Assembly: GCA_034044135.1 (NCBI GenBank)
Contig: CP139021.1
Coordinates: forward strand, 2,619,635 to 2,683,634
Reading direction: 5' to 3'
Length of the DNA stretch: 64,000 nucleotides
DNA from: Flammeovirgaceae bacterium SG7u.111
GTDB lineage: Bacteria; Bacteroidota; Bacteroidia; Cytophagales; Flammeovirgaceae
Under the pieces are notes generated by a model, which had not been told where the DNA came from, did no database searches, and worked only from the letters and a program-made list of their open reading frames with translations. Shown here in pieces: positions 1 through 64,000 of the stretch (position 1 is the stretch's first letter; each line of letters starts with the position of its first letter). The position numbers and the translations under genes are program-made.

Positions 1-1975
1 TTATCATCATCTTGTCTGCATGGAGACGATGGATGGGCTTGAAATCTTTTGGAAGGATATTGATAAATGTGATTTCTCCTCCAAACTTATCTGCCAGTGC
101 CCCTGCCAGCTTGAGCATCAGTTCCAAATTACCTTTCCCCCCCACCGAAACAGCTATCTTTTTTGGAGCAAAGTTCCCTTCTTTCAGCCCTTTGAAGTTG
201 AACAGCAAGATATCGTTGGAAGCCCCGCTCACCACTTGTTCCATGAGCGTAGTAGTCGATTTCTTTTGGGGTTTTTCTGGTTTGGGCGTGTAGCCCATCA
301 CTATCAGGTTACAGCGCTCTTCTTCTGCAGTATGGATAATACCTTGGGAAATACTGCGCGAAGCCCGCAGTACAGGACGAATGGGAAAATCTACTTGCAT
401 TTGCATTTCCTCGGTACGCTTAAGCAGTTCCAATGATGAGCCTGCATCGGAGAGGGCAGCTTGGAAATCTACTTGTTCGGGGGTGTTTACCACACTAAGG
501 GCTACAATCTCCCCTTTGCTCTTTTTCAAGAGAATATTAGAAACGGTTAAAATACCCTTTTGGGTGAGTGGGTTGGCCATAGGGACCAATATTTTGCTAT
601 GGAAGCCAAGCATGGGTTGTTTGGTTTCGGAAAGCACCAAGTTGATGCCAGACTTAGAGCGGTTTTCGTTCTTTTTGGAATAGAACCAATAGACTGCAAA
701 GCCAGCTAAGCCCAATTGTAAGCCGAAAAGGATAGACATCCAATCCAAAGAACTCAACAAGCCAAGGTTGGCAATGAGTGTAGCTGCGGGAAGCATTTTT
801 TTCCACCAAGCAATTTTTATATTCTTAGGTTGTTTCCTATATATTTTTCTGAGGCTAAGAGAAACAGGAAGCAGGGAAGCCAACAAGGCAAAGTTTGCCG
901 ACTTTACAATGAACTCTAGGTCGAAGAATAGTAGGGCTGCCATTACCAGTGCACCACCTGCTAGAATGGCCGTTTGAGGAGTTTTGTTTTTCTCATGGAG
1001 TTGGCCAAGTAACTTAGGGACAAAACCGTCTTTCCCCATGGCAAAAATCTGTCGGGCTTGGGAAACCAAAGTGCTGTTGAGCGCACTTAGCGAAGCCAAA
1101 ATCCCTCCTGCCGAAATCAATACCCAACCGTATTTGCCTAAGCTCTCCGAGGCAACGAGTACTAAAGGAGCATTGGATGCTGCAAGTTGCTCCCACGGAA
1201 TGACCATAATAGAGATGACTGCTACGGCAAGGTAGCCGGCAAAGCTAACCTCCATCGAATACTTCATAGCCAAAGGGACAACCTGCTTGGGGGTGCGGAT
1301 TTCATCGCTGCTATTGGCAATGAGCTGGTAGCCAAAGAAAGAAATATAGATGATGGATATAGCTGAAAATGTTCCGCCGTAACCTTTTGGAAACATGGGT
1401 TTCACATTTTCAATATCTAGCAAAGGCAATGAGAAAAGGATAAGAACCAACAGGATAGCCAAGTTGCCCCATGTAAGAACTCCTTGGATTTTATCTGCCC
1501 CATTCGTGCCTTTTGCATTAAGCAAAGTAAGAAGAAGGACAATACCTGCGGAAATCAGTCTGACTTGAAAATCGGACAGTTCGAAGCCCAAAGAAGTGGT
1601 GAAGTACTGGGCAAAGCCTATGGCATAAAGCCCACAGGCAAAGATGCTCCCCAGCGCCAAGTACCAGCCCGTGGCAAAGCCGCCAAAGCTCCCCAGCGTT
1701 TTGTACACATAGGCATAGCCCCCGCCTGATACGGGAAGGGTTTTGGAAAGCTCGGCATAGACCAGTGTGGTAAGGAAGGCAAGCCCACCGCAAATAACGT
1801 AGCTCAACCAAACAGAAGGGCCTGCTTTGTCGGCTGCCAGCCCTATAAGCACATATACACCAGCGCCCATAAGCGCACCTACGCCAATAGTAGTAGCTCC
1901 GAATAGGCTGATATGTCTCTCGAAAGTGACGGGTATAATTTTCTTCTTGTATATCTCTTCTATTTTGCCAGCCAT
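1..1975 (-). CDS. APC-family amino acid permease with C-terminal universal-stress region (3' end outside window)
   Basis: Reading leftwards from the ATG at 1973-1975, the frame stays open to the window edge (over 650 residues). The first ~430 residues are a hydrophobic APC-superfamily transporter: GATTIGVGALMGAGVYVLIG is the typical first-helix signature, followed by about a dozen membrane segments. After roughly residue 450 the chain becomes soluble and contains KILVPMANPLTQKG and later KIAVSVGGKGN, which look like the starts of universal stress protein (UspA) repeats. The family moves amino acids across the inner membrane, and USP tails are thought to be regulatory. The substrate cannot be read from the sequence. 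The stop codon lies outside the window. The gene is transcribed away from the accessory region to its right. Confidence 0.88.
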   Translation of the reverse strand, partial: MAGKIEEIYKKKIIPVTFERHISLFGATTIGVGALMGAGVYVLIGLAADKAGPSVWLSYVICGGLAFLTTLVYAELSKTLPVSGGGYAYVYKTLGSFGGFATGWYLALGSIFACGLYAIGFAQYFTTSLGFELSDFQVRLISAGIVLLLTLLNAKGTNGADKIQGVLTWGNLAILLVLILFSLPLLDIENVKPMFPKGYGGTFSAISIIYISFFGYQLIANSSDEIRTPKQVVPLAMKYSMEVSFAGYLAVAVISIMVIPWEQLAASNAPLVLVASESLGKYGWVLISAGGILASLSALNSTLVSQARQIFAMGKDGFVPKLLGQLHEKNKTPQTAILAGGALVMAALLFFDLEFIVKSANFALLASLLPVSLSLRKIYRKQPKNIKIAWWKKMLPAATLIANLGLLSSLDWMSILFGLQLGLAGFAVYWFYSKKNENRSKSGINLVLSETKQPMLGFHSKILVPMANPLTQKGILTVSNILLKKSKGEIVALSVVNTPEQVDFQAALSDAGSSLELLKRTEEMQMQVDFPIRPVLRASRSISQGIIHTAEEERCNLIVMGYTPKPEKPQKKSTTTLMEQVVSGASNDILLFNFKGLKEGNFAPKKIAVSVGGKGNLELMLKLAGALADKFGGEITFINILPKDFKPIHRLHADKMMI

Positions 1976-2515
1976 ATCCGATTTGAATTGATTTGCAAGA
2001 TAACTAAATGTTAGTGTAAGAGTAAAGAGCTTTTTTTAAAGATTTGGCCTTTATGTAACATGGTAGGAGAGTCTCATGGGTTTTACTTGATGAAGTTGTC
2101 TAAAGTAAGGATTTCATGGCAAGAATAACATACGACGTGTTCGTTTTTTTACGCCCACGTCGCTTATTAGAGAAGCCAATATCCAGCCTGGGTAGGTAAT
2201 AAAATCAGTACGACGGGGGCTTTTGAGAAGACCCCGTCGTACTGATGTCATTCCTAACTTTAACTGGTCAACTCCTATATTTTCTCCCTTTCCCTCACAA
2301 ATCTTACGTAGGTACTCCATCTGTTTTATTTAACTACTCTCAATAAAGCACTTGTGTTCTAATAACAGGAAATAGACTTATATAAAGACAAGCTGTGTTT
2401 TTAGTAAGTTTTATCATAAAGCATTGTAAAGCAATATGTTACGCTCTTTTCTTTCAAGTGGTTTTACTTTTAGAAAAATGTGTACATGCTAGTTTTTAGT
2501 ACTTCATATAGCTAA
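1976..2515. other. Intergenic stretch with hairpins, no gene seen
   Basis: No convincing reading frame. It contains a short inverted repeat (CGACGTG at 2133-2139 with CACGTCG at 2156-2162) and a stronger hairpin at 2204-2246, listed separately. The base composition becomes AT-rich towards 2500, marking the start of an accessory-looking stretch. Confidence 0.5.
2204..2246. repeat. Perfect 15-bp inverted repeat (hairpin)
   Basis: ATCAGTACGACGGGG at 2204-2218 pairs exactly with 2232-2246 around a 13-base loop. No T-run follows on either side, so a simple intrinsic terminator is not obvious. A small dispersed palindrome is equally possible. Confidence 0.6.
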
Positions 2516-2725
2516 ATTTTAGCTTGTATCGAAAATGCTGAACAAGACGGAAATTCGTTTATGAAAACAAAGGACTTGTTTGCAATTAGACAATTAATAA
2601 AAAATATACCTGAATTGAGTGAATTGTTGTTTAACAGAAAACTGACTGAATTGCTGACTGGACTACCTAATAAAAATGGTACAAATTTATTAAGCCACTT
2701 TATCAAATTGTACCATTTTTATTAG
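2516..2725 (+). pseudogene. Fragment of a phytanoyl-CoA dioxygenase-like gene
   Basis: An open frame without a proper start or end, from the stop at 2513 to the TAG at 2723-2725. Its central part (FAIRQLIKNIPELSELLFN) resembles the N-terminal part of PhyH-type Fe(II)/2-oxoglutarate dioxygenases. Resemblance stops at about 2660, where a 25-bp inverted repeat begins, and the frame then reads through the repeat to a stop. The iron-binding HxD...H motif expected downstream is absent. This is best read as a remnant cut by a rearrangement. Assignment to PhyH is from pattern memory and is moderate only. Confidence 0.5.
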
Positions 2726-2732
2726 GTAGTCC
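2660..2732. repeat. Perfect 25-bp inverted repeat at a gene-fragment junction
   Basis: Bases 2660-2684 (starting GGACTACCTAATAAAAATGG) are the exact reverse complement of 2708-2732, with a 23-base spacer. The left arm ends the dioxygenase-like fragment and the right arm abuts the headless YceI frame. The arms look like terminal repeats of an element that has lost its interior, or a MITE. No target duplication was seen at the flanks. Confidence 0.8.
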
Positions 2733-3211
2733 AATTTGCTTTCAGCCAACAAACAATTAATTCTTCCAAATCTAAAGTAAAATTTGAAGTTTCTAACTTG
2801 GCTTTCAATACAGTAGAAGGAACTTTTACTGACATGATAGGAACGGTTAAGTTTTCAGAGGAAGATTTTAGCAATTCTTATTTTAATGTTTGCATAGCAG
2901 CTAAATCTGTAAATACTGAAAATGACACAAGAGACGAACATTTGCGAACTGAAGATTTTTTCCATGTAGAAAAGTACCCGAACATTTGTTTCAAATCAAG
3001 CTCGATTAAAAAAACGGCTAATGGGTACACAGCTATTGGCAAACTAACTATGCATGGAATAACTAAAGAGGTTAACATTCCTTTTACGTTTATCAGTAAT
3101 ACTTTTAGCGGTTCACTTACTCTTGACAGAACGGACTACAATGTTGGTTCAGATCGTAGTTTTATGATTGGAAAAGAGGCTAAACTAGAAATCATTTGTG
3201 TAATTAATTAG
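2726..3211 (+). CDS. YceI-family protein, 5' end missing
   Basis: The frame from 2726 encodes a YceI-like lipocalin-fold domain. SKSKVKFEVSNLAFNTVEGTF matches the start of the mature YceI domain, and it continues through RDEHLRTEDFFHVEKYP and TLTMHGITKEV-like strands (here KLTMHGITKEV) to LDRTDYNVGS near the end. YceI proteins are periplasmic isoprenoid- or lipid-binding proteins induced by stress. No ATG and no signal peptide precede the domain: the frame opens inside the right arm of the inverted repeat, and the only starts are a TTG at 2798 or an ATG at 2834, which would remove the first strand. The gene was probably decapitated by the same event that cut the upstream fragment. It may be silent or initiated from a non-standard codon. 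Confidence 0.75.
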   Translation, partial: VVQFAFSQQTINSSKSKVKFEVSNLAFNTVEGTFTDMIGTVKFSEEDFSNSYFNVCIAAKSVNTENDTRDEHLRTEDFFHVEKYPNICFKSSSIKKTANGYTAIGKLTMHGITKEVNIPFTFISNTFSGSLTLDRTDYNVGSDRSFMIGKEAKLEIICVIN

Positions 3212-3330
3212 GTTTATTTGATGAAAAACAATTAAAGAACAAGCAATAAGGTTAGAAACTTTTTTAGTGTAAAGCATGTCCCTTTAACTTTTGTAAACCA
3301 TGTTTCTTAACGAACAGGCGAAAAAAAACA

Positions 3331-4152
3331 ATGAAACAAAACGGTGAAACATACGATAATTTCAGAATAGCTGTTCCGACAGATTATAAAAATGTATTTT
3401 CTCATTTCTATTTTGCCGAAAATCAATCCAACGAAACTATAACAAAAACTTTATTGCCCTCGTACCAAACTATTTTGGTTTTCAATTTTGGCACAAAAGC
3501 ATTGCTCAATTCCAAAAATAATTCACAAATAGAAATTGACAAATGCATTGTATTGGGAACAATTCGGAAAGCATTTAACTATTCGTTACCTCCAAAAGCA
3601 AAAATTTTGGTTGCCAACTTCAAAGATGATGCGTTTTATCGGTTCTTTGGTAACACTTCACTTGCTGAAAACTTACCGGTTAATCCCGATGAATTATTGA
3701 ATAAAAATTGCTTTACTACAATGTGGTATGAACTCAATAAAATCGATAATGTAGACCAGCAAGTAAATTACATTCTTGAGTTTTGCACACCCTATATACA
3801 ACAGCGTGACAAAATTGCCAAACAACTGTCGAAATTCACAAAACAATCCTTAAACCCCATTAAATCACTTGCCAGCGAGAATAACCAAACAGAGCGGAAT
3901 ATCCAAATAAAACAAAAAAAGTACTTCGGGTATTCTGCGAAAGAAATTAACCGCTACCAGCGATTTTTAAAGGCAGTTGAATACATTGAAAACATTGCTT
4001 CAAAGGCTTCGAAAGAAGATTGGTTTACTGTCATCAACGATTGTGGTTACTATGACCAAAGCCAACTCATCAACGACTTTAAATATTACACTAATATGAG
4101 TCCGACAAAATACCTGAAATTCCAACAAGACATATGCAATCCTGTAAACTGA
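3331..4152 (+). CDS. AraC-family transcriptional regulator
   Basis: 273 residues. The N-terminal ~170 residues resemble the ligand-sensing half seen in Bacteroidota AraC proteins (DUF6597-like). The C-terminal ~100 residues hold the two helix-turn-helix motifs, ending in CGYYDQSQLINDFKYYTNMSPTKYLK, the standard second HTH with the F.....G.SP..Y pattern. It lies 73 bases upstream of a flavin oxidoreductase in the same direction and is a likely local regulator of that gene; this is inference from position. Codon use is AT-rich, like the genes around it. Confidence 0.88.
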   Translation: MKQNGETYDNFRIAVPTDYKNVFSHFYFAENQSNETITKTLLPSYQTILVFNFGTKALLNSKNNSQIEIDKCIVLGTIRKAFNYSLPPKAKILVANFKDDAFYRFFGNTSLAENLPVNPDELLNKNCFTTMWYELNKIDNVDQQVNYILEFCTPYIQQRDKIAKQLSKFTKQSLNPIKSLASENNQTERNIQIKQKKYFGYSAKEINRYQRFLKAVEYIENIASKASKEDWFTVINDCGYYDQSQLINDFKYYTNMSPTKYLKFQQDICNPVN

Positions 4153-4224
4153 TTTTCGTTTTCTTACAATTTTAGCAGAAAGCAACATTCTACTTTTACT
4201 TAAATAAATCAAAAAAGTAGAAAA

Positions 4225-4794
4225 ATGAAACATTTAATCATTTACGCTCATCCAAATGAACATAGTTTGAATGGACACCTAAAAAAAATAGTTTTAGACC
4301 AGCTCATCCAACAAAGACACGAAATAAAAGTTCGGGATTTGTACCAACTTAATTTTAATCCCGTGCTTTCTTTAGAAGATATAGCAGGACAGCGAAAAGG
4401 AGAAGTTTACGAAGATGTGAAAACTGAACAAAATTGTATTACATGGGCAGATAGCATTACTTTCATCTATCCAATTTGGTGGACCGGTTTACCCGCTATT
4501 ATGAAAGGTTACATTGACCGTGTTTTTAGCTATGGTTTCGCCTATCGGTATGACCAAGGAATTCAAAAAGGTTTGCTTTCGGGCAAACAAGCCATCATTA
4601 TTAATACATACGGAAAATCACAACGTGAATATCATGATTTGGGAATGGATAAAGCTCTTGAACTTGCATCAGATAAGGGTATTTATACCTATTGCGGTTT
4701 AGAGATTAGACAACATTTGTTTTTCGGCCAAGCCGATAGAGCCGATACAGAAATTATTGAGCAGTGGACAAGAGAAATCAAATCAATTTTTTAA
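4225..4794 (+). CDS. NAD(P)H dehydrogenase (quinone), flavodoxin-fold
   Basis: 189 residues, a full-length member of the NQO1/KefF/YwrO family. It opens with HLIIYAHPNEHSLNGHL, the phosphate-binding turn of this family, and contains FIYPIWWTGLPAIMKGYIDRV, the conserved substrate/FMN-binding stretch. These soluble enzymes use FAD or FMN and NAD(P)H for two-electron reduction of quinones and are common in oxidative or electrophile stress responses. The adjacent AraC regulator and downstream small membrane peptide suggest one stress-inducible unit. The ATG is preceded by the purine run AAAAAGTAGAAAA. Confidence 0.92.
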   Translation: MKHLIIYAHPNEHSLNGHLKKIVLDQLIQQRHEIKVRDLYQLNFNPVLSLEDIAGQRKGEVYEDVKTEQNCITWADSITFIYPIWWTGLPAIMKGYIDRVFSYGFAYRYDQGIQKGLLSGKQAIIINTYGKSQREYHDLGMDKALELASDKGIYTYCGLEIRQHLFFGQADRADTEIIEQWTREIKSIF

Positions 4795-4804
4795 AAATTT
4801 AAAA

Positions 4805-4954
4805 ATGAAACAGACAACAAAAACACAATTCGATATATCGGTTTGCAACCCGTTGCTTTTCAATAGCTATAAAGTAGTGAAGAAAGCTCTGAAGTACAGT
4901 TTGTATTTAATAGTGTTATATTTTGCTTACAAAGGATTTATGGACTGGAATTAA
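4805..4954 (+). CDS. Small single-pass membrane peptide (49 aa), unknown
   Basis: An ATG ten bases after the oxidoreductase stop opens a 49-residue frame. The N-terminal half is polar, with several lysines just before the hydrophobic stretch YSLYLIVLYFAYKGFMDW, so one membrane helix near the C-terminus is likely. The tight spacing indicates co-transcription with the flavin reductase. No family is recognised. Confidence 0.55.
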   Translation: MKQTTKTQFDISVCNPLLFNSYKVVKKALKYSLYLIVLYFAYKGFMDWN

Positions 4955-4976
4955 AGGAATGAAGATTATGCTGTAA

Positions 4977-5073
4977 ACAATGTATATGTACCATAGGTGC
5001 TTTTGTGATCCATCTATGGTATTTTGTATATTTAAGGACTGTGCTAAACCGAAAAATTAGTGCATATAATCCG
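4977..5073 (+). repeat. Direct repeat copy R1 (~97 bp) carrying a terminator-like hairpin
   Basis: This block matches 6557-6655 along its length. It starts with ACAATGTATATG and includes a stem TACCATAG (4989-4996) with CTATGGTA (5014-5021), then a shared tail GTGCTAAAC...ATCCG. It lies just after the small membrane peptide. Copy R2 lies just after the dehydrogenase, so the repeat behaves like a common 3' tail of two neighbouring units. Confidence 0.8.
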
Positions 5074-5158
5074 CTAATGCTCTTATACAAACCGTTGAAG
5101 CCAAAACTTTTTACCAATTGATAAATTAAGTAAACTCAAATTTTTCCAACTTGCAATA

Positions 5159-5725
5159 ATGGAAGATTTAATAGCATATATTTTACAATTTGGAATTCTG
5201 AATGTGCAACAGATTAATCTGATTAAAGGAAAAGTAACTGAATTAGAACTCAGAAAAGATGCATATTTTTCAGAAGCTGGTAAAATTCCAAGACAAGTTG
5301 CATTCGTGGTAAAAGGTGTTTTTAGAGGCTGTTATTATAACAACAAAGGAGAGGAAATAACACGCTGTTTTATTCAAGAAAAAAGTATAATGTGTGATTA
5401 TGTGAATTTTGAATCTAATGCCTTTTCTTCCGATTATCTGCAGGCCTGTACCGATTGTGAGCTCATGGTTTTTTCAAAGCAAAGTTGGGAAGAACTTTCA
5501 CGAGTTATTGTGGGATGGGATGCTATTAAAAGTAAAATGGCTCAAGTTTGTATGTATCAAAAATCCAGAAAAAACCCAGTCATTTCTCAGGATGCCACGA
5601 CCCGATATTTGGAGTTTATAGAAAACTATCCCTCATTAGTCAATCGAATCCCTTTGACATATATAGCATCTTACTTAGGGGTAACGCAACAATCTTTAAG
5701 TAGAATTAGAAAAAATATCAGCTAA
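5159..5725 (+). CDS. Crp/Fnr-family transcriptional regulator
   Basis: 188 residues, the usual size for Bacteroidota CRP-like regulators. An N-terminal cyclic-nucleotide-binding beta-barrel (AFVVKGVFRGCYYNNKGEEITRCFIQE pattern, split here) is followed by a helix and a C-terminal HTH, LTYIASYLGVTQQSLSRIRK. The phosphate-binding cassette for cAMP is not clearly present, as in most members of this clade, so the ligand is unknown. It sits 77 bases upstream of a short-chain dehydrogenase on the same strand, its probable target. Confidence 0.9.
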   Translation: MEDLIAYILQFGILNVQQINLIKGKVTELELRKDAYFSEAGKIPRQVAFVVKGVFRGCYYNNKGEEITRCFIQEKSIMCDYVNFESNAFSSDYLQACTDCELMVFSKQSWEELSRVIVGWDAIKSKMAQVCMYQKSRKNPVISQDATTRYLEFIENYPSLVNRIPLTYIASYLGVTQQSLSRIRKNIS

Positions 5726-5802
5726 AGACTCTTTTTACCATTTGGTAAAATATCTCTTTTTTAATCGATAGAACTTTACATCATCATTAAAAAAGAAATA
5801 AA

Positions 5803-6543
5803 ATGAAGAAAGTATTAATCACAGGGGCTAATAAAGGCATTGGCTTTGCAACAGCTAAATTATTATTACAAAAAGGGTATTACGTTTATCTCGGTAGTAG
5901 AAATATGCAAAATGGTGTTGCAGCTGTTGAAAAATTGAAAGAAAAAGGTTTAACGAATGTAGAGTGTACTCAAATAGATGTAACCGATGACTATTCAGTT
6001 AAAACAGTTGCCGAAAAAATAATTAAAAAAACGGATGTTCTAGATATCTTGATTAACAATGCGGGTATCAATGGAGGAGATGACCCTTATACAGCTTTAG
6101 CAGCCAAGCCAGAGGAGTTTCAAGCAGCATTTGATGTCAATGTAATTGGCACATCAAGGGTTACCCAAGCATTTCTTAATTTACTTAAAAAATCACAACA
6201 ACCTCGAATTGTAAATTTAAGTACTAGTGTTGGTTCTCTTACTTTACAAAGTGACCTGAACTGGCCAGCATATAATTATGCAAAATATGCTGTTTATGCA
6301 GCTTCTAAAGCAGCCTTAAATATGTACACCATTCACTTGGCTTATGAACTGCGTGATACCAATTTTAAGGTAAATGCTGTTTGTCCAGGGTTAACAGCTA
6401 CTGACTTTACATTTGGAAATGGAGGAGAAGTGGAAACCGCAGCGAAAAGGGTGGTTAAATACGCAACAATTGGCCAAGAAGGACCATCGGGAAAATTCTT
6501 CAGCCAAGAATCCAATCCTGAAACTGAGGGAATTCCTTGGTAA
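5803..6543 (+). CDS. Short-chain dehydrogenase/reductase (SDR)
   Basis: 246 residues, classical SDR. TGANKGIGFATAKLL is the Rossmann TGxxxGxG motif, INNAGING the NNAG motif, and LSTSVGS followed by YAVYAASKAAL gives the catalytic Ser-Tyr-Lys. The chain resembles carbonyl-reductase-like SDRs that reduce small carbonyls with NADPH; the substrate is unknown. It is preceded by a Crp-like regulator in the same direction and followed by repeat copy R2. Confidence 0.92.
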   Translation: MKKVLITGANKGIGFATAKLLLQKGYYVYLGSRNMQNGVAAVEKLKEKGLTNVECTQIDVTDDYSVKTVAEKIIKKTDVLDILINNAGINGGDDPYTALAAKPEEFQAAFDVNVIGTSRVTQAFLNLLKKSQQPRIVNLSTSVGSLTLQSDLNWPAYNYAKYAVYAASKAALNMYTIHLAYELRDTNFKVNAVCPGLTATDFTFGNGGEVETAAKRVVKYATIGQEGPSGKFFSQESNPETEGIPW

Positions 6544-6556
6544 TAAAGAAAAACCA

Positions 6557-6655
6557 ACAATGTATATGAGCCATAGCTGATTTTGTAATTCATCTATGGT
6601 TTTTTTGTATGTTTAAAGTCTGTGCTAAACTGAAAATTTAATGCGTAAAAATCCG
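6557..6655 (+). repeat. Direct repeat copy R2 (~99 bp) with intrinsic terminator
   Basis: Second copy of the block at 4977-5073. The hairpin CCATAG (6571-6576) with CTATGG (6594-6599) is directly followed by seven T residues, so this copy probably terminates the dehydrogenase transcript. The sequence then runs on for ~30 bases until the IS3-type element begins. Confidence 0.8.
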
Positions 6656-6744
6656 ATACGGCTCATACACGATACTGTTAGCGGTGTAGTATACCCCAAA
6701 AATCGAACAACTGAATAAGGTCCGAAAAAACTTTATATTCGATT

Positions 6745-7029
6745 ATGGCAAAGCGAAAAAGTTACACTACCAAATTCAAGAAGCAGGTAGCCATTGAGGC
6801 AGTCAAGGAACACCTGACAATTCCCCAGATTGCACAGAAGTTCAAGGTGCCCCCCTCCCAGATAAATAAATGGAAGGGGGTTCTGCTTGAGCAGAGCGAT
6901 GTGCTATTTGAGCATGGAAACAGTAGGCACAAAGTTTCAAAGGAAAACGAGAAAGCCCAAGACGATTTGCTGCGGATTATCGGCAAGCTACAGGTAGAGA
7001 ATGAGTTTCTAAAAAAAACGCTCGACTGA
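6745..7029 (+). CDS. IS3-family transposase OrfA
   Basis: 94 residues. The N-terminal HTH (KKQVAIEAVKEHLTIPQIAQ) recognises the IS ends and the C-terminal ~30 residues form a leucine-zipper-like helix. A run of eight A (7011-7018) sits just before the stop. A -1 slip there would continue straight into OrfB through the codons AAC GCT CGA CTG, giving the OrfAB fusion that is the active transposase in this family. Confidence 0.9.
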   Translation: MAKRKSYTTKFKKQVAIEAVKEHLTIPQIAQKFKVPPSQINKWKGVLLEQSDVLFEHGNSRHKVSKENEKAQDDLLRIIGKLQVENEFLKKTLD

Positions 7030-7868
7030 TGTGCCAAGAGGCAAAATTGCGGGGTATCAGCCGTTCGGAGAATTTGAGTCTGGTCAGGCAGTGCCAGCTG
7101 CTCGGGATAAATAGGGGGAGGCTTTATTACCAGCCTGTCCCAGAAAGCGGCATGAATCTTAGGATCATGCGCCTGATGGGTGAGCACTATCTGGTCCGCC
7201 CAGACAAAGGGCCACGCAGGATGCGCACTTGGCTGAAGAGGGTACATGGCATCAATGCCAACCTCAAGAAAGTCAGCCGCTTATACTACGAGGTCATGGG
7301 ACTCAGCTCAATACTTTCCGGGTCCCATACTTCAAAGCCGGCACCGGGGAACAAGGTTTGTCCCTACCTGCTTAGAGGCATGGAGATAGAAAGGACCAAT
7401 CAAGCCTGGCAGACGGACATCACATACATCGGGCTGTCAGGGGGGTATCTATATCTGGCCGCATGGATTGATGTGGCTACCCGTTTCGTACTGGACTGGT
7501 CGCTGAGCAATACAATGACGGCTGGATGGTGTGCGGAAGTATTTGAAAGGGCATGCAGTAGCTGGGGAAAGCCTGAGATTGTCAATACCGACCAAGGAAG
7601 CCAATATACTTCGGACGTATTCGCCTCAGCGGTCCTTGAGGTGGGCAAGACCAAGTTGAGTATGGACGGAAAAGGCAGGGCTACCGATAATGCCTTCATA
7701 GAAAGGCTATGGAGGATTGTGAAATATGAGTATGTATTCCTGCATGATTTTGCGAATGGGACTCAACTGGCTGAAGGTCTCAAGAATTATTTCTATTATT
7801 ACAATCATGAAAGGGAGCATCCATCTATTGAACCGCCAATACCTTCCATGAATTATTTAATCAATTAA
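7029..7868 (+). CDS. IS3-family transposase OrfB (DDE integrase core)
   Basis: 279 residues, overlapping OrfA by one base (TGATG). It carries the retroviral-integrase (rve) core: WQTDITYIG gives the first Asp, VNTDQGSQYTS the second, and DNAFIERLWRIVKYEY the Glu, so the DDE triad is complete. It ends with the usual YYYNHEREHPSI motif. Nothing seen is broken, so the element may be active. Confidence 0.92.
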   Translation: MCQEAKLRGISRSENLSLVRQCQLLGINRGRLYYQPVPESGMNLRIMRLMGEHYLVRPDKGPRRMRTWLKRVHGINANLKKVSRLYYEVMGLSSILSGSHTSKPAPGNKVCPYLLRGMEIERTNQAWQTDITYIGLSGGYLYLAAWIDVATRFVLDWSLSNTMTAGWCAEVFERACSSWGKPEIVNTDQGSQYTSDVFASAVLEVGKTKLSMDGKGRATDNAFIERLWRIVKYEYVFLHDFANGTQLAEGLKNYFYYYNHEREHPSIEPPIPSMNYLIN

Positions 7869-7951
7869 GACCTTATTAAAAAACCGATTCTGTTTAAAAA
7901 TGGGGGACACATCAATTTATACGATAAATAACCTTCTAAAGAAACTACTCC

Positions 7952-8659
7952 ATGAAAGCTATTGCCTATTTTTTGAACATCCTTTTTTGCCTGCTCGTCA
8001 TCGGATCTTGTAAACCCAAACCTACTCCTTCTGCTACCACGGCTCTTTTCAATGGAAAGAACTTGGACGGTTGGCATGTGGATGTTCCCGCTCAAGATGC
8101 CAGCCCCGATACTGTCCCTTCTTTTGTGGTGAGGGATGGGAAGTTGGTGAGCATGGGAGAGCCTAGAGGGCACCTCATCACAGACAGTGTTTTTCAAAAC
8201 TACAGGCTAGAGGTGAAGTATAGGTTTGTTGGTGAGCCGGGGAACTGCGGAGTGCTGGTACATGCTTCTACGCCAAGGGCTTTGTATAAAATGTTCCCCA
8301 AGTCCATAGAAGTACAAATGATGCATGAAAATGCGGGTGATTTTTGGTGCATAGTGGAAGATATTTCCGTGCCCGATATGGAGACCCGCCGTGGGGCAAA
8401 AGAGGAGTGGGGCATTACCGAGGGCAAAAAGAGAAGAATCCTCAACCTGACCGACGGTTCGGAAAAGCCCTTGGGCGAATGGAATACGATGGTGGTGGAG
8501 TGTTTGGAAGATCAAGTGAAAGTGTGGGTGAACGGCGACTTGGTAAACCACGGGTTCGAGTCCACGGCAAGGGCTGGGCGAATAGCCCTCCAAGCAGAAG
8601 GGGCAGAGGTTGAGTTTGAAAAAGTGGAGCTTACGCCTATTGCCGAGTTGAGTGAGTAA
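7952..8659 (+). CDS. DUF1080 (3-keto-disaccharide hydrolase) lipoprotein
   Basis: 235 residues with a lipoprotein signal peptide: a hydrophobic stretch followed by the lipobox VIGSC, giving a mature N-terminal Cys around residue 20. The body is a DUF1080 concanavalin-like sandwich with the typical opening LFNGKNLDGWHV, then NCGVLVHAS, SIEVQMMHENAGDFW, and WNTMVVECLEDQVKVWVNG. Members hydrolyse keto-sugars or glycosidic bonds at the cell surface. The IS3 element ends just upstream and has probably replaced the native promoter region. Termination is by the strong hairpin shared with the convergent gene. Confidence 0.88.
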   Translation: MKAIAYFLNILFCLLVIGSCKPKPTPSATTALFNGKNLDGWHVDVPAQDASPDTVPSFVVRDGKLVSMGEPRGHLITDSVFQNYRLEVKYRFVGEPGNCGVLVHASTPRALYKMFPKSIEVQMMHENAGDFWCIVEDISVPDMETRRGAKEEWGITEGKKRRILNLTDGSEKPLGEWNTMVVECLEDQVKVWVNGDLVNHGFESTARAGRIALQAEGAEVEFEKVELTPIAELSE

Positions 8660-8702
8660 ATGATCTTTGTTATTTACGGAAAACCATTTATAATCTGCTG
8701 GA

Positions 8703-8747
8703 AAGAACAAGAAGCATGTTTAAGTTTTAAACATGCTTCTTGTTCTT
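8703..8747. terminator. Bidirectional intrinsic terminator
   Basis: A perfect 21-bp stem (8703-8723 with 8727-8747) and a 3-base loop, located between two convergent genes ending at 8659 (+) and 8764 (-). Confidence 0.85.
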
Positions 8748-8763
8748 CTTACCCAAAGGGCGT

Positions 8764-11160
8764 TTACTCCGTTTCTTTGCTGTAAACCGATGAATGCCTC
8801 AGGCGAATTTGATCAATTGAGTGCCCTTGGGATCTGCCACTGATCTGTAATGTATATTCACCCGGTTCATCGAACTCGACAAAAATAGGGTGGGTATCGT
8901 TGTCGCTCACGTAGCATCCCCATGACCAATCAAGCGTGCGAGAGCTATATACCTTGAACCATCCGTCTGTTCCTGCTCCTTCGGGTTCAGGTGTTTTCCC
9001 AAGACCTTTGGGGTACACTTTTGAGCTTTCTCCATCCACAGTTTTTTCCCCATAGACGTTAGCTGCATTGGGAAAACGCAACCATGAATCATTGGCATCG
9101 GTAGGGTCATCACCAATACCTACTCGGTTTCGCCAATCAAACGCATATTTCCCCTCCTGCTCTATTTTAATAGTAATTTCTACCAAATCTTCGCTTGGGC
9201 TCTGATGATGGTTACCCCCTTTCCACACAATGTATCCCTTCCCACTGTAATTCTCTGCCGAATATTCTACAGACCAATTTTCTGTAAGTGGCAAATCTTC
9301 TGCCTCTATAAGAAGCTTGCCGTCATGTTCCTCAAATACTACACGTTCAGTCCCTTTCTTTTCTGTGCTACGGATCAGTACAATCCATTCTTTTTCAGGA
9401 TCGCTAGGAGGTCTACCAATAGATTGTGTTCCTTTCCCTGAAATAAATTTTCTAGTCCCATTCTGCAAAGCCCCTCCATTTTTAGGGTCGAACCATTTTA
9501 CTTCGTAGTCCACTTTTTTGTCAAAGTACATGTTTGCAAAGGTCGCTCCATCCAATTGCACTACATATACTTCGTTTTCCTTTGCAAGGCAACGTCCATT
9601 GTCCACCAAATCATTCCTGTTTTCCATCTCCCAAAAAGGAATGTTATTGTCCATAAAAAAGTCAACAGCGGTTTTGGTTTGATGAAACATTTTTTCCCTC
9701 AGCGTAAAGTCCTCGCAATACAAATCATTCTGACGGTGCTTGTAGCCATAGTACCAAGAGACTCCACCGCCACCTGCTAGAAGTGTCCCCCAAATTCCTT
9801 CTCGCCGAGGCAAGTCATGATCGGGGTCTTCTTCATCTATTTTGACTCCGTATTGAGCCGATACGCACTCATCGAAAAATACCACCCACGGATGGCCTCG
9901 TCGCTTGGCTTCGTTCACTCTGTAAAGCACTTTAGCATGTGCCTGAGACCAGTTGTCTGCACTGGCGTGCAAGGCAAAATAGGTGAACTCAGGCGTGTCC
10001 TCGTAATCTGAAGAGTTTATGTTTCCATTGTGCAACCCGGTAGAATGTTTGTAAGGATCAATCGAAGTTAAGTGGACAATTCTCGTTGCATTATATTCGG
10101 GAGGAAATTTATGATAAAGCCTTGTTTCTTCGCTGATGATCCAGACCAAACCCAAAAGGTGGGAAAAACGGGCGATCATTTCCCGGTAATACAGCTTGCG
10201 CTCTAGCCCCATTGCCTCTCCATCGTCCAATAGCTGCTCATTTTCTGCTTCAAAAAGTAGTGCCGTGAGCAAAAGTCCTTTATGGTTCATGTAGGTAAAT
10301 ACCTTGTTCCATTGGTCTAGCTTTGAGCAATCGAACCGAGTGAAATCTTCTGGGTCTGCCCATGGCCAAGAATCGTCTCCGTCGCCTTTTAGGGTGGTGA
10401 GGATAACGTACTGGCTATTGACACCTTGCTGGGACAAATAATTGATGGCGCCCAACATATTTTTTCCCTTGCCCTCTTTCCAGGTGTAGTCCTCGTCAGC
10501 TTCGTTGTAGTGTGCCGCATGGACTTTGTATTCATGAATGAAGTTTCCTTTCAAATCTCTTACATCGTCAAAATCCTTGTATGCGAGAAATGTCTCAGGA
10601 GACCCTTGGCCAGCTTTCAAATAATAGCGTTCACTTCCTTGGTACTTCAGGTAGCGGTTACCGTTAAACAGCAACAAACCTTTATCGGGGCTTCGGAAAT
10701 CTACTCCTGTCTTATCCGATACTCCAATGATAAATCCCCCTTCTTGCCCATCAATTTTTGCCGCCTTTTTCCCGGCTTCTGGTTGTTCTTGGTAAGGGAT
10801 TGCGGCAATGTTCTCTCCTTTCCTGAAAGAGATCTTATATTTCCAAGTCCCTGTTTGGGTAGGGGTAAAAATCACCCGCCACTTGTTTCCTGTTTTTGCA
10901 CTTGTATTAGCGGCATTTCCATCTGCGGCAAAGTAACCGGGTACGATGTACTCTGTTCCTTTTTCGCTGGTAAACACCATATCCAGCCTATAATTTGCAA
11001 AAGGATTCTCCGCTGCATCTTCGCTTGCCTTAGGTCCATCTAATGTGAAAATCACTTGGTGCCACTGCTTTAGCTCCCCTTCTATAACAATAGGTTTTGC
11101 CATAGTTTTGAACTGAATGAGTAATACTAAGCTTGCTAACAGTGCTAATTTCCATTTCAT
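8764..11160 (-). CDS. DUF5060-domain glycoside hydrolase-like protein, secreted
   Basis: 798 residues with an N-terminal signal peptide (LALLASLVLLIQFKTMA). Residues ~25-120 match the DUF5060 beta-sandwich (WHQVIFTLDGP, NPFANYRLDMVFT, GTWKYKISF). The centre, with WPWADPEDFTRFDCSKLDQW, LLFEAENEQLL, LGLVWIISEE and GIWGTLLAGGGGVSWYYG, looks like a TIM-barrel glycosidase; the Glu residues in WIISEE and FFDEC are candidate catalytic acids. The C-terminal ~170 residues look like a carbohydrate-binding module (EYTLQISGRSQGHSIDQIRL). Polymer specificity cannot be read. It probably acts in the periplasm or outside, alongside the GH3 gene upstream on the same strand. Confidence 0.8.
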   Translation of the reverse strand: MKWKLALLASLVLLIQFKTMAKPIVIEGELKQWHQVIFTLDGPKASEDAAENPFANYRLDMVFTSEKGTEYIVPGYFAADGNAANTSAKTGNKWRVIFTPTQTGTWKYKISFRKGENIAAIPYQEQPEAGKKAAKIDGQEGGFIIGVSDKTGVDFRSPDKGLLLFNGNRYLKYQGSERYYLKAGQGSPETFLAYKDFDDVRDLKGNFIHEYKVHAAHYNEADEDYTWKEGKGKNMLGAINYLSQQGVNSQYVILTTLKGDGDDSWPWADPEDFTRFDCSKLDQWNKVFTYMNHKGLLLTALLFEAENEQLLDDGEAMGLERKLYYREMIARFSHLLGLVWIISEETRLYHKFPPEYNATRIVHLTSIDPYKHSTGLHNGNINSSDYEDTPEFTYFALHASADNWSQAHAKVLYRVNEAKRRGHPWVVFFDECVSAQYGVKIDEEDPDHDLPRREGIWGTLLAGGGGVSWYYGYKHRQNDLYCEDFTLREKMFHQTKTAVDFFMDNNIPFWEMENRNDLVDNGRCLAKENEVYVVQLDGATFANMYFDKKVDYEVKWFDPKNGGALQNGTRKFISGKGTQSIGRPPSDPEKEWIVLIRSTEKKGTERVVFEEHDGKLLIEAEDLPLTENWSVEYSAENYSGKGYIVWKGGNHHQSPSEDLVEITIKIEQEGKYAFDWRNRVGIGDDPTDANDSWLRFPNAANVYGEKTVDGESSKVYPKGLGKTPEPEGAGTDGWFKVYSSRTLDWSWGCYVSDNDTHPIFVEFDEPGEYTLQISGRSQGHSIDQIRLRHSSVYSKETE

Positions 11161-11571
11161 ATTTTTATTTAGTATTTGATCAAAAATAAGTATAACCTAT
11201 TGTTCTAGTAAAGTATTGATTATCAATGCTAAGTTGTTTTGTTTAAATAGCACTGGTGCTTATCTACGGTTTTTGATTCTTAAGCCCAAGCAGCACTAAT
11301 ACCTAGTAAACTAAGTTTTTGTGTTTTATTAATAAATCCTATTGTTGATTTGCTACCGTAATTGATTGTTGCTGACGGTTCGCCGCTGCGATTGCTAGTT
11401 TTTTCTTAAAAAAATCTTTCACTTTTTAAGAAAAAGACAGTTAATCAACTCATTACTTAGTTGAAACCAGTAACCCGTAACTAGCATCTAGTAACCGTCA
11501 GCAGGGTTTAAAAATCAAAATAATAAGCATCATTAAAGCACTCGGTTATTTAGTTTACAGTGTACTAACTA
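11161..11571. other. Gene-free gap holding a nested palindrome
   Basis: No coding frame is supported. Three inverted repeats are nested: TGCTGACGGTT (11370-11380) with 11493-11503, TGCTAGTT (11393-11400) with 11479-11486, and a 13-bp T/A-rich stem 11400-11412 with 11423-11435. The gap lies between two genes on the minus strand, downstream of the GH3 gene and upstream of the DUF5060 gene. Confidence 0.6.
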
Positions 11572-14181
11572 TTATTCCGATGTTGCCGCCACTTTCTTTA
11601 TCACAAATGGCTTCTTATCTCCCGGAGGAATGATTTTTATAGAGTCATGATCTACTGTGCCATGCAGCGTTTTGACTTTCAGCCTAACGGGCTTGCCATA
11701 TTCTGGCGGGATTGGTATTTTGATGGGAAGCACTACCTGACCCTTTAGAAGGGTGTACTCTCCAATTCTTGCTCCTGCCATCGAGGCTTCGACAAGGGCT
11801 TCTTTGGTCGCCGATTTGAAGTGCAACTCGGCATCCCATGTATTCACATAAAACCCGGGATCAATGAAGGTGATTTCGTACTCTATCCATTTATTATCGT
11901 CCTCTTCTTCTACTTGAGAAGAGCCTATCCCAGCGCTGCTGGCGTACAAATAATCCCATTTTTTGGTTCGGATCTCATCATCGGCATTAAAGTAGGCACT
12001 TTTTTGCCCAACTTTAATAGGAAGAATATCTCCGCCTTTGGCCTCAATGCTTGTTGTTGCAGCGATATTTTCACTTGAGTTGCCTACCAAAATCTCAAAC
12101 TTGCCTTCTTCCACCTTAAATCCATTGGTGGTGGTGTCGTAATAGGCAAAGGCTTCGTAAGGTAGGGAAATTTCAACAGTCTCAGTTTCTCCTGCCGATA
12201 CGCTCACTCGTTTAAATCCTTTCAATGCCTTGGCTGCTGTTTTTTGGGAGGCTTCCACATCACGGATATAAACCTGAACAACCTCGTCACCATCTGTTTT
12301 CCCTATATTTTTTATCGTTGCCGATACCACGATATTTCCTTGCGGATCCAACTTCTCACTACTCACTTTCACATCATCAATTTCAAAGTTGGTGTAGCTC
12401 AAGCCATACCCAAAAGGGTACAAAGGCTTTCCTTTAAAATACATATAGGTGCGGCCTGTTTGAATATTGTAGTCATGGAAATCAGGCAAGTCATTGTCCG
12501 ACTTAAACCATGTAGAGTTCAGTTTACCACCAGGGTTCACCTCACCAAAGAGTACCTTTGCCAATGCCGTTCCTTGCTCTTGCCCATTGGGCCATGCACA
12601 AACAATCCCTGGAATGTTTTCTTGTTCCCACGTCACGGCAGTTGGTCCGCTTGGCACTAACACCAGCACGATATTTTTGTTGACCGCTTGCACCGCTTTG
12701 ATTAATTTATGCTGATTGCCGGGCAGCTTTAGCGACTTGCGGTCCACATTTTCGGTAGAAGTGGTTTCATCGTTTCCTACAACCAAAACCACATATTCCG
12801 ATTTTTTTGCTACCTCTACTGCTTCGGCTATTTTTTGCTCGTCAAGTGAGTCTGCGTTAACAGCACAGCCTTCGGCGAAGCTGATCTTTGCATCTGTATA
12901 TTTTTTGATTCCATCTAGCGGACTAATCTTGCTTTTTGGGAAACCTGAGTAGATGCCCATCCAGCACCTGTTGGCAAATGGTCCGATAACAGCAAGGCTT
13001 TCTATGTCTTTTTTCAAAGGCAATGCATCGTCGTTCTTTAAAAGTACAATGGCTTGTTCGGCTGCTTTTAGCGCTAAGTCTTTGTGCGCGTCGCACTCCA
13101 TTACAGTTGCAGGGATTTTTGAATACGGATTAAGGGAAGGATCATCAAAGTCGCCCGTCATAAAGCGAAGGCGAAGCAGCCTGCGTACGGAAACATCTAA
13201 TTCTGCTTCTGTAATCAGTCCTTTTTCGATGGCAGGTTTCAATGCATTGACCATAGGAGCTTGTCTTGTTTTATTGCGGAAACACTCTTGGTCTACGCCT
13301 GCCTTAATAGCCATTGCGGCAGCTTCAGGTTGGGATGTTGCATATTTCATGTTTTTTTCAATTCCCTGTACCGCTGCCCAATCGGCAATTACATACCCTT
13401 CAAATCCCCATTCTTTGCGCAATACATCGTTTACTGCCCATTCGTGGGCTGAACATGGTATGCCGTTTAGGCCATTCAAAGCAGTCATAATTCCAGTTGC
13501 TTCTTCATCTACAATACAGGTTTTATAAGCAGGGAAATAGTATTCATACAAATCCTTTTTATTGATATTTGAATGGATATACTCCCTTCCTTTGTCTACA
13601 TTGTTGGCTACATAATGCTTTACTGTAGTTACCGTTTTGGTGTACTTTGAGTCATTTCCTTGCATTCCTCTCACATACATCCGCGCCATTTCCGACATCA
13701 AAAATGGGTCTTCGCTATAGCACTCCCCATTTCTCCCCCATCGCGGGTCACGCGCCATGTTTACGGTAGGGGAAAACATCATGACTTCTTTTGAGCCCGT
13801 ATTCTTCAATGCTCTGGCCTCGTTCGAAATAGCGGTGGCTACATCAAACATCAACCCTGGATTCCATGTACTCCCCATGGCTATATTTTGAGGGAACTGG
13901 GTGCAGTTCCAGCCTATTATGCCATGCAGGGCTTCACCGTACCATTCAAAGTATGGGATATCTAGTCGGTCAATGGCGGGTATTCTTGACCCACAATAGC
14001 TGATTTTTTCCTCAAGCGTCATTTGAGACAGTAAATCCTCTACACGCTTATCAATTGGTGTATTTGGATCCTTCCAAACTTGGGCATTAACTCCAAGGGT
14101 GTGGATTAGAAATAACAATAAAGTGTAAATGCTTTTTTTTATCATTTTTATACCTGTTTTAAAATATTTATTATCTCTCAA
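11572..14181 (-). CDS. Glycoside hydrolase family 3, secreted
   Basis: The frame gives 869 residues from 14181, but an inner Met at 14145 starts a clean signal peptide (KKSIYTLLLFLIHTLGVNAQ), so 14145 is the likelier start. GH3 order is complete: N-terminal barrel (DKRVEDLLSQMTLEEKI, MFSPTVNMARDPRWGRNGE), nucleophile Asp in GYVIADWAAVQGI near residue 266, then the alpha/beta sandwich, then a fibronectin-III-like domain (KNIGKTDGDEVVQVYIRD). About 150 extra C-terminal residues form a further sandwich, probably carbohydrate binding. The domain order and the LYPFGYGLSYT motif resemble beta-xylosidase/beta-glucosidase members. A role in xylan side-chain or oligosaccharide trimming fits the GH115 gene in this window, but is inference. 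Confidence 0.92.
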   Translation of the reverse strand: MRDNKYFKTGIKMIKKSIYTLLLFLIHTLGVNAQVWKDPNTPIDKRVEDLLSQMTLEEKISYCGSRIPAIDRLDIPYFEWYGEALHGIIGWNCTQFPQNIAMGSTWNPGLMFDVATAISNEARALKNTGSKEVMMFSPTVNMARDPRWGRNGECYSEDPFLMSEMARMYVRGMQGNDSKYTKTVTTVKHYVANNVDKGREYIHSNINKKDLYEYYFPAYKTCIVDEEATGIMTALNGLNGIPCSAHEWAVNDVLRKEWGFEGYVIADWAAVQGIEKNMKYATSQPEAAAMAIKAGVDQECFRNKTRQAPMVNALKPAIEKGLITEAELDVSVRRLLRLRFMTGDFDDPSLNPYSKIPATVMECDAHKDLALKAAEQAIVLLKNDDALPLKKDIESLAVIGPFANRCWMGIYSGFPKSKISPLDGIKKYTDAKISFAEGCAVNADSLDEQKIAEAVEVAKKSEYVVLVVGNDETTSTENVDRKSLKLPGNQHKLIKAVQAVNKNIVLVLVPSGPTAVTWEQENIPGIVCAWPNGQEQGTALAKVLFGEVNPGGKLNSTWFKSDNDLPDFHDYNIQTGRTYMYFKGKPLYPFGYGLSYTNFEIDDVKVSSEKLDPQGNIVVSATIKNIGKTDGDEVVQVYIRDVEASQKTAAKALKGFKRVSVSAGETETVEISLPYEAFAYYDTTTNGFKVEEGKFEILVGNSSENIAATTSIEAKGGDILPIKVGQKSAYFNADDEIRTKKWDYLYASSAGIGSSQVEEEDDNKWIEYEITFIDPGFYVNTWDAELHFKSATKEALVEASMAGARIGEYTLLKGQVVLPIKIPIPPEYGKPVRLKVKTLHGTVDHDSIKIIPPGDKKPFVIKKVAATSE

Positions 14182-14613
14182 GCCAGTTCGTAGTTCTTAT
14201 GATTGGCTCTTTATGAATTTCTTGATACCCCAGAAATCATAGTTTATAAGTGATGATTTAGGGTTTAAGAGAAGACCAGAGGCTGGTGGCTAGAACAATT
14301 TTCTTTTGCTGTTTTATTTTCCTCTAACCGCTAATTGAACTGGCAGGCTAACTTCAGGTCAATTCAAGTACTGCTCTTTCCGCTTAAAACATTAGTATTC
14401 ATTCATTTTGTTAAATCTTTTAGCAATTCACAATGGTAAGGCTATACAGGTATTAAATACTAAAAAATACCCTAGTTTTGTGTTGTAAAACGGTTGTGGC
14501 AACAGTGATTTAACGGTTAAAGTCATTGGTGTAAAAGGTTGGATATCAATCATAAAAAATAGGTTTGTTATGAATAGGTGTTTGATTGGGAATCCAGGTA
14601 ATTATTGCGAAAT
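14182..14613. other. Divergent intergenic region
   Basis: About 430 bases separate the leftward GH3 gene from the rightward winged-helix gene, so promoters for both should lie here. A candidate Bacteroidota -7 element fitting TAnnTTTG occurs at 14473-14480 on the plus strand, without a clear -33 TTG partner. No gene is seen. Confidence 0.4.
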
Positions 14614-15786
14614 ATGATGAATGAGAATGAAAAAAAAGTGGTAAAAGAAGCATTAGATCGTATATGCTCGCACAGGCTATTTGCTAATTCGCCCACCCAT
14701 ACCGACTTGTTGAAATATCTTGTTGAAAAGGAATTTAACAAGGAAGAAGTGAATGAGGTAATTGTTGGTATTGACCTTTATGGCATTGATTATTCTGAAA
14801 ATAGAAGCAATAGTACGGTTCGCTCTTATATGTATAAGTTACGCCAAAAATTAGCGAAGTACTACGATGAAGAGGGGAGGAATGAGCCAATAGTTTTTAC
14901 AATAGACAAAGGACAATATCACTTAAGCTTTTTGTCTGCTGATGAATATCTTAAGCCTAACTCTAAGAAGGAATCGGTAACTATTCCGGTTAGGTACCTT
15001 AAGCTAGCAGGGGGAGTGGTATGCCTTGCCATTCTCATTATTTATGCGGGCAGAACAACTGGTATGAAACCAAGCTTTATTTGGGAGGACTACTTTGAAA
15101 CTCAAGCTCAAAATTTACTGATTATTTCAGATCAGTTTATGGTGTATGGGAAATTGGGGGATGGCAAACGATATGGAATTTCCTATCCAGAAATCAATAG
15201 TCAAGGTGAATACATAAAATACACTCAGGATCATCCAGACGACGTATTAAGCCCCACAGATTATACGCTTATGTCCAAGATGGCACCATATACTGTGAAA
15301 TCGCTTAGCCAATGGTTTCAATCCAATAACAACGATTTCGATCTTGAATTGGAAAGTAAACTCAAGTATGATGACATTCAGAACCATAATATTATGTTTG
15401 TCGGACAGTACAAAACCATGAGTCTGTCAAAATCTTTGTTTTTGCAAGACAGCAAAGTGTTTACCACTTTTGGGGATGGGTTCAAGTATAAAAAAGAAGG
15501 GACTGAGAAAGTATATGATACAAAGCATGGTGACCCTAAAAAGGTCGAATATGCGATGGTTTCTTATACCTCGCTAACTGCTAGCAAAAGTGCTTTATAT
15601 TTTGTTTCGAATAACGACATTGGTGTAATGGCAACGGTAAGAAGGTTTACGGATGAAACATGGCTTGCTGACTTTCAAAGTCAATTGAAGGGTCAATCAA
15701 AGCACTTCAATGCATTATTTGAGGTAAGCGGAATGCAACGAACCGATGTTAGCTGTAAGTTAGTGGAGCTGGAGATATTAAAATGA
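14614..15786 (+). CDS. Membrane-anchored winged-helix protein, unknown extracytoplasmic domain
   Basis: 390 residues from the ATG at 14614; the TTG at 14605 is an alternative start. Residues ~10-105 match a winged-helix domain best known from large Acidobacteria regulators: ICSHRLFANSPTHTDLLKYL, then GIDLYGIDYSENRSNSTVRS and LRQKLAKYYDEEG. One membrane helix (YLKLAGGVVCLAILIIYAG, about 130-150) separates it from a ~240-residue C-terminal domain, predicted to lie outside the membrane, that I do not recognise. The architecture suggests a one-component sensor reading a periplasmic state and binding DNA from the membrane. The divergent neighbour is the GH3 gene, a possible target. Confidence 0.7.
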   Translation: MMNENEKKVVKEALDRICSHRLFANSPTHTDLLKYLVEKEFNKEEVNEVIVGIDLYGIDYSENRSNSTVRSYMYKLRQKLAKYYDEEGRNEPIVFTIDKGQYHLSFLSADEYLKPNSKKESVTIPVRYLKLAGGVVCLAILIIYAGRTTGMKPSFIWEDYFETQAQNLLIISDQFMVYGKLGDGKRYGISYPEINSQGEYIKYTQDHPDDVLSPTDYTLMSKMAPYTVKSLSQWFQSNNNDFDLELESKLKYDDIQNHNIMFVGQYKTMSLSKSLFLQDSKVFTTFGDGFKYKKEGTEKVYDTKHGDPKKVEYAMVSYTSLTASKSALYFVSNNDIGVMATVRRFTDETWLADFQSQLKGQSKHFNALFEVSGMQRTDVSCKLVELEILK

Positions 15787-15927
15787 AGTTTGTAGCTGGA
15801 ATATAGCCTTTCAAAGATGCTCCATTTCTTTTTTAGGTTATGTGAAAGGGTGCACCAAACTTGGACGAAATAACATTTGACGAGCGGTGTGTTTATTTGA
15901 AATATTTATGCTTAAAATAACGAATAC

Positions 15928-17886
15928 CTACTTAGCCTCATACCGATGCTCGGAAACAATATTTCTAGTAGTAGTTTTGTCATTCAACACAAATACAGAG
16001 TAACTTCCAGAAGGATAGACCCGAACGACGATGTGTCCAGAAAGGGATTGGTAGGCTTTATCTACATTTCCCCCAATTACCAAATGGTTGGCTTTGAGCA
16101 TAGCGGTGGCAAATACATCACGCTTGCCGGGGTAGAGTTGGGTGGAAGTGATTCGGCGGAGTACGTCATCTCCCGGATGGTCAGAAGACCAGCTTTGCTG
16201 TATCCATACTCGTGGCTTTAGGGTGCTTACATAGCTTTTGCATTGGGAATCTCGGTTGCCGTGGTGGTTCAAGGTTGCCACATCTACTTCTCCAATGATC
16301 GGTGCATAGACAAACTCGGTACTCTGCTCGTTTTCCTCTCCATTCTGATCGACTCCCCTGATATCCCCACCAGTAAAATACTCAAAGTTGCCGTAGCTAA
16401 TCTTGATTCCCGTACTCAGCGGATTTTCCCCCGGATATTCCCCTTCTTCAAAAAGAGAGAGCAACTTGCCTTGTTTGTCCATGATCTGACCGTTGGAAAA
16501 GAGGCTGAGCACTTTGAAGTTGGTAAAGTTTTCGGGCTTATTCTGTAGTGCAATTTGAGTTTCCGATCCAACTTTAAGAGGTTCATGTACCAAACCATTT
16601 TGTTGGCTTTGATAGGCTATAAACTTCCAATATTCTTCTAGCGTACCCATCATGGAATAGGCATCTTTATCCAAACCAAATTTCTTCACCGTTTCGGCAT
16701 CCTTTAGGTCAATGGGGTAGGAGAAGCCTCTGTCTATCATTGTGGAAATAGGGATAATCGAGCCTAAATCAGTGATGCCTGTAAGCAAATAGTTTCCTGC
16801 TTTGTGTTTCCTACGGTTCATATCTATTTCCCCAAAGTGGTCGTCGTGGTAGTGGGTGAGGAGGGTGTAATCAAGTGTCGCATCTTTCTTTTTAGGATGA
16901 AACTGTTGGATGTAATCTGCCACCCACTGCCCAGCAGTTTTGGAATGGTTGGGGCGGGCAGGGCTATTTCTGTGCGAAAGGATACGAGGATGCATTTCCG
17001 ACATATCGCCCATGTCCACTAGTAGGGTAGTGCCATCGGGGAAGATGGTAAAAGCTGCATCGCCTCTGCCTGTGCTTATATGGTGGATATCCAAATACCC
17101 CTCTTGCCACTCGGGCAAGGGTTTTTCTGTATCCAAGGTATCCAAAAACTGAGCTAGCTCAAAAGGATGATCCGTGTTGAGATAATCAACTTGGAGGCTC
17201 ATCAGCGTTTTATGGACTTGCTTCAGGTCTGGTGTATTCCAAAAGCGGACTAGGCTGTTGAGTTTGTGGCATTTTGTAACAAACTCGACCAAGCTTAGCG
17301 AATCCTTTTCAGGTAGTGTTCCTTCTCCTCTCCACTTGGTAAAGTCGGAGAAGTTTCGGCTGATCAAGGGTACTTTTTCTCCACCAATACCTTCTTTGTC
17401 TGAAGGTGTTCTTCCATCAAATAAGATGTAAGTAGGATAGTCGGCATACCTTTCTGGCGCTGGTCGGTTTCCCGATACTATCAGCGATATTCCATGTGGT
17501 TGGTCATTAAAAAGAGTAGGGTACTTCGCCGTGATGTCGACCAATGCTTCGATGGTTGGTTCGGCTGCTGTTTTGAAATCTACCAAAAGGGAAATGTGCT
17601 GGACGTATTCTCCTTGGGCAAGGAGCTGGAGCAAAGGCTTCATGTACAAGCTTTCAAAAGTACGCTCACTTCGTATATCTTCTTTGTCATGGGCTACGAA
17701 TAGCTGCCCATCTCGCTCAAACACATCTACTTCAATGGACGAAGCTCCTGCCTGATATGCAGTGAAAAAAGGAGCTTGCTGATGGTAATCGTTATGCGAA
17801 TGGATTTTTATTGAATGCTGCGGAGCTTGGGCAAATGTAGTATGTATAAAGAAAAAGCTAAGTAAAAAAAGTACTGATCGGATCAT
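15928..17886 (-). CDS. Glycerophosphodiesterase-like plus metallo-beta-lactamase fold fusion, secreted
   Basis: 652 residues with a signal peptide (VLFLLSFFFIHTTFAQ). Residues ~25-260 resemble PI-PLC/glycerophosphodiester phosphodiesterase barrels of the Bacteroidota type: KIHSHNDYHQQAPFFTAYQAG, then SSIEVDVFERDGQLFVAHD, which supplies the His and the Glu-x-Asp metal/catalytic residues. From about residue 270 a ComEC-like metallo-beta-lactamase domain follows: GRGDAAFTIFPDGTTLLVDMG, then LLTHYHDDHFGEI (the HxHxDH zinc motif) and VATLNHHGNRDS. The two hydrolase folds in one secreted chain suggest sequential cleavage of a phospho-substrate. The substrate is unknown. Confidence 0.82.
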   Translation of the reverse strand: MIRSVLFLLSFFFIHTTFAQAPQHSIKIHSHNDYHQQAPFFTAYQAGASSIEVDVFERDGQLFVAHDKEDIRSERTFESLYMKPLLQLLAQGEYVQHISLLVDFKTAAEPTIEALVDITAKYPTLFNDQPHGISLIVSGNRPAPERYADYPTYILFDGRTPSDKEGIGGEKVPLISRNFSDFTKWRGEGTLPEKDSLSLVEFVTKCHKLNSLVRFWNTPDLKQVHKTLMSLQVDYLNTDHPFELAQFLDTLDTEKPLPEWQEGYLDIHHISTGRGDAAFTIFPDGTTLLVDMGDMSEMHPRILSHRNSPARPNHSKTAGQWVADYIQQFHPKKKDATLDYTLLTHYHDDHFGEIDMNRRKHKAGNYLLTGITDLGSIIPISTMIDRGFSYPIDLKDAETVKKFGLDKDAYSMMGTLEEYWKFIAYQSQQNGLVHEPLKVGSETQIALQNKPENFTNFKVLSLFSNGQIMDKQGKLLSLFEEGEYPGENPLSTGIKISYGNFEYFTGGDIRGVDQNGEENEQSTEFVYAPIIGEVDVATLNHHGNRDSQCKSYVSTLKPRVWIQQSWSSDHPGDDVLRRITSTQLYPGKRDVFATAMLKANHLVIGGNVDKAYQSLSGHIVVRVYPSGSYSVFVLNDKTTTRNIVSEHRYEAK

Positions 17887-18007
17887 TGCTTTATGTTCGG
17901 TTGAAATAAAGCAGCCAAATTAATGGCTTTTAAAATGCTACAGAAGGACTTCGCAAATCCTTAATGGTTTTGTAATCCTTTGGTTTCATTCAGAATTTTC
18001 AAAAAAA

Positions 18008-18709
18008 CTAATTCTGATAAAGCTTGTTCACCATGCTTTTGTAGGTCTGCCCAATGGGGATTTCTTTGTCCTTGATGAGGATACGGTTTCCCTCAATTAG
18101 CTTGATTTTATCTAAGGCGACTATGAAAGATTTGTGCACCCTTAAAAAGTCCGATGCGGGGAGAAGGGATTCGTAATAGGAGATACTTTCGTGGCTGACT
18201 ATCAGTTCGTCGCTCAGAAAAAGTTTTGTGTAATTTCCAAACGCTTCTATGTGCAAAATATCTTCGGATGCCACCTGGTGGTACTTTTTATCTCCTTTCA
18301 CAAAGAATCGAGTTTTTTCTTTTGTAGAAGAAGCAGGGTTGTTTGACTGCTGTTTATCAGGTTCGCCAATCGCTTTGTTGATGGCTTTTACCATACGCTC
18401 AAAGCTGAATGGCTTCAATAAATAATCGGCAACATTCAATTCATAACCTTCTAGGGCAAATTCTTTATAGGCTGTGGTTACAATTACCTTTGGAGGATTG
18501 GTCAGCGTCCTCAAAAAGTCAAAGCCTTTTAGCTTGGGCATGTTCAAGTCGAGGAACATAATATCGACCGTGGTCTTGTTCAAAAACTGCATGGCTTCCA
18601 AGGCATTATAGCAGTGCTGTTCCAGCTTCAAATGTGGAAGCATGCTGCAAAATTCTTCTATGAGTTCATGGGCCAAAGGCTCATCGTCAACTATTATATA
18701 ACTAATCAT
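18008..18709 (-). CDS. LytTR-family response regulator
   Basis: 233 residues. The N-terminal receiver has IIVDDEPLAHELIEEF, the phospho-acceptor Asp in VDIMFLDLNMPKLKG and the Lys in YLLKPFSF. The C-terminal LytTR DNA-binding domain contains ILHIEAFGNYTKLFL and FLRVHKSFIVALDKI. It overlaps the histidine kinase gene upstream by four bases (ATGA), so the two are translationally coupled. Confidence 0.95.
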   Translation of the reverse strand: MISYIIVDDEPLAHELIEEFCSMLPHLKLEQHCYNALEAMQFLNKTTVDIMFLDLNMPKLKGFDFLRTLTNPPKVIVTTAYKEFALEGYELNVADYLLKPFSFERMVKAINKAIGEPDKQQSNNPASSTKEKTRFFVKGDKKYHQVASEDILHIEAFGNYTKLFLSDELIVSHESISYYESLLPASDFLRVHKSFIVALDKIKLIEGNRILIKDKEIPIGQTYKSMVNKLYQN

Positions 18710-19833
18710 ATCGTGTCTATTTTCAATGCTACTTTATACCTGTTATCACTTTGGCTGATGGATAATGTATGTGTTTTGGGATACACAAGTTTCAACCGCT
18801 TTTTCAAGTTTTCCAACCCTATTCCAGCTTCTTCACCAACCTCTTTCTCATCAAAATTATTTTCAATGCTAAAATAAATACCGTCTTCTAGGCTGGAAAG
18901 CTGCATGTGGATATACGCATTATCCGATAGGGATTCCACCCCATGTTTGAACGCATTTTCAAGCAAGATGATGAACAATAAAGGCGTGACAGAAGCATCG
19001 TTTGCTATCTCATGCTCAAACCGAATATCTACGCTTTTGTGGTACCTGATTTTGTGCAATTCAATGTAATTGTTCAAATACGCAACCTCTTCTTTAAGAG
19101 GGACGAATTCCTTTTGCCCCTCATAAATGGTGTAGCGCATCATCTCGGAAAGTTTCAAGATTACCTCTGGAGCTTTTTCAGACTGCTTTACCGTGAGGGA
19201 ATATAAGTTGTTTAACGTATTGAAGAAAAAATGAGGGTTGATTTGTGTTTTTAACAAGGCTAATTCCGCATTGGCTTTATCGGTTTTCAGTGTTTTCAAC
19301 CATTTCCATTGCTCGTATATCCATAGTAGTATAAATATAGGGACGGGCAGTACGAGGAAAGACATTGCCATCCTTTTTTCATTTTCATAATAAAAATCTA
19401 GGTCGCCAGAAAAGAGCCTGACATAGGTGAAATAAAGCATTGAAAACCCATAGACGAGTAAGATCGGGTGCTTATATTTTTTAACAAAAGAGGGGGAGAT
19501 TATATAGAAAAGTCCAAGCCAAAAGAAGAATAGCAATAAAATAGTGAGGGGATTGTCCGGCATGCTCCAATTCGAATCCATCACTAGGGTACAAATGAAA
19601 AGAGCTGCTAAGGCTAGCAGTTGATAAACCTTTTTGCGGTTTTGCTTGAGATAAGAGAATTTGTAAATGGGCAGTGAAATGGCAAGCCACCAAAAAGTAA
19701 AAACAAGAGTAATTTCCAAAGGAGAATCGTAGGGGATTTTGATGATATCATTCAGTTGCAAAAGCAACAAAATGATAAGTAGAATTACAAATCCAATGCC
19801 GAAGGAATAGTACTTTTTTACATAATGAATCAT
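18706..19833 (-). CDS. LytS-like sensor histidine kinase
   Basis: About 375 residues from the ATG at 19833; an in-frame Met at 19890 gives a less plausible start. Six hydrophobic segments form the membrane sensor half. The kinase half starts with LLKTQINPHFFFNTLNNLYSL (the His_kinase/HisKA_5 box with the phospho-His) and ends with a HATPase region (LLENAFKHGVESL, GIGLENLKKRLKLVYP). It partners the overlapping LytTR regulator. The ABC transporter genes on the opposite strand begin 200 bases away and may be under its control; that is inference from position. Confidence 0.93.
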   Translation of the reverse strand: MIHYVKKYYSFGIGFVILLIILLLLQLNDIIKIPYDSPLEITLVFTFWWLAISLPIYKFSYLKQNRKKVYQLLALAALFICTLVMDSNWSMPDNPLTILLLFFFWLGLFYIISPSFVKKYKHPILLVYGFSMLYFTYVRLFSGDLDFYYENEKRMAMSFLVLPVPIFILLWIYEQWKWLKTLKTDKANAELALLKTQINPHFFFNTLNNLYSLTVKQSEKAPEVILKLSEMMRYTIYEGQKEFVPLKEEVAYLNNYIELHKIRYHKSVDIRFEHEIANDASVTPLLFIILLENAFKHGVESLSDNAYIHMQLSSLEDGIYFSIENNFDEKEVGEEAGIGLENLKKRLKLVYPKTHTLSISQSDNRYKVALKIDTI

Positions 19834-20032
19834 GTGCCAAAAGTACCTGTGCGAGGCTACAGAAGCAAAAGAGTTTGACAAACATGGCAATTATCGACTC
19901 CAACATACACTTTTTTTGTACCAACAATATTTGGTGATTTTTGCCTAGTGTCTATAGCCGAAGCTACCCCGTTCATCATTCTTATTAGTAGGTTGTTTAG
20001 TCCTCAACTAGCTTAGCCGAAAACCTAGAAAC

Positions 20033-20932
20033 ATGAATAGACTGACTATTAAAAACCTTTCGAAAACGTATCCTAACGGGGTAAAAGCCTTGGATAATAT
20101 CAATTTAGAAATTTCCAACGGGATGTTTGGGCTGCTTGGCGCAAATGGTGCGGGCAAATCCTCGCTAATGCGCACTATTGCCACGTTGCAAGAACCCAGT
20201 GAGGGGAGCATCTCATTTAATGGAACAGACATTCTTTCCAATCCGCAAGAAGTGCGGGCGCAATTGGGCTATTTGCCTCAGGAGTTTGGGGTGTACCCAA
20301 AGGTTTCTGCTGAAAAGCTGCTCGACCACATGGCTGTGCTGAAGGGCATTGTGGATAAGAAAGAGCGCAAAACACAAGTAGATGCCTTGCTGCACCAAAC
20401 CAATTTGACTTCCCATCGGAAAAAGGCGGTCTTCACTTTTTCGGGGGGAATGCGCCAGCGTTTCGGCATAGCTCAGGCACTTTTAGCGAACCCCCAATTG
20501 ATCATAGTGGATGAGCCTACGGCTGGCTTAGACCCTGAGGAACGTAACCGGTTTTTGAATCTTTTGAGCGAAATAGGGGAAAATGTGATTGTGATCCTCT
20601 CCACACATATAGTGGAAGATATCCGCGACTTATGCAAGAATATGGCCATTCTGGCCAATGGGAAAATTGTCACTCAAGGAAACCCGTCCGACTTGGTGAA
20701 GACACTTGAAGGGAAAGTGTGGAGTAAGCTTATAAGAAAGGAAAACTTAGAAGCGCATAAGCATACTTTTGATGTGATTTCCACTAAGCTGATTGCTGGG
20801 GAAACGCAGATCAGGGTGGTATCGGATGATTTGCCCGAGCAAGGTTTTGAGGAGGTAACCCCAACTCTCGAAGATTTGTATTTCGTCACATTATTCAATC
20901 AACAAACACAAAATACGCCTACTTATGTTTAG
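20033..20932 (+). CDS. ABC transporter ATP-binding protein
   Basis: 299 residues. Walker A GANGAGKSSLMRTI, Q-loop GYLPQEFG, signature FSGGMRQRFGIAQAL, Walker B LIIVDEPTAGLDPEER and the H-loop in ILSTHIVEDI are all intact. It overlaps the next gene by eight bases and is certainly its partner. The substrate is unknown. The ATPase powers the membrane subunit encoded downstream. Confidence 0.95.
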   Translation: MNRLTIKNLSKTYPNGVKALDNINLEISNGMFGLLGANGAGKSSLMRTIATLQEPSEGSISFNGTDILSNPQEVRAQLGYLPQEFGVYPKVSAEKLLDHMAVLKGIVDKKERKTQVDALLHQTNLTSHRKKAVFTFSGGMRQRFGIAQALLANPQLIIVDEPTAGLDPEERNRFLNLLSEIGENVIVILSTHIVEDIRDLCKNMAILANGKIVTQGNPSDLVKTLEGKVWSKLIRKENLEAHKHTFDVISTKLIAGETQIRVVSDDLPEQGFEEVTPTLEDLYFVTLFNQQTQNTPTYV

Positions 20933-23900
20933 CCAATTAGTACGTTTTGAGGCGTCTTACCAGCTTAGGCAAAAAGCATTGCCCATTTTTGCACTGATCT
21001 TTTTCCTGTATGGCGCACTAGCGGGTAGCCAAGGGGCTGCTCCAGCAAAAGTCAATTTTAATTCAAACTATCAGATCAATTTTTATACGGGTTTATTCTC
21101 GTTAGGTGTGGTTTTTATTGTCATTTTCTTTTCCATAAGTGGCATTTTGCGTGACAAACGCTACCGAATGGATAGCTTAATCTATAGCACTGCGGTCAAG
21201 AAATACCAGTTCTTTTGGAGTAGGTTTCTGGGGGTGTATGTATTCAGCTTGCTGGCTTTTACGCCCATGATGCTTGGGCTACTTGCAGGTTTTTTGTTGG
21301 GCAATTTAGACCCAGAGCGTGTGAGTTCTTTCCAAGTGTTATCGTACCTGAAGCCATGGCTATTCACCATCGTACCAAATGTTTTTATCTGTACCACACT
21401 CATATTTGCTGTAAGCGCGCTTACCAAAAGTAACTTGGCCACGTATATGAGTTCCATTTTTATTTACATGCTGTACATGATCAGCAGCATTTTCCTAAAC
21501 TCGCCTCTTATGGCGCAGTCTGTTCCTGCTTCGCCTGAGGCAATGCAACTCGCAGCCTTGGCAGATCCTTTCGGCATTTCAGCTTTCTATGAACAAACCC
21601 AGTTTTGGACGCCTTTTCAGAAGAACACCCAAATGCTTTCTTTTTCGGGGCTTTATCGGTGGAATAGGATTTTGTGGATGGGGGTTTCTCTAGTGATTTT
21701 ATTGGTAACGTATCGCCTGTTTTCTTTCAGAAAAGTGAGCCAGAAAGTCAAAAAAACAATTAAACTCAAAGAGGAAACTACCCAAGTTGCTGCCTACGAG
21801 CCCGTCCAACCCAGCCAGAAGGCTCAGTCGCAACTTGCTGCGCTTTTCTCTTTACTCAAGGTAGAATTGAACGGTATTTTCAAAAGCCTACCCTTCGTCG
21901 GGATTATGGTTGTTTGGCTGTTTATAGTATTTATGGAAATAAATGCGCGGGTAAATGGGGGAGGAGCTTACGGCGATAGTTGGTATCCATTTACCAATTT
22001 GTTGATCGAGCTTTTGGTCGATCCTCTGACAATATTGACCACTCTTCCCATCCTTTTCTACAGCGGGGAAATAGTCTGGAGGGAATGCAGCCTGAATTTC
22101 AGCGGAATTATAGATGCTACCCCTGTTGCCAACTGGGCATTCTTTCTTTCAAAACTCTTTGCACTGCTTATCATTCCAGTGTTGTTTATCACTTCGGGGA
22201 TTCTAATAGCCATGCTTTTTCAGGTTGCCTGCGGATATTTCAATTTTGAAATTGGGCAATACTTAAGCATTTTCTATCACTACGGCATCCAGCTTTTCTT
22301 CTTTTGCATCATCGCTATGTTTGTTCAAAGTACGGTTCGCAACAAATACTTAGGGATGGGCATTGCTGGTATGCTCATATTGGTCTGCTTTTTTACTCCT
22401 TACATAGGCATTGAGCATCCAATGTTGCGCCTTGGCTATTTTCCAAGGCCTACTTACACCAACATGACTGGGTTTTCAGGCGGTACACCGATATTCGACC
22501 ATTTGGTGATTTACTGGATGGGCTTGGGCGGAATCTTGTCTCTCTTCTCCTTCAAGCTTTGGCAGCGAGGAATAAACCAAAGCTTAAGTTCTCACTTAGT
22601 GACCTTGTTTTCAAATTGGAAAAAGTGGGAATCTGGCGTTTTGGTGATATTTGTAATGCTGTTTGTCGGGGCGGGAGCTACCATTTTTTATTCGTCCAAT
22701 GTGGTGAATGAATACAGCACTGCTGCGGAAGACCTTGCTTATAGGGAAGCGTATGAGCGTAAATTCAAACAATATGAAAACTTGGATAAGCTATTTGCAA
22801 CGACCATGAAAACAGAAGTGGATTTGTTTCCAGATGAACAGTCATATCACATAAAGGCAGCGTATACCTTGATGAACAAAGGGGAAAAGCCTATTTCCAC
22901 TGTTTTTATCACAGAAAAAATCCCACTGAGTTCTATCAAACTGGAAGGAGCTAAGCTGCTTGAGTATAACAGCGAATTTGGTACATATTTGTATGAGTTT
23001 GAGCAACCCATCCAGCCCCAGCAAGAAGTCTGGTTCAGCTATGAATTGACCAAAACGCTCACGGGATATGAGACTAGCCGAACAATTGTGCCCAACGGAA
23101 GCTATCTGACAGACCGAGAGTTTGCCCCTATCCTTTCCTACAGAGAAAGCGTTGAGATAGCGGATAATAGGGAGCGAGAGAAAAGGGGCTTGCCAAGGAA
23201 AGAAAAAGAAACGCTGGCAGACAAGCATTTTGAAACAGGAAATTCCCCTGGAAGAATATCCTATGAAACCATTATTTCTACACAAGCCGATGAAATAGCC
23301 ATAGGGTCGGGGAGTTTGGTTAGGCAATGGACTGAAAACGGTAGGAATTATTTCCACTTTAAGCCCACACATAAAATCATACCTACCATGGGATATTTTT
23401 CTTCTGCATATGCTGTGCAAAAAGAGGAACACAACGGTGTCAGTATTGAGCAGTATTTCCATCCTGAGCATGCTTTTAATACCGCAATAATTGCTACAAG
23501 TGCCAAAGCATCTCTAGATTATTGCATTGAAAACTTTGGTCCTTACAGAAATGACCATATCCGAATTGCCGAAGTACCAAGCCATTGGCCAATGGGTGGG
23601 TTTGCGCATCCGGGTGTAATCAGTATGGTAGAAGACAATCTTTATTTGATTGATACCCGAAATGAGGAAAAATTCAATTTGGTTGCCAAGAGAACCATTC
23701 ATGAAGTATCCCACCAGTGGTGGGGGCATTTGTTGACTCCCAAGCTGACAGATGGTGGTTCTGTTTTGGTAGAAGGGTTTGCCAAGTACACGGAAGCGGT
23801 GGTGATGGAAAAAATGTATGGAAAGCGGGCTTTGTGGCAGCTAAGCCTTACGGCTAACCAGAGGTATTTCCAAGGTCGAGCTTTTGCTTCTGAAAAAGAG

Positions 23901-24479
23901 CCTCCTTTGTATTTGGTGTATGGGCAAGGGTATTTGTCGTATGGAAAAAGCTATACCGTGATGCTTGCGCTTAGGGAATTGCTGGGTGAAGAACAGCTGA
24001 ATAAAGTACTACGAACCTTGGCGGACAGGTACCGCGATCAAACCGAATTTGGTGTAGATTCATCGGAGCTTTTGGACGAACTTTACAAAGTAGCTTCTCC
24101 AGCGCAGCATGTGTTGATAGACGATTGGTTTAAGCGAGTGATCACGTACGATTTATCAGCGGAAAAACCCTCGGTTAAAGAGCTTGGTGATGGAAGATAC
24201 GAGGTGACGGTAAAGTTAAATGCAAAGCGGTTTGAGACGAATGAAGAAGGCGAAGAAGTACAAATTGCTATCAACGAGCCAATTTCCATAGGTCTGTTTG
24301 TAAAACACCCAAGCCAAGTAAGCGAGCCAAGTGATATTATATATTTGCAGCCTCATCAGATAACCAAAGAGTATTCAGAAATTAAAATAATTGTAGATGA
24401 TTCCCCCAAATTTGTGGCAATTGATCCTTTCGGCACTCGTTCGGATCCAGATTTGAATAATAATGTGAAGTCATTATAA
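20925..24479 (+). CDS. ABC-2-type permease fused to M1-family aminopeptidase
   Basis: 1184 residues. About twelve membrane segments fill the first ~580 residues in two sets of six with a soluble linker around 270-310, as in ABC-2 exporters. The remainder is an extracytoplasmic M1-like domain: the zinc site HEVSHQWWGH starts at residue 926, and the third zinc ligand is the Glu in LVEGFAKY. The spacing between HExxH and that Glu is one residue longer than in classical M1 enzymes, as in other permease-linked members I recall. The usual GxMEN motif is replaced by PMGGFAHPG, so peptidase activity is uncertain. These fusions are typical of Bacteroidota. Confidence 0.9.
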   Translation: MFSQLVRFEASYQLRQKALPIFALIFFLYGALAGSQGAAPAKVNFNSNYQINFYTGLFSLGVVFIVIFFSISGILRDKRYRMDSLIYSTAVKKYQFFWSRFLGVYVFSLLAFTPMMLGLLAGFLLGNLDPERVSSFQVLSYLKPWLFTIVPNVFICTTLIFAVSALTKSNLATYMSSIFIYMLYMISSIFLNSPLMAQSVPASPEAMQLAALADPFGISAFYEQTQFWTPFQKNTQMLSFSGLYRWNRILWMGVSLVILLVTYRLFSFRKVSQKVKKTIKLKEETTQVAAYEPVQPSQKAQSQLAALFSLLKVELNGIFKSLPFVGIMVVWLFIVFMEINARVNGGGAYGDSWYPFTNLLIELLVDPLTILTTLPILFYSGEIVWRECSLNFSGIIDATPVANWAFFLSKLFALLIIPVLFITSGILIAMLFQVACGYFNFEIGQYLSIFYHYGIQLFFFCIIAMFVQSTVRNKYLGMGIAGMLILVCFFTPYIGIEHPMLRLGYFPRPTYTNMTGFSGGTPIFDHLVIYWMGLGGILSLFSFKLWQRGINQSLSSHLVTLFSNWKKWESGVLVIFVMLFVGAGATIFYSSNVVNEYSTAAEDLAYREAYERKFKQYENLDKLFATTMKTEVDLFPDEQSYHIKAAYTLMNKGEKPISTVFITEKIPLSSIKLEGAKLLEYNSEFGTYLYEFEQPIQPQQEVWFSYELTKTLTGYETSRTIVPNGSYLTDREFAPILSYRESVEIADNREREKRGLPRKEKETLADKHFETGNSPGRISYETIISTQADEIAIGSGSLVRQWTENGRNYFHFKPTHKIIPTMGYFSSAYAVQKEEHNGVSIEQYFHPEHAFNTAIIATSAKASLDYCIENFGPYRNDHIRIAEVPSHWPMGGFAHPGVISMVEDNLYLIDTRNEEKFNLVAKRTIHEVSHQWWGHLLTPKLTDGGSVLVEGFAKYTEAVVMEKMYGKRALWQLSLTANQRYFQGRAFASEKEPPLYLVYGQGYLSYGKSYTVMLALRELLGEEQLNKVLRTLADRYRDQTEFGVDSSELLDELYKVASPAQHVLIDDWFKRVITYDLSAEKPSVKELGDGRYEVTVKLNAKRFETNEEGEEVQIAINEPISIGLFVKHPSQVSEPSDIIYLQPHQITKEYSEIKIIVDDSPKFVAIDPFGTRSDPDLNNNVKSL

Positions 24480-24503
24480 GAAGAAGTTGGGTAGGCTGGA
24501 TAA

Positions 24504-24538
24504 AAAACAGTCGCCAAGTGTAACTTGGCGACTGTTTT
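24504..24538. terminator. Bidirectional intrinsic terminator
   Basis: A perfect 16-bp stem (24504-24519 with 24523-24538), loop GTA, and T-runs on both sides. It separates the convergent permease-peptidase gene (+) and the arrestin-like gene (-). Confidence 0.88.
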
Positions 24539-24564
24539 TAAGAGTCGAATCTGAATGTATTTGA

Positions 24565-25044
24565 CTAATATGCTACAAAATCAACCCAATCAGAATCAGG
24601 GTCGTTACCTCTAGCATCTAATCCAGCAAATATTTCCCATTCGTGTGCTGCATTGAAACCTCTGTACGATGGCAGTGCTCCTTGAGGCAGGGTGATTTCC
24701 GCTTCCCAAACATACTCTTGGTTAGCTTCTAGTTCTTGTGGTCCATTAATGTTTTGCTCAAACTCGTTTGTAACTGCAGATCTGTGTAGGTCAGTTCCTA
24801 CTATCTCAAAGTCACCATCAAAATCTACATCGGCTGGTACTCTAACGTTGGGAACTGTTACTTTTTCCATGCCTCTTACTTTTAGGTACACGCCGTTGAT
24901 GCTTAGGTCTTGGTCTTTCACATTAGCTTTTACCACTACTTTGAAAGGCTCTCCAAGTTTAGCTTCTTGTACTTCTACATACACAGTAGCCGCACCACCC
25001 GTAACCATGTTTTTAACCGCTTTTACTTTATCCCAAAATCCCAT
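24565..25044 (-). CDS. Spo0M/arrestin-like fold protein
   Basis: 159 residues, no signal peptide. MGFWDKVKAVKNMVTGGAAT and VQEAKLGEPFKVVVKANVKD match the N-terminal signature of Spo0M-like proteins, which adopt an arrestin-type beta-sandwich and act as cytoplasmic scaffolds. Bacillus Spo0M is longer (~250 residues); this protein covers one sandwich and ends in WEIFAGLDARGNDPDSDW. No sporulation is expected in this phylum. It appears to be a single-gene unit. Confidence 0.7.
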   Translation of the reverse strand: MGFWDKVKAVKNMVTGGAATVYVEVQEAKLGEPFKVVVKANVKDQDLSINGVYLKVRGMEKVTVPNVRVPADVDFDGDFEIVGTDLHRSAVTNEFEQNINGPQELEANQEYVWEAEITLPQGALPSYRGFNAAHEWEIFAGLDARGNDPDSDWVDFVAY

Positions 25045-25263
25045 AAAATTGTTGTTTAAAAAGTTTTTAAAGTGTTAAGATATTTTCAGTGAAAACGATG
25101 TTGTTACCTGTTAGTGTATTATCACATTAAATTTTTTATGGAAGCCATATTTACTCTTATAATTGTATGTTTGTACATTAATCATGGGTATTTCCTCATA
25201 TGTTTATATGAGCTTTTAAAAAAAATGTTTTATGTGAGCTGGGTTTGGTGAAAACATAAAAAT

Positions 25264-25926
25264 ATGATAGGAAATAGAATAGTGATTGGAAGTGTTGTAG
25301 TGTATTTGATTTTGGTTGTTTACATGTACATCTCTTATTCAAATACAAAATTCACAGGTAGTGATGCGGCTGGAAATGGCATGGCCAAAGGGCTGACATT
25401 TTTTTATGGGCTAGGATTACTTTTTATCATTGCTGTTGTGATCACTATTATAAATGGTTTCTTTTTCAATCAACTCACAAATGGCTGGTTAAAAGCTTTA
25501 GTCGCAGTTCCAATACTTACACCTCTTGCTATTTTCGCATTTGTAGCCTTAGAAATAGGTCGTCCGAGACCAGTAAGCATAGAGAAGCAGGCGCACAGAT
25601 TAAGTATAGAAATCAGGAGTAAAACGAATATTGACGGGGCGAGGTCGAGTTTCAGGACTTCAGGAGGCGGTTCTGGAAGCAAGCTAACTATCCAAGGAAA
25701 AGAGGACGATTATTTTATGTACACAAGCAGTAAAGCTATTTTTCATGAAACTGGCAGAAAGTTGTCGATAAAGTCCGATTCTTTTTCCACTCCCGAATAT
25801 TTGTTTGATATTCCCTTCGTGCCTCAAATCGCACCCTTTACCAATTGGGAACCTATTTTGGCAGAATCAAATGAATCAGCCGACACATTTCAGCTGGAGA
25901 TTAGGTATAAGGTTACCAAAAAGTAA
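25264..25926 (+). CDS. Hypothetical membrane protein (220 aa)
   Basis: Three hydrophobic segments near residues 5-27, 43-68 and 76-100, followed by a soluble C-terminal half rich in serine and beta-strand-like alternation (SSFRTSGGGSGSKLTIQGK). No family is recognised. It lies between two single-gene units, and no operon partner is evident. The ATG is preceded by only a weak purine stretch. Confidence 0.65.
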   Translation: MIGNRIVIGSVVVYLILVVYMYISYSNTKFTGSDAAGNGMAKGLTFFYGLGLLFIIAVVITIINGFFFNQLTNGWLKALVAVPILTPLAIFAFVALEIGRPRPVSIEKQAHRLSIEIRSKTNIDGARSSFRTSGGGSGSKLTIQGKEDDYFMYTSSKAIFHETGRKLSIKSDSFSTPEYLFDIPFVPQIAPFTNWEPILAESNESADTFQLEIRYKVTKK

Positions 25927-26109
25927 GTCACTTTGGGTAGTAATAATAAAAACTCCAAAAACCACCCCCTTCTGCACAAAAATTGCCCAGAGGTTACTTG
26001 AGCATTAGCAAAAAAAACCTTCCTTTCCAGTAGCACAAAATATTCAGTGTTAATTCACTTTATATGAGCGAGCCAAAAAACTTTTATCTAATCAAATAAC
26101 AAACATACA

Positions 26110-27228
26110 ATGACAACAGGTTTAAGATTTTTATGCGTAATATCTTTTTTCATTTTTACTATAACGATGTCTTCATGCCTAGAAGGAGATGTTGAAAAGG
26201 AGGAAGGGTTTGAAAACTTATTAGAAAATCCTGAAGACGGCCCTGCGGCTGGTTATGCCGAGGGGAATTTCCCAGTTCCTGCCGATGCTCGCCCAGAAGA
26301 TGTTTCCATTCCCGATCAGGTTGTAGGAGACGGCACGCCGGAAAGTTGCACCGCCGAGGCATTTATCGCTGCGGTAGCCAAAGGAGGGATAATCACGTTT
26401 AACAGTGGGGGAAAGCCTGTGACCATTACCCTGAGTGAACCTGCAAAAGTATTCAACGATGCTAATGACGAAGTGGTAATAGATGGAGGAGGACTTATAA
26501 CGCTAAGTGGTGGTGGAAAAACGAGGATTCTGTATATGAATACCTGTGACCAGGCTCAGAATTGGACAACCTCCCATTGTCAAGATCAAGACCATCCGAA
26601 GCTGACGGTGCAGAACATTACTTTCATCAATGGAAATTCGACTGGAGAAACAGAATACACTGGAGGAGGAGCAATTTGGGCAAGAGGAGGGAAGCTGAAA
26701 GTGGTCAACTGTCGCTTTTTCAATAACAAATGCGCAACCACAGGGCCTGATGTTGGCGGTGGAGCTATCCGTGTATTCGATCAATTCCAAGACCAACCTG
26801 TCTATATTGTAAACAGCACCTTTGGTGGGGCAGAAGGCTACGGCAACTCTGGGTCAAATGGAGGCGCGCTGAGCAGTATTGGTGTTTCTTGGTCAATTTA
26901 CAACTCTCTCTTCACACATAACACTGCCGTTGGCAATGGAGGCAACCCCGCCGAGAGCGGAACGCCAGGCGGAGGTAGTGGCGGAGCAATCTACAACGAT
27001 GGCAATGAGATGACCCTTCGGGTATATGGTTCGAAAATAGAAGACAACGAAGTGAATGCTTATGGCGCAGCTATCTTTTTTGTATCTAATAATCATACGG
27101 GCAACATCGTGATAGACCAGTCGGTGATCCAGAATAACCCGGGAGGTTCTTGGTATCCAAAATTCCCCGGTATTTCCATGCATTCCGATACGAAGATTGA
27201 AGTCACTAATTCGACTGTGAAGGAGTAG
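26110..27228 (+). CDS. Surface lipoprotein with right-handed beta-helix
   Basis: 372 residues. The signal peptide ends in a lipobox (TMSSC, around residue 23). After an acidic linker, the chain repeats short strands with Asn/Gly turns: TVQNITFINGNST, LKVVNCRFFNNKCA, VYIVNSTFGGAEG, WSIYNSLFTHNTAVGNGG, IVIDQSVIQNNPGG. This is a parallel beta-helix of the pectate-lyase/PMP-like type. No catalytic residues can be assigned, so adhesion or polysaccharide binding is as likely as lyase activity. Confidence 0.8.
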   Translation: MTTGLRFLCVISFFIFTITMSSCLEGDVEKEEGFENLLENPEDGPAAGYAEGNFPVPADARPEDVSIPDQVVGDGTPESCTAEAFIAAVAKGGIITFNSGGKPVTITLSEPAKVFNDANDEVVIDGGGLITLSGGGKTRILYMNTCDQAQNWTTSHCQDQDHPKLTVQNITFINGNSTGETEYTGGGAIWARGGKLKVVNCRFFNNKCATTGPDVGGGAIRVFDQFQDQPVYIVNSTFGGAEGYGNSGSNGGALSSIGVSWSIYNSLFTHNTAVGNGGNPAESGTPGGGSGGAIYNDGNEMTLRVYGSKIEDNEVNAYGAAIFFVSNNHTGNIVIDQSVIQNNPGGSWYPKFPGISMHSDTKIEVTNSTVKE

Positions 27229-27258
27229 GGGAGTGAAGACTCATATTAAGAATTATAT

Positions 27259-27282
27259 AGCCCGCCATTTGGTGGGCTTTTT
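27259..27282 (+). terminator. Intrinsic terminator of the beta-helix lipoprotein gene
   Basis: AGCCCGCC (27259-27266) pairs with GGTGGGCT (27271-27278) around ATTT, followed by a T-run. The stem has one G-T pair. Confidence 0.8.
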
Positions 27283-27384
27283 TCATGTTGTACAAGTTGC
27301 GTAACTTATTTCTGTTGAATATTATTTATAAATTCGAATCTTAGAACTGGAATCTGAAAACTTGAAACAACTAATACCTAATTT

Positions 27385-29151
27385 GTGAATCAAAAATCTA
27401 TAGCAGTCCTTCCTTTTAAAAATATAAGTTCAGATGTTGAAAATGAATACTTTGCCGATGGAATGACTGAAGAGTTGATCAATGCGATTAGTAAAATAGA
27501 CGGCCTAAAAGTAACGGCAAGAACATCTTCTTTTGCCTACAAAAACAAACAAGTAGATGTGAGGCATGTCGGAAATGATTTAGGTGTTTCTATGGTGCTT
27601 GAGGGAAGTGTGCGAAAAGCCAAAGACTCGGTACGTATTGGTGCTCAGCTTATTCGGACAGACAATGGTTTTCATATTTGGTCTGAAAGTTTTGACCGTA
27701 AGCTTGAAAATATATTTGAACTTCAAGATGAAATAAGCTTACTCATAGCCGATAAAATTCGAGAAAACTTTGGGCATATTGAGATTGAGGAGCATTTGGT
27801 TCAATCCCAAACTAAAAACATCGAGGCCTACCAGCTATACCTAAAAGGAAGGTTTTATCAGCTCAATTGGAAACTGGAAGATTTTCCCAGAGCCATAGAG
27901 CTTTATAAGCAAAGCATTCAGCTAGACTCCAGTTACTACCAGCCATATTTTGGGATAGTCCAATGCCTTGGAATTCTTGCTTCATGGACTTTTATAGACA
28001 AAAAACAAGCAGCTGTAGATGCTGAGAAATATCTTGCCCAAGGAATGGCGATTAAAGCTAATAGCCCCGAAGGTGCACTTGCACTAGCAACCCATAGTTT
28101 TTGGGTAAATTGGGATGTGCAAGCGGGGTTGTCCCATCTGAAAAAAGCATTAGGGTTCTCGCCCAACGATACCGAAGCCCTTGAAGCAACTGCCGAATGT
28201 TATACCGCAATTGGAGAATTTGAGAAAGCACTTTTGCATATAAACAAAGGGCTTGAGTACAATCCATTGTCGGCTAACCATTGCTATACTAAGGGGAATG
28301 TATATTACTTGGACGGGCAACTGGATAAGGCTATTTTCTGGATGGATAAATCCCTTGATATTGACCCCCAGTGGGATTTGGCACTTCAAATAAAAGCTTG
28401 TTGTTTTGTCCTTACCAAAGACAAAACTTCCCTTGTAGAATTAACCGACCACTATCCCACGCTTCCAAACAAAAAAGATTTCATCTTGCTGTATGAGGTG
28501 ATTAACGAGTATAAAGAAGTCAAGGAAGACGATTTTTCCAAAGACCATACAGGTTATTTACCTTGGGAAATTTATGTCCCTCTGTACTTAGGCGATACGC
28601 AAAAAGCCATAGAAGCACTTAAATTTGGTATTGCCAATCGTTTGGGTCAATACATCAACTTTTTGAACGATCCGTTTCTGATTCCTCTGAGGGAGATTCC
28701 TGCTTACCAGCACTTGGCAAGCAAAACTTTTATTGGTAAAGAAACCCATCTGCCTCTTACTAAGAAGTTAGCCAAAGAACCGCCTGTTTTATCAGCTTCA
28801 GAATTAGAAGTATTTAAAGTCGCCTTATTGGAGGTAATGGAGGAAAAACAGCCCTATTTGAGCCCTGAGCTTAGCTTAAGGTCACTTGCCGAAACAATCC
28901 AACTCCACCCTAATAAGCTTTCAAGGTTGTTGAATGAAGAAATTGGCAAGAACTTTAACGATTTTATCAACGATTATCGTTTGAAAGCTTTTCAAGCAAA
29001 AGCGATAAACCCCACTAATAACCACCTCACCTTATTAGGGCTTGCGTTCGAAAGCGGCTTTAACTCAAAATCAGTTTTCAATGATTTTTTTAAGAAAACA
29101 ACTGGGCTGACCCCAAAAGCTTGGGTAAAAGAAAACAGGAAAAAATATTGA
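27385..29151 (+). CDS. TolB-N/TPR/AraC fusion regulator
   Basis: 588 residues from a GTG start. Residues ~1-125 match the TolB N-terminal (FlgO-like) domain: SIAVLPFKNISSDVENEYFA, DGMTEELINAISKIDGLKV, VLEGSVRKAKDSVRIGAQL. Residues ~145-440 are TPR helices (AIELYKQSIQLDSSYYQPY, ALLHINKGLEYNPLSA). The C-terminal ~105 residues are an AraC HTH (LRSLAETIQLHPNKLSRLLNE, FESGFNSKSVFNDFFK, TGLTPKAW). No signal peptide or membrane helix is seen, so this is probably a cytoplasmic one-component regulator. The outer-membrane-type and SDR genes downstream on the same strand are candidate targets. Confidence 0.88.
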   Translation: MNQKSIAVLPFKNISSDVENEYFADGMTEELINAISKIDGLKVTARTSSFAYKNKQVDVRHVGNDLGVSMVLEGSVRKAKDSVRIGAQLIRTDNGFHIWSESFDRKLENIFELQDEISLLIADKIRENFGHIEIEEHLVQSQTKNIEAYQLYLKGRFYQLNWKLEDFPRAIELYKQSIQLDSSYYQPYFGIVQCLGILASWTFIDKKQAAVDAEKYLAQGMAIKANSPEGALALATHSFWVNWDVQAGLSHLKKALGFSPNDTEALEATAECYTAIGEFEKALLHINKGLEYNPLSANHCYTKGNVYYLDGQLDKAIFWMDKSLDIDPQWDLALQIKACCFVLTKDKTSLVELTDHYPTLPNKKDFILLYEVINEYKEVKEDDFSKDHTGYLPWEIYVPLYLGDTQKAIEALKFGIANRLGQYINFLNDPFLIPLREIPAYQHLASKTFIGKETHLPLTKKLAKEPPVLSASELEVFKVALLEVMEEKQPYLSPELSLRSLAETIQLHPNKLSRLLNEEIGKNFNDFINDYRLKAFQAKAINPTNNHLTLLGLAFESGFNSKSVFNDFFKKTTGLTPKAWVKENRKKY

Positions 29152-29173
29152 TCCTCCCTAATGCCATGCTTCT

Positions 29174-29201
29174 AAAAGTCCTGAATTATCAGGACTTTTT
29201 T
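29174..29201 (+). terminator. Intrinsic terminator
   Basis: An 11-bp perfect stem (29174-29184 with 29189-29199), loop ATTA, running into a T-tract. It follows the AraC-fusion gene by about 20 bases. Confidence 0.85.
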
Positions 29202-29318
29202 TGTGCCCCCATTTAAAAAGTACGAAAATCCACCAAAACGTCCCAATGAATAATTCAAGACGATTGGGAGAGCCTAACCTGCCAATTTTGAACTATCAAT
29301 CATTTAAAACTTTAAAAC

Positions 29319-29879
29319 ATGAAACAATTCGTAATTTCAATTGCATTGCTTTTACTTTCTTTGAACACCATAGCCCAAAGTGAGTCCCCAATCAGAAAAG
29401 GGTTTACCATTGGCGCATCGGTAGGAGCAGGCGCGCTTCATTTCACCAAGGGAATAGAAACATCGGAAACACAAGGCGGCATTTCCTTGCCTAACCTGAA
29501 GATAGGGTGGTTTGTAAACGACAAGCTAGCCATTTACTTAAATACCCCTGGCCAGATTTATGAGCTAAACAACAAAGACCGAAGCTTTGAAGGATATATA
29601 CCTTCCGTTCAATACTGGGCTGCGGATAGGTGGTGGGTTACGGGAGGAGTTGGCGCTGCGCTAGACACACCGGCACTCTACGAAAAAAAGAGTGACTCGG
29701 ATGAGAAAAACAACTGGGGGAAAGGGGTGTTGCTGGGCACAGGCTACGAACTCAGGCAGCATAAAAAATGGGCGGTAGATTTACAAGCCCGGTTATATAT
29801 GGCTAGTGTAAAATTAGAAAATGGGCAAAGAAGAGAAGGCAGTTCTTTTACGCTAGGCCTCGGATTTACTTTCTTTTAA
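29319..29879 (+). CDS. Outer-membrane beta-barrel-like protein
   Basis: 186 residues with a signal peptide (VISIALLLLSLNTIAQ). The mature chain alternates hydrophobic and polar residues with aromatic belts, and ends in FTLGLGFTFF, the terminal aromatic strand typical of outer-membrane barrels. Its size suits an 8-strand barrel. It resembles general Bacteroidota porin-family beta-barrel proteins, with no specific function visible. The SDR gene starts 29 bases downstream and is probably co-transcribed. Confidence 0.75.
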   Translation: MKQFVISIALLLLSLNTIAQSESPIRKGFTIGASVGAGALHFTKGIETSETQGGISLPNLKIGWFVNDKLAIYLNTPGQIYELNNKDRSFEGYIPSVQYWAADRWWVTGGVGAALDTPALYEKKSDSDEKNNWGKGVLLGTGYELRQHKKWAVDLQARLYMASVKLENGQRREGSSFTLGLGFTFF

Positions 29880-29908
29880 AATTCTTTGGGTATCTTAAAC
29901 CAACACCT

Positions 29909-30781
29909 ATGAAAAATATACTCGTAGCCGGGTCCACTGGGTACCTAGGCAGTAACATTGTTAAAGAGCTATTAGCTAAGAATATCGGATTCAAAGCGAT
30001 TGCTCGAAACCAAAAGAAACTAGAACAGCTTGGTGTGCAAAAAGAGCAGATGATAATAGCAGAAGTTATCAAGCCGAGTTCTTTGGAAGGTTCGTGCAAA
30101 GGGATAGACGTAGTAATATCGACAGTTGGGATTACCAGGCAAAAAGACGGGCTCACTTATATGGACGTCGATTACCAAGCCAATATGAACTTGCTCAATG
30201 AAGCAAAAAAAGCCGGGGTCAAACTGTTTGTGTATGTGTCGGCAATCAACGGTGACAAAATGAGGCATCTTAAAATTATGGAAGCTAAGGAAAAGTTTGT
30301 GGATAAGCTAAAGGAGTCTGGGATGGATTATAGCATTATCCGACCCAATGGGTTCTTCTCCGACATGAAAGACTTTTTGGAGATGGCTAAAAAAGGAAAG
30401 GTCTATTTGTTTGGGCATGGAGAATTCAAGCTAAATCCTATTCACGGAATAGACTTGGCAGATTTTATCTTAGATACGATCGATGCAGGAGCTATTAATA
30501 GTGAACAACCTGTGGGTGGTCCTGATATTTTGACGCAAAATGAAATAGGCGAACTTTCTTTGCAAGCATGGAAAAGACCTGTAAAAATCATCCATTTACC
30601 AGATTGGGTTCGTAGGTTTCTTATCAAAGCAATGAGAAGTTTCACTTCATCTAAAACGTATGGTCCCATTGAGTTTTTTCTTACCATGATGGCCACGGAT
30701 AATATTGCTCCAAGGCATGGGACACGTAGGCTGAATTCCTATTTTAGTTGGGAAGTAGATAAGATAAATCGTGAAGCTTAA
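29909..30781 (+). CDS. NAD(P)-binding atypical SDR (NmrA-like)
   Basis: 290 residues. NILVAGSTGYLGSNIVKELL gives the GxxGxxG nucleotide-binding loop of atypical SDRs; VVISTVGITRQ, FVYVSAINGDK and YSIIRPNGFFSDMKDFL follow the NmrA/YwnB-like pattern. The YxxxK catalytic pair of classical SDRs is not evident, so it may be a redox sensor or a reductase of unknown substrate. It is likely the second gene of a unit with the preceding barrel protein. Confidence 0.85.
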   Translation: MKNILVAGSTGYLGSNIVKELLAKNIGFKAIARNQKKLEQLGVQKEQMIIAEVIKPSSLEGSCKGIDVVISTVGITRQKDGLTYMDVDYQANMNLLNEAKKAGVKLFVYVSAINGDKMRHLKIMEAKEKFVDKLKESGMDYSIIRPNGFFSDMKDFLEMAKKGKVYLFGHGEFKLNPIHGIDLADFILDTIDAGAINSEQPVGGPDILTQNEIGELSLQAWKRPVKIIHLPDWVRRFLIKAMRSFTSSKTYGPIEFFLTMMATDNIAPRHGTRRLNSYFSWEVDKINREA

Positions 30782-30802
30782 AGGGGCAGCTGGAAAACCA
30801 AT

Positions 30803-30837
30803 TAAACCACTCTGTTCTCAAAGTACAGAGTGGTTTA
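30803..30837 (+). terminator. Terminator hairpin after the SDR gene
   Basis: TAAACCACTCTGT (30803-30815) pairs exactly with 30825-30837 around a 9-base loop. Only a few T residues follow, so efficiency is uncertain. Confidence 0.7.
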
Positions 30838-30962
30838 GTTTAAAAAATGCATCTTCGGAAATCATACATCTTCATTCGTTAATCGAAAGTAAATTTTTTT
30901 TGTGGAAATTTTACGGATCACTATTAAAGGTAGTATTGGAAGAGGTGGTTTTTCAAAAGTTG

Positions 30963-31008
30963 AAAATATGCACCAAACAACTTGAACATATTGTTTGGTG
31001 CATATTTT
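30963..31008. repeat. Perfect 18-bp inverted repeat
   Basis: 30963-30980 (AAAATATGCACCAAACAA) pairs exactly with 30991-31008 around a 10-base loop. The ends are A-rich on one side and T-rich on the other, so it could terminate transcription from either direction. Confidence 0.75.
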
Positions 31009-31381
31009 GATTATTCCCAATATGATTAATAGGAGAGTTCAAATTTGTTCAATTGGACTTATCTGGGTATTAAGTCAAGTGGATACTTGTTGACAGTTGT
31101 ATATTCTTTTCATAAGAATAGGGTCTGTTTAGGAATTATTTTTTAAAATTACTCATCGCTTATTTCGACTTCCTAAGAATGTATTTATCAAAAAGCTTCT
31201 CACTTCTCTAAATATTTTAGTGAAGTAGAATCTGAATATTTAAACATTCCATTCTTGATTATACTAACCAAGCCCCAAATAGGTCATGTTTTTTGGTTTA
31301 GTTTCCCACAAATCAACGTTTTTTTTACGCTCTGGCTTATGGTGGGCTGATGTTATTCAATTTGATTATTAGACTTTTTTT

Positions 31382-34258
31382 ATGATTATGAAAAAAATTA
31401 TACTTGGAGCCTTACTGCTTCCACAAGTTTTACTTGCACAAATTAAATTAACGGATCACGTACAAAGAAACGATACTAGCTTTCCAATAGCTGATTCTAA
31501 AACTGCTTCAACAATTTATTACGATCCAACAGATTTTAAACTTATTGATAAAGTATCGCACTTGTTTGCTTCAGATATTGAATTGGTTTCAAGAAAGCAA
31601 CCACTTATTATTTCTACCGATAACAAATTAAAGGGCAACTTGATAATTGTGGGGACAATCGGAAAAAACCGATTGATCGATAAATTGATTGCCGAAAAAA
31701 AATTAAGTGTAGATAGTGTAAAAAATGAATGGGAACGCTTCACTATCCAAACCATAGACAAGCCGTTTAAGGGGGTACAAAAGGCATTGATAATAGCTGG
31801 TAGTGATAAACGAGGTGTTGCTTATGGAGTATTCACTCTTTCAGAATTGATGGGGGTCTCGCCGTGGAGTTATTGGGCGGATGTGCCAGTCAAAAAAAGC
31901 GAAGAGTTGTATATCGAAGACATTAGTTTTACCTCAAAAGCCCCTTCGGTAAAATACCGGGGAATTTTCCTTAATGACGAAGACTGGGGACTTCATCCGT
32001 GGGCAGCAAAAAATATTGATCCTGAAGTAGATGACATTGGTCCCAAGACTTATGAAAAGGTATTTGAGTTATTGCTACGCCTGAAAGGAAATATGGTAGC
32101 TCCGGCTATGCATGAATGCACAAAAGCTTTTTATACAGTACCCGGCAATATGGAAATGGCCGATGACTATGGGGTAATGGTTACAACTGCTCATTGCGAG
32201 CCACTTTTATATAATAATGCGAGTGAGTGGGATAGAAAAAAACAAGGAGAGTGGGATTATGTAAATAATAAAAAAGAGATTATAAAAGTACTTGATAACC
32301 GTGTAAAGCAAGCCTATAAGAATGATAATATTTACACAATTGCCCTGCGTGGGATGCACGATGAGGGAATGAAAGGAGGTTCAGATGAACAGAAATTTAA
32401 AACTCTGGACGAAGCAATTAAAGACCAAAGAGGTATTTTATCAAAATACATTGATAAACCGCTCAATGAAGTCCCCCAAATTTTTGTGCCTTACAAAGAA
32501 GTATTAGACATATATGAAAAAGGCCTAGAAGTACCAGAAGATATCACCCTTGTGTGGCCTGACGATAACTATGGTTACATCAAAAAACTGAGCAATAAAA
32601 CTGAGCAGAATAGGAATGGCGGTGCAGGTGTATATTATCATATCTCCTATTTAGGTTGGCCCAATGACTATTTATGGCTAAATACAACGCCACCGGCATT
32701 AATGTATGCCGAAATGCATAAAGCTTATTCATTAGGAGCCGATAGGTATTGGTTGTTAAATGTGGGAGATATCAAGCCTGGTGAAATGGGCATGCAACTT
32801 TTTCTTGATATGGCATGGGATTTCGATAAATTCAGCTTCGAAAACGTGAACCAATATCATGTTAAGCAACTATCATCAATTTTTGGGGAAGAATATGAAA
32901 AAGATATTTCATATATTCTGGATCGGTTCTATTATCATGGTTTTACACGCAAACCAGAATATATGACTTGGGACTGGCGATGGAATAGCCTCTTTCATGT
33001 TGAGGATGTGAAAGATACAGAATTTTCATTCATCCATTACAATGAAGCAGAAAACAGGTTGAGCGAATACGTAGAAATAGCTAAAAAAGCCGAATCCATT
33101 CTAAATGAGCTGCCAGAAGAGTTCAAAGCGTCGTTTTTCGAATTGGTTTATTATCCTGTGAAAGGAGCTTCACTGTACAATCACGAAATGTTGATTGGGC
33201 AAAAGAATAGGTGGTATGCCCGACAAAACAGGGCAATGACAAACTCATTGGCAGAAATGGTTCAGGCATATCACGACAGCCTTTCGGTCATTACCTCTCA
33301 ATACAACAGCTTGCAAGATGGGAAATGGGCTGGTATGATGACTGCCCCTGGTTTTCTGCCCCAGGTTCAATTATCGCCTACTCAATTACTGGATTTGCCT
33401 GAAGTTTCGGAAATGGCAGTTTTTGTGGAAGGGCAAGAGTCTGACACGGTACAGGGCGATTTGAAATTACCCGAATTTAATAGCTTTTTTAATGAAAGCC
33501 ACTTTTTTGAGATTTACAATAAAGGAAAGGTCTCATTCAAATGGAATGCATCTGCAACAGAACCGTGGATTAAATTGGATTCAAGCGAAGGTGAGGTTAA
33601 AATGCAAAGCCGGATCTATGTGACAATTGATTGGGGGCTAGTGCCTGCAGGCTCTCCCGCAAAAGGAGAAGTTATCGTTTCAGATGGAAGTAACGAAAAG
33701 CACATTCAGGTTATAGCTACTCGCACTACTGTTGAAGAAAACAATCTTTATATTGAAAATAAGGGAGTGATATCTATTAACCCGTCAGCGTTTCACAGAA
33801 AAACAGAAAAAGGAGATGTTCAATTTCAGGTAATCGATGGATTAGGATATGCCAATTCCTCATTACAACTTGGAAATGCAAAATACGACTCTGGAGAAGG
33901 TTCTTTTGTTGAATATGATTTCTATGTATCAAAAGCATGTAAGGCAACTATATATACCTATATGTTGCCCCTGTTTGCAAAAGACAAGGAACATGGCACT
34001 TCTTATGGGGTACAAGTTGACAATTTGGAATACAAAATTCAATCTAACGATGTAAAGGAGTACTCGAATGAATGGGGAGCAAATGTGCTTCGAAATGCTG
34101 CTATAAATAAAACCGAAGTAGCTATTGATGAGCCAGGGAAACATACGTTGAAGTTGTTTTCAGTAGATCCGGGTATGGTTGTTCAGAAAGTAGTGATCGA
34201 TTTGGGCGGATTGAAAGACTCTTACTCAGGGCCTGGCTATCAGCAGTTAGACAAATAG
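31382..34258 (+). CDS. Glycoside hydrolase family 115 (xylan alpha-1,2-glucuronidase)
   Basis: 958 residues, normal for GH115, with a signal peptide (KKIILGALLLPQVLLAQ). The start is ATG 31382 or 31388. Family signatures: KYRGIFLNDEDWGLHPWAAK, FELLLRLKGNMVAPAMHE, MVTTAHCEPLLYNNASEW, IALRGMHDEGMKGG, VWPDDNYGYIKKLS and GGAGVYYHISYLGWPNDYLW. The C-terminal ~270 residues fit the GH115 C-terminal domain. These enzymes remove (4-O-methyl)glucuronic acid from xylan in the periplasm or outside. No SusC/SusD pair accompanies it, so it is not part of a classical utilisation locus here. Confidence 0.93.
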   Translation: MIMKKIILGALLLPQVLLAQIKLTDHVQRNDTSFPIADSKTASTIYYDPTDFKLIDKVSHLFASDIELVSRKQPLIISTDNKLKGNLIIVGTIGKNRLIDKLIAEKKLSVDSVKNEWERFTIQTIDKPFKGVQKALIIAGSDKRGVAYGVFTLSELMGVSPWSYWADVPVKKSEELYIEDISFTSKAPSVKYRGIFLNDEDWGLHPWAAKNIDPEVDDIGPKTYEKVFELLLRLKGNMVAPAMHECTKAFYTVPGNMEMADDYGVMVTTAHCEPLLYNNASEWDRKKQGEWDYVNNKKEIIKVLDNRVKQAYKNDNIYTIALRGMHDEGMKGGSDEQKFKTLDEAIKDQRGILSKYIDKPLNEVPQIFVPYKEVLDIYEKGLEVPEDITLVWPDDNYGYIKKLSNKTEQNRNGGAGVYYHISYLGWPNDYLWLNTTPPALMYAEMHKAYSLGADRYWLLNVGDIKPGEMGMQLFLDMAWDFDKFSFENVNQYHVKQLSSIFGEEYEKDISYILDRFYYHGFTRKPEYMTWDWRWNSLFHVEDVKDTEFSFIHYNEAENRLSEYVEIAKKAESILNELPEEFKASFFELVYYPVKGASLYNHEMLIGQKNRWYARQNRAMTNSLAEMVQAYHDSLSVITSQYNSLQDGKWAGMMTAPGFLPQVQLSPTQLLDLPEVSEMAVFVEGQESDTVQGDLKLPEFNSFFNESHFFEIYNKGKVSFKWNASATEPWIKLDSSEGEVKMQSRIYVTIDWGLVPAGSPAKGEVIVSDGSNEKHIQVIATRTTVEENNLYIENKGVISINPSAFHRKTEKGDVQFQVIDGLGYANSSLQLGNAKYDSGEGSFVEYDFYVSKACKATIYTYMLPLFAKDKEHGTSYGVQVDNLEYKIQSNDVKEYSNEWGANVLRNAAINKTEVAIDEPGKHTLKLFSVDPGMVVQKVVIDLGGLKDSYSGPGYQQLDK

Positions 34259-34284
34259 ATTAAAAGACATGTAGTGGATAATAC

Positions 34285-34312
34285 AAAGCTCGCCAAATAG
34301 GTGGGCTTTTTT
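34285..34312 (+). terminator. Intrinsic terminator after GH115 gene
   Basis: AGCTCGCC (34287-34294) pairs, with one G-T pair, with GGTGGGCT (34300-34307), followed by six T. It closely resembles the terminator at 27259-27282. Confidence 0.75.
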
Positions 34313-34443
34313 CATATTGAGCCAGTTTGTAAACCAGCTTTTCTCCATTAACTTTAAGCAAATATAATGATGGGAACAAAGCTCCTATTGCTAGCTTTCC
34401 ATCATGAAAAGACAACCACAACTCTATTGAACTAAAATCACTT

Positions 34444-35928
34444 ATGAAAAAAACAATCCTTTTGCTCTTTGTGCTAAGTATTTCCTTTATGGCAAATGCG
34501 CAAAGTAGAACCATTCCCGTAGACACCACAGTGGTGACCAGCCATACCACCACCATCAACGGTGCAAAACTTTCTTACACTGCAACCACGGGCATGCAGC
34601 CTGTGTGGGACGAACTGGGGAAACCCGTTGCCACCCTTTTTTATACCTATTACAAGAAAACTGGTGCTGAAAATGCAAACCGTCCTTTGGTCATTTCCTT
34701 TAACGGCGGGCCGGGCTCGGCTTCTGCTTGGATGCATATTGCCTACACGGGCCCACAAGTCCTGAACATCGACGAGGAAGGCTATCCCGTGCAGCCCTAT
34801 GGCATGCAGGAGAACCCATATTCTATTTTGGATGTGGCGGATATTGTGTTTGTAAACCCCGTAAACACTGCCTATTCTAGGACGATCCCTACCACAGGAA
34901 AAGAAGTGGACAGAAAGAAGTTTTTTGGGGTAAATGCCGATATAAAATACTTGGCAGAATGGCTCAATACCTTTGTGACCCGACATGAACGATGGACTTC
35001 GCCCAAGTACCTGATAGGGGAGAGCTACGGCGGCACGCGGGTTTCGGGGTTGGCACTTGCCTTGCAAGAAAGCCAGTGGATGTACCTCAACGGGGTCATC
35101 TTGGTTTCCCCTGCCGATTACAAAGCCTTCGATTCCGATACGCCCATTTCTTCTTCTTTGAACTTTCCTTACTTTACCGCAGCGGCTTGGTACCACAAAA
35201 TGCTGCCCGACGAGCTACAGCAAAAGGATTTGCTAGAAATCTTGCCAGAGTCTGAAGAGTTTGCGCTGAATACGCTCATGCCTGCGCTGGCAAGAGGAGG
35301 CTCTTTAACTACTGAAGAGAAACAAGAAATAGCCAAGAAAATGGCGCATTATTCAGGGCTTTCTGAAAAGTCTATTTTGCAGAACAACTTAGATGTTTCC
35401 ACTAGGTTTTTCTGGAAAGACCTCTTGAGGGACAAAACAGGATATACCATTGGAAGGCTAGATTCACGGTATTTGGGCATAGACAAAATGGAAGCTGGAA
35501 CCAGACCCGATTACAGTGCCGAACTTACCTCTTGGCTGCACTCGTTCACCCCCGCTATCAACTATTACATCCGTGAGCACTTGAGGTTTAAGACCGACAT
35601 CAAATACAACCTTTTTGGTCCAGTACATCCTTGGGACGACTCGAACAACAACACCCGCGACCAGCTCAGAAAAGCCATGGCGGAAAATCCTTACCTAAAA
35701 GTAATGTTCCAAGTGGGCTATTACGATGGCGCTTGTACCTATTTCAATTCCAAATACACCATGTGGCAAATTGATCCGAGCGGGAAAATGAAAGATCGCT
35801 TCAGCTTCAAAGGTTACCGGAGCGGGCACATGATGTACCTCCGCAGCGAAGACCTCAAAACTGCCAACAACGATATTCGGGAGTTTATTAAAGCAAGCCT
35901 TGCCGGCGGGAAGCCTGCGAAGTATTAG
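34444..35928 (+). CDS. Serine carboxypeptidase family S10, secreted
   Basis: 494 residues with a signal peptide (TILLLFVLSISFMANAQ). ISFNGGPGSASAWMH is the S10 oxyanion/substrate motif, YLIGESYGGTRVSGLA carries the nucleophile Ser, and GYRSGHMMYLRSED supplies the C-terminal catalytic His; the Asp is likely in VGYYDGACTYFNS. All catalytic parts are present. S10 enzymes cleave C-terminal residues at acidic pH; in Bacteroidota they are exported. Single-gene unit with its own terminator. Confidence 0.93.
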   Translation: MKKTILLLFVLSISFMANAQSRTIPVDTTVVTSHTTTINGAKLSYTATTGMQPVWDELGKPVATLFYTYYKKTGAENANRPLVISFNGGPGSASAWMHIAYTGPQVLNIDEEGYPVQPYGMQENPYSILDVADIVFVNPVNTAYSRTIPTTGKEVDRKKFFGVNADIKYLAEWLNTFVTRHERWTSPKYLIGESYGGTRVSGLALALQESQWMYLNGVILVSPADYKAFDSDTPISSSLNFPYFTAAAWYHKMLPDELQQKDLLEILPESEEFALNTLMPALARGGSLTTEEKQEIAKKMAHYSGLSEKSILQNNLDVSTRFFWKDLLRDKTGYTIGRLDSRYLGIDKMEAGTRPDYSAELTSWLHSFTPAINYYIREHLRFKTDIKYNLFGPVHPWDDSNNNTRDQLRKAMAENPYLKVMFQVGYYDGACTYFNSKYTMWQIDPSGKMKDRFSFKGYRSGHMMYLRSEDLKTANNDIREFIKASLAGGKPAKY

Positions 35929-35943
35929 GGTTTGATAGCTGGA

Positions 35944-35978
35944 AGTAACGCCATTACTTTTTTAGTAATGGCGTTACT
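35944..35978. terminator. Terminator hairpin after the S10 gene
   Basis: AGTAACGCCATTACT (35944-35958) pairs exactly with 35964-35978 around a short T loop. Confidence 0.75.
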
Positions 35979-36000
35979 ATTTCCTACCTTTTATGTCATG

Positions 36001-36088
36001 CTCTTCTGAGAGTTAGCAAAGCGTTCTCTCAGAAGTTTTTTTAGGGCAAATCTCCCGATTTGCGAAACCCCGTTGGCAAGATGTAGCC
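36001..36088 (-). repeat. Dispersed two-hairpin repeat, copy A
   Basis: The reverse complement of this segment matches 45902-45987 along nearly all of its length. Each copy has two stems: CTTCTGAGAG (36003-36012) with 36026-36035, and GCAAATC (36046-36052) with 36057-36063. This is a REP/BIME-like element, present in inverted orientation about 10 kb apart. Confidence 0.8.
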
Positions 36089-36318
36089 TTTTCTGCCGCT
36101 CGGCTGTAGCCGAGTGGTAACTATTTCTGTAGCCTCTGGCTATCTTGGGTGAGGACGCCCGCGCATAGCACATATTCCTCACTCGGCTACAACCGAGCGA
36201 GATTCCCATCTCAACAGTCCCCCTCAACCTATAATCTAAGAAGCGTAAACCAGTGTAAAATAATGTAAATCGAGTCCAGAACTGTGGAAAAGGCTGCGCA
36301 ATCAGGTAGATTTGGAGA

Positions 36319-37230
36319 ATGGTCTCTAAGTATTATACAATCGGTTTAGGTGTTTTTGTTAGCTTTCTGCTTTTAGCCAGCTCAAGTGCCGCCCAAAACT
36401 ACCCATACAAAGGGCACATTGAGGTAGCCATGCGGATGATAGGGCACGAGGTTCTCCTCCATTCGGGGGATAGTACTTCTCGGGTCTTGCCTATTGAGCA
36501 AGAAGCGGGCAAATACAAGATCCAGTTCGAAAAGGAATTTGCCTTCAACCCCGAAGAGCTTGTAGCCATCATCGACCAAGTGGTTGTTCAAACAAAAATA
36601 GCAGATCATTACCTAGTAGAAGTAAAAGAATGTGGAACTGGTCAGGTTGTTTATAGCTACGAAATTGGAAATTCGAACCTTGCCAACCTAGTCCCTTGCC
36701 TAGGAAGGATTCAGTCCGTAGCTCATTATTCTATTTTAATCACAATTTTAACACCCAGCAAGTCAAGTGCAGCGCTGCAAACAGCTAGTCAATCTCTTCC
36801 CAATAACCTTGCTTCTAAGGAAGGCTCAATAACTCCTTTTAGTCTCGGTTTACTTGGTATCCCACTTATGTTCCTGATTGGGCTAGTTATTTATTTGCGA
36901 AAAAAGAGGAGGAATACCGAGAGTGACCCTCATTTGATTTCGATTGGTACATACCAGTTCGATAGTAGGAATATGGAGCTTGTAGTTGACGAGCAAAAAA
37001 TAGAGTTGACGGGGAAAGAAACAGCATTGCTTCAGCTATTGTACGGCAATGTAAATGCGACGATCCAACGAGAGGTGCTCTTGAAAGAGGTATGGGGAGA
37101 TGAAGGTGACTATGTGGGAAGAACCTTGGATGTGTATATATCGAAACTTCGGAAGAAGCTAGAGACCGATTCGAGAATCAAAATCGTGAATATCAGAGGT
37201 ATAGGCTATAAGCTTGTGATGGATGTATAA
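36319..37230 (+). CDS. Membrane-tethered OmpR-type winged-helix regulator with periplasmic N-terminus
   Basis: 303 residues. It starts with an exported-type signal sequence (IGLGVFVSFLLLASSSAAQ), then ~150 residues predicted outside the membrane, a membrane helix (LGLLGIPLMFLIGLVIYLRKKRR, about 175-195), and a cytoplasmic C-terminal OmpR/PhoB DNA-binding domain (LTGKETALLQLLYGNVNAT, LLKEVWGDEGDYVGRTLDVYISKLRKKL, IRGIGYKLV). There is no receiver domain. The order is opposite to ToxR, whose DNA-binding part is N-terminal. It probably links a periplasmic signal directly to transcription, with the following gene as partner or target. Confidence 0.82.
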   Translation: MVSKYYTIGLGVFVSFLLLASSSAAQNYPYKGHIEVAMRMIGHEVLLHSGDSTSRVLPIEQEAGKYKIQFEKEFAFNPEELVAIIDQVVVQTKIADHYLVEVKECGTGQVVYSYEIGNSNLANLVPCLGRIQSVAHYSILITILTPSKSSAALQTASQSLPNNLASKEGSITPFSLGLLGIPLMFLIGLVIYLRKKRRNTESDPHLISIGTYQFDSRNMELVVDEQKIELTGKETALLQLLYGNVNATIQREVLLKEVWGDEGDYVGRTLDVYISKLRKKLETDSRIKIVNIRGIGYKLVMDV

Positions 37231-37366
37231 TGCTGATAATTAGTATGATATATTGTATATGATGTTGTTTTACATTGCGTTTACATCATTTTACAGTCCA
37301 TTGTCTTGCTTCATATAGTTGGATGTTAGGTTTGCCTAAACCTATTTTCTACACAAAAAACTCATT

Positions 37367-38200
37367 ATGAAAAAGACTTTATTGATTGTAAGCGTATGCA
37401 TAATATCTTTTGCCTTTATGGCATTTGGATTTACCAATAGGAGTGAAGTTGGGGATGTAAGCAATAAGGATGTACTTCTATATCTTTCTAAAGAAATAGG
37501 GGACAAGCTCACTTTTGATCCCAGCGCAAAGTCGGTTACCATGCCCAATGAGCCAGGTGAAAAGGTATTCTCCTACCAAGTACAAGGGAGATATGCACGG
37601 GCAATTACAAAAGCTGTGTTGAAAGATGCCAAATCGCTCAAGGATATCATTCCCTATTATCCATCAAGTTGGATTTCCAATTATCAATCTGTGGTTATTT
37701 CTACCTCCCGAGGCGGAAAAGACATAGCGGCTACCAGCCTCAATGAAGTGTTAAGTGTAGAGCAAATAGCATTGCTTCAATCACTAGGCTTGGAAGATGA
37801 CTTGCAGATTAAGGTGAATTATAAAAATAAGAATGAAATAACGGGTGAGTTGCGTGATCAACTCATGGAAGTTGCCATGACAGTGGTTCCTGAGAAAGAA
37901 GCTGAGTTTGCCAGCGGGTACGACCAGATGATTAATTACCTGAAAGAAAATAGCAAGGATAAGATTTCTGTGAAGATGCTCGAAAATCTTCAAACTACCT
38001 TTGTGCTTTTTACGGTCAACGAGCAGGGAAATACAGAGGGTGTGCATTTGTCCGAATCAACTGGAGATGCTGAAATTGATAAAGCTTTGGTTGAATTGGT
38101 TGAGCAAATGCCAAAATGGAAACCTGCCGAAAACTCAAAAGGAGTAAAAGTTAAGCAGAAGTTCCAGTTTACTTTCCGAGCCCCCAGTGATAATTGCTAG
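37367..38200 (+). CDS. TonB C-terminal-like exported protein
   Basis: 277 residues, signal peptide or anchor at the N-terminus (LLIVSVCIISFAFMAFG). The last ~80 residues follow the TonB C-terminal pattern: FVLFTVNEQGNTEGVHLSES, IDKALVELVEQMPKWKPA, VKVKQKFQFTF. The middle part is unrecognised. It starts 136 bases after the membrane-tethered regulator on the same strand and converges on the two-component operon. A role in envelope sensing or in gating an outer-membrane receptor is inference. Confidence 0.7.
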   Translation: MKKTLLIVSVCIISFAFMAFGFTNRSEVGDVSNKDVLLYLSKEIGDKLTFDPSAKSVTMPNEPGEKVFSYQVQGRYARAITKAVLKDAKSLKDIIPYYPSSWISNYQSVVISTSRGGKDIAATSLNEVLSVEQIALLQSLGLEDDLQIKVNYKNKNEITGELRDQLMEVAMTVVPEKEAEFASGYDQMINYLKENSKDKISVKMLENLQTTFVLFTVNEQGNTEGVHLSESTGDAEIDKALVELVEQMPKWKPAENSKGVKVKQKFQFTFRAPSDNC

Positions 38201-38225
38201 GTCGGTAGGAAGACAACAAACAGGT

Positions 38226-38906
38226 TTACTTTAAGTCAAGGCGCTTAAAAAGCATGTCTCTGTAGCTATTACTAATTGGCAGTTTTTGAGCGCCTATATA
38301 CACTTGATTATTTTCAATTTTTTGTATACGGCCAATATTTATGATAAAAGATTGATGAATTCTTATAAACTCGTTTGAGGGTAGTTTTTCTGTTAATTCT
38401 GAAAAAGTCATTCGTGGGCAAAAGTTTTTACTTGTAGTATAAATATCCAAATAGTTGCCAGACCCTTTTATATAAATTATATCTTCAAATCCTATCTTGA
38501 TGCTTTTCACGCCATCTTTTATAAAAAAGAAATTGTTGTCTTTTTTGGAGGCATCGAGTTTCTTCTCGACCTTATCCATTGCAATCTGAAATCGTTCAAA
38601 ATCAAAGGGTTTGAGCAGGTAATCGACCGCGTTGTAGTTATAGCTGTCAACGGCATAATCGGCATAGGCAGTAGTGAAAATCACCTGTGGTTTTCGTTGC
38701 ATCTTATTCAAAAGTTCAATGCCTGACATATTTGGCATGTTGATATCCAAAAAAATCAAGTCAACTGGATTTTGCTTTAAAAATGCAAGGGCATCTTTTG
38801 CATTGTAAAAGTGGGCTAGGAGTGTGGTTCCGACAATTTTTGAAATGTGGTGCTGTATTACTTCTATGGCTTTGGGTTCATCATCAATGGCTATGGCTGC
38901 TATCAT
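38226..38906 (-). CDS. LytTR-family response regulator
   Basis: 226 residues. Receiver with AIDDEPKAIEVIQHH and the phospho-acceptor Asp in VDLIFLDINMPNMSG, Lys in YLLKPFDF. The LytTR domain holds IIYIKGSGNYLDIYT and FIRIHQSFIINIGRI. It is the last gene of a four-gene leftward operon, 44 bases after the kinase. Confidence 0.95.
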   Translation of the reverse strand: MIAAIAIDDEPKAIEVIQHHISKIVGTTLLAHFYNAKDALAFLKQNPVDLIFLDINMPNMSGIELLNKMQRKPQVIFTTAYADYAVDSYNYNAVDYLLKPFDFERFQIAMDKVEKKLDASKKDNNFFFIKDGVKSIKIGFEDIIYIKGSGNYLDIYTTSKNFCPRMTFSELTEKLPSNEFIRIHQSFIINIGRIQKIENNQVYIGAQKLPISNSYRDMLFKRLDLK

Positions 38907-38950
38907 TCATTCAATGTTTTTGTCATACAAATACCTTCCCTTCGGAGCTA

Positions 38951-40444
38951 TCAATTCTTCGGAAGGTCAGGAATTGTTATTTTTACTGAAAACTGATTGT
39001 CTTTTTTATTTATTTCAAAAGTATGTTTTTTAGGGTAAACTAGTTCCAAACGTTGTTTGGCATTTTTAATCCCAATCCCTAGTCCTTGTTCTTTGTGAAA
39101 GGGTTTAAACCCATCGTCATAGTTATTTATACATGAAAAATGGATATGCCCGTTCCGGCAAATAACTGACAGGGTAAGTGTTGAGACCTTAGAAGGGTCT
39201 ATTCCATATTTAAAAGCATTTTCCACAAAAGGAATCAAAAGCCCAGGGCTAATTATTTGGTCATCAATATTGACGAATTCAGCATTTATCTGCGGCTCTA
39301 CTGCACAACGCAACTTTTGGATAGCGATGTAATCTTGTACATACTTCACCTCGTTAGCAAGTGGTATGAATTCGATATTTATGTCTTTTTGCATATACCT
39401 AAGCAGGTTAGCTAGTTTGGCAATGCTTTCTCCTGTTTTTTCAGCCTTTTCCGTCAGTGCAGTGGCATATAAAGTGTTCAGGGCATTAAATAGGAAATGG
39501 GGGTTTACCTGTGATTTCAAAAGCTTGAGTTCGGATTCTTTTTTCCCTAATTTAATAGTTAAAAATGCCTCTTTTGCCCTCGACTTTATGCGGGCATTGC
39601 TATAAATAAACGATAGAGAAAATGTGATGAGCAAGGCGATAATGCTCGGGATGTCAAAAACAGTCTCTTTTAAAGCTGTAAAATGATCGTATCGATCTCC
39701 AGTTTCTGGATTAAAAATTGGCAACCCTATGTTTATCAACAAGCCTGCCTGCAAAATGAAATAGCCTATCACAAAAACCGATAACCATAGTAAGTAATCC
39801 TTTTTCTTTTTATCTCTTAATAAGATTGGGGCTGTTGCAAAGGTGTTTGTGTAGAACAAAAGTATTGATGGAAAAACTAAGCTCGAAGCTCGTTTCTCTA
39901 TTTCTGGTACATTTATAATCAATACAAAAAGCATTGTTAGCCCCACTAGGTGGACAAACGCTTCCAAAAAGGGAGAAATCACTTTGAAACCATAAACAAT
40001 CAAACTATAAACTAGAGACAAAGCGGCAATTATCAAAAGAAGAACTGATAAAGGAGCAACCATCCTCATCAGTGTAAATGCAGTGAACATTTGACCTGGG
40101 CTAATGCCAACTATATTTTCGTAGTAGGAATCGTCCCACCTTTTTATCACATTAAAAAAGAAGTGTATTTCAACCCATACAAAAGCTAACAAACAAATTA
40201 GGCCTAATAATAGGTATTTCTTGTTATTCTTCCCTTCTAATTTGGTTGGAATCAATACCAACGTATGGATATAGAAAAAAGCGATACCAGCCAAATACAT
40301 GAAAGTAGTATTCCTCACCGTAAGTTCATGATAGGAATGAAAATTTGGTGTGACTAAAAGCAACACCCACCCAAACACTATAAAAAAAAGTAGGCTAGTA
40401 ATGCTTTTTTTACTTGACCAACTAACAGTCGATAATTGAGTCAT
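38951..40444 (-). CDS. LytS-like sensor histidine kinase
   Basis: 497 residues with about eight hydrophobic segments in the first ~290. The phospho-acceptor box LLKSQVNPHFLFNALNTLYA and the ATPase motifs LLIPFVENAFKYGID and GIGIKNAKQRLELVYPKK are intact. It begins ten bases after the thioredoxin-like gene, indicating co-transcription, and is the partner of the LytTR regulator that follows. Confidence 0.93.
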   Translation of the reverse strand: MTQLSTVSWSSKKSITSLLFFIVFGWVLLLVTPNFHSYHELTVRNTTFMYLAGIAFFYIHTLVLIPTKLEGKNNKKYLLLGLICLLAFVWVEIHFFFNVIKRWDDSYYENIVGISPGQMFTAFTLMRMVAPLSVLLLIIAALSLVYSLIVYGFKVISPFLEAFVHLVGLTMLFVLIINVPEIEKRASSLVFPSILLFYTNTFATAPILLRDKKKKDYLLWLSVFVIGYFILQAGLLINIGLPIFNPETGDRYDHFTALKETVFDIPSIIALLITFSLSFIYSNARIKSRAKEAFLTIKLGKKESELKLLKSQVNPHFLFNALNTLYATALTEKAEKTGESIAKLANLLRYMQKDINIEFIPLANEVKYVQDYIAIQKLRCAVEPQINAEFVNIDDQIISPGLLIPFVENAFKYGIDPSKVSTLTLSVICRNGHIHFSCINNYDDGFKPFHKEQGLGIGIKNAKQRLELVYPKKHTFEINKKDNQFSVKITIPDLPKN

Positions 40445-40454
40445 TTCTATAAAC

Positions 40455-41120
40455 TTAGTTTGCCAAAAGTATATTTATCGCTGGATACAGTAAAGAAGTA
40501 TCTTGTGGCCAAGGAGCTTGGTAATTTACAATTTGACCTTCTTTATCTACAAGTAAATGAAAGGGTAAAGGACCTTCTATTGTACTATCTCTCCTTATGC
40601 TTTTATTGAGTTCAGGGTTTGTCACTAAATGGTACCCTTGAATCTCATATTTTTTAATCGCAATTTTCCACTTTCTGAAATCATCTTCCCTGTTTGGAAA
40701 ATCATTGTCCGGCATGGTAATGTAAACTATGGCAGCAGGTTGATTTTTATATTTTTGATAAACAGAGTCAAATGCCGCCAGCTGTTTTTCAAGAGGAACG
40801 GTTCTCACTACACGCCCTTGTGCTCTCAACAAAATGGACTCATCCGGATCTAATTCATATTTGCTATGGAAAGCTGCTAGTTCTTTAGAATTATATGGTT
40901 TAATCTCGTTATCAAAAGGTTCCCAAATCCGTATATACAGTACTTTTCCATCAAATTCTTTTCTGTTTACCAACTCTTCCATTGAGGCACATTCATACGA
41001 ATCTTCCAATAAGATAATCGTTTCATTCCCTTGGTAAGACAGCTCGTATGGATAAGTGAGGAAATAGCCGATAAGGAAAAAGAATAAGGCAATGCCCAAT
41101 ATTTGAAAAATGCTTTTCAT
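40455..41120 (-). CDS. Membrane-anchored thioredoxin-fold protein lacking the CxxC
   Basis: 221 residues. One N-terminal membrane helix (ILGIALFFFLIGYFLTYPY). The rest resembles a thioredoxin fold: VLYIRIWEPFDNEIKP occupies the place where the redox motif should be, with no Cys pair, and PLPFHLLVDKEGQIVNYQAPWP matches the cis-Pro strand of TlpA-like proteins. The only Cys lies in EDSYECASM. A redox enzyme is therefore unlikely; binding or sensing is more plausible. It follows the TlpA-like gene by 71 bases and precedes the kinase by ten. Confidence 0.7.
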   Translation of the reverse strand: MKSIFQILGIALFFFLIGYFLTYPYELSYQGNETIILLEDSYECASMEELVNRKEFDGKVLYIRIWEPFDNEIKPYNSKELAAFHSKYELDPDESILLRAQGRVVRTVPLEKQLAAFDSVYQKYKNQPAAIVYITMPDNDFPNREDDFRKWKIAIKKYEIQGYHLVTNPELNKSIRRDSTIEGPLPFHLLVDKEGQIVNYQAPWPQDTSLLYPAINILLAN

Positions 41121-41191
41121 TATGTTCCTTTTTTGTAAGGTTTGGAAACTGTATGGTAGGATGTCCCTACCATACAGCCAAAGGGGGGATT

Positions 41192-42646
41192 TTACATCTC
41201 TGCTAATTTCAACAATTCCGTTTTTAAAGACTCGATATACGGTCCTTTTGCTTTTTGATCAACTATCTTCCCTTTTTTATCGATCATTACATATCTGGGG
41301 ATGCCATATACATTTAATTTTTCAGACAGGATAATAGACTGGTCTCTTGTCAAGAGATAATTTCTGCCTTGCATGTTATATTTATCGACAATTTTTTGCC
41401 AATCTCCTTTTTCAGAACTTATACACAAATAGATAAACTCAATTTTATCTTTATCCAACTCCTCGTATAATTTGTTTGAATAAGGAAAGGCTCTTATGCA
41501 ACTGCCACAGGTTGGTCCCCAAATATCTATGTAAAGTACCTTATCTGGAAAATCATTTTGGATTTCCTGAAAAATTTCACCTATAAACTCTAGGCTACTC
41601 AAGTCATCCAAATCATTCACTAAAGGGACATACGTTTTTTTGCTTTCAATCCTTTGAAGAATGAAGTTTTGGCAAGTAACATCACTTACAAAGGTTGAGT
41701 AAGTGCTAAAAGCGGAGTCAACGATAGTATAGTTAGACTCAATATATGCATTACAAAACTGCGTAATGGCAAAGTTTTTAACTTTGTTGTCTTTTATATG
41801 CTCATCAACAAATCTAAACGTTGATGTTAGCCCTTCGTAAGATTGTTCCCTGTACTTGGAAATAACTTCCGTGAATCCTTCAAATTGACTCAATTTGTAT
41901 CCTAAATGATACTTTCCGATAAAGTCATCATAATATTGAGAACATTGCCAATCAAATTTACCTGTTTGCAGAAAGTCACTTTCAAAACTATAGTAATCTG
42001 CGGTCAAACTGTCTTTATGGTGCAAGCCATACTCTATGAGGTCTTCAGCTAGTCTGTATTTTACATAGTTCCTCATCCATGCAGTTACATTCTCTTTGGG
42101 GTTGGTAATTGTGATAATCGAATCGATTTTGGTTTCCATGATCCCAAAAAAATCTGAGGCAAATGACTTGAACTCGTTCGGAGGCAAATCACGTTTCTTG
42201 ACAAAAAACTCTTTCGACTCAAGCAGTTCGCCAAATTCCTCAGAAAACAATTTCAAGCTTTGGTTGAAGTTTGCATTAGCTCCTGAAAAGGTAATAGTTT
42301 TTTCAAAATCAGAATCATCAGCAGTTACCATGAGTGTATCACCCGGCGCGGTAAATAGTGTTGCTATCTTACCATTATAGATTAGGTAGTTGTCGTGGGG
42401 ACTCAAAATATTAAACTTAAATTCAAAATTCCCTAAACTATCTAATTTTGCTGCGTGCTGAACTCTTCCAGTGAGCTCAAGATTGGTTAATAGAATTGTT
42501 TTAATTTGAGCATTAGAAATTTGCCCTTTTACCACAACTAGCCCTTCGTCAAAAAGGTAGTTGCTTTGGCAGTGAGATTCATTTGCCCAACCAAAAAAAG
42601 TGAGTAGGCCTAGGGCAAAGGTGTTAAGTAGTTTCATGACTTTCAT
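41192..42646 (-). CDS. TlpA-like thioredoxin with long N-terminal domain, secreted
   Basis: 484 residues with a signal peptide (LLNTFALGLLTFFGWANESHC region). Residues ~30-130 look like the DUF4369 beta-sandwich often found before Bacteroidota TlpA domains (VVKGQISNAQIKTILLTN, GNFEFKFNI). A helical region of ~200 residues follows, then a thioredoxin domain with the active site WGPTCGSCIRAFP and the cis-Pro strand YGIPRYVMIDKKGKI. It should act as a periplasmic disulfide reductase. It heads the operon ending in the LytS/LytTR pair, a setting that suggests envelope redox sensing. Confidence 0.85.
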   Translation of the reverse strand: MKVMKLLNTFALGLLTFFGWANESHCQSNYLFDEGLVVVKGQISNAQIKTILLTNLELTGRVQHAAKLDSLGNFEFKFNILSPHDNYLIYNGKIATLFTAPGDTLMVTADDSDFEKTITFSGANANFNQSLKLFSEEFGELLESKEFFVKKRDLPPNEFKSFASDFFGIMETKIDSIITITNPKENVTAWMRNYVKYRLAEDLIEYGLHHKDSLTADYYSFESDFLQTGKFDWQCSQYYDDFIGKYHLGYKLSQFEGFTEVISKYREQSYEGLTSTFRFVDEHIKDNKVKNFAITQFCNAYIESNYTIVDSAFSTYSTFVSDVTCQNFILQRIESKKTYVPLVNDLDDLSSLEFIGEIFQEIQNDFPDKVLYIDIWGPTCGSCIRAFPYSNKLYEELDKDKIEFIYLCISSEKGDWQKIVDKYNMQGRNYLLTRDQSIILSEKLNVYGIPRYVMIDKKGKIVDQKAKGPYIESLKTELLKLAEM

Positions 42647-42856
42647 GTTTTGTTTGAGTTACATAAACAGCATAATGTGTTTTGTCATTTACTTTCAAAC
42701 AAACCTACTTTTGGTCCAACTAATAAAAAAAACAATGTTACCGTTTTGGCTTTTAGTGTTACAGATATTCAGTTTTTTGAGATAATTGGAAATAGTACAC
42801 AGAACGACGTGGGCGGTCTGAAACGACCACGACGTAAATCATCCATCATCAAAAAA

Positions 42857-45685
42857 TCACCCCTCCTTCACCAGCAGCAGCGCATCCATCCTGATTTTAG
42901 CATGTTGGATGAGGGAGGAAAGTGTTGCCTTCTCTTCTACGGCAAGTTGGATTTCCTCTGCTCGGATATTTTTGTTTTTATCGTGGAGGGCAATCAGCCT
43001 ACCAATTTCATGGTCTAGGCTAAGGTTCACTTGTTCCTGCCCTTTGGCTATTTCTTTTTCCCTCAGTTCTTCTGCCAATTGGCTTGCCGCTCTGAGCATA
43101 TTCGGAAAGATGGTATCTACCAAGGTCTCATTTTCCAGCAAGTCGTCTATCTGTCCGGGTCTCAGTTGTTGTTCCAATAGTTCCACCGGATACTCTTCTG
43201 TAACATCCTCTCCGCTATGGTCTATCACTACCCTTAGTGGAGTAGCCGGAAGGAAACGATCCACATCTATATTTTGCCCGCCCGATGTTTCTAACACAAA
43301 AAGCGCCTCCAAAAGAATAGAAGAATTTCCCGTTCCTCGAAGCACGGCATAACTAGCCGCTCCAGTTCCCGTGCTCAGTACCATATCCAGCGCCCCGGTT
43401 ACCATTGGGTGGTCCCAACTAATGAAACTCACATCTTCCCTCGCCAAGGCACGTTTTCGCTCAAAAGTAACCGAAATGCCTTTGTCTGGGATAGAAGGGA
43501 ACGTGTCCCTATTTGTCCGTGCAGGATGCAGCAGAAATGTTCTGGCAGCGAGGTCTTCCATGTCAATACCAAACTGCTCAAAAACCTTTGTCATGTATTT
43601 TTCCAAGCCCATATCAAGGTCTGCTTCGCCAATCTGCTCCACCAATTTTGCCGCTACTTTTGGTCGGAAAGAATTCATTTCGAGTAAGCGATCTCTGCCG
43701 CTGGCAAGCATTTCCTTTAGCTTTTGTTGGAAAGCAGCGGTATCGGCAATCAATGCGTCAAGCTTGTTCTCGGCATCGGGCAAATCGTTGGACGATGTAA
43801 TCTGGGTAAGCCGTTTGCGAAACAGTTGCGCTACTTGGTTTCCGCCCTCCAAGTTTTCCTCAAAGGCATTTAGCCCTTCGTGAAACCATCGCACCAGCAC
43901 TTCCTGCGGGCTTCCTGCAAGGTAAGGAACATGAATCTGGATATCTTCCGATTGCCCAATCCTGTCCAATCGACCGATTCGCTGCTCTAAAAGCTCTGGG
44001 TTCACGGGCAAATCGAACAGCACGAGGTGATGGGCAAATTGGAAGTTCCGCCCTTCACTCCCTATTTCGGAACAAAGGAGAATTTGAGCACCCTCGGGCT
44101 CGGCAAACCATGCAGCGTTTCTATCGCGCTGCACAATGGTAAGATCTTCGTGGAAAACACCCACTTTCATGCTGCTTAGCTTCTTTAATGCCTGTTCCAA
44201 TGCCAGCACTTTCTCTTTGCTTCTGCAAATAAGTACCGCTTTGGCAGGTTTCAGCTTCTTCATCAGCTTTGCCAGCCAGTTCACCCTAGGGTCTTCTTCA
44301 AACCAAAGCCGTTGCTTGGCTGAAGTAACTTCAGAAGCTCCACTGTCTTTAGCAAATTCCTTCGATAAACGCTGTACCCAAATCTCCTGCTCTTTGGTAG
44401 CTTTTATAGGGATCAGGTGTGCCTTTCGCTTTGGAAATCCGCTCATAGCCGATCGGGTATTTCTGAATACCACCCGCCCTGGACCGTGTTGGTCGAGCAA
44501 ATCTTCTATGAGGTTATTGGTCAGCTCTTCTCCTCCTTTTGCAAGCGAGGCTATCCGTTCCTTGCCAAATATCGAGGTCAAGAGGTTGGTGTCGGAAGCC
44601 AGCAAAGCCTTTCCCGAAGAAAGTTTATCTACAATAGTGGCAATGGCAGTGTAGTCCTGCGATTCATTTTTGAATGCCTCGTAGTCTGCGTAGCGGTCGG
44701 GATCCAATAAGCGAAGTCGGGCAAAGTGGCTTTCCACGCCCAGTTGCTCTGGCGTTGCCGTTAGCAACAACAAGCCTTTTGATGCTTTGCTCAACAACTC
44801 GACAATGGCATATTCGGGGCTTACCTTGTCCACTGACCATTCCAAATGGTGCGCTTCGTCCACAACCAACATATCCCAACTAGCCGAAAGTGCTTGGCGG
44901 GCTCTTTTCTGCGAACTAGCCAAAAACGAAGTGCTGCACAAAATCAGCTGATCGTCCAAGAACGGGTTTCCCTCTGGCGCACTGCCATCGAGCGATGCAC
45001 AGCGAGCCTCATCGTAAATATGGAACCAGAGGTTGAACCGGCGGAGCATTTCCACAAACCACTGGTGCACCAGCGAGTCGGGCACAAGGATCAAGACCCT
45101 TGAAATACGTCCGCTTAGCAGCAAGCGGTGCAAAATCAGGCAAGCTTCTATCGTTTTCCCCAAACCTACTTGGTCGGAAAGCAGCACACGGGGCGCATAA
45201 CGCGAACTCACCTCATGGGCAATGTATAATTGATGCGGAATCAGGTCGATCCGCCCACCTACAAAACCATTGATGGGAGAGATTCTACGCTGATGGTCGT
45301 ATTGAAGTGTTTTCCTGCGGAGGGCAAACAATTCGGGCGAATCCACATCCCCGTTGAGCAACCGTTCGTCCACCCCGTGTGTCACCTGCACATCGCCCAG
45401 TTCCGCTTCCGAAATGCTTCTCCCCTGCCCAAAATAACGGTGCAACTCCCCGCTCTCGTCCACCTGTTCCACCAGCATCGGGCGGTTTTCCGAATCCACA
45501 ATGCTGTCCCCAGCCTTGAACACCACCCTACGAAGGGGAGCATTTTCCGCCATGTATTGTCGCATGTCACCTGAGTCGGCAAAAAACACCTTCACACGTC
45601 CATCGCCCGTTTCCAATACGATCCCTATGCCTAGCTCAGGCTCGCCCTCACTCGTCCACCGTTGCCCCGGAAAAAAAATATCCAT
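42857..45685 (-). CDS. rapA: RapA-type RNA polymerase-associated SNF2 ATPase
   Basis: 942 residues, close to E. coli RapA (968). The N-terminus (DIFFPGQRWTSEGEPELGIG) is the Tudor-like RapA region. SNF2 motifs are intact: LLSDQVGLGKTIEACLIL (Walker A), MLVVDEAHHLEW (DEAH), LLLTATPEQLG, then the second lobe with ILLCSEIGSEGRNFQFAHHLV and EQRIGRLDRIGQSEDI. The C-terminal third fits the RapA C domain. RapA recycles stalled RNA polymerase using ATP. It is a stand-alone gene. Symbol assigned on overall architecture. Confidence 0.9.
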   Translation of the reverse strand: MDIFFPGQRWTSEGEPELGIGIVLETGDGRVKVFFADSGDMRQYMAENAPLRRVVFKAGDSIVDSENRPMLVEQVDESGELHRYFGQGRSISEAELGDVQVTHGVDERLLNGDVDSPELFALRRKTLQYDHQRRISPINGFVGGRIDLIPHQLYIAHEVSSRYAPRVLLSDQVGLGKTIEACLILHRLLLSGRISRVLILVPDSLVHQWFVEMLRRFNLWFHIYDEARCASLDGSAPEGNPFLDDQLILCSTSFLASSQKRARQALSASWDMLVVDEAHHLEWSVDKVSPEYAIVELLSKASKGLLLLTATPEQLGVESHFARLRLLDPDRYADYEAFKNESQDYTAIATIVDKLSSGKALLASDTNLLTSIFGKERIASLAKGGEELTNNLIEDLLDQHGPGRVVFRNTRSAMSGFPKRKAHLIPIKATKEQEIWVQRLSKEFAKDSGASEVTSAKQRLWFEEDPRVNWLAKLMKKLKPAKAVLICRSKEKVLALEQALKKLSSMKVGVFHEDLTIVQRDRNAAWFAEPEGAQILLCSEIGSEGRNFQFAHHLVLFDLPVNPELLEQRIGRLDRIGQSEDIQIHVPYLAGSPQEVLVRWFHEGLNAFEENLEGGNQVAQLFRKRLTQITSSNDLPDAENKLDALIADTAAFQQKLKEMLASGRDRLLEMNSFRPKVAAKLVEQIGEADLDMGLEKYMTKVFEQFGIDMEDLAARTFLLHPARTNRDTFPSIPDKGISVTFERKRALAREDVSFISWDHPMVTGALDMVLSTGTGAASYAVLRGTGNSSILLEALFVLETSGGQNIDVDRFLPATPLRVVIDHSGEDVTEEYPVELLEQQLRPGQIDDLLENETLVDTIFPNMLRAASQLAEELREKEIAKGQEQVNLSLDHEIGRLIALHDKNKNIRAEEIQLAVEEKATLSSLIQHAKIRMDALLLVKEG

Positions 45686-45901
45686 TTATTCTTTCTTGTT
45701 TATTGAGGCTTCAAAGTTGGGGAGAAATTCTGGATGGAGGGAAGAAGTCGCAAGTTTTGTTTAGGATGTGCTAATTGTTTGATGTGCTGATTAGGAGATG
45801 ATAAAATGATTTGGTTATGTGCGATATGCTCTCCGTAGAGTTTTTTCTCTACAGATTGAAAAAATAGTCAATCTCCTGATTGACACCATGAAAGTCAGTA
45901 G

Positions 45902-45987
45902 GGCTACATTTTAACGGAATTTCGCAAATCAGGAGATTTGCCATAAAAAACAACTTCTGAGAGGACGCTTTGCCAACTCTCAGAAGA
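45902..45987 (+). repeat. Dispersed two-hairpin repeat, copy B
   Basis: Matches the reverse complement of 36001-36088. Stems: GCAAATC (45924-45930) with 45935-45941, and CTTCTGAGAG (45954-45963) with 45977-45986. Confidence 0.8.
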
Positions 45988-45995
45988 ACAGAGAG

Positions 45996-46018
45996 CTTCG
46001 TGATTACAAATCACGAAG
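45996..46018. repeat. 10-bp palindrome next to repeat copy B
   Basis: CTTCGTGATT pairs exactly with AATCACGAAG around ACA and is followed by AGCGGA. The neighbouring bases resemble the longer palindrome at 47998-48038, which also carries GAAGAGCGGA. Confidence 0.65.
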
Positions 46019-46195
46019 AGCGGAATTTTGTCGGATGATGAGCTGTCTGAAAAAAGGAAAGGCTACAGTTTACTTTTTAGTTAACAAACAGATCGTATAA
46101 TTCACTCTGAAAACATAAAAAACTCAGGAACTTTGATAGTTCCTAACAAAACTCTTATTATTTTTTTGTTTTTTGCAGATTGTTATATATTTTTG

Positions 46196-47509
46196 ATGAA
46201 CACCTCAATATATTTAGAAATGCAAAAACAAGTAGATGCAAAAAAAATAAATAATGATTTTAACAAAGAGGATGTCATAAAAAAAAAGAAGTTAAAGAAA
46301 AAAAATAGCATAATAAGAAATGGCCTATTTTTAATAATTTGGACTTATATAGCTTTAAGGGTTTTTATTGGAGATTTAGAGATGTTTTATATTCTAAACT
46401 ATTCGAGAGAAAGTTTTATTCAGCATGCTATTTTGCGAAACTTATTTTTTACTACCATAGTATTTGTTTATTGGAACATTGTTGGCAATAAAAAATTCTG
46501 GAAGAATATTGGTCTCTTTTTCCTTTTTCCATTTTACCCTTTCTTATTAAACTCTTTAGTTTTTCTTTATTATGCTACTATTTATTATCCAATAGAAATA
46601 CTTTTTAGATTAGGTTTTAATTCATTTATATATAGTTATTTAGACTTAATTATAGGTTCAATTATAAATTTCAAAAATAAAGTCATATCAGCAGTTATGT
46701 TTACTGCATCAGTTTATTTCATTTATATTGGTAATGAGTACATGTTAATAATTGCCATTGTTTTTCTTTTTTTATTATTGTTTGGTCATCTTAATAACAG
46801 GTTTAAAGAGGTATTTACACCCTTTAATATCCTTAGACTACCAATAGATTTAATGCCAAGTTCTGAAGATGAACTAGATGATATTGTCAATAATACCTTT
46901 GAAGAAAAAGCAAATAGAAAAGACAAAAAGCGACATACAGATGGTTTGAAGTTCAAACTTGAAGACCATATATTGATGCATGAATTTATCAATATTGTTA
47001 ATGCAAAAATCAAAAGCATCTTACAACAAAGGACTTATGCTAAATCATTTCTTTGGAAAGCTCTTTTTAGTTTTTTCTATTCTATATTGATTGTTGCAAT
47101 CATAAACTTTGCACTTTATAAATTTAGTACAGACAATTTTAAACTAGAAACTAATCCTACATTTTTTAATTTTTTTTATTATTCCGTATATAGTGTATTT
47201 CCAAATGGTACTGACATCATCGCCCAATCAATTTATGCCAAATCTCTTCAAATCATTGGAGTATTTGTCGGTGTTGTAATACAAATAATAATACTTGCCA
47301 TATCTTTCACTATTAGTACTGAGAAATACAAAGAAAGCTACTCATTAATAAGTGCTTATTCTGAAAAGTATTCAAATAAGCATAAAGAAAAAATACTCAA
47401 AAAATACGGTTTAGATTCAATTTCCTCTGCGATTTTATCTTTAGAAACGGAAGGAAAAGATGTAAAAAATCAACTGAGGATCTTTAAAAAGTTATTTGGC
47501 ATTAAATGA
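46196..47509 (+). CDS. Multi-pass membrane protein with channel-like pore segment, unknown
   Basis: 437 residues from the ATG at 46196; a TTG at 46133 is a less likely start. A very lysine-rich N-terminus precedes several membrane helices between residues ~45 and 215. A charged cytoplasmic stretch of ~100 residues follows, then a helix-loop-helix (WKALFSFFYSILIVAIINFA, FFYYSVYSVFPNGTD, IIGVFVGVVIQIIILAIS) resembling a two-helix ion-channel pore module. The canonical K+ filter TVGYG is replaced, so selectivity is unknown. Strongly AT-rich compared with rapA, suggesting transfer. A small-ion channel is inference. Confidence 0.6.
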   Translation: MNTSIYLEMQKQVDAKKINNDFNKEDVIKKKKLKKKNSIIRNGLFLIIWTYIALRVFIGDLEMFYILNYSRESFIQHAILRNLFFTTIVFVYWNIVGNKKFWKNIGLFFLFPFYPFLLNSLVFLYYATIYYPIEILFRLGFNSFIYSYLDLIIGSIINFKNKVISAVMFTASVYFIYIGNEYMLIIAIVFLFLLLFGHLNNRFKEVFTPFNILRLPIDLMPSSEDELDDIVNNTFEEKANRKDKKRHTDGLKFKLEDHILMHEFINIVNAKIKSILQQRTYAKSFLWKALFSFFYSILIVAIINFALYKFSTDNFKLETNPTFFNFFYYSVYSVFPNGTDIIAQSIYAKSLQIIGVFVGVVIQIIILAISFTISTEKYKESYSLISAYSEKYSNKHKEKILKKYGLDSISSAILSLETEGKDVKNQLRIFKKLFGIK

Positions 47510-47755
47510 TCCGTCTGGTCTGAGCTTGCGCGCGGATCTTAGCGGCATTGGTTTAAGTTAGCTTAATATGCCTACTACTTTTTCTCCAAAGTAATTCTAT
47601 TCAAATGCTGTTTGTCTGCCATTTTTCTACTATTTGGTCTCTATCAAATATAACTAAAATCAGAAACACTCTTCAAAAGTTTAGGTGTAGTGTTGGGAAA
47701 ACAGTATCTGATTGCCTGCATCCGTAGCAATGGCGAAATAGGAAATAGCCCTCCC

Positions 47756-47930
47756 TCACACCGAAGCTGCCTGCTCCCTAGTCAGCTTTTTCATTACCTG
47801 CTGGTTGACTAGTAGGGAAATAATCCCCCCCGAGTGCATAGGTATTGCCAAGGCAAGAAATTCGATCCGGCTGCCTATGCCAAAAGCGGCAACGGCAAAG
47901 TCCCCATAGCTGGCAAGCAACCCGGTGATG
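47756..47930 (-). pseudogene. Fragment of a MATE-family efflux transporter
   Basis: Read leftwards from 47930, the frame gives ITGLLASYGDFAVAAFGIGS and then RIEFLALAIP, which is the conserved G..AVAAfGIgsRiE segment of MATE (NorM/DinF) pumps, continuing to a stop at 47756-47758. Only ~57 residues remain, without start or flanking helices. The gene is a deletion remnant. The match is specific but short. Confidence 0.65.
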
Positions 47931-47997
47931 ACCCTCTATCATAGGATTTTTAATCCGACTAATTGTTACCTCTACTATGTTCAAATTAAAAATTTTA

Positions 47998-48038
47998 CGA
48001 TCCGCTCTTCGCAATTTGTAATTGCGAAGAGCGGATCG
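47998..48038. repeat. Perfect 19-bp palindrome
   Basis: 47998-48016 (CGATCCGCTCTTCGCAATT) pairs exactly with 48020-48038 around a 3-base loop. No T-run follows the plus-strand side. It shares the GAAGAGCGGA motif with the hairpin at 45996-46018, so both may belong to one dispersed family. Confidence 0.7.
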
Positions 48039-48222
48039 TTACTTTTCACTGATATCATATGAACGCAGAAACCGAGTATCGGTGTTAATTTTCAGGATTC
48101 ATCTCTCCCTATTTTTTTTAACCCTATACCCTCGTTATATTCGGTTGCAAATGCTACGATAGGGTTTTGAGATCGCTAACCCCGAAAAATAGCGTGACAG
48201 TCAAAAAGAAGACATATAAGGT

Positions 48223-48645
48223 ATGCACCAAGGAGTTGGGTTACTAATCGGAAATAAAGAACGGGAACTGTTTTTTATACAAAAAAAGGATGCAGGATAT
48301 CAGTTACCTAAATGGGTAGGTGCGTATGCATTTTGGGGTGGTAAAATCGAAGAGAATGATCCTTCCCCTTTTGATGCCTTATTGAGGGAATTGAGCGAGG
48401 AAATTGTTGTTGACTTGGACAAAAATAAAATACAGTTTGTCAACCAGTTTTTAGTGCAAAGTGACAAGGAATATTCCTTTCATTTATATGAATTATTGCT
48501 TACCGATGAAGAACTAACATCCCTAAGCACGGCTACCATTCTTGAAGGAGAGTGCGAGTTGGTCTCCAAAAAGAACTTACTTCAAAAACCTTGGATATGG
48601 GGACTCGAAAAGGTGATAGATGCATACTTCAGCACACATGTTTGA
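48223..48645 (+). CDS. Nudix hydrolase
   Basis: 140 residues, the size of a minimal Nudix domain. FWGGKIEENDPSPFDALLRE followed by LSEEIVVDL corresponds to the Nudix box (consensus Gx5Ex7REUxEExGU), with the REUxEE core as RELSEE; the spacing before it is slightly expanded and the terminal Gly is absent. These enzymes hydrolyse nucleoside diphosphates linked to another moiety, using Mg2+. The substrate is unknown. No operon partner. Confidence 0.82.
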   Translation: MHQGVGLLIGNKERELFFIQKKDAGYQLPKWVGAYAFWGGKIEENDPSPFDALLRELSEEIVVDLDKNKIQFVNQFLVQSDKEYSFHLYELLLTDEELTSLSTATILEGECELVSKKNLLQKPWIWGLEKVIDAYFSTHV

Positions 48646-49579
48646 CATGTTGCTCACCTGCAAGTATTATCACCACTATATTTAATTTCCTTTTCTCCTC
48701 ATTTTTGCAAACCCATGGCAGTATTAATGTAAAACCTGTCAACTTTTCTTAGGACGCATCAACATTGCTAAAAATCAGTGGTGGATCAAGGCTTTTTGCC
48801 CTTACATCAAGACATATTGCTGGTACAATATGAAATATTTATCTTACAGAAAACTTATTGGCGGTACAATAGGACTTATCAATGGTGTTTTACAGGGGTT
48901 AAAACAGCTATGGTGTACCATCCCATTAAAAACAGGACTATAACTGGTGGTTTTTTCTATAATACTTCTCCTTACATCAAAATAGAATCCTGATCTGATT
49001 GGAAGGTATTTTATTGGATTCGTTAATGAAACAATAACATCCTTGCCATTGGTCATTAGTCTAATTTTTGAGAAATGCTGAATTTCAGCTATTTAATCTA
49101 TTGACTTCAAAGCTAATTGCAAGATAGAATCCTTTCCGAGTTGTATAATTTCTTCTACTTCCTTATTCATTTTAATATCTTGAGAATAGCAAGTGGTGCA
49201 GCTTAATAGTAAATAAAACGGGACGAACTTATGGGTTGAGTTCTTCTTTTTGTGTTATGAAGAAAAAAGCACGGAATAAATGTATGGATAATTTTGTTTG
49301 GAGGAGTGAATTTGCCTTTATGCTTTAGTTTCCATCCGCTGAGGAGTGGCATATATTTCTATAACAACTCTGGGTGCAGGACTAAAAATACTTAGGGATT
49401 AGAGAACGGCAAATGAAACAATTGCATGGCTTGCCTTGTTGATCAAACAACACGAACCTCGATCTTCTGATGTACCTGTCAGATGGAGGATCCTACCACC
49501 ACCTTCCTTATAGTGACCATCGCACCTTTTTTATATTTTGGGCATACGTGCTGCCTTGCGTTACATTTACAACTGAGCT
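48646..49579. other. 930-base region with a degenerate repeat, no gene seen
   Basis: Contains repeat copy 48761-48818 and, up to about 48900, further pieces related to the array at 50482-50660 (for instance GACTTATCAATGG). Short frames here look like products of the repeats. The remainder to the mscS start shows nothing recognisable. Confidence 0.5.
48761..48818 (+). repeat. 58-bp direct repeat, left of mscS
   Basis: Aligns without gaps to 50482-50539 with only a handful of differences; the core CTAAAAATCAGTGGTG is nearly identical in both. Confidence 0.75.
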
Positions 49580-50437
49580 ATGACCGAACTTATAGAATCC
49601 TTTTTTACAGATGCGTTCTATTCCGTCTTTGGACAGATCATTTTGCTGATAGTACTGGTCTTGTTAATCAATAAAATCATCAAGTTTTTCTTGAATAGGT
49701 TTATTGATAAGATGGCGAATACCAGTAGCAAGACTAAGATGAAGTTTGTAGGGAATACGGTAGATTTCCTTACATTTTCTGTCTTGATCATTGGGGTGAT
49801 TTATTCTATTCCCAGCTTGCGATCCTTGGCAGTAGGCTTATTTGCTGGAGCCAGTATCTTTGCTGCCTTTTTGGGCTTTGCTTCCCAAAAAGCTTTCTCC
49901 GATGTAATCAGCGGCGTGTTTATCATTATTTTTAAACCCTTTAGGGTAGATGACATCGTGAAGATTAACGGTGAGATAGGGGCAGTGGAAGACATCACCC
50001 TGCGCCATACGGTAATAAAAGGACTGGAAAACAAACGGCATATTTACCCGAACTCATGGATCACCTCCGAGCCCATTATCAACTGGACTATTGTAGACCC
50101 TCGGGTAAACAAGTTTATGTTTATTAGCATCAGTTACGATTCGGACATTGCCACGGCTGAGCGGATAATCATAGAAGAAGTAATGAAGCATCCGAGTTTG
50201 CTGGACTTCAGGAACAAGCAAGAGAAAGCCGAGGGAGTTCCTTTGGTGAAGGTGGAAGTCTTGAGCTTCGATAATTTTGTGATCAACTTTCGTGTACCCC
50301 TGTGGGCGAAAGATTTGCCAGATGGGATGGGGATGATGTTTGATGTGCAGCGCGCCATCCAAGAGCGGTTCAAAGAGGAAAGCAGCGTGGAACTCGCCAA
50401 GCCTTCACAAAAAGTCTACCTTACGGAAGATAAGTAA
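49580..50437 (+). CDS. Small-conductance mechanosensitive channel (MscS family)
   Basis: 285 residues, E. coli MscS size. Three N-terminal membrane helices; the pore helix TM3 carries the Ala/Gly-rich packing pattern (LAVGLFAGASIFAAFLGFAS), followed by the beta domain with FKPFRVDDIVKINGEIGAVE and the motif YPNSWITSEPIINWT. The C-terminal alpha/beta domain is present. It releases solutes during hypo-osmotic shock. Direct repeats lie on both sides of the gene. Confidence 0.93.
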   Translation: MTELIESFFTDAFYSVFGQIILLIVLVLLINKIIKFFLNRFIDKMANTSSKTKMKFVGNTVDFLTFSVLIIGVIYSIPSLRSLAVGLFAGASIFAAFLGFASQKAFSDVISGVFIIIFKPFRVDDIVKINGEIGAVEDITLRHTVIKGLENKRHIYPNSWITSEPIINWTIVDPRVNKFMFISISYDSDIATAERIIIEEVMKHPSLLDFRNKQEKAEGVPLVKVEVLSFDNFVINFRVPLWAKDLPDGMGMMFDVQRAIQERFKEESSVELAKPSQKVYLTEDK

Positions 50438-50481
50438 GTGGTTGATTGATACAGTTGGCTGAACAGACCCTTCACCCCAGA

Positions 50482-50660
50482 AACATCACTAAAAATCAGT
50501 GGTGAATCAAGGCTTTTTGCCAGTTACCAACGACATATTTCTCGGGATATAGGATTTATCGATGGGGAAATATGAAAAATCAGTGGTTCCCAAAGACTTA
50601 TTTCCCGGGAGATATGACTTATCAATGGGGAAATAAGACTTATCAAAGGTAAACAAACAC
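50482..50660 (+). repeat. 58-bp direct repeat (right copy) continuing into a degenerate tandem array
   Basis: 50482-50539 matches 48761-48818. After it, short units such as GACTTATCAATGGGGAAATA recur three times with variation, up to about 50660. An antisense frame across this array translates into imperfect FPIDKSY repeats, judged not to be a gene. Confidence 0.65.
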
Positions 50661-50911
50661 TTGTTTTCAATAATTAGCCTCTTTTTTAAGGTGATTTTCT
50701 TTATTTCTGAAGCGTATAGCCAATAATTTGCCAAGTTGGGTGTCTCTTTCTACCTTTTAGTAGATTTGCTTTCTCACAAATAATCTTTATACTTGTCACA
50801 TCAAACAGAAATGCTTGAACAAAAACAAATACAACCTATTAGTTTATAAATCACTGGTAATCACACAGGTTTTGTTTTTTAGATAGCACTAGTGCTTAAC
50901 AGATACTAAAA

Positions 50912-50995
50912 ATGAATCAATTTTCCTTTATGTGCTGCCCATCATCTGCTGCTTGCAACATTACTTGTTGTATGCGCTGCTGTTGTGGTAGGTAA
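50912..50995 (+). CDS. Cysteine-rich mini-ORF (27 aa), possible leader peptide
   Basis: ATG at 50912, stop TAA at 50993-50995. Eight of 27 residues are Cys, including pairs at 8-9 and 19-20 and a triplet at 23-25, and it ends in CCMRCCCGR. A strong intrinsic terminator begins 41 bases after the stop, so the transcript is short. The layout resembles cysteine-rich leader peptides whose translation adjusts downstream expression; the next gene is korA, 328 bases away. Alternatively it is a free metal-binding peptide. Translation is unproven. Confidence 0.45.
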   Translation: MNQFSFMCCPSSAACNITCCMRCCCGR

Positions 50996-51035
50996 AAGGA
51001 AATTTAAGATAATAACTCGGCGCAATGCTGAAATC

Positions 51036-51067
51036 AAAGCCTTTTCTACCTCAGAAAAGGCTTTTTT
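51036..51067 (+). terminator. Intrinsic terminator after the cysteine-rich mini-ORF
   Basis: AAAGCCTTTTCT (51036-51047) pairs exactly with 51053-51064, 5-base loop, followed by further T. It is strong and sits within the region upstream of korA, so it could be an attenuator. Confidence 0.85.
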
Positions 51068-51322
51068 GTTTTCTTTCTGTTCCACTCCAAACCCCTTTTT
51101 TCCATGTTCCATTATTGTTGTTGTAAGTAAACCTTTGCTCTAGAAGCAAACCTGTGAAGAACTAGGAGTTCTTCCAAAGCTAGAAGCTATGAATGTTGTT
51201 TGGTTTTTCGTAAATTGAAAAGCAACAACACATGCTTCTGAACCAATTCATTTCACAGCAACTCCTGCGAGAAATCTGCCAGGGGATGTTGGACGTATTC
51301 ACCTAAAAATCTAAAACCTAAT

Positions 51323-53191
51323 ATGACCAATTCAACCGAGACCAAGAAAGAAGTTGTGATCTTGTTTGCCGGAGATTCTGGCGATGGGATTCAGCTCACC
51401 GGAGGGCAATTCAGCGAAACCACTGGGCTATATGGCAACGACATTAGCACCTTCCCAAGTTTCCCCGCCGAAATCCGAGCACCTCGGGGCACGCTAGCGG
51501 GCGTATCTGGCTTTCAGCTAAAGTTTGGAAGTGTGGAGATTTTCACCCCAGGCGATAAATATGACGTGTTGGTAGCGATGAACGCCGCTGCTCTCAAAGT
51601 CAATTTGGAAAACCTGAAAACAGGCGGGCTTATCATAGCCAACACCGACGGCTTCGACAAAAAGAACCTCACCTTGGCAAAGTATGTGGATGGGGAAAAT
51701 CCCTTGGAAAACCATTCGCTCGATCAATACACGGTGCATAAAATAGACGTGACCAAGCTGACCCGCAATGCACTGAAAGGTTCGGGCTTGGGCATAAAAG
51801 AGACCGACCGAAGTAAAAATATGTTTGTGTTGGGCTACATCTATTGGATGTATAACAGAGCATTGGACAATACCATCGCTTTCATTAACGAGAAGTTCAA
51901 AAAGAATGAACAGCTGCGAGATGCGAATATAAAAGTACTGAAAACGGGCTATCATTTTGGAGATACGAGCGAGGCGTTTACCTCCCGCTTCCAAGTAGAG
52001 CCGGCTCCTATGCCCAAAGGGGTTTATCGGAACATAAAAGGAAATGAGGCGACTGCTATCGGGTTGATAGCTGGGGCAAAGAAAGCAGGGCTAAACCTGT
52101 TTTATGGAAGTTATCCCATCACCCCGGCTTCCGATGTGCTACATTTTCTTTCCAAGTACAAAAACTTCCATGTGAAGACCTTTCAAGCCGAAGACGAAAT
52201 AGCAGCTATCTGCTCAGCCATTGGTGCATCGTACGGAGGCGCATTGGGCGTAACGGCTTCTTCTGGACCGGGAATAGCTCTCAAAGGGGAAGCCATTGGT
52301 CTGGCGACTATCTTGGAACTGCCTTTGGTGATCTGCAATGTGCAGCGAGGCGGCCCTTCTACGGGCTTGCCTACCAAAACTGAGCAGGCAGATTTGTTCC
52401 AAGCCGTTTACGGAAGAAATGGGGAAGCGCCTATTCCTGTATTGGCAGCCTCGTCTCCTTCCGATTGCTTCGAGGTAGCTTTTGAGGCTTGCCGAATTGC
52501 GGTAGAGCACATGACCCCCGTTTTCATCCTTACCGATGGGTACATTGCCAACGGGGCTGAGCCTTGGAGGTTCCCAACTTCTAAGGACTTGAAAGCCATT
52601 GATCCAAAAATGGTAACAGATAAGAGCAAAGATGCTGAGGGAAAATACTTGCCTTATAAGCGGGACGAAAAACTGGTGAGAGAATGGGCTATTCCGGGCA
52701 TGAAAGGCTTTGAACACAGGATTGGGGGCTTGGAAAAAGAGCACGAAACGGGAAATGTTTCCTACGATCCTGCCAATCACGAGTTCATGATCAAACTTCG
52801 GGCAGAGAAGGTGAAAAAGATGGCGGAATATTTCCCCGAACAGCAAATAGCCATTGGCGAAAGCCAAGGAGATGTATTGGTGCTGGGCTGGGGTTCTACC
52901 TTCGGGGCTATCCAAACGGCAGTGCGGGAGTTGCGGATGGAAGGCTATTCCGTTTCCCATGCCCACTTGCGGCACGTGTTCCCTTTCCCCAAAAACTTAG
53001 GCAACATCTTGTCCCGCTTCAAAAAAGTGATTATCCCAGAAATGAACTTGGGGCAGCTCCGCCAGATGATCCGTGGGGAGTATTTAGTAGATGCGAAAGG
53101 GGTGCAAAAAGTAAAGGGCTTGCCTTTCACCGTAGATGAGATCAAAGATGCCGTGAAGGCGGAAAGCTCGCTGGAAGCAGAGGTGCATTAA
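51323..53191 (+). CDS. korA: 2-oxoacid:ferredoxin oxidoreductase, fused gamma-alpha subunit
   Basis: 622 residues. The N-terminal ~190 residues are the gamma domain (FAGDSGDGIQLTGGQFSETT, FPAEIRAPRGTLAGVSGFQL). From ~215 the alpha (pyrimidine-binding) domain follows: GNEATAIGLIAGAKKAGLNL, GSYPITPASDVLHFLSKY, TASSGPGIALKGEAIGLA, QRGGPSTGLPTKTEQADL. This fused form is typical of 2-oxoglutarate or related 2-oxoacid:ferredoxin oxidoreductases, which decarboxylate the oxoacid to acyl-CoA and reduce ferredoxin. Partner beta subunit lies 154 bases downstream. Confidence 0.93.
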   Translation: MTNSTETKKEVVILFAGDSGDGIQLTGGQFSETTGLYGNDISTFPSFPAEIRAPRGTLAGVSGFQLKFGSVEIFTPGDKYDVLVAMNAAALKVNLENLKTGGLIIANTDGFDKKNLTLAKYVDGENPLENHSLDQYTVHKIDVTKLTRNALKGSGLGIKETDRSKNMFVLGYIYWMYNRALDNTIAFINEKFKKNEQLRDANIKVLKTGYHFGDTSEAFTSRFQVEPAPMPKGVYRNIKGNEATAIGLIAGAKKAGLNLFYGSYPITPASDVLHFLSKYKNFHVKTFQAEDEIAAICSAIGASYGGALGVTASSGPGIALKGEAIGLATILELPLVICNVQRGGPSTGLPTKTEQADLFQAVYGRNGEAPIPVLAASSPSDCFEVAFEACRIAVEHMTPVFILTDGYIANGAEPWRFPTSKDLKAIDPKMVTDKSKDAEGKYLPYKRDEKLVREWAIPGMKGFEHRIGGLEKEHETGNVSYDPANHEFMIKLRAEKVKKMAEYFPEQQIAIGESQGDVLVLGWGSTFGAIQTAVRELRMEGYSVSHAHLRHVFPFPKNLGNILSRFKKVIIPEMNLGQLRQMIRGEYLVDAKGVQKVKGLPFTVDEIKDAVKAESSLEAEVH

Positions 53192-53269
53192 AGCACGAGT
53201 CATTCCGTGCTTGACACAGAATCTCCCACCGAAAAGCAAGTAAAGCTACCTTTCTAGTTTTAGGCAGGA

Positions 53270-53306
53270 GGTCCCACATCTTCGCTACGCTTCGTGCGGG
53301 GTGACA
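53270..53306. repeat. Imperfect hairpin between korA and korB
   Basis: GTCCCACATCTTCGC and GCTTCGTGCGGGGTGAC form an imperfect stem around TAC. It looks like a dispersed REP-type sequence rather than a terminator (no T-run), so korB may still be read from the korA promoter. Confidence 0.5.
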
Positions 53307-53345
53307 CTGGTATTTAACAAAATTTACTACAAAACATCAAAAAAA

Positions 53346-54374
53346 ATGACACAAAATATAGATCATAAATTAACACCGAAAGACTTTGCCACCGACCAAG
53401 ACATCCGTTGGTGCCCCGGTTGCGGCGATTATTCTATCTTGAAGCAAGTGCAGACCATTATGCCCGAAATTGGTGTGCCCAAAGAAGACATCGTGTTTAT
53501 CTCGGGGATTGGCTGTTCTTCCCGCTTTCCCTATTACATGAACACCTACGGGGTGCATAGCATCCACGGGCGTGCGCCTGCCATTGCCAGTGGGCTAAAA
53601 GCCGTGAACCCTGACCTGAGCGTCTGGGTGATTACTGGCGACGGGGACTCGCTTTCCATTGGGGGAAACCACCTTATCCATATGCTGAGGAGGAACTTTG
53701 ATATGAATGTCCTGCTCTTCAACAACGAGATTTATGGGCTTACCAAAGGGCAATACTCTCCAACGTCGCCCGAAGGGAGCATTTCAAAATCTACGCCAAT
53801 GGGCTCGGTAGACCATCCGTTCAATCCTTTGGCACTTTGCATGGGAGCGGAGGGGACATTTTTGGCAAGAACGCTAGACAGAGACCCGAAACATATGCGG
53901 GCAGTGCTTTCCGAAGCCCATCTGCACAAGGGGACTTCTATGGTGGAGATTTACCAGAACTGTAATGTCTTCAACGATGGAGCATTTTTCCCTTTTACAG
54001 AGAAAGACTCGAAGCCAGATAATGTGATTTTCTTGGAACAAGGAGAGCCGCTGGTGTTTGGCAGTGAGCGTAACAGGGGGATCAAGCTCGATGGCTTCAA
54101 GCCCGTAGTGGTCAATTTGGACGAAGGAGTTTCCAAGGACGAACTTTGGGTGCATGACAAAACGGACAAGGTCAAAGCATCTATGCTCACCCAATTGCTA
54201 GACGACCCAAGAGAGGAGGGGGCATTGCCCAGGGCTTTTGGGGTGATCTATGCCGAAGAGCGCTTCAATTATGAAGATGTGTTCAATCACCAAATAGACA
54301 AGGCAGTGGAAACCAACGGTGAAGGCGACCTCGATGCCCTGCTGGCAGGGCCAAGCATTTGGGAGATTGCTTGA
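53346..54374 (+). CDS. korB: 2-oxoacid:ferredoxin oxidoreductase beta subunit
   Basis: 342 residues from ATG 53346; an in-frame upstream ATG at 53301 lies inside the intergenic repeat and adds residues not seen in the family. IRWCPGCGDYSIL and GIGCSSRFPYYM hold Cys ligands of the Fe-S cluster; WVITGDGDSLSIGGNH is the thiamine-diphosphate motif (GDG...N, with NNEIYGLTKGQYSPTSPEG completing it). Forms the KorAB complex with the upstream gene. Confidence 0.94.
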   Translation: MTQNIDHKLTPKDFATDQDIRWCPGCGDYSILKQVQTIMPEIGVPKEDIVFISGIGCSSRFPYYMNTYGVHSIHGRAPAIASGLKAVNPDLSVWVITGDGDSLSIGGNHLIHMLRRNFDMNVLLFNNEIYGLTKGQYSPTSPEGSISKSTPMGSVDHPFNPLALCMGAEGTFLARTLDRDPKHMRAVLSEAHLHKGTSMVEIYQNCNVFNDGAFFPFTEKDSKPDNVIFLEQGEPLVFGSERNRGIKLDGFKPVVVNLDEGVSKDELWVHDKTDKVKASMLTQLLDDPREEGALPRAFGVIYAEERFNYEDVFNHQIDKAVETNGEGDLDALLAGPSIWEIA

Positions 54375-54849
54375 TCTTAAATGGTAACCCGTTTGGATAC
54401 CACAAACTTGAAAAGCCTGAAGGGCTGACATATTTATAGAAAAAAGTTAGTTGAGAAGCACAAACCCCGAAGGGGCGGTATTGTGATTATTAGCCTTAGA
54501 AGGTGTTTTTTACTTTTATATCACCCCTTCGGGGCTACGGCTAAAGGGATACATACATTTCTATAAATATCACATCCCTTCGGGATTAGTAAAAAAACTT
54601 GGTGGTAAGCCTGCGGGCGTCATTATAAATCATAGCCTCAAGAAGGTTTCAATAAGAGTGCTTTTTCGGAGGTGCTCTTTTTTTGGTTTCTACTGTAGCA
54701 AAGTACTATTGTGCATCTAAGAAATGTTTGTATATTTAGATATATCTCATTATTTGAGTTTCAAAGGGATTGTTGGGGGCGGCTATGATGAGAATCACGG
54801 GAATGGTATTGATATAAACGAGTTAGGGCTAATTTGAACAAAAAACTCT
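54375..54849. other. Intergenic repeats upstream of the Argonaute locus
   Basis: Several small palindromes based on CCCCTTCGGGG or CCCCGAAGGGG (54465-54475, 54524-54534) and ATCCCTTCGGGAT (54574-54586), separated by similar spacers, suggest a REP-like cluster. A weak hairpin with a T-run near 54653-54685 might end korB transcription. No gene. Confidence 0.55.
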
Positions 54850-55177
54850 GTGAACAAAAAAAAGACAATAGATAGAATTGCTGAATTAATTGCAAGATTT
54901 AGGGCTGAAGTAGAAACTTTAAATAGCCAAAACTTATACGACATAAATATTCACGCAGAAAATGTAATTATTCCGATTTTAAATTACGTTTATGGGTTAA
55001 GCTTGAAAAACGCCAATCTTGAAGAAAAAAATTATTCAGCAATAGATTTAATTGATTACGAGAATCGGGTTGCTATACAAGTAACTTCGACAGTAGGTTC
55101 AGAAAAAATAAAGCACACTCTTGAACAATATAAGAAGCATAAAGAGCGAGATGAGTTTGATTCTTTACTAGTTTACA

Positions 55178-55180
55178 TAA
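55178..55180 (+). repeat. Target-site duplication (TAA), left
   Basis: TAA immediately before the left end of the IS5-type element, repeated at 56048-56050. Confidence 0.8.
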
Positions 55181-56047
55181 GAGCATGTTTAAATTTTGAA
55201 AAGAGCCGGGCAGGCTAAAACTTTGTAGTGACGAAACAACAAAGTTTATGGAAACAGGATATACCCGCTTGACCTCCCGGCAATGGCAATATATAAAAGA
55301 ATATCTTCCCGTGGAAAGGAAACGCAAATATGACCTCAGGGACGTGGTGGACTCGATCTTGTACTGCATGCGCAGCGGACAGCAGTGGCGCAGCCTCTCG
55401 GGCGAGGGACGCCCTCCTTGGAATGTGGTATACTATTATTTCCGCAAGTGGCAGGGGGACAACACGCTTTTTCGGCTGAACGCGGCACTCAACCAACTAG
55501 AGCGCAAGAGGAAGGGCAAGAAGGCGACCCCGAGCATGCTTTCCATTGATAGCCAGTCGGTAAAGTGCGCGCCTTTTATCGGGCAGGACACGGGGCTGGA
55601 CGGCAACAAGAAGGTGAACGGGAGAAAAAGGCACGTCATCACCGATACGCTCGGGCTGGTATGGGGAGTGGTCGCCACTGGCGCCAACGAGCATGACGGC
55701 ACGATAGGGCAACGGGTGGTGGAGCCCCTCTTGGGCTACCTGCACAGGATGGAAAAGATCCTGGCAGACCAGGCCTATAAAAAGAAGTTCACCGGATGGG
55801 TAGAGGACAACATAAGGGGCGTAGAGGTCGAGATATCCTCTTGTCCCCCAACCCCCAGGGGCTTTGTGCCCATCAAGTGGAGATGGGTCACCGAGAGGAC
55901 ATTCGGCACGTTCAATTTCTTCCGGAGGCTGTCCAAAGACTATGAAAAAACTACCAAAAGCCAAGAAGCTTGGGTTTTATGGCAAAACTGCCAAATAATA
56001 CTTAATAGGATCAAAAAAATGCCTATTTAAAATTTTTAAACATGATC
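55181..56047 (+). mobile_element. IS5-family insertion sequence (867 bp)
   Basis: The ends are inverted repeats: GAGCATGTTTAAA at the left and, reverse-complemented, GATCATGTTTAAA at the right. A 3-bp TAA duplication (TNA type) flanks it, as in the IS1031/IS5 groups. One transposase gene fills the element. The GC content is clearly higher than in the disrupted host gene, so it came from elsewhere. Confidence 0.9.
55248..56030 (+). CDS. IS5-family transposase
   Basis: 260 residues, a single-frame DDE transposase. The N-terminal DUF4096-like part (LTSRQWQYIKEYLPVERKRKYDLRD...GQQWRSL, split) is followed by the DDE core: SIDSQSVKCAPF (first Asp), GRKRHVITDTLGL, ILADQAYKKKF (second Asp) and WVTERTFGTFNFFRRLSKDYE (Glu within the R/ERTF motif). 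The frame is intact, so the element may still be mobile. An overlapping in-frame start is not evident upstream. Confidence 0.92.
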   Translation: METGYTRLTSRQWQYIKEYLPVERKRKYDLRDVVDSILYCMRSGQQWRSLSGEGRPPWNVVYYYFRKWQGDNTLFRLNAALNQLERKRKGKKATPSMLSIDSQSVKCAPFIGQDTGLDGNKKVNGRKRHVITDTLGLVWGVVATGANEHDGTIGQRVVEPLLGYLHRMEKILADQAYKKKFTGWVEDNIRGVEVEISSCPPTPRGFVPIKWRWVTERTFGTFNFFRRLSKDYEKTTKSQEAWVLWQNCQIILNRIKKMPI

Positions 56048-57100
56048 TAATAACCAAAAAGCAAAAAACTTATAGCGATAAAAAATTTGACGAAATAATA
56101 AATGATGAATTTGAGTTTGATTCGTCAAAAAATATTTTAGATTTTGAAGACCTATTTACCGAAATAAATTCTTGGATTTCATTACCAAAAATTCAAGAAG
56201 TACTTGAGTTGTTCGAGCAAGAATTTACTGAACAAAAAATCGATTACAGAAAAAATATTCTTGAAAACAAGGATAAATTAACCACCGAAACCCTGTACCC
56301 CAATTTATTAGAAATTGAATTGCCAGAAAAAATTTATGTTGGTACAATAGGAGTTAATAGAGACGAAATAATTACAAAATCTTGGGAAACACAATACAAA
56401 TTAAGAAAAAGTGCATCTGAAAGAAGTGTCTTAAATAGAGCTTTTGAACATTATGGAATTCCGTACTCAAGAGATTGGCATGTTTTTGAAAAAAAAATCA
56501 TCTCATTTAAACCATTAGATAATAGTTCTGAACCACTAAGTAATTTGGTTGAGATTGGAAGCGTTGAAGAATTTGCAGTTGAAGAATTTGCTACAATCGG
56601 ATATAAATATGAGCTAGCATTATCGAGATTAATTGATAATACAATTCAAGAGTTGACATCTAAAAAAGATATTCAATGGTTGCGAAAAGAGAGAATGTTT
56701 AGGTTTCGACCACCAAAATTAATTAGGTCTAGAAAAATTACTTGGAAAAATAAAAAAACAGCAACTAGGACAGTAGTTAAAGAAGTTTGGAATAAGGATA
56801 GAACACAAATTACTCACTTTCAACAATTATCATTTAGGATTCAATCATTTCTATCGGAATCTAGGTGGTTTTTAGCAATAACACCAACTTGGAGTTATAC
56901 TTATAATGGTTATCAAACTCATAAGTTTGAAAGTGATTTGGTTACTCAAAAAAAGAAACTTGAATCGAATAATGCAGTTTATCAACACTTAATGTTTATT
57001 TCCTATTGTTTGAGCAATAAACTAAATGAGGAAGAAGAAAACTATAACCTTATAAATTTTAAAGAACCTTTTAGGCTTGCCTTGACATACAGAAGTGATT

Positions 57101-58495
57101 ATGGAAATTAGTTTACTTGAAGAACCAATATTACAATTTCAAAATGGCGAGCACATTTGTCCTAGGACAGGTATATATAAATATGGCGTTGCAGATTTTG
57201 AGAATGTACGACCCGATAAGATAGTACTTGGCTTTGTTGGAAATAGTGACAGTATTGGAGGTTTAATTAGTTGGATAAAATCCTGCAAGAGTTATATCGA
57301 ACCTAAAAAAAGTAAACAACCGAACTTGTTTATGAATTTTCCAGGATTTAATGACAAAGTTGCTTTTAAAAGCGAAATCTCATATGATGAAACTTATGTT
57401 AGAAAAATAAATAACTCAGTTTTTGAAAAAGTCAAAAAATCATCTGAGGACATAAATGATTTGATAATTAAAGGTGTTGAGTTATTTCTGACAGAAATAA
57501 AATTTCTAGCCAAGAATAAAAACCCTGATGTTATCCTTTGTGTTTTAGACGAGAAGTTTACCAATATGGTTTACGGAACAAAAAATGTGAAGGTTGACGA
57601 AGATAACCTTTCATTAGAATTGAATTTTAGACGTTTATTAAAAGCAAGAGCAATGGAATACAATATTCCAATTCAAATTGTTCGAGATAGAATAGTTAAA
57701 CCATCTAAAGAAATGCAAGATGAGGCAACAATAGTTTGGAATTTCTTTACTGCATTATACTACAAAGCCTCAGGTACACCTTGGGCATTAAAAAAAAATG
57801 CAACTAATAATACCTGCTTTGCAGGTATTAGTTTTTACAAGAGCAGAGACAAATCGACTACACAAACGAGTGTAACCCAAATATTCAATGAGCAAGGAAA
57901 TGGAGTAATTCTAAGAGGAACACCAGTAAAAGAAAGTAAAAAAGATAAACAACCGCATTTGTCGGAAAAACAGGCTTTCGATTTGCTATATAATTCCCTT
58001 AAAGAATATTATGAAGCTGTTAAAATCTATCCTCAAAGATTAGTTATACACAAAAGTTCAAATTATTCAGAAGAAGAAATTGAAGGCTTTGAGAAAGTAG
58101 CTGAAAAAATGAATATCAATTCATTGGATTTAGTAACGATTATGCCTACTAATTTTAGACTTTACAGGGAAGGTAATTATCCCCCACTAAGAGGAACTAT
58201 GCTAAGCCTTGATAAACAAAGACATTTTCTTTACACGAGAGGTTTTGTCGATTATTATGGCACTTATCCAGGAAGGTATATTCCAAGCCCAATTGAAATA
58301 CGACTTTTTTCATATGACGAATCACCTGAACAAATCTGTAATGAAATTCTAGCTTTGACAAAAATGAATTGGAATAATACGCAATTCGACAGAAAGTTTC
58401 CAATTACGATTGATTGTAGTAGAAACGTTGGAGAGATTCTTAAGTATTTGGCAGAAGACCAGAAGCCACAAATAAAGTACAGCTTTTATATGTGA
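57101..58495 (+). CDS. Short prokaryotic Argonaute (MID-PIWI), catalytically degenerate
   Basis: 464 residues from ATG 57101 (a GTG at 57095 is possible). The length and absence of N and PAZ domains mark a short pAgo. MID region around 130-215; TPWALKKNATNNTCFAGISF at ~226-245 is the start of PIWI, where the first catalytic Asp should follow the Gly-Ile but Ser244 is found. RLVIHKSSNYSEEEIEGF at 313-330 shows the second expected Asp replaced as well. Slicing is therefore unlikely; guide-directed target recognition with activation of the APAZ partner is the known mode of short pAgos. It overlaps the split effector gene by 11 bases. AT-rich, presumably transferred. Confidence 0.87.
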   Translation: MEISLLEEPILQFQNGEHICPRTGIYKYGVADFENVRPDKIVLGFVGNSDSIGGLISWIKSCKSYIEPKKSKQPNLFMNFPGFNDKVAFKSEISYDETYVRKINNSVFEKVKKSSEDINDLIIKGVELFLTEIKFLAKNKNPDVILCVLDEKFTNMVYGTKNVKVDEDNLSLELNFRRLLKARAMEYNIPIQIVRDRIVKPSKEMQDEATIVWNFFTALYYKASGTPWALKKNATNNTCFAGISFYKSRDKSTTQTSVTQIFNEQGNGVILRGTPVKESKKDKQPHLSEKQAFDLLYNSLKEYYEAVKIYPQRLVIHKSSNYSEEEIEGFEKVAEKMNINSLDLVTIMPTNFRLYREGNYPPLRGTMLSLDKQRHFLYTRGFVDYYGTYPGRYIPSPIEIRLFSYDESPEQICNEILALTKMNWNNTQFDRKFPITIDCSRNVGEILKYLAEDQKPQIKYSFYM

Positions 58496-58759
58496 AAGAT
58501 ATACATATAACAATATATATGAAAAATAGTGGTTTGAGTCTTTAAGCAGTAGATAAATAACAAAATAAAAGTCAGTTATAAACGGAAAAGTTAGTACGTA
58601 AAAACCTGCCCTACTGTCCATACACTAACCACTACCCCTCATTAGAAAATAATCCATGGAAGAAAGGCTAATGCATTAATTGTATGCGGCAAATATTGTC
58701 CCCAAGTTAGCGGATTAGTTCACATAACTTCTTTACAAGAGCTAGAGCTACTCTTTTTA

Positions 58760-58767
58760 TATATTTG
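58760..58767 (+). promoter_or_regulatory. Candidate -7 element for the truA-like gene
   Basis: TATATTTG fits the Bacteroidota -7 consensus TAnnTTTG and ends three bases before the ATG, which would give a near-leaderless mRNA. A matching -33 TTG was not identified. Confidence 0.3.
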
Positions 58768-59436
58768 CAGATGCGATATTTCATACACTTAGGATTTGAT
58801 GGCAGTAGCTACAGGGGTTAAAACAGATACGCCAAACACGGTTCAAGAAGTTGTAGAACAAACCCTTTCTCGGGTCTTCAAAAAAAGAGTGAGTGCTTAC
58901 GGTTGCGGACGCACCGATGCTGGTGTTCACGCTAGCCAATATGTCATCCAAATCAATCTTGATGAAGCTCCAGCCTTCGATTTGAAATTTCGACTGAACA
59001 AAAATTTGCCCGATGGCATTGCTGTTTTTGAGATATTCGAAGTCGACGAAGATCACCATTGTCGGCACGATGCCGTGGCTCGCACCTACGACTACTTCAT
59101 TCACTGGAACAAAGATCCCGCACTCATTCGCTACAGCTCCTTCTACGAAGATTTGACATTAGACTTCGACTTGATGAAAAAGGCTGCAGCTCTTATTCTC
59201 AAAACAAAGGACTTTAAACCGCTGTGCAAGCAACCAGATTCGTACAATAATACGCTGTGCAATGTGAGCAAATGTAAGTTGTTAGTCAATGAGGAACAGG
59301 GGCGATTGCGGTTCACCATCACCGGCAATCGATTTCTCCGAGGAATGGTCAGGGTTTGCGTGTTCTTTTTGTTGAAAGTAGGGAGTGGGGAAATATCTTT
59401 GAAGGAGTTTGGAGAAATTTTGAATCAGGAAAAAGA

Positions 59437-59444
59437 ACTGAAAG
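59437..59444 (+). repeat. 8-bp target duplication (ACTGAAAG), left
   Basis: ACTGAAAG directly precedes the left end of the ISL3-type element and is repeated at 60579-60586 directly after its right end. Confidence 0.92.
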
Positions 59445-60578
59445 GGCTCTTTATGAATTTACTTGAACGCTTATCTTTGTATTCAAAAAACGATGAATTT
59501 TCTATCTCAATTTAGTGACTTACTTCCTGTTCTACCACCTTTTGAGTTAGTTCTAGCAGAACGTGACGAGCCTAGCAACACCGTACATCTATATTTAGAG
59601 GTTCCACCTGAAGCTACCCCAAAAAAATGCTCTATTCATAGCTATTACGACCGTACCTGGGAACACTTAAAGCTTTTTCAATATCGCTGTTTTATCCATT
59701 GTAAGCTTCCTATATACAAAGATAGGGATACCGGTAAACTATCTAAGGCAGAGGTTTCCTTTTCTAGAGATTATTCGCGGTTCACACTTATGTTTGGGCA
59801 AGAAGTCATGCGTTTGATGCATATCCACCATTGTTTTACGGCAGTAGCCAGGACACTTGGCATTCGAGTCCAACGGGTTGAGCATATTTATCATCATTAT
59901 ACCCAACATCTTGAAGATGACTACTATAGTCAGCATACAGCCTCTAGGATTGCTTATGATGAAACCTCTACCCGTAAGGGACATGAATACATCACCAGCT
60001 TTTTTGATCTAGATACTTGGCAACTACCCGGTAGTTACGAAGGTAGATCTTCTGAATGTGTTGCCCGATTTAAGCAAGATCATCCCTATCCAGAAGCAGT
60101 AGAAGAAATTTCCATTGATATGTCCCCTGCCTTCATCAAGGGGGCCAAACAGTGTTTTCCACAGGCTAAGGTTACTTTTGACAAATGGCATGTGATCAAA
60201 CTTCTCTACAAACATCTAGATCGACTTGGGGAAAAGGCTTATTGCTTTCAAGCTCAAATTGAACTATCAATGGAAAGGATAGGTGCTTTTTATCGGCAAG
60301 ATCAATTTCAAGAGCTAAAAGCCCAACTGTGCTTCATTATGGACCTCGCCCAGGAAACCATGGAAACCAATCCGATCACTAAATCGATTAAAAGCCATTT
60401 TGATGGAATTGTTCAATACGCTCAATCTAAGATTAATAACGGTATCTTAGAGGGGCTCAATTCTAAAATTCAAATCATTAAACGGGTTGCTAGAGGGTTT
60501 CGGTCTAAAGACAACTTCATCAAGATGATTTACTTTGTATTTGCAAAATACCAGTTTCAAGTAAATTCATAAAGAACC
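59445..60578 (+). mobile_element. ISL3-family insertion sequence (1134 bp)
   Basis: The first 23 bases (GGCTCTTTATGAATTTACTT...) match the reverse complement of the last 23 with one difference. The 8-bp direct duplication is the length expected for ISL3. The element lies inside the 3' part of the truA-like gene. Confidence 0.95.
59493..60572 (+). CDS. ISL3-family transposase
   Basis: 359 residues from ATG 59493 (a TTG at 59463 also lies in the element). ISL3 features: an N-terminal region with C-x-H (KKCSIHSYYDRTWEHLKLF), HTH-like RTLGIRVQRVEHIYHHY, then the DDE core with RIAYDETSTRKGHEYIT (first Asp), ISIDMSPAFIKGAKQCFP (second), FDKWHVIKLL, and the C-terminal INNGILEGLNSKIQIIKRVA with the Glu and the RGFRSKDNF motif. 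Complete and possibly active. Confidence 0.93.
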   Translation: MNFLSQFSDLLPVLPPFELVLAERDEPSNTVHLYLEVPPEATPKKCSIHSYYDRTWEHLKLFQYRCFIHCKLPIYKDRDTGKLSKAEVSFSRDYSRFTLMFGQEVMRLMHIHHCFTAVARTLGIRVQRVEHIYHHYTQHLEDDYYSQHTASRIAYDETSTRKGHEYITSFFDLDTWQLPGSYEGRSSECVARFKQDHPYPEAVEEISIDMSPAFIKGAKQCFPQAKVTFDKWHVIKLLYKHLDRLGEKAYCFQAQIELSMERIGAFYRQDQFQELKAQLCFIMDLAQETMETNPITKSIKSHFDGIVQYAQSKINNGILEGLNSKIQIIKRVARGFRSKDNFIKMIYFVFAKYQFQVNS

Positions 60579-60586
60579 ACTGAAAG
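60579..60586 (+). repeat. 8-bp target duplication (ACTGAAAG), right
   Basis: Right copy of the duplication created by the ISL3-type insertion. Confidence 0.92.
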
Positions 60587-60824
60587 AGAAGATGCCTGCA
60601 TTGCCAAATGGCCTTTTCCTGAGCAGGGTAGAGTATCCATTTGTGGAATTGAACGATTCGCATAATTTGATCAAGATGCTGAAAGTGTTCCTAACCGCTT
60701 AAAAAGTTGGGCTGGAGTAGTTGTAGCCTGCTACAAATTAACATATTGCCTAAAATTAAAAAATACCGCACCTACAGGGAGGTTTCATTCGTTTTTCCAT
60801 CACAAAAAATACCACCTTTTTCAT

Positions 60825-60869
60825 AAAAAAACACCCAAGGTTTCCTAGCGAAACCTTGGGTGTTTTTTT
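60825..60869 (+). terminator. Strong intrinsic terminator
   Basis: A 20-bp perfect stem (60825-60844 with 60850-60869), 5-base loop CTAGC, ending in seven T. It stands between the truA remnant and the solute-binding gene and would insulate them. A smaller palindrome TTGTAGC/GCTACAA lies at 60721-60736. Confidence 0.88.
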
Positions 60870-61001
60870 ATATACAGCTTGTTTCTTCCTCACTATCATA
60901 CCGTTCACTTTTATTTCGTACTTAAAAGTTGTTATTCAAGTATAAATCAATTTTCTTTGTATTCAAATATGAAAGATTGATTTATATATAAATATTTCAC
61001 C

Positions 61002-62141
61002 ATGATACAACTAAAAGGAATAACTTGGAATCACAGTAGGGGTTTTACGTCTATTGTAGCTTTGGCACAACGTTTTCATGAGCTTAATCCAGATGTGGAG
61101 ATAGTGTGGGAAAAAAGGTCGCTTCAGGCATTTGCCGACGAACCTATCAATGAGTTGGCTAAGCGATACGATTTGTTGATTATCGACCATCCTTGGGCTG
61201 GTTTTGCTGCAAGAACTGGCGTAATTGTTCCTCTTGATAAACATTTACCAGCAGCCTATTTGGAAGACCTAGCAGAAAACAGTGTGGGAAAATCGTACGA
61301 GAGCTACGGATTTGAAGATCACCAATGGGCTTTGGCAATAGATGCGGCTACTCCCGTAGCAGCTAGTCGCCCCGATTTGTTAGAGAAGTTAGGGTTGAAA
61401 TTGCCCCAAACTTGGGACGACCTTTTAGAGCTTGCAAAGAAAGGGTATGTAGCTATTCCGGGTATTCCTCAAGATACGCTCATGAGCTTTTACATGGTTT
61501 GCTCAACTTTGGGCGAAGATGTATGTACTACAAAAGACTATGTGGTTTCGGAAGAGATTGGTTTAAAAGCACTTGATATGCTTCAGGAGCTGGGGAAATA
61601 TATAGCAGAGGAATCGTACCACTGGAACCCTATCAAGGTATATGAGGCAATGACCTTGTCAGACAAGTACTTGTATTCTCCATTTGCCTATGGATATACT
61701 AACTATTCCCGTGCAGGTTATGCGGATAAGTTCTTGAAATTCCACGATATGGTAAGCATAGACGGGCAAGGATTAATAAGTACGTTGGGCGGAACTGGGC
61801 TTGCTATTTCAGCCAACTGCCAGCATATGGATGTTGCAGCTAAATATGTAGAGTATGCGGGGCATCCTGATACTCAACGCACAATATTTTTTGATAATGG
61901 TGGTCAGCCGGGGCACAAAAAAGCTTGGTTAGATTCTCATACTAATTCCTTGACAAGTAACTTTTTTAAAGATACCTTGCCGGCCTTGGAGCGTTCGTTT
62001 TTGCGTCCAAGGTACCACGGCCATATGTTTTTCCAAGACAATGCCGGAGAGCCTATCCGACAGCTAATGATGAAAGGGGGCGATGCAAAGGCGGTTTTGG
62101 CTAAGCTTAATGATCTTTACCAGAAATCTTTGGAGAAATAA
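61002..62141 (+). CDS. Extracellular-type solute-binding-fold protein without signal peptide
   Basis: 379 residues. The chain follows the family 1 periplasmic-binding pattern: FHELNPDVEIVWEKRSLQAF, LLIIDHPWAGFAARTGVIVPLD, PQTWDDLLELAKKG, and a closing GDAKAVLAKLNDLYQKSL. It starts at MIQLKGITWNHSRGF with no hydrophobic leader, and no upstream in-frame start adds one, so it is probably cytoplasmic. No ABC permease genes are nearby. It is 30 bases upstream of two CoA-transferases, suggesting it works in the same pathway, perhaps as a substrate binder. The function is unknown. Confidence 0.75.
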   Translation: MIQLKGITWNHSRGFTSIVALAQRFHELNPDVEIVWEKRSLQAFADEPINELAKRYDLLIIDHPWAGFAARTGVIVPLDKHLPAAYLEDLAENSVGKSYESYGFEDHQWALAIDAATPVAASRPDLLEKLGLKLPQTWDDLLELAKKGYVAIPGIPQDTLMSFYMVCSTLGEDVCTTKDYVVSEEIGLKALDMLQELGKYIAEESYHWNPIKVYEAMTLSDKYLYSPFAYGYTNYSRAGYADKFLKFHDMVSIDGQGLISTLGGTGLAISANCQHMDVAAKYVEYAGHPDTQRTIFFDNGGQPGHKKAWLDSHTNSLTSNFFKDTLPALERSFLRPRYHGHMFFQDNAGEPIRQLMMKGGDAKAVLAKLNDLYQKSLEK

Positions 62142-62171
62142 TTTCCCCTTCAACCAAAATACATGTAAAAT

Positions 62172-63314
62172 ATGAAACCACTAGCAGGAATAACTGTCTT
62201 GGAATTCGCCCAGTTTATGGCAGGTCCTTCTGCTGGCTTAAAGCTAGCAGATTTGGGAGCAAGGGTGATAAAAATAGAGCGGCCGAATTCGGGGGAAGCA
62301 GGAAGACAAATTGCCATCAAAAACCTTTTTATAGGCAAGGATAGCTTGGTGTTCCACACCATCAACCGAAACAAAGAAAGCTATGCAGCCAACCTAAAAG
62401 ATCCGGAAGACTTGGCAAAAGTAAAGCAGCTCATAGCCAAAGCGGATGTGATGACGCATAACTTTAGGCCCGGGGTGATGGAAAAAATTGGTTTGGATTA
62501 CGATACGGTCCAAGCTCTCAACCCAAAAATAGTGTACGGCACGGTTACGGGCTACGGTACGAAAGGACCTTGGGCAAAAAAGCCTGGGCAAGACCTTTTG
62601 GTGCAGTCGCTTTCGGGGCTTAATTATTTGAGTGGAAATGCTGATAATGATCCTGTTCCCGCCGGACTTGCTACTTCCGATATGTTTACGGGAGCGCATT
62701 TGGTGCAGGGGATTTTGGCAGCGCTGATAGAGCGAGGCAGAACTGGAAAAGGATCGTTGGTGGAAGTAAGTTTGCTGGAGTCGACGCTCGATATCCAGTT
62801 TGAGCTACTTACAAGCTTTCTAAACAATGGGAACAAGCTTCCTAAAAGGGCGAAAAAAGGCAATGCCCATGTAGAGTTAGGCGCTCCTTATGGGGTTTAC
62901 AAAACCAAAAACAGTCATATTTCCATTGCGATGGTTCCTTTGGAAAAACTAGCAGGGCTTATAGGTTTGGCGTTGCCAGAGGAGTTTAAAAATGAAGTGT
63001 CTCACTTTGAGAAACGTGATGAAATCATGGAGCTTTTGTCTTCTGTGTTTGTTCAAAAAGAAACAGAGGAATGGTTGGCTATTTTAGAACCGGCCGACAT
63101 CTGGTGTGCTGCTATTTACGAGTACAAAGATATTTTGAACCACGAGGGCTTTAAGGTGCTAGAGATGGTGCAAGAAGTAGAAACGAGCGATGGCGAAGTG
63201 TTGAAAACGACTAGGTGTCCCATTAGGATTGATGGCGAGCGTTTGTATTCAAGAAAATCTGCCCCGAAAGTTGGGGAAGATACCGAAGCCATCAATAAAG
63301 AGTTTTTGTCGTAG
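62172..63314 (+). CDS. CaiB/BaiF-type CoA-transferase
   Basis: 380 residues, a full-length family III CoA-transferase. Conserved parts: [21 protein letters not shown] near the start, [64 protein letters not shown], and [12 protein letters not shown]. These enzymes move CoA between carboxylic acids. The nucleophilic Asp of the family normally lies near residue 170, matching the Asp in [15 protein letters not shown]. Second gene of a likely three-gene operon. Confidence 0.93.
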
Positions 63315-63332
63315 AAATAAGGGGAAAAAATC

Positions 63333-64000
63333 ATGTCAAAACCATTAGATAACATACTGATAGTTGACCTTAGCCAATTTCTTTCTGGTCCATCGGCTAG
63401 CCTTAGGCTTGCGGACTTGGGCGCAAGGGTCATCAAAATTGAAAAACCTGAGGTAGGGGATATTTGCAGGAGCTTATATGTTTCCAACCTCACTATCGAT
63501 AGCGAATCGTCTATTTTCCATGCCATTAACCGGAACAAGGAAAGCTATGCCGCTGACCTCAAACAAGAGGAGGATAGGAAAAAAGTACTCAAGATCATAG
63601 AGAAAGCCGACGTGGTGATGCACAACTTTCGCCCTGGGGTTATTGAGAAGCTGGGCATGGATTACGATTCGGTGAAAGCTGTGAACCCAAGTGTGGTTTA
63701 TGCTGATATAACGGGCTATGGCAAAGAAGGGCCTTGGAAAAACAAACCGGGCCAAGATTTGCTGGTGCAGTCGCTTTCAGGCCTTACGGGGCTGAGTGGG
63801 AATGCCGATGACGGACCTGTGCCTGTTGGCTTGGCCATTGTCGATTTGTTGGCCGGCGCTCATTTGGCGCAAGGAATTTTGGCTTGCCTAGTGCGCAAAG
63901 GAATAAACGGAGAAGGCGGTAGAGTAGAAGTGAGCATGTTGGAATCTATCATGGAATTCCAGTTTGAATCTGTCACTACTTTTTATAAGGACGGTGGCGA
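63333..64000 (+). CDS. CaiB/BaiF-type CoA-transferase (3' end outside window)
   Basis: At least 222 residues, starting 18 bases after the previous stop. Closely similar to its neighbour ([70 protein letters not shown]), so the pair arose by duplication. The catalytic Asp is expected in [15 protein letters not shown]. The pair may form a heteromer or handle two substrates. The gene runs off the window. Confidence 0.92.

Follow-up and report, generated by a model that had tools for sequence, protein, structure and literature searches.

Poly-cysteine mini-ORFs and an intrinsic terminator ahead of korAB: a probable cysteine-reading attenuator in a Flammeovirgaceae bacterium, with related leaders at sulfur genes

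Attenuators of the trp and his type combine regulatory codons, RNA segments that pair as 1:2, 2:3 and 3:4, and a terminator placed before the first gene. For cysteine, Canestrari et al. are said to have described, in 2020, poly-Cys leader ORFs in mycobacterial cys operons. Poly-Cys leaders have also been predicted for actinobacterial cys operons, with no conserved terminators (PMC1262725), and a further article describes translation attenuation for cysteine genes of M. smegmatis (PMC13236596). In the Rhodobacterales, the uORFC-8-2 motif ahead of cysS has two Cys codons and a terminator, and ribosome-mediated attenuation is proposed for it (PMC8632094). Two other papers mention, in general terms, leader-peptide attenuation of amino-acid operons in flavobacteria (PMC9723704) and report short ORFs reminiscent of leader peptides in B. 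thetaiotaomicron (PMC7366714). Among the titles and abstract openings that our literature search covered, with few subscription journals included, none describes a poly-Cys leader from Bacteroidota, an arrangement of Cys attenuators in tandem, or korAB controlled in this way.

The korAB leader described here lies in a stretch of 64,000 nucleotides of the genome of Flammeovirgaceae bacterium SG7u.111, referred to below as the window. Like the mycobacterial cys leaders, which are cysteine-responsive and stand upstream of sulfur-assimilation genes, it has a short ORF in which consecutive Cys codons lie close to the stop; unlike those leaders of Actinobacteria, which are described as free of conserved terminator hairpins, it has a terminator and a predicted antiterminator, two ORFs, and KorAB as its target. 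It shares with uORFC-8-2 the tandem Cys codons in a uORF and the intrinsic terminator, whereas that alphaproteobacterial motif, as described, has cysteinyl-tRNA synthetase as its target, two Cys codons and apparently one uORF. The regulatory codons, the 1:2, 2:3 and 3:4 segments and the terminator follow the trp and his layout, from which the korA leader differs in its putative cysteine signal, in a second ORF in series, and in a protector hairpin that is predicted in the window but not in a close relative, G003. The metY leaders with a SAM (S-box) riboswitch (RF00162) belong to the same sulfur regulon; the korA leader, in contrast, has no riboswitch match. Poly-Cys attenuators of mycobacteria and the cysS proposal are thus already known, and what appears to be new are the tandem forms of Bacteroidota and the korAB target. 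The features of the locus are collected in Table 1, and on the evidence set out below it is probable that the first ORF (ORF1) and its terminator form a ribosome-mediated attenuator that reads cysteine through charged tRNA-Cys, and that korAB belongs to a cysteine regulon.

Table 1. Features of the korAB leader and genes in the window
Feature	Positions	Strand	Remarks
Promoter-like site TTTG-N19-TATACTTG	50765-50796	+	Weak; 65 equally good + strand sites in the 64 kb window
ORF1, putative leader peptide MNQFSFMCCPSSAACNITCCMRCCCGR	50912-50995	+	ATG frame of 27 codons, 8 of them Cys
Segment 1, 5' arm of predicted protector hairpin (TTTCCTTT)	50922-50929	+	Pairs with 50995-51002 by fold prediction
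Segment 2, 5' arm of predicted antiterminator (GGTAG + AAAAGG)	50987-50999	+	Overlaps last ORF1 codons and stop; from folding and the model
Intrinsic terminator hairpin (segments 3:4)	51036-51064	+	12 pairs, followed by a T-run
Segment 3, CCTTTTCTACC	51040-51050	+	Predicted antiterminator 3' arm; terminator 5' arm and loop
ORF2, MFHYCCCK	51104-51130	+	Second Cys mini-ORF; absent from the list in the preliminary description
Long imperfect hairpin between ORF2 and korA	51181-51240	+	Fold prediction
korA, 2-oxoacid:acceptor oxidoreductase subunit alpha, N-terminal POR domain fused	51323-53191	+	TIGR03710; POR, POR_N, PFOR_II
korB, 2-oxoacid:acceptor oxidoreductase subunit beta	53346-54374	+	TIGR02177 (below cut-off), TPP_enzyme_C

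The preliminary description of this DNA had pointed to a 27-residue, eight-Cys ORF upstream of korAB with a terminator of its own, and both elements are confirmed. ORF1 has the character of an amino-acid leader, a short ORF with regulatory codons of a single amino acid, its eight Cys codons being grouped in the order CC, C, CC and CCC; judged by sequence, an intrinsic terminator lies between it and korA, as it also does at the equivalent place in two close relatives, G003 and G009. The stem of this terminator is a strong one, since perfect stems of at least 10 pairs with at least 4 G-C pairs and T at six of eight following positions occur on the + strand at just five places (seven rows) in the 64 kb window; the number of terminator-like sites in 1 kb is near that of shuffled sequences and by itself not significant (1 against 0.7, sd 0.9). 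The region 50900-51075 has a predicted folding energy of -51.2 kcal/mol; shuffled versions give -34.3 (sd 3.67), which corresponds to z = -4.6. The site listed upstream of ORF1 is called promoter-like on what we take to be the Bacteroidota-type promoter consensus; TTTG-N18/19-TAnnnTTG occurs 5' of ORF1 in all three korA leaders, sites of this kind being common, and a scan of the leader region for E. coli-type promoters gave no + strand match.

Rfam returned eight rows for 50400-51400, none reaching the gathering score of its own family, and at E up to 5 the SAM riboswitch (RF00162) was not among the matches to that interval. The 176-base leader, compared with the whole of its own genome, matched itself alone, five other rows lying at E 0.1-0.63. 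Two candidates were tried and rejected: protein homologues of ORF1, for which 58 genomes of relatives (its own included) gave the self-match and six weak rows (E 0.32-0.82) that looked like chance in their context, and the CMRCCCG tail as a conserved motif. The DNA pattern for this tail matched the window alone in 395 genomes of the phylum, and the exact tail is therefore not a conserved motif.

KorA scores 659.6 bits against TIGR03710, above the cut-off of 482.75, and KorB, which is presumably an Fe-S cluster protein, scores 241.8 bits against TIGR02177, below the cut-off of 261.9. The pair contains no gene for cysteine synthesis, nor do we know of any direct role of korAB in that pathway. 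An MscS-like channel gene lies upstream of the leader; 3' of korB there is a small ORF with a SMEK_N domain (54850-55218) and then an IS4/5-type transposase (55248-56030), the insertion of which may have cut the SMEK gene short. The same genome has a second KorA, 53% identical (G000:C1:5645034-5646845, L019), beside a korB recognized by eye, and this second korA is without a poly-Cys leader.

Close korA relatives were found in two of 18 family genomes, namely G003 (91% identity) and G009 (92% over 302 residues, the contig ending at residue 302). ORF1, terminator and ORF2 all occur in both at places that match the window, the ORF1 counterparts ahead of korA being MMNTNTPYQSRPNAHNSCCCCLSSCCCG (G003) and MMNTHTPYQSRPNAHNSCCYCLSSCCCG (G009), and the ORF2 counterparts, in the interval between terminator and korA, MLLSCCCCK and MLLSCCCCI; CCTTTTCTACC, within the terminator's 5' arm and loop, is identical in the three leaders. 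The window ORF1 peptide is unlike the other two except in its Cys clusters and CCCG end. G003 and G009 are near kin of each other and, because of this, are not independent evidence. Beyond them, none of 80 korA loci at 57-71% identity (the best 80 of at least 581) has a poly-Cys ORF up to 1 kb upstream, the search having covered 78,388 bases in all, with less than 1 kb on some contigs; in a narrower comparison 10 of 13 korA loci are without the leader, although one of the ten, L028, shows a GTG frame containing one CC. The preliminary description had named absence of the frame from relatives as a refutation, and this check does not refute it: in the two close relatives a Cys-rich frame with a different peptide stands at the corresponding place, and the more distant korA genes have none. 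Among the loci examined the poly-Cys korA leader is restricted to three genomes, in two genera.

Folding the leader for alternative hairpins, as had also been proposed, yields a predicted antiterminator that overlaps the terminator. When the RNA lacks the 3' arm of the terminator, each of the three korA leaders is predicted to form an antiterminator at its ORF1 stop, made in G003 and G009 by TTGTGGT and AGAAAA with TTTTCTACCACAA. The duplex energies in the three leaders are -13.7, -11.7 and -11.7; 26-nt windows that pair as well number 116/9831, 51/2445 and 20/1381 (1.2, 2.1 and 1.4%), and shuffled leaders that do so 35, 11 and 37 of 1000, which makes the antiterminator pairing only moderately rare. 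A ribosome on the stop codon is predicted to mask the antiterminator's 5' arm, as an attenuator would have it, with moderate statistical support. In nascent window RNA from the ORF1 start onward, the fold favors the protector (segments 1:2) over the antiterminator.

A simple equilibrium model of ribosome position, in which the ribosome covers 11 nt past the first base of the A-site codon, was applied to the window and to G003. In the window the modeled probability of the antiterminator reaches 0.90-0.91 when the A site holds either CC pair (50933-50938 or 50966-50971), is 0.10-0.19 between these pairs (50942-50960), and is 0 both at the ORF1 stop and when there is no ribosome. It is also 0.74-0.91 at neighboring codons (50927-50930, 50939, 50963, 50972 and 50975), and values are low for the lone Cys codon 50954 (0.13) and the last CCC (0.44, 0.36, 0.02); Cys codons are not singled out by the model. 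In G003 the modeled probability is 0.97 on CCCC, 0.95-0.97 at all earlier codons and 0 at the stop, and it is 0.95 with no ribosome, where the window has 0, so that the stop end alone differs in G003 and the protector has no such effect there.

The mechanism that we propose is built on these predicted folds. With cysteine ample, the ribosome would reach the ORF1 stop and cover 50987-50999, the terminator would form, and transcription would halt before korAB. With cysteine short, it would stall on a CC pair, 50987-50999 would pair with 51040-51050, and, with no terminator formed, transcription would read through. If ORF1 were not translated, the protector (50922-50929 with 50995-51002) would form and leave the terminator free. 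ORF2 may be a further cysteine-reading step; a scan found no second terminator 3' of it, ahead of korA.

A census of poly-Cys mini-ORFs was made over the whole 7.7 Mb of the genome by searching for CCC with a stop directly after it or one or two codons further on. It gave 36, 49 and 37 places, respectively, or 122 as listed, some being counted in two patterns, and all 122 were covered by the stretches read (117 on contig C1 and five on C2, in L163 and L304). Most of the 118 site rows, incidental ones and the window included, fall inside open frames of at least 120 aa (107 rows), and 11 are free. The free rows comprise four distinct ATG-started mini-ORFs, two of them ahead of korA and two ahead of sulfhydrylase genes, together with one TTG-started mini-ORF that has no gene listed downstream and rows without an in-frame start codon. 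Both sulfhydrylase leaders lie behind a SAM riboswitch, MKNSIQVESSESVPLNAALRATTYTTCCTCCCCCMQ being ahead of metY and MKKVKNFHPHISNRSLALSANNSTKCCCMCCCC ahead of an O-succinylhomoserine-sulfhydrylase-like gene. The census is complete for this genome, and for G003 and G009 it extends to part of the places.

The association with SAM riboswitches was examined at 30 of 42 family matches, with gene names assigned mostly by eye. A CCC-bearing ORF lies 3' of the riboswitch at five of six metY/PLP-sulfhydrylase loci (the exception being metY of G002) versus none of 24 other SAM loci, which include, by eye, metH, metK and metX; L251, of which the orientation is not determinable, is counted among the 24, four of which contain a frame with one CC and none a frame with CCC. 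The chance that all five would fall among those six of 30 loci is about 4e-5 if relatedness is ignored. Genomes G000 (that of the window), G003, G007 and G009 have a SAM riboswitch followed by a poly-Cys ORF, and from the sequence the two may be sensors in series, one for SAM and one for cysteine. The order riboswitch, poly-Cys ORF, metY is seen at L248 (G000:C1:6653200-6653571), L258, L259 and L254, and at L261 and L370 the riboswitch and poly-Cys ORF precede a sulfhydrylase-Sir run.

Across the order, a poly-Cys ORF, defined as an ATG mini-ORF with CCC, or with CC twice, lies wholly within 550 nt upstream of metY in 36 of the 67 regions examined; the reverse strand gave 0 of 67, shuffles gave 0.15 per 67, and 31 of the 67 regions have none. 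These regions consist of 30 automatic loci and 37 hand-picked for spread, from 122 matched genomes, the query's own included. Other limits give 40 of 67 within 700 nt (three of them about 600 nt away) and 37 ending within 520 nt. The 37 leaders fall in nine families; the members of f11 and f16 examined have none within 520 nt, and many members of f1, f5 and f19 are likewise without. In all 36 leaders the last Cys is 0-2 residues before the stop. The peptides look dissimilar, near kin excepted, and the terminal Cys codons are kept, which fits the codons being read rather than the peptide. An intrinsic terminator is present in two of the 37 leaders, versus 0.7 expected, which permits no general claim; metY leaders, rarely having terminators, must therefore work in another way than the korA leader.

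Poly-Cys leaders also precede genes of sulfite reduction. In the genome of the window, an NIR_SIR reductase gene and two genes that by eye resemble those of siroheme synthesis lie downstream, on the same strand, of the sulfhydrylase gene led by a SAM riboswitch and a poly-Cys ORF; the run in G003 consists of the reductase, a tetrapyrrole methylase, a siroheme-synthesis protein and a PAPS-reductase-domain protein. The poly-Cys-led genes of sulfur metabolism are metY, the O-succinylhomoserine-sulfhydrylase-like gene, NIR_SIR and the PAPS-reductase-domain gene. The G003 reductase leader is made up of MSLSTPFQSRPNAHHSCCMMQVFYGKGVSIRH, a terminator, MNCFNNCCCNCCCCCEIQQLKEGFIRTD and a second terminator (L371:6430-6790), and G009 has an equivalent tandem leader (L415, reverse strand), the first peptide of both containing RPNAHHSCC. 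The antiterminators predicted for these Sir leaders have -12.9 and -13.0 kcal/mol at stage 1, equaled by 28/4566 and 11/550 windows (true partners included), and -17.2 in both at stage 2, equaled by 12/4558 and 12/544. Each stage would consist of a Cys ORF, an antiterminator and a terminator, and we read the Sir leader as two putative cysteine attenuators in a row. NCBIfam scores of both reductases scanned are below cut-offs (the best, for the NirA family, being 250.5 of 523) and leave the electron donor unsettled; no CysJ-like neighbor was noticed by eye in the ORF lists of the window's genome and G003.

The ORF1 peptides of the korA and Sir leaders of G003 and G009 have RPNAHxSCC in common (L016 850-936, L018 880-966, L371, L415), and the DNA pattern RPNAH[H/N/D/Y]SCC has exact matches in these four leaders only among 390 genomes of the order. 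With one mismatch it is matched in G590, by RPNAHQSCC inside an 83-residue stop-to-stop frame, and in G630, by RHNAHNRCC in a frame open over the 100 residues printed. The korA and Sir leaders therefore look paralogous in G003 and G009; RPNAHxSCC may be an arrest peptide or may simply reflect recent duplication.

The preliminary description had raised three readings: attenuation that senses cysteine, sensing of Fe-S or metal state, and a free metal-binding peptide. In the second, the nascent Cys-rich peptide would bind metal or become oxidized, altering stalling and thereby korAB expression, as in proteobacterial Cys-rich leader peptides linked to copper. The CC and CCC clusters are potential metal ligands, KorB is expected to contain an Fe-S cluster, and RPNAHxSCC, a stretch with both His and Cys, is conserved between two leaders in each of G003 and G009, where the peptide itself may matter. 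Set against this, window ORF1 is without RPNAHxSCC, the varying metY peptides keep their terminal Cys codons, as codon reading would have it, and like leaders stand ahead of metY, sulfhydrylase and sulfite reductase genes, that is, in the pathway that makes cysteine and methionine; with nothing found that points to metal or redox sensing, we consider it improbable. That ORF1 is instead a stand-alone gene for a small metal-binding or thiol peptide, with korAB transcribed separately, would agree with ORF1 and its terminator making up a full transcription unit, but the peptides of the window and of its relatives have little in common besides the Cys clusters, there is a second Cys mini-ORF downstream, and at the threshold used for the upstream site the stretch from ORF1 to korA has no promoter-like site in the window or in G009 (G003 has one, within the T-run). 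This reading seems to us very improbable.

A different account would have the Cys ORFs exert translational or Rho-dependent control, the 51036-51064 hairpin being minor and ORF2 the main switch. Mycobacterial cysteine genes are described as being controlled by translation attenuation (PMC13236596), the poly-Cys metY leaders seldom have intrinsic terminators, and a hairpin between ORF2 and korA is predicted in all three genomes, with a sequence in G003 and G009 that differs from that of the window. A terminator with antiterminator complementarity is nonetheless found in both genera that have the korA leader, and two terminators occur in the Sir leader related to it, which makes such control unlikely as the main route. 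Cysteine-sensing, translation-coupled attenuation of transcription is the reading that we prefer, and it is well supported by the Cys clusters that are kept, by a predicted antiterminator in register with the stop, and by the company of sulfur-gene leaders.

If korAB is indeed part of it, the cysteine regulon would comprise korAB together with the sulfite reductase genes, metY and the O-succinylhomoserine-sulfhydrylase-like gene. Reduced ferredoxin is a product of KorAB enzymes, and six electrons are needed to reduce sulfite; provision of reduced ferredoxin for that step is plausibly the reason for the presence of KorAB among these genes. More tentatively, it is quite possible that in Bacteroidota of this order poly-Cys leaders serve as a cysteine switch for sulfur genes, in some lineages in two stages or behind SAM riboswitches, that KorAB was recruited to it in two genera, so that the supply of reduced ferredoxin tracks cysteine demand, and that RPNAHxSCC makes ORF1 of G003 and G009 an arrest peptide with a sequence requirement of its own. 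Of the metY genes examined, roughly half are preceded by a poly-Cys leader, and tandem forms stand ahead of sulfite reductase and korAB. If the preferred reading is true, Bacteroidota of this order would have a protein-free cysteine sensor that is recognizable from sequence, and a ferredoxin-reducing enzyme of central carbon metabolism would be tied to sulfur demand, a connection unforeseen from annotation alone.
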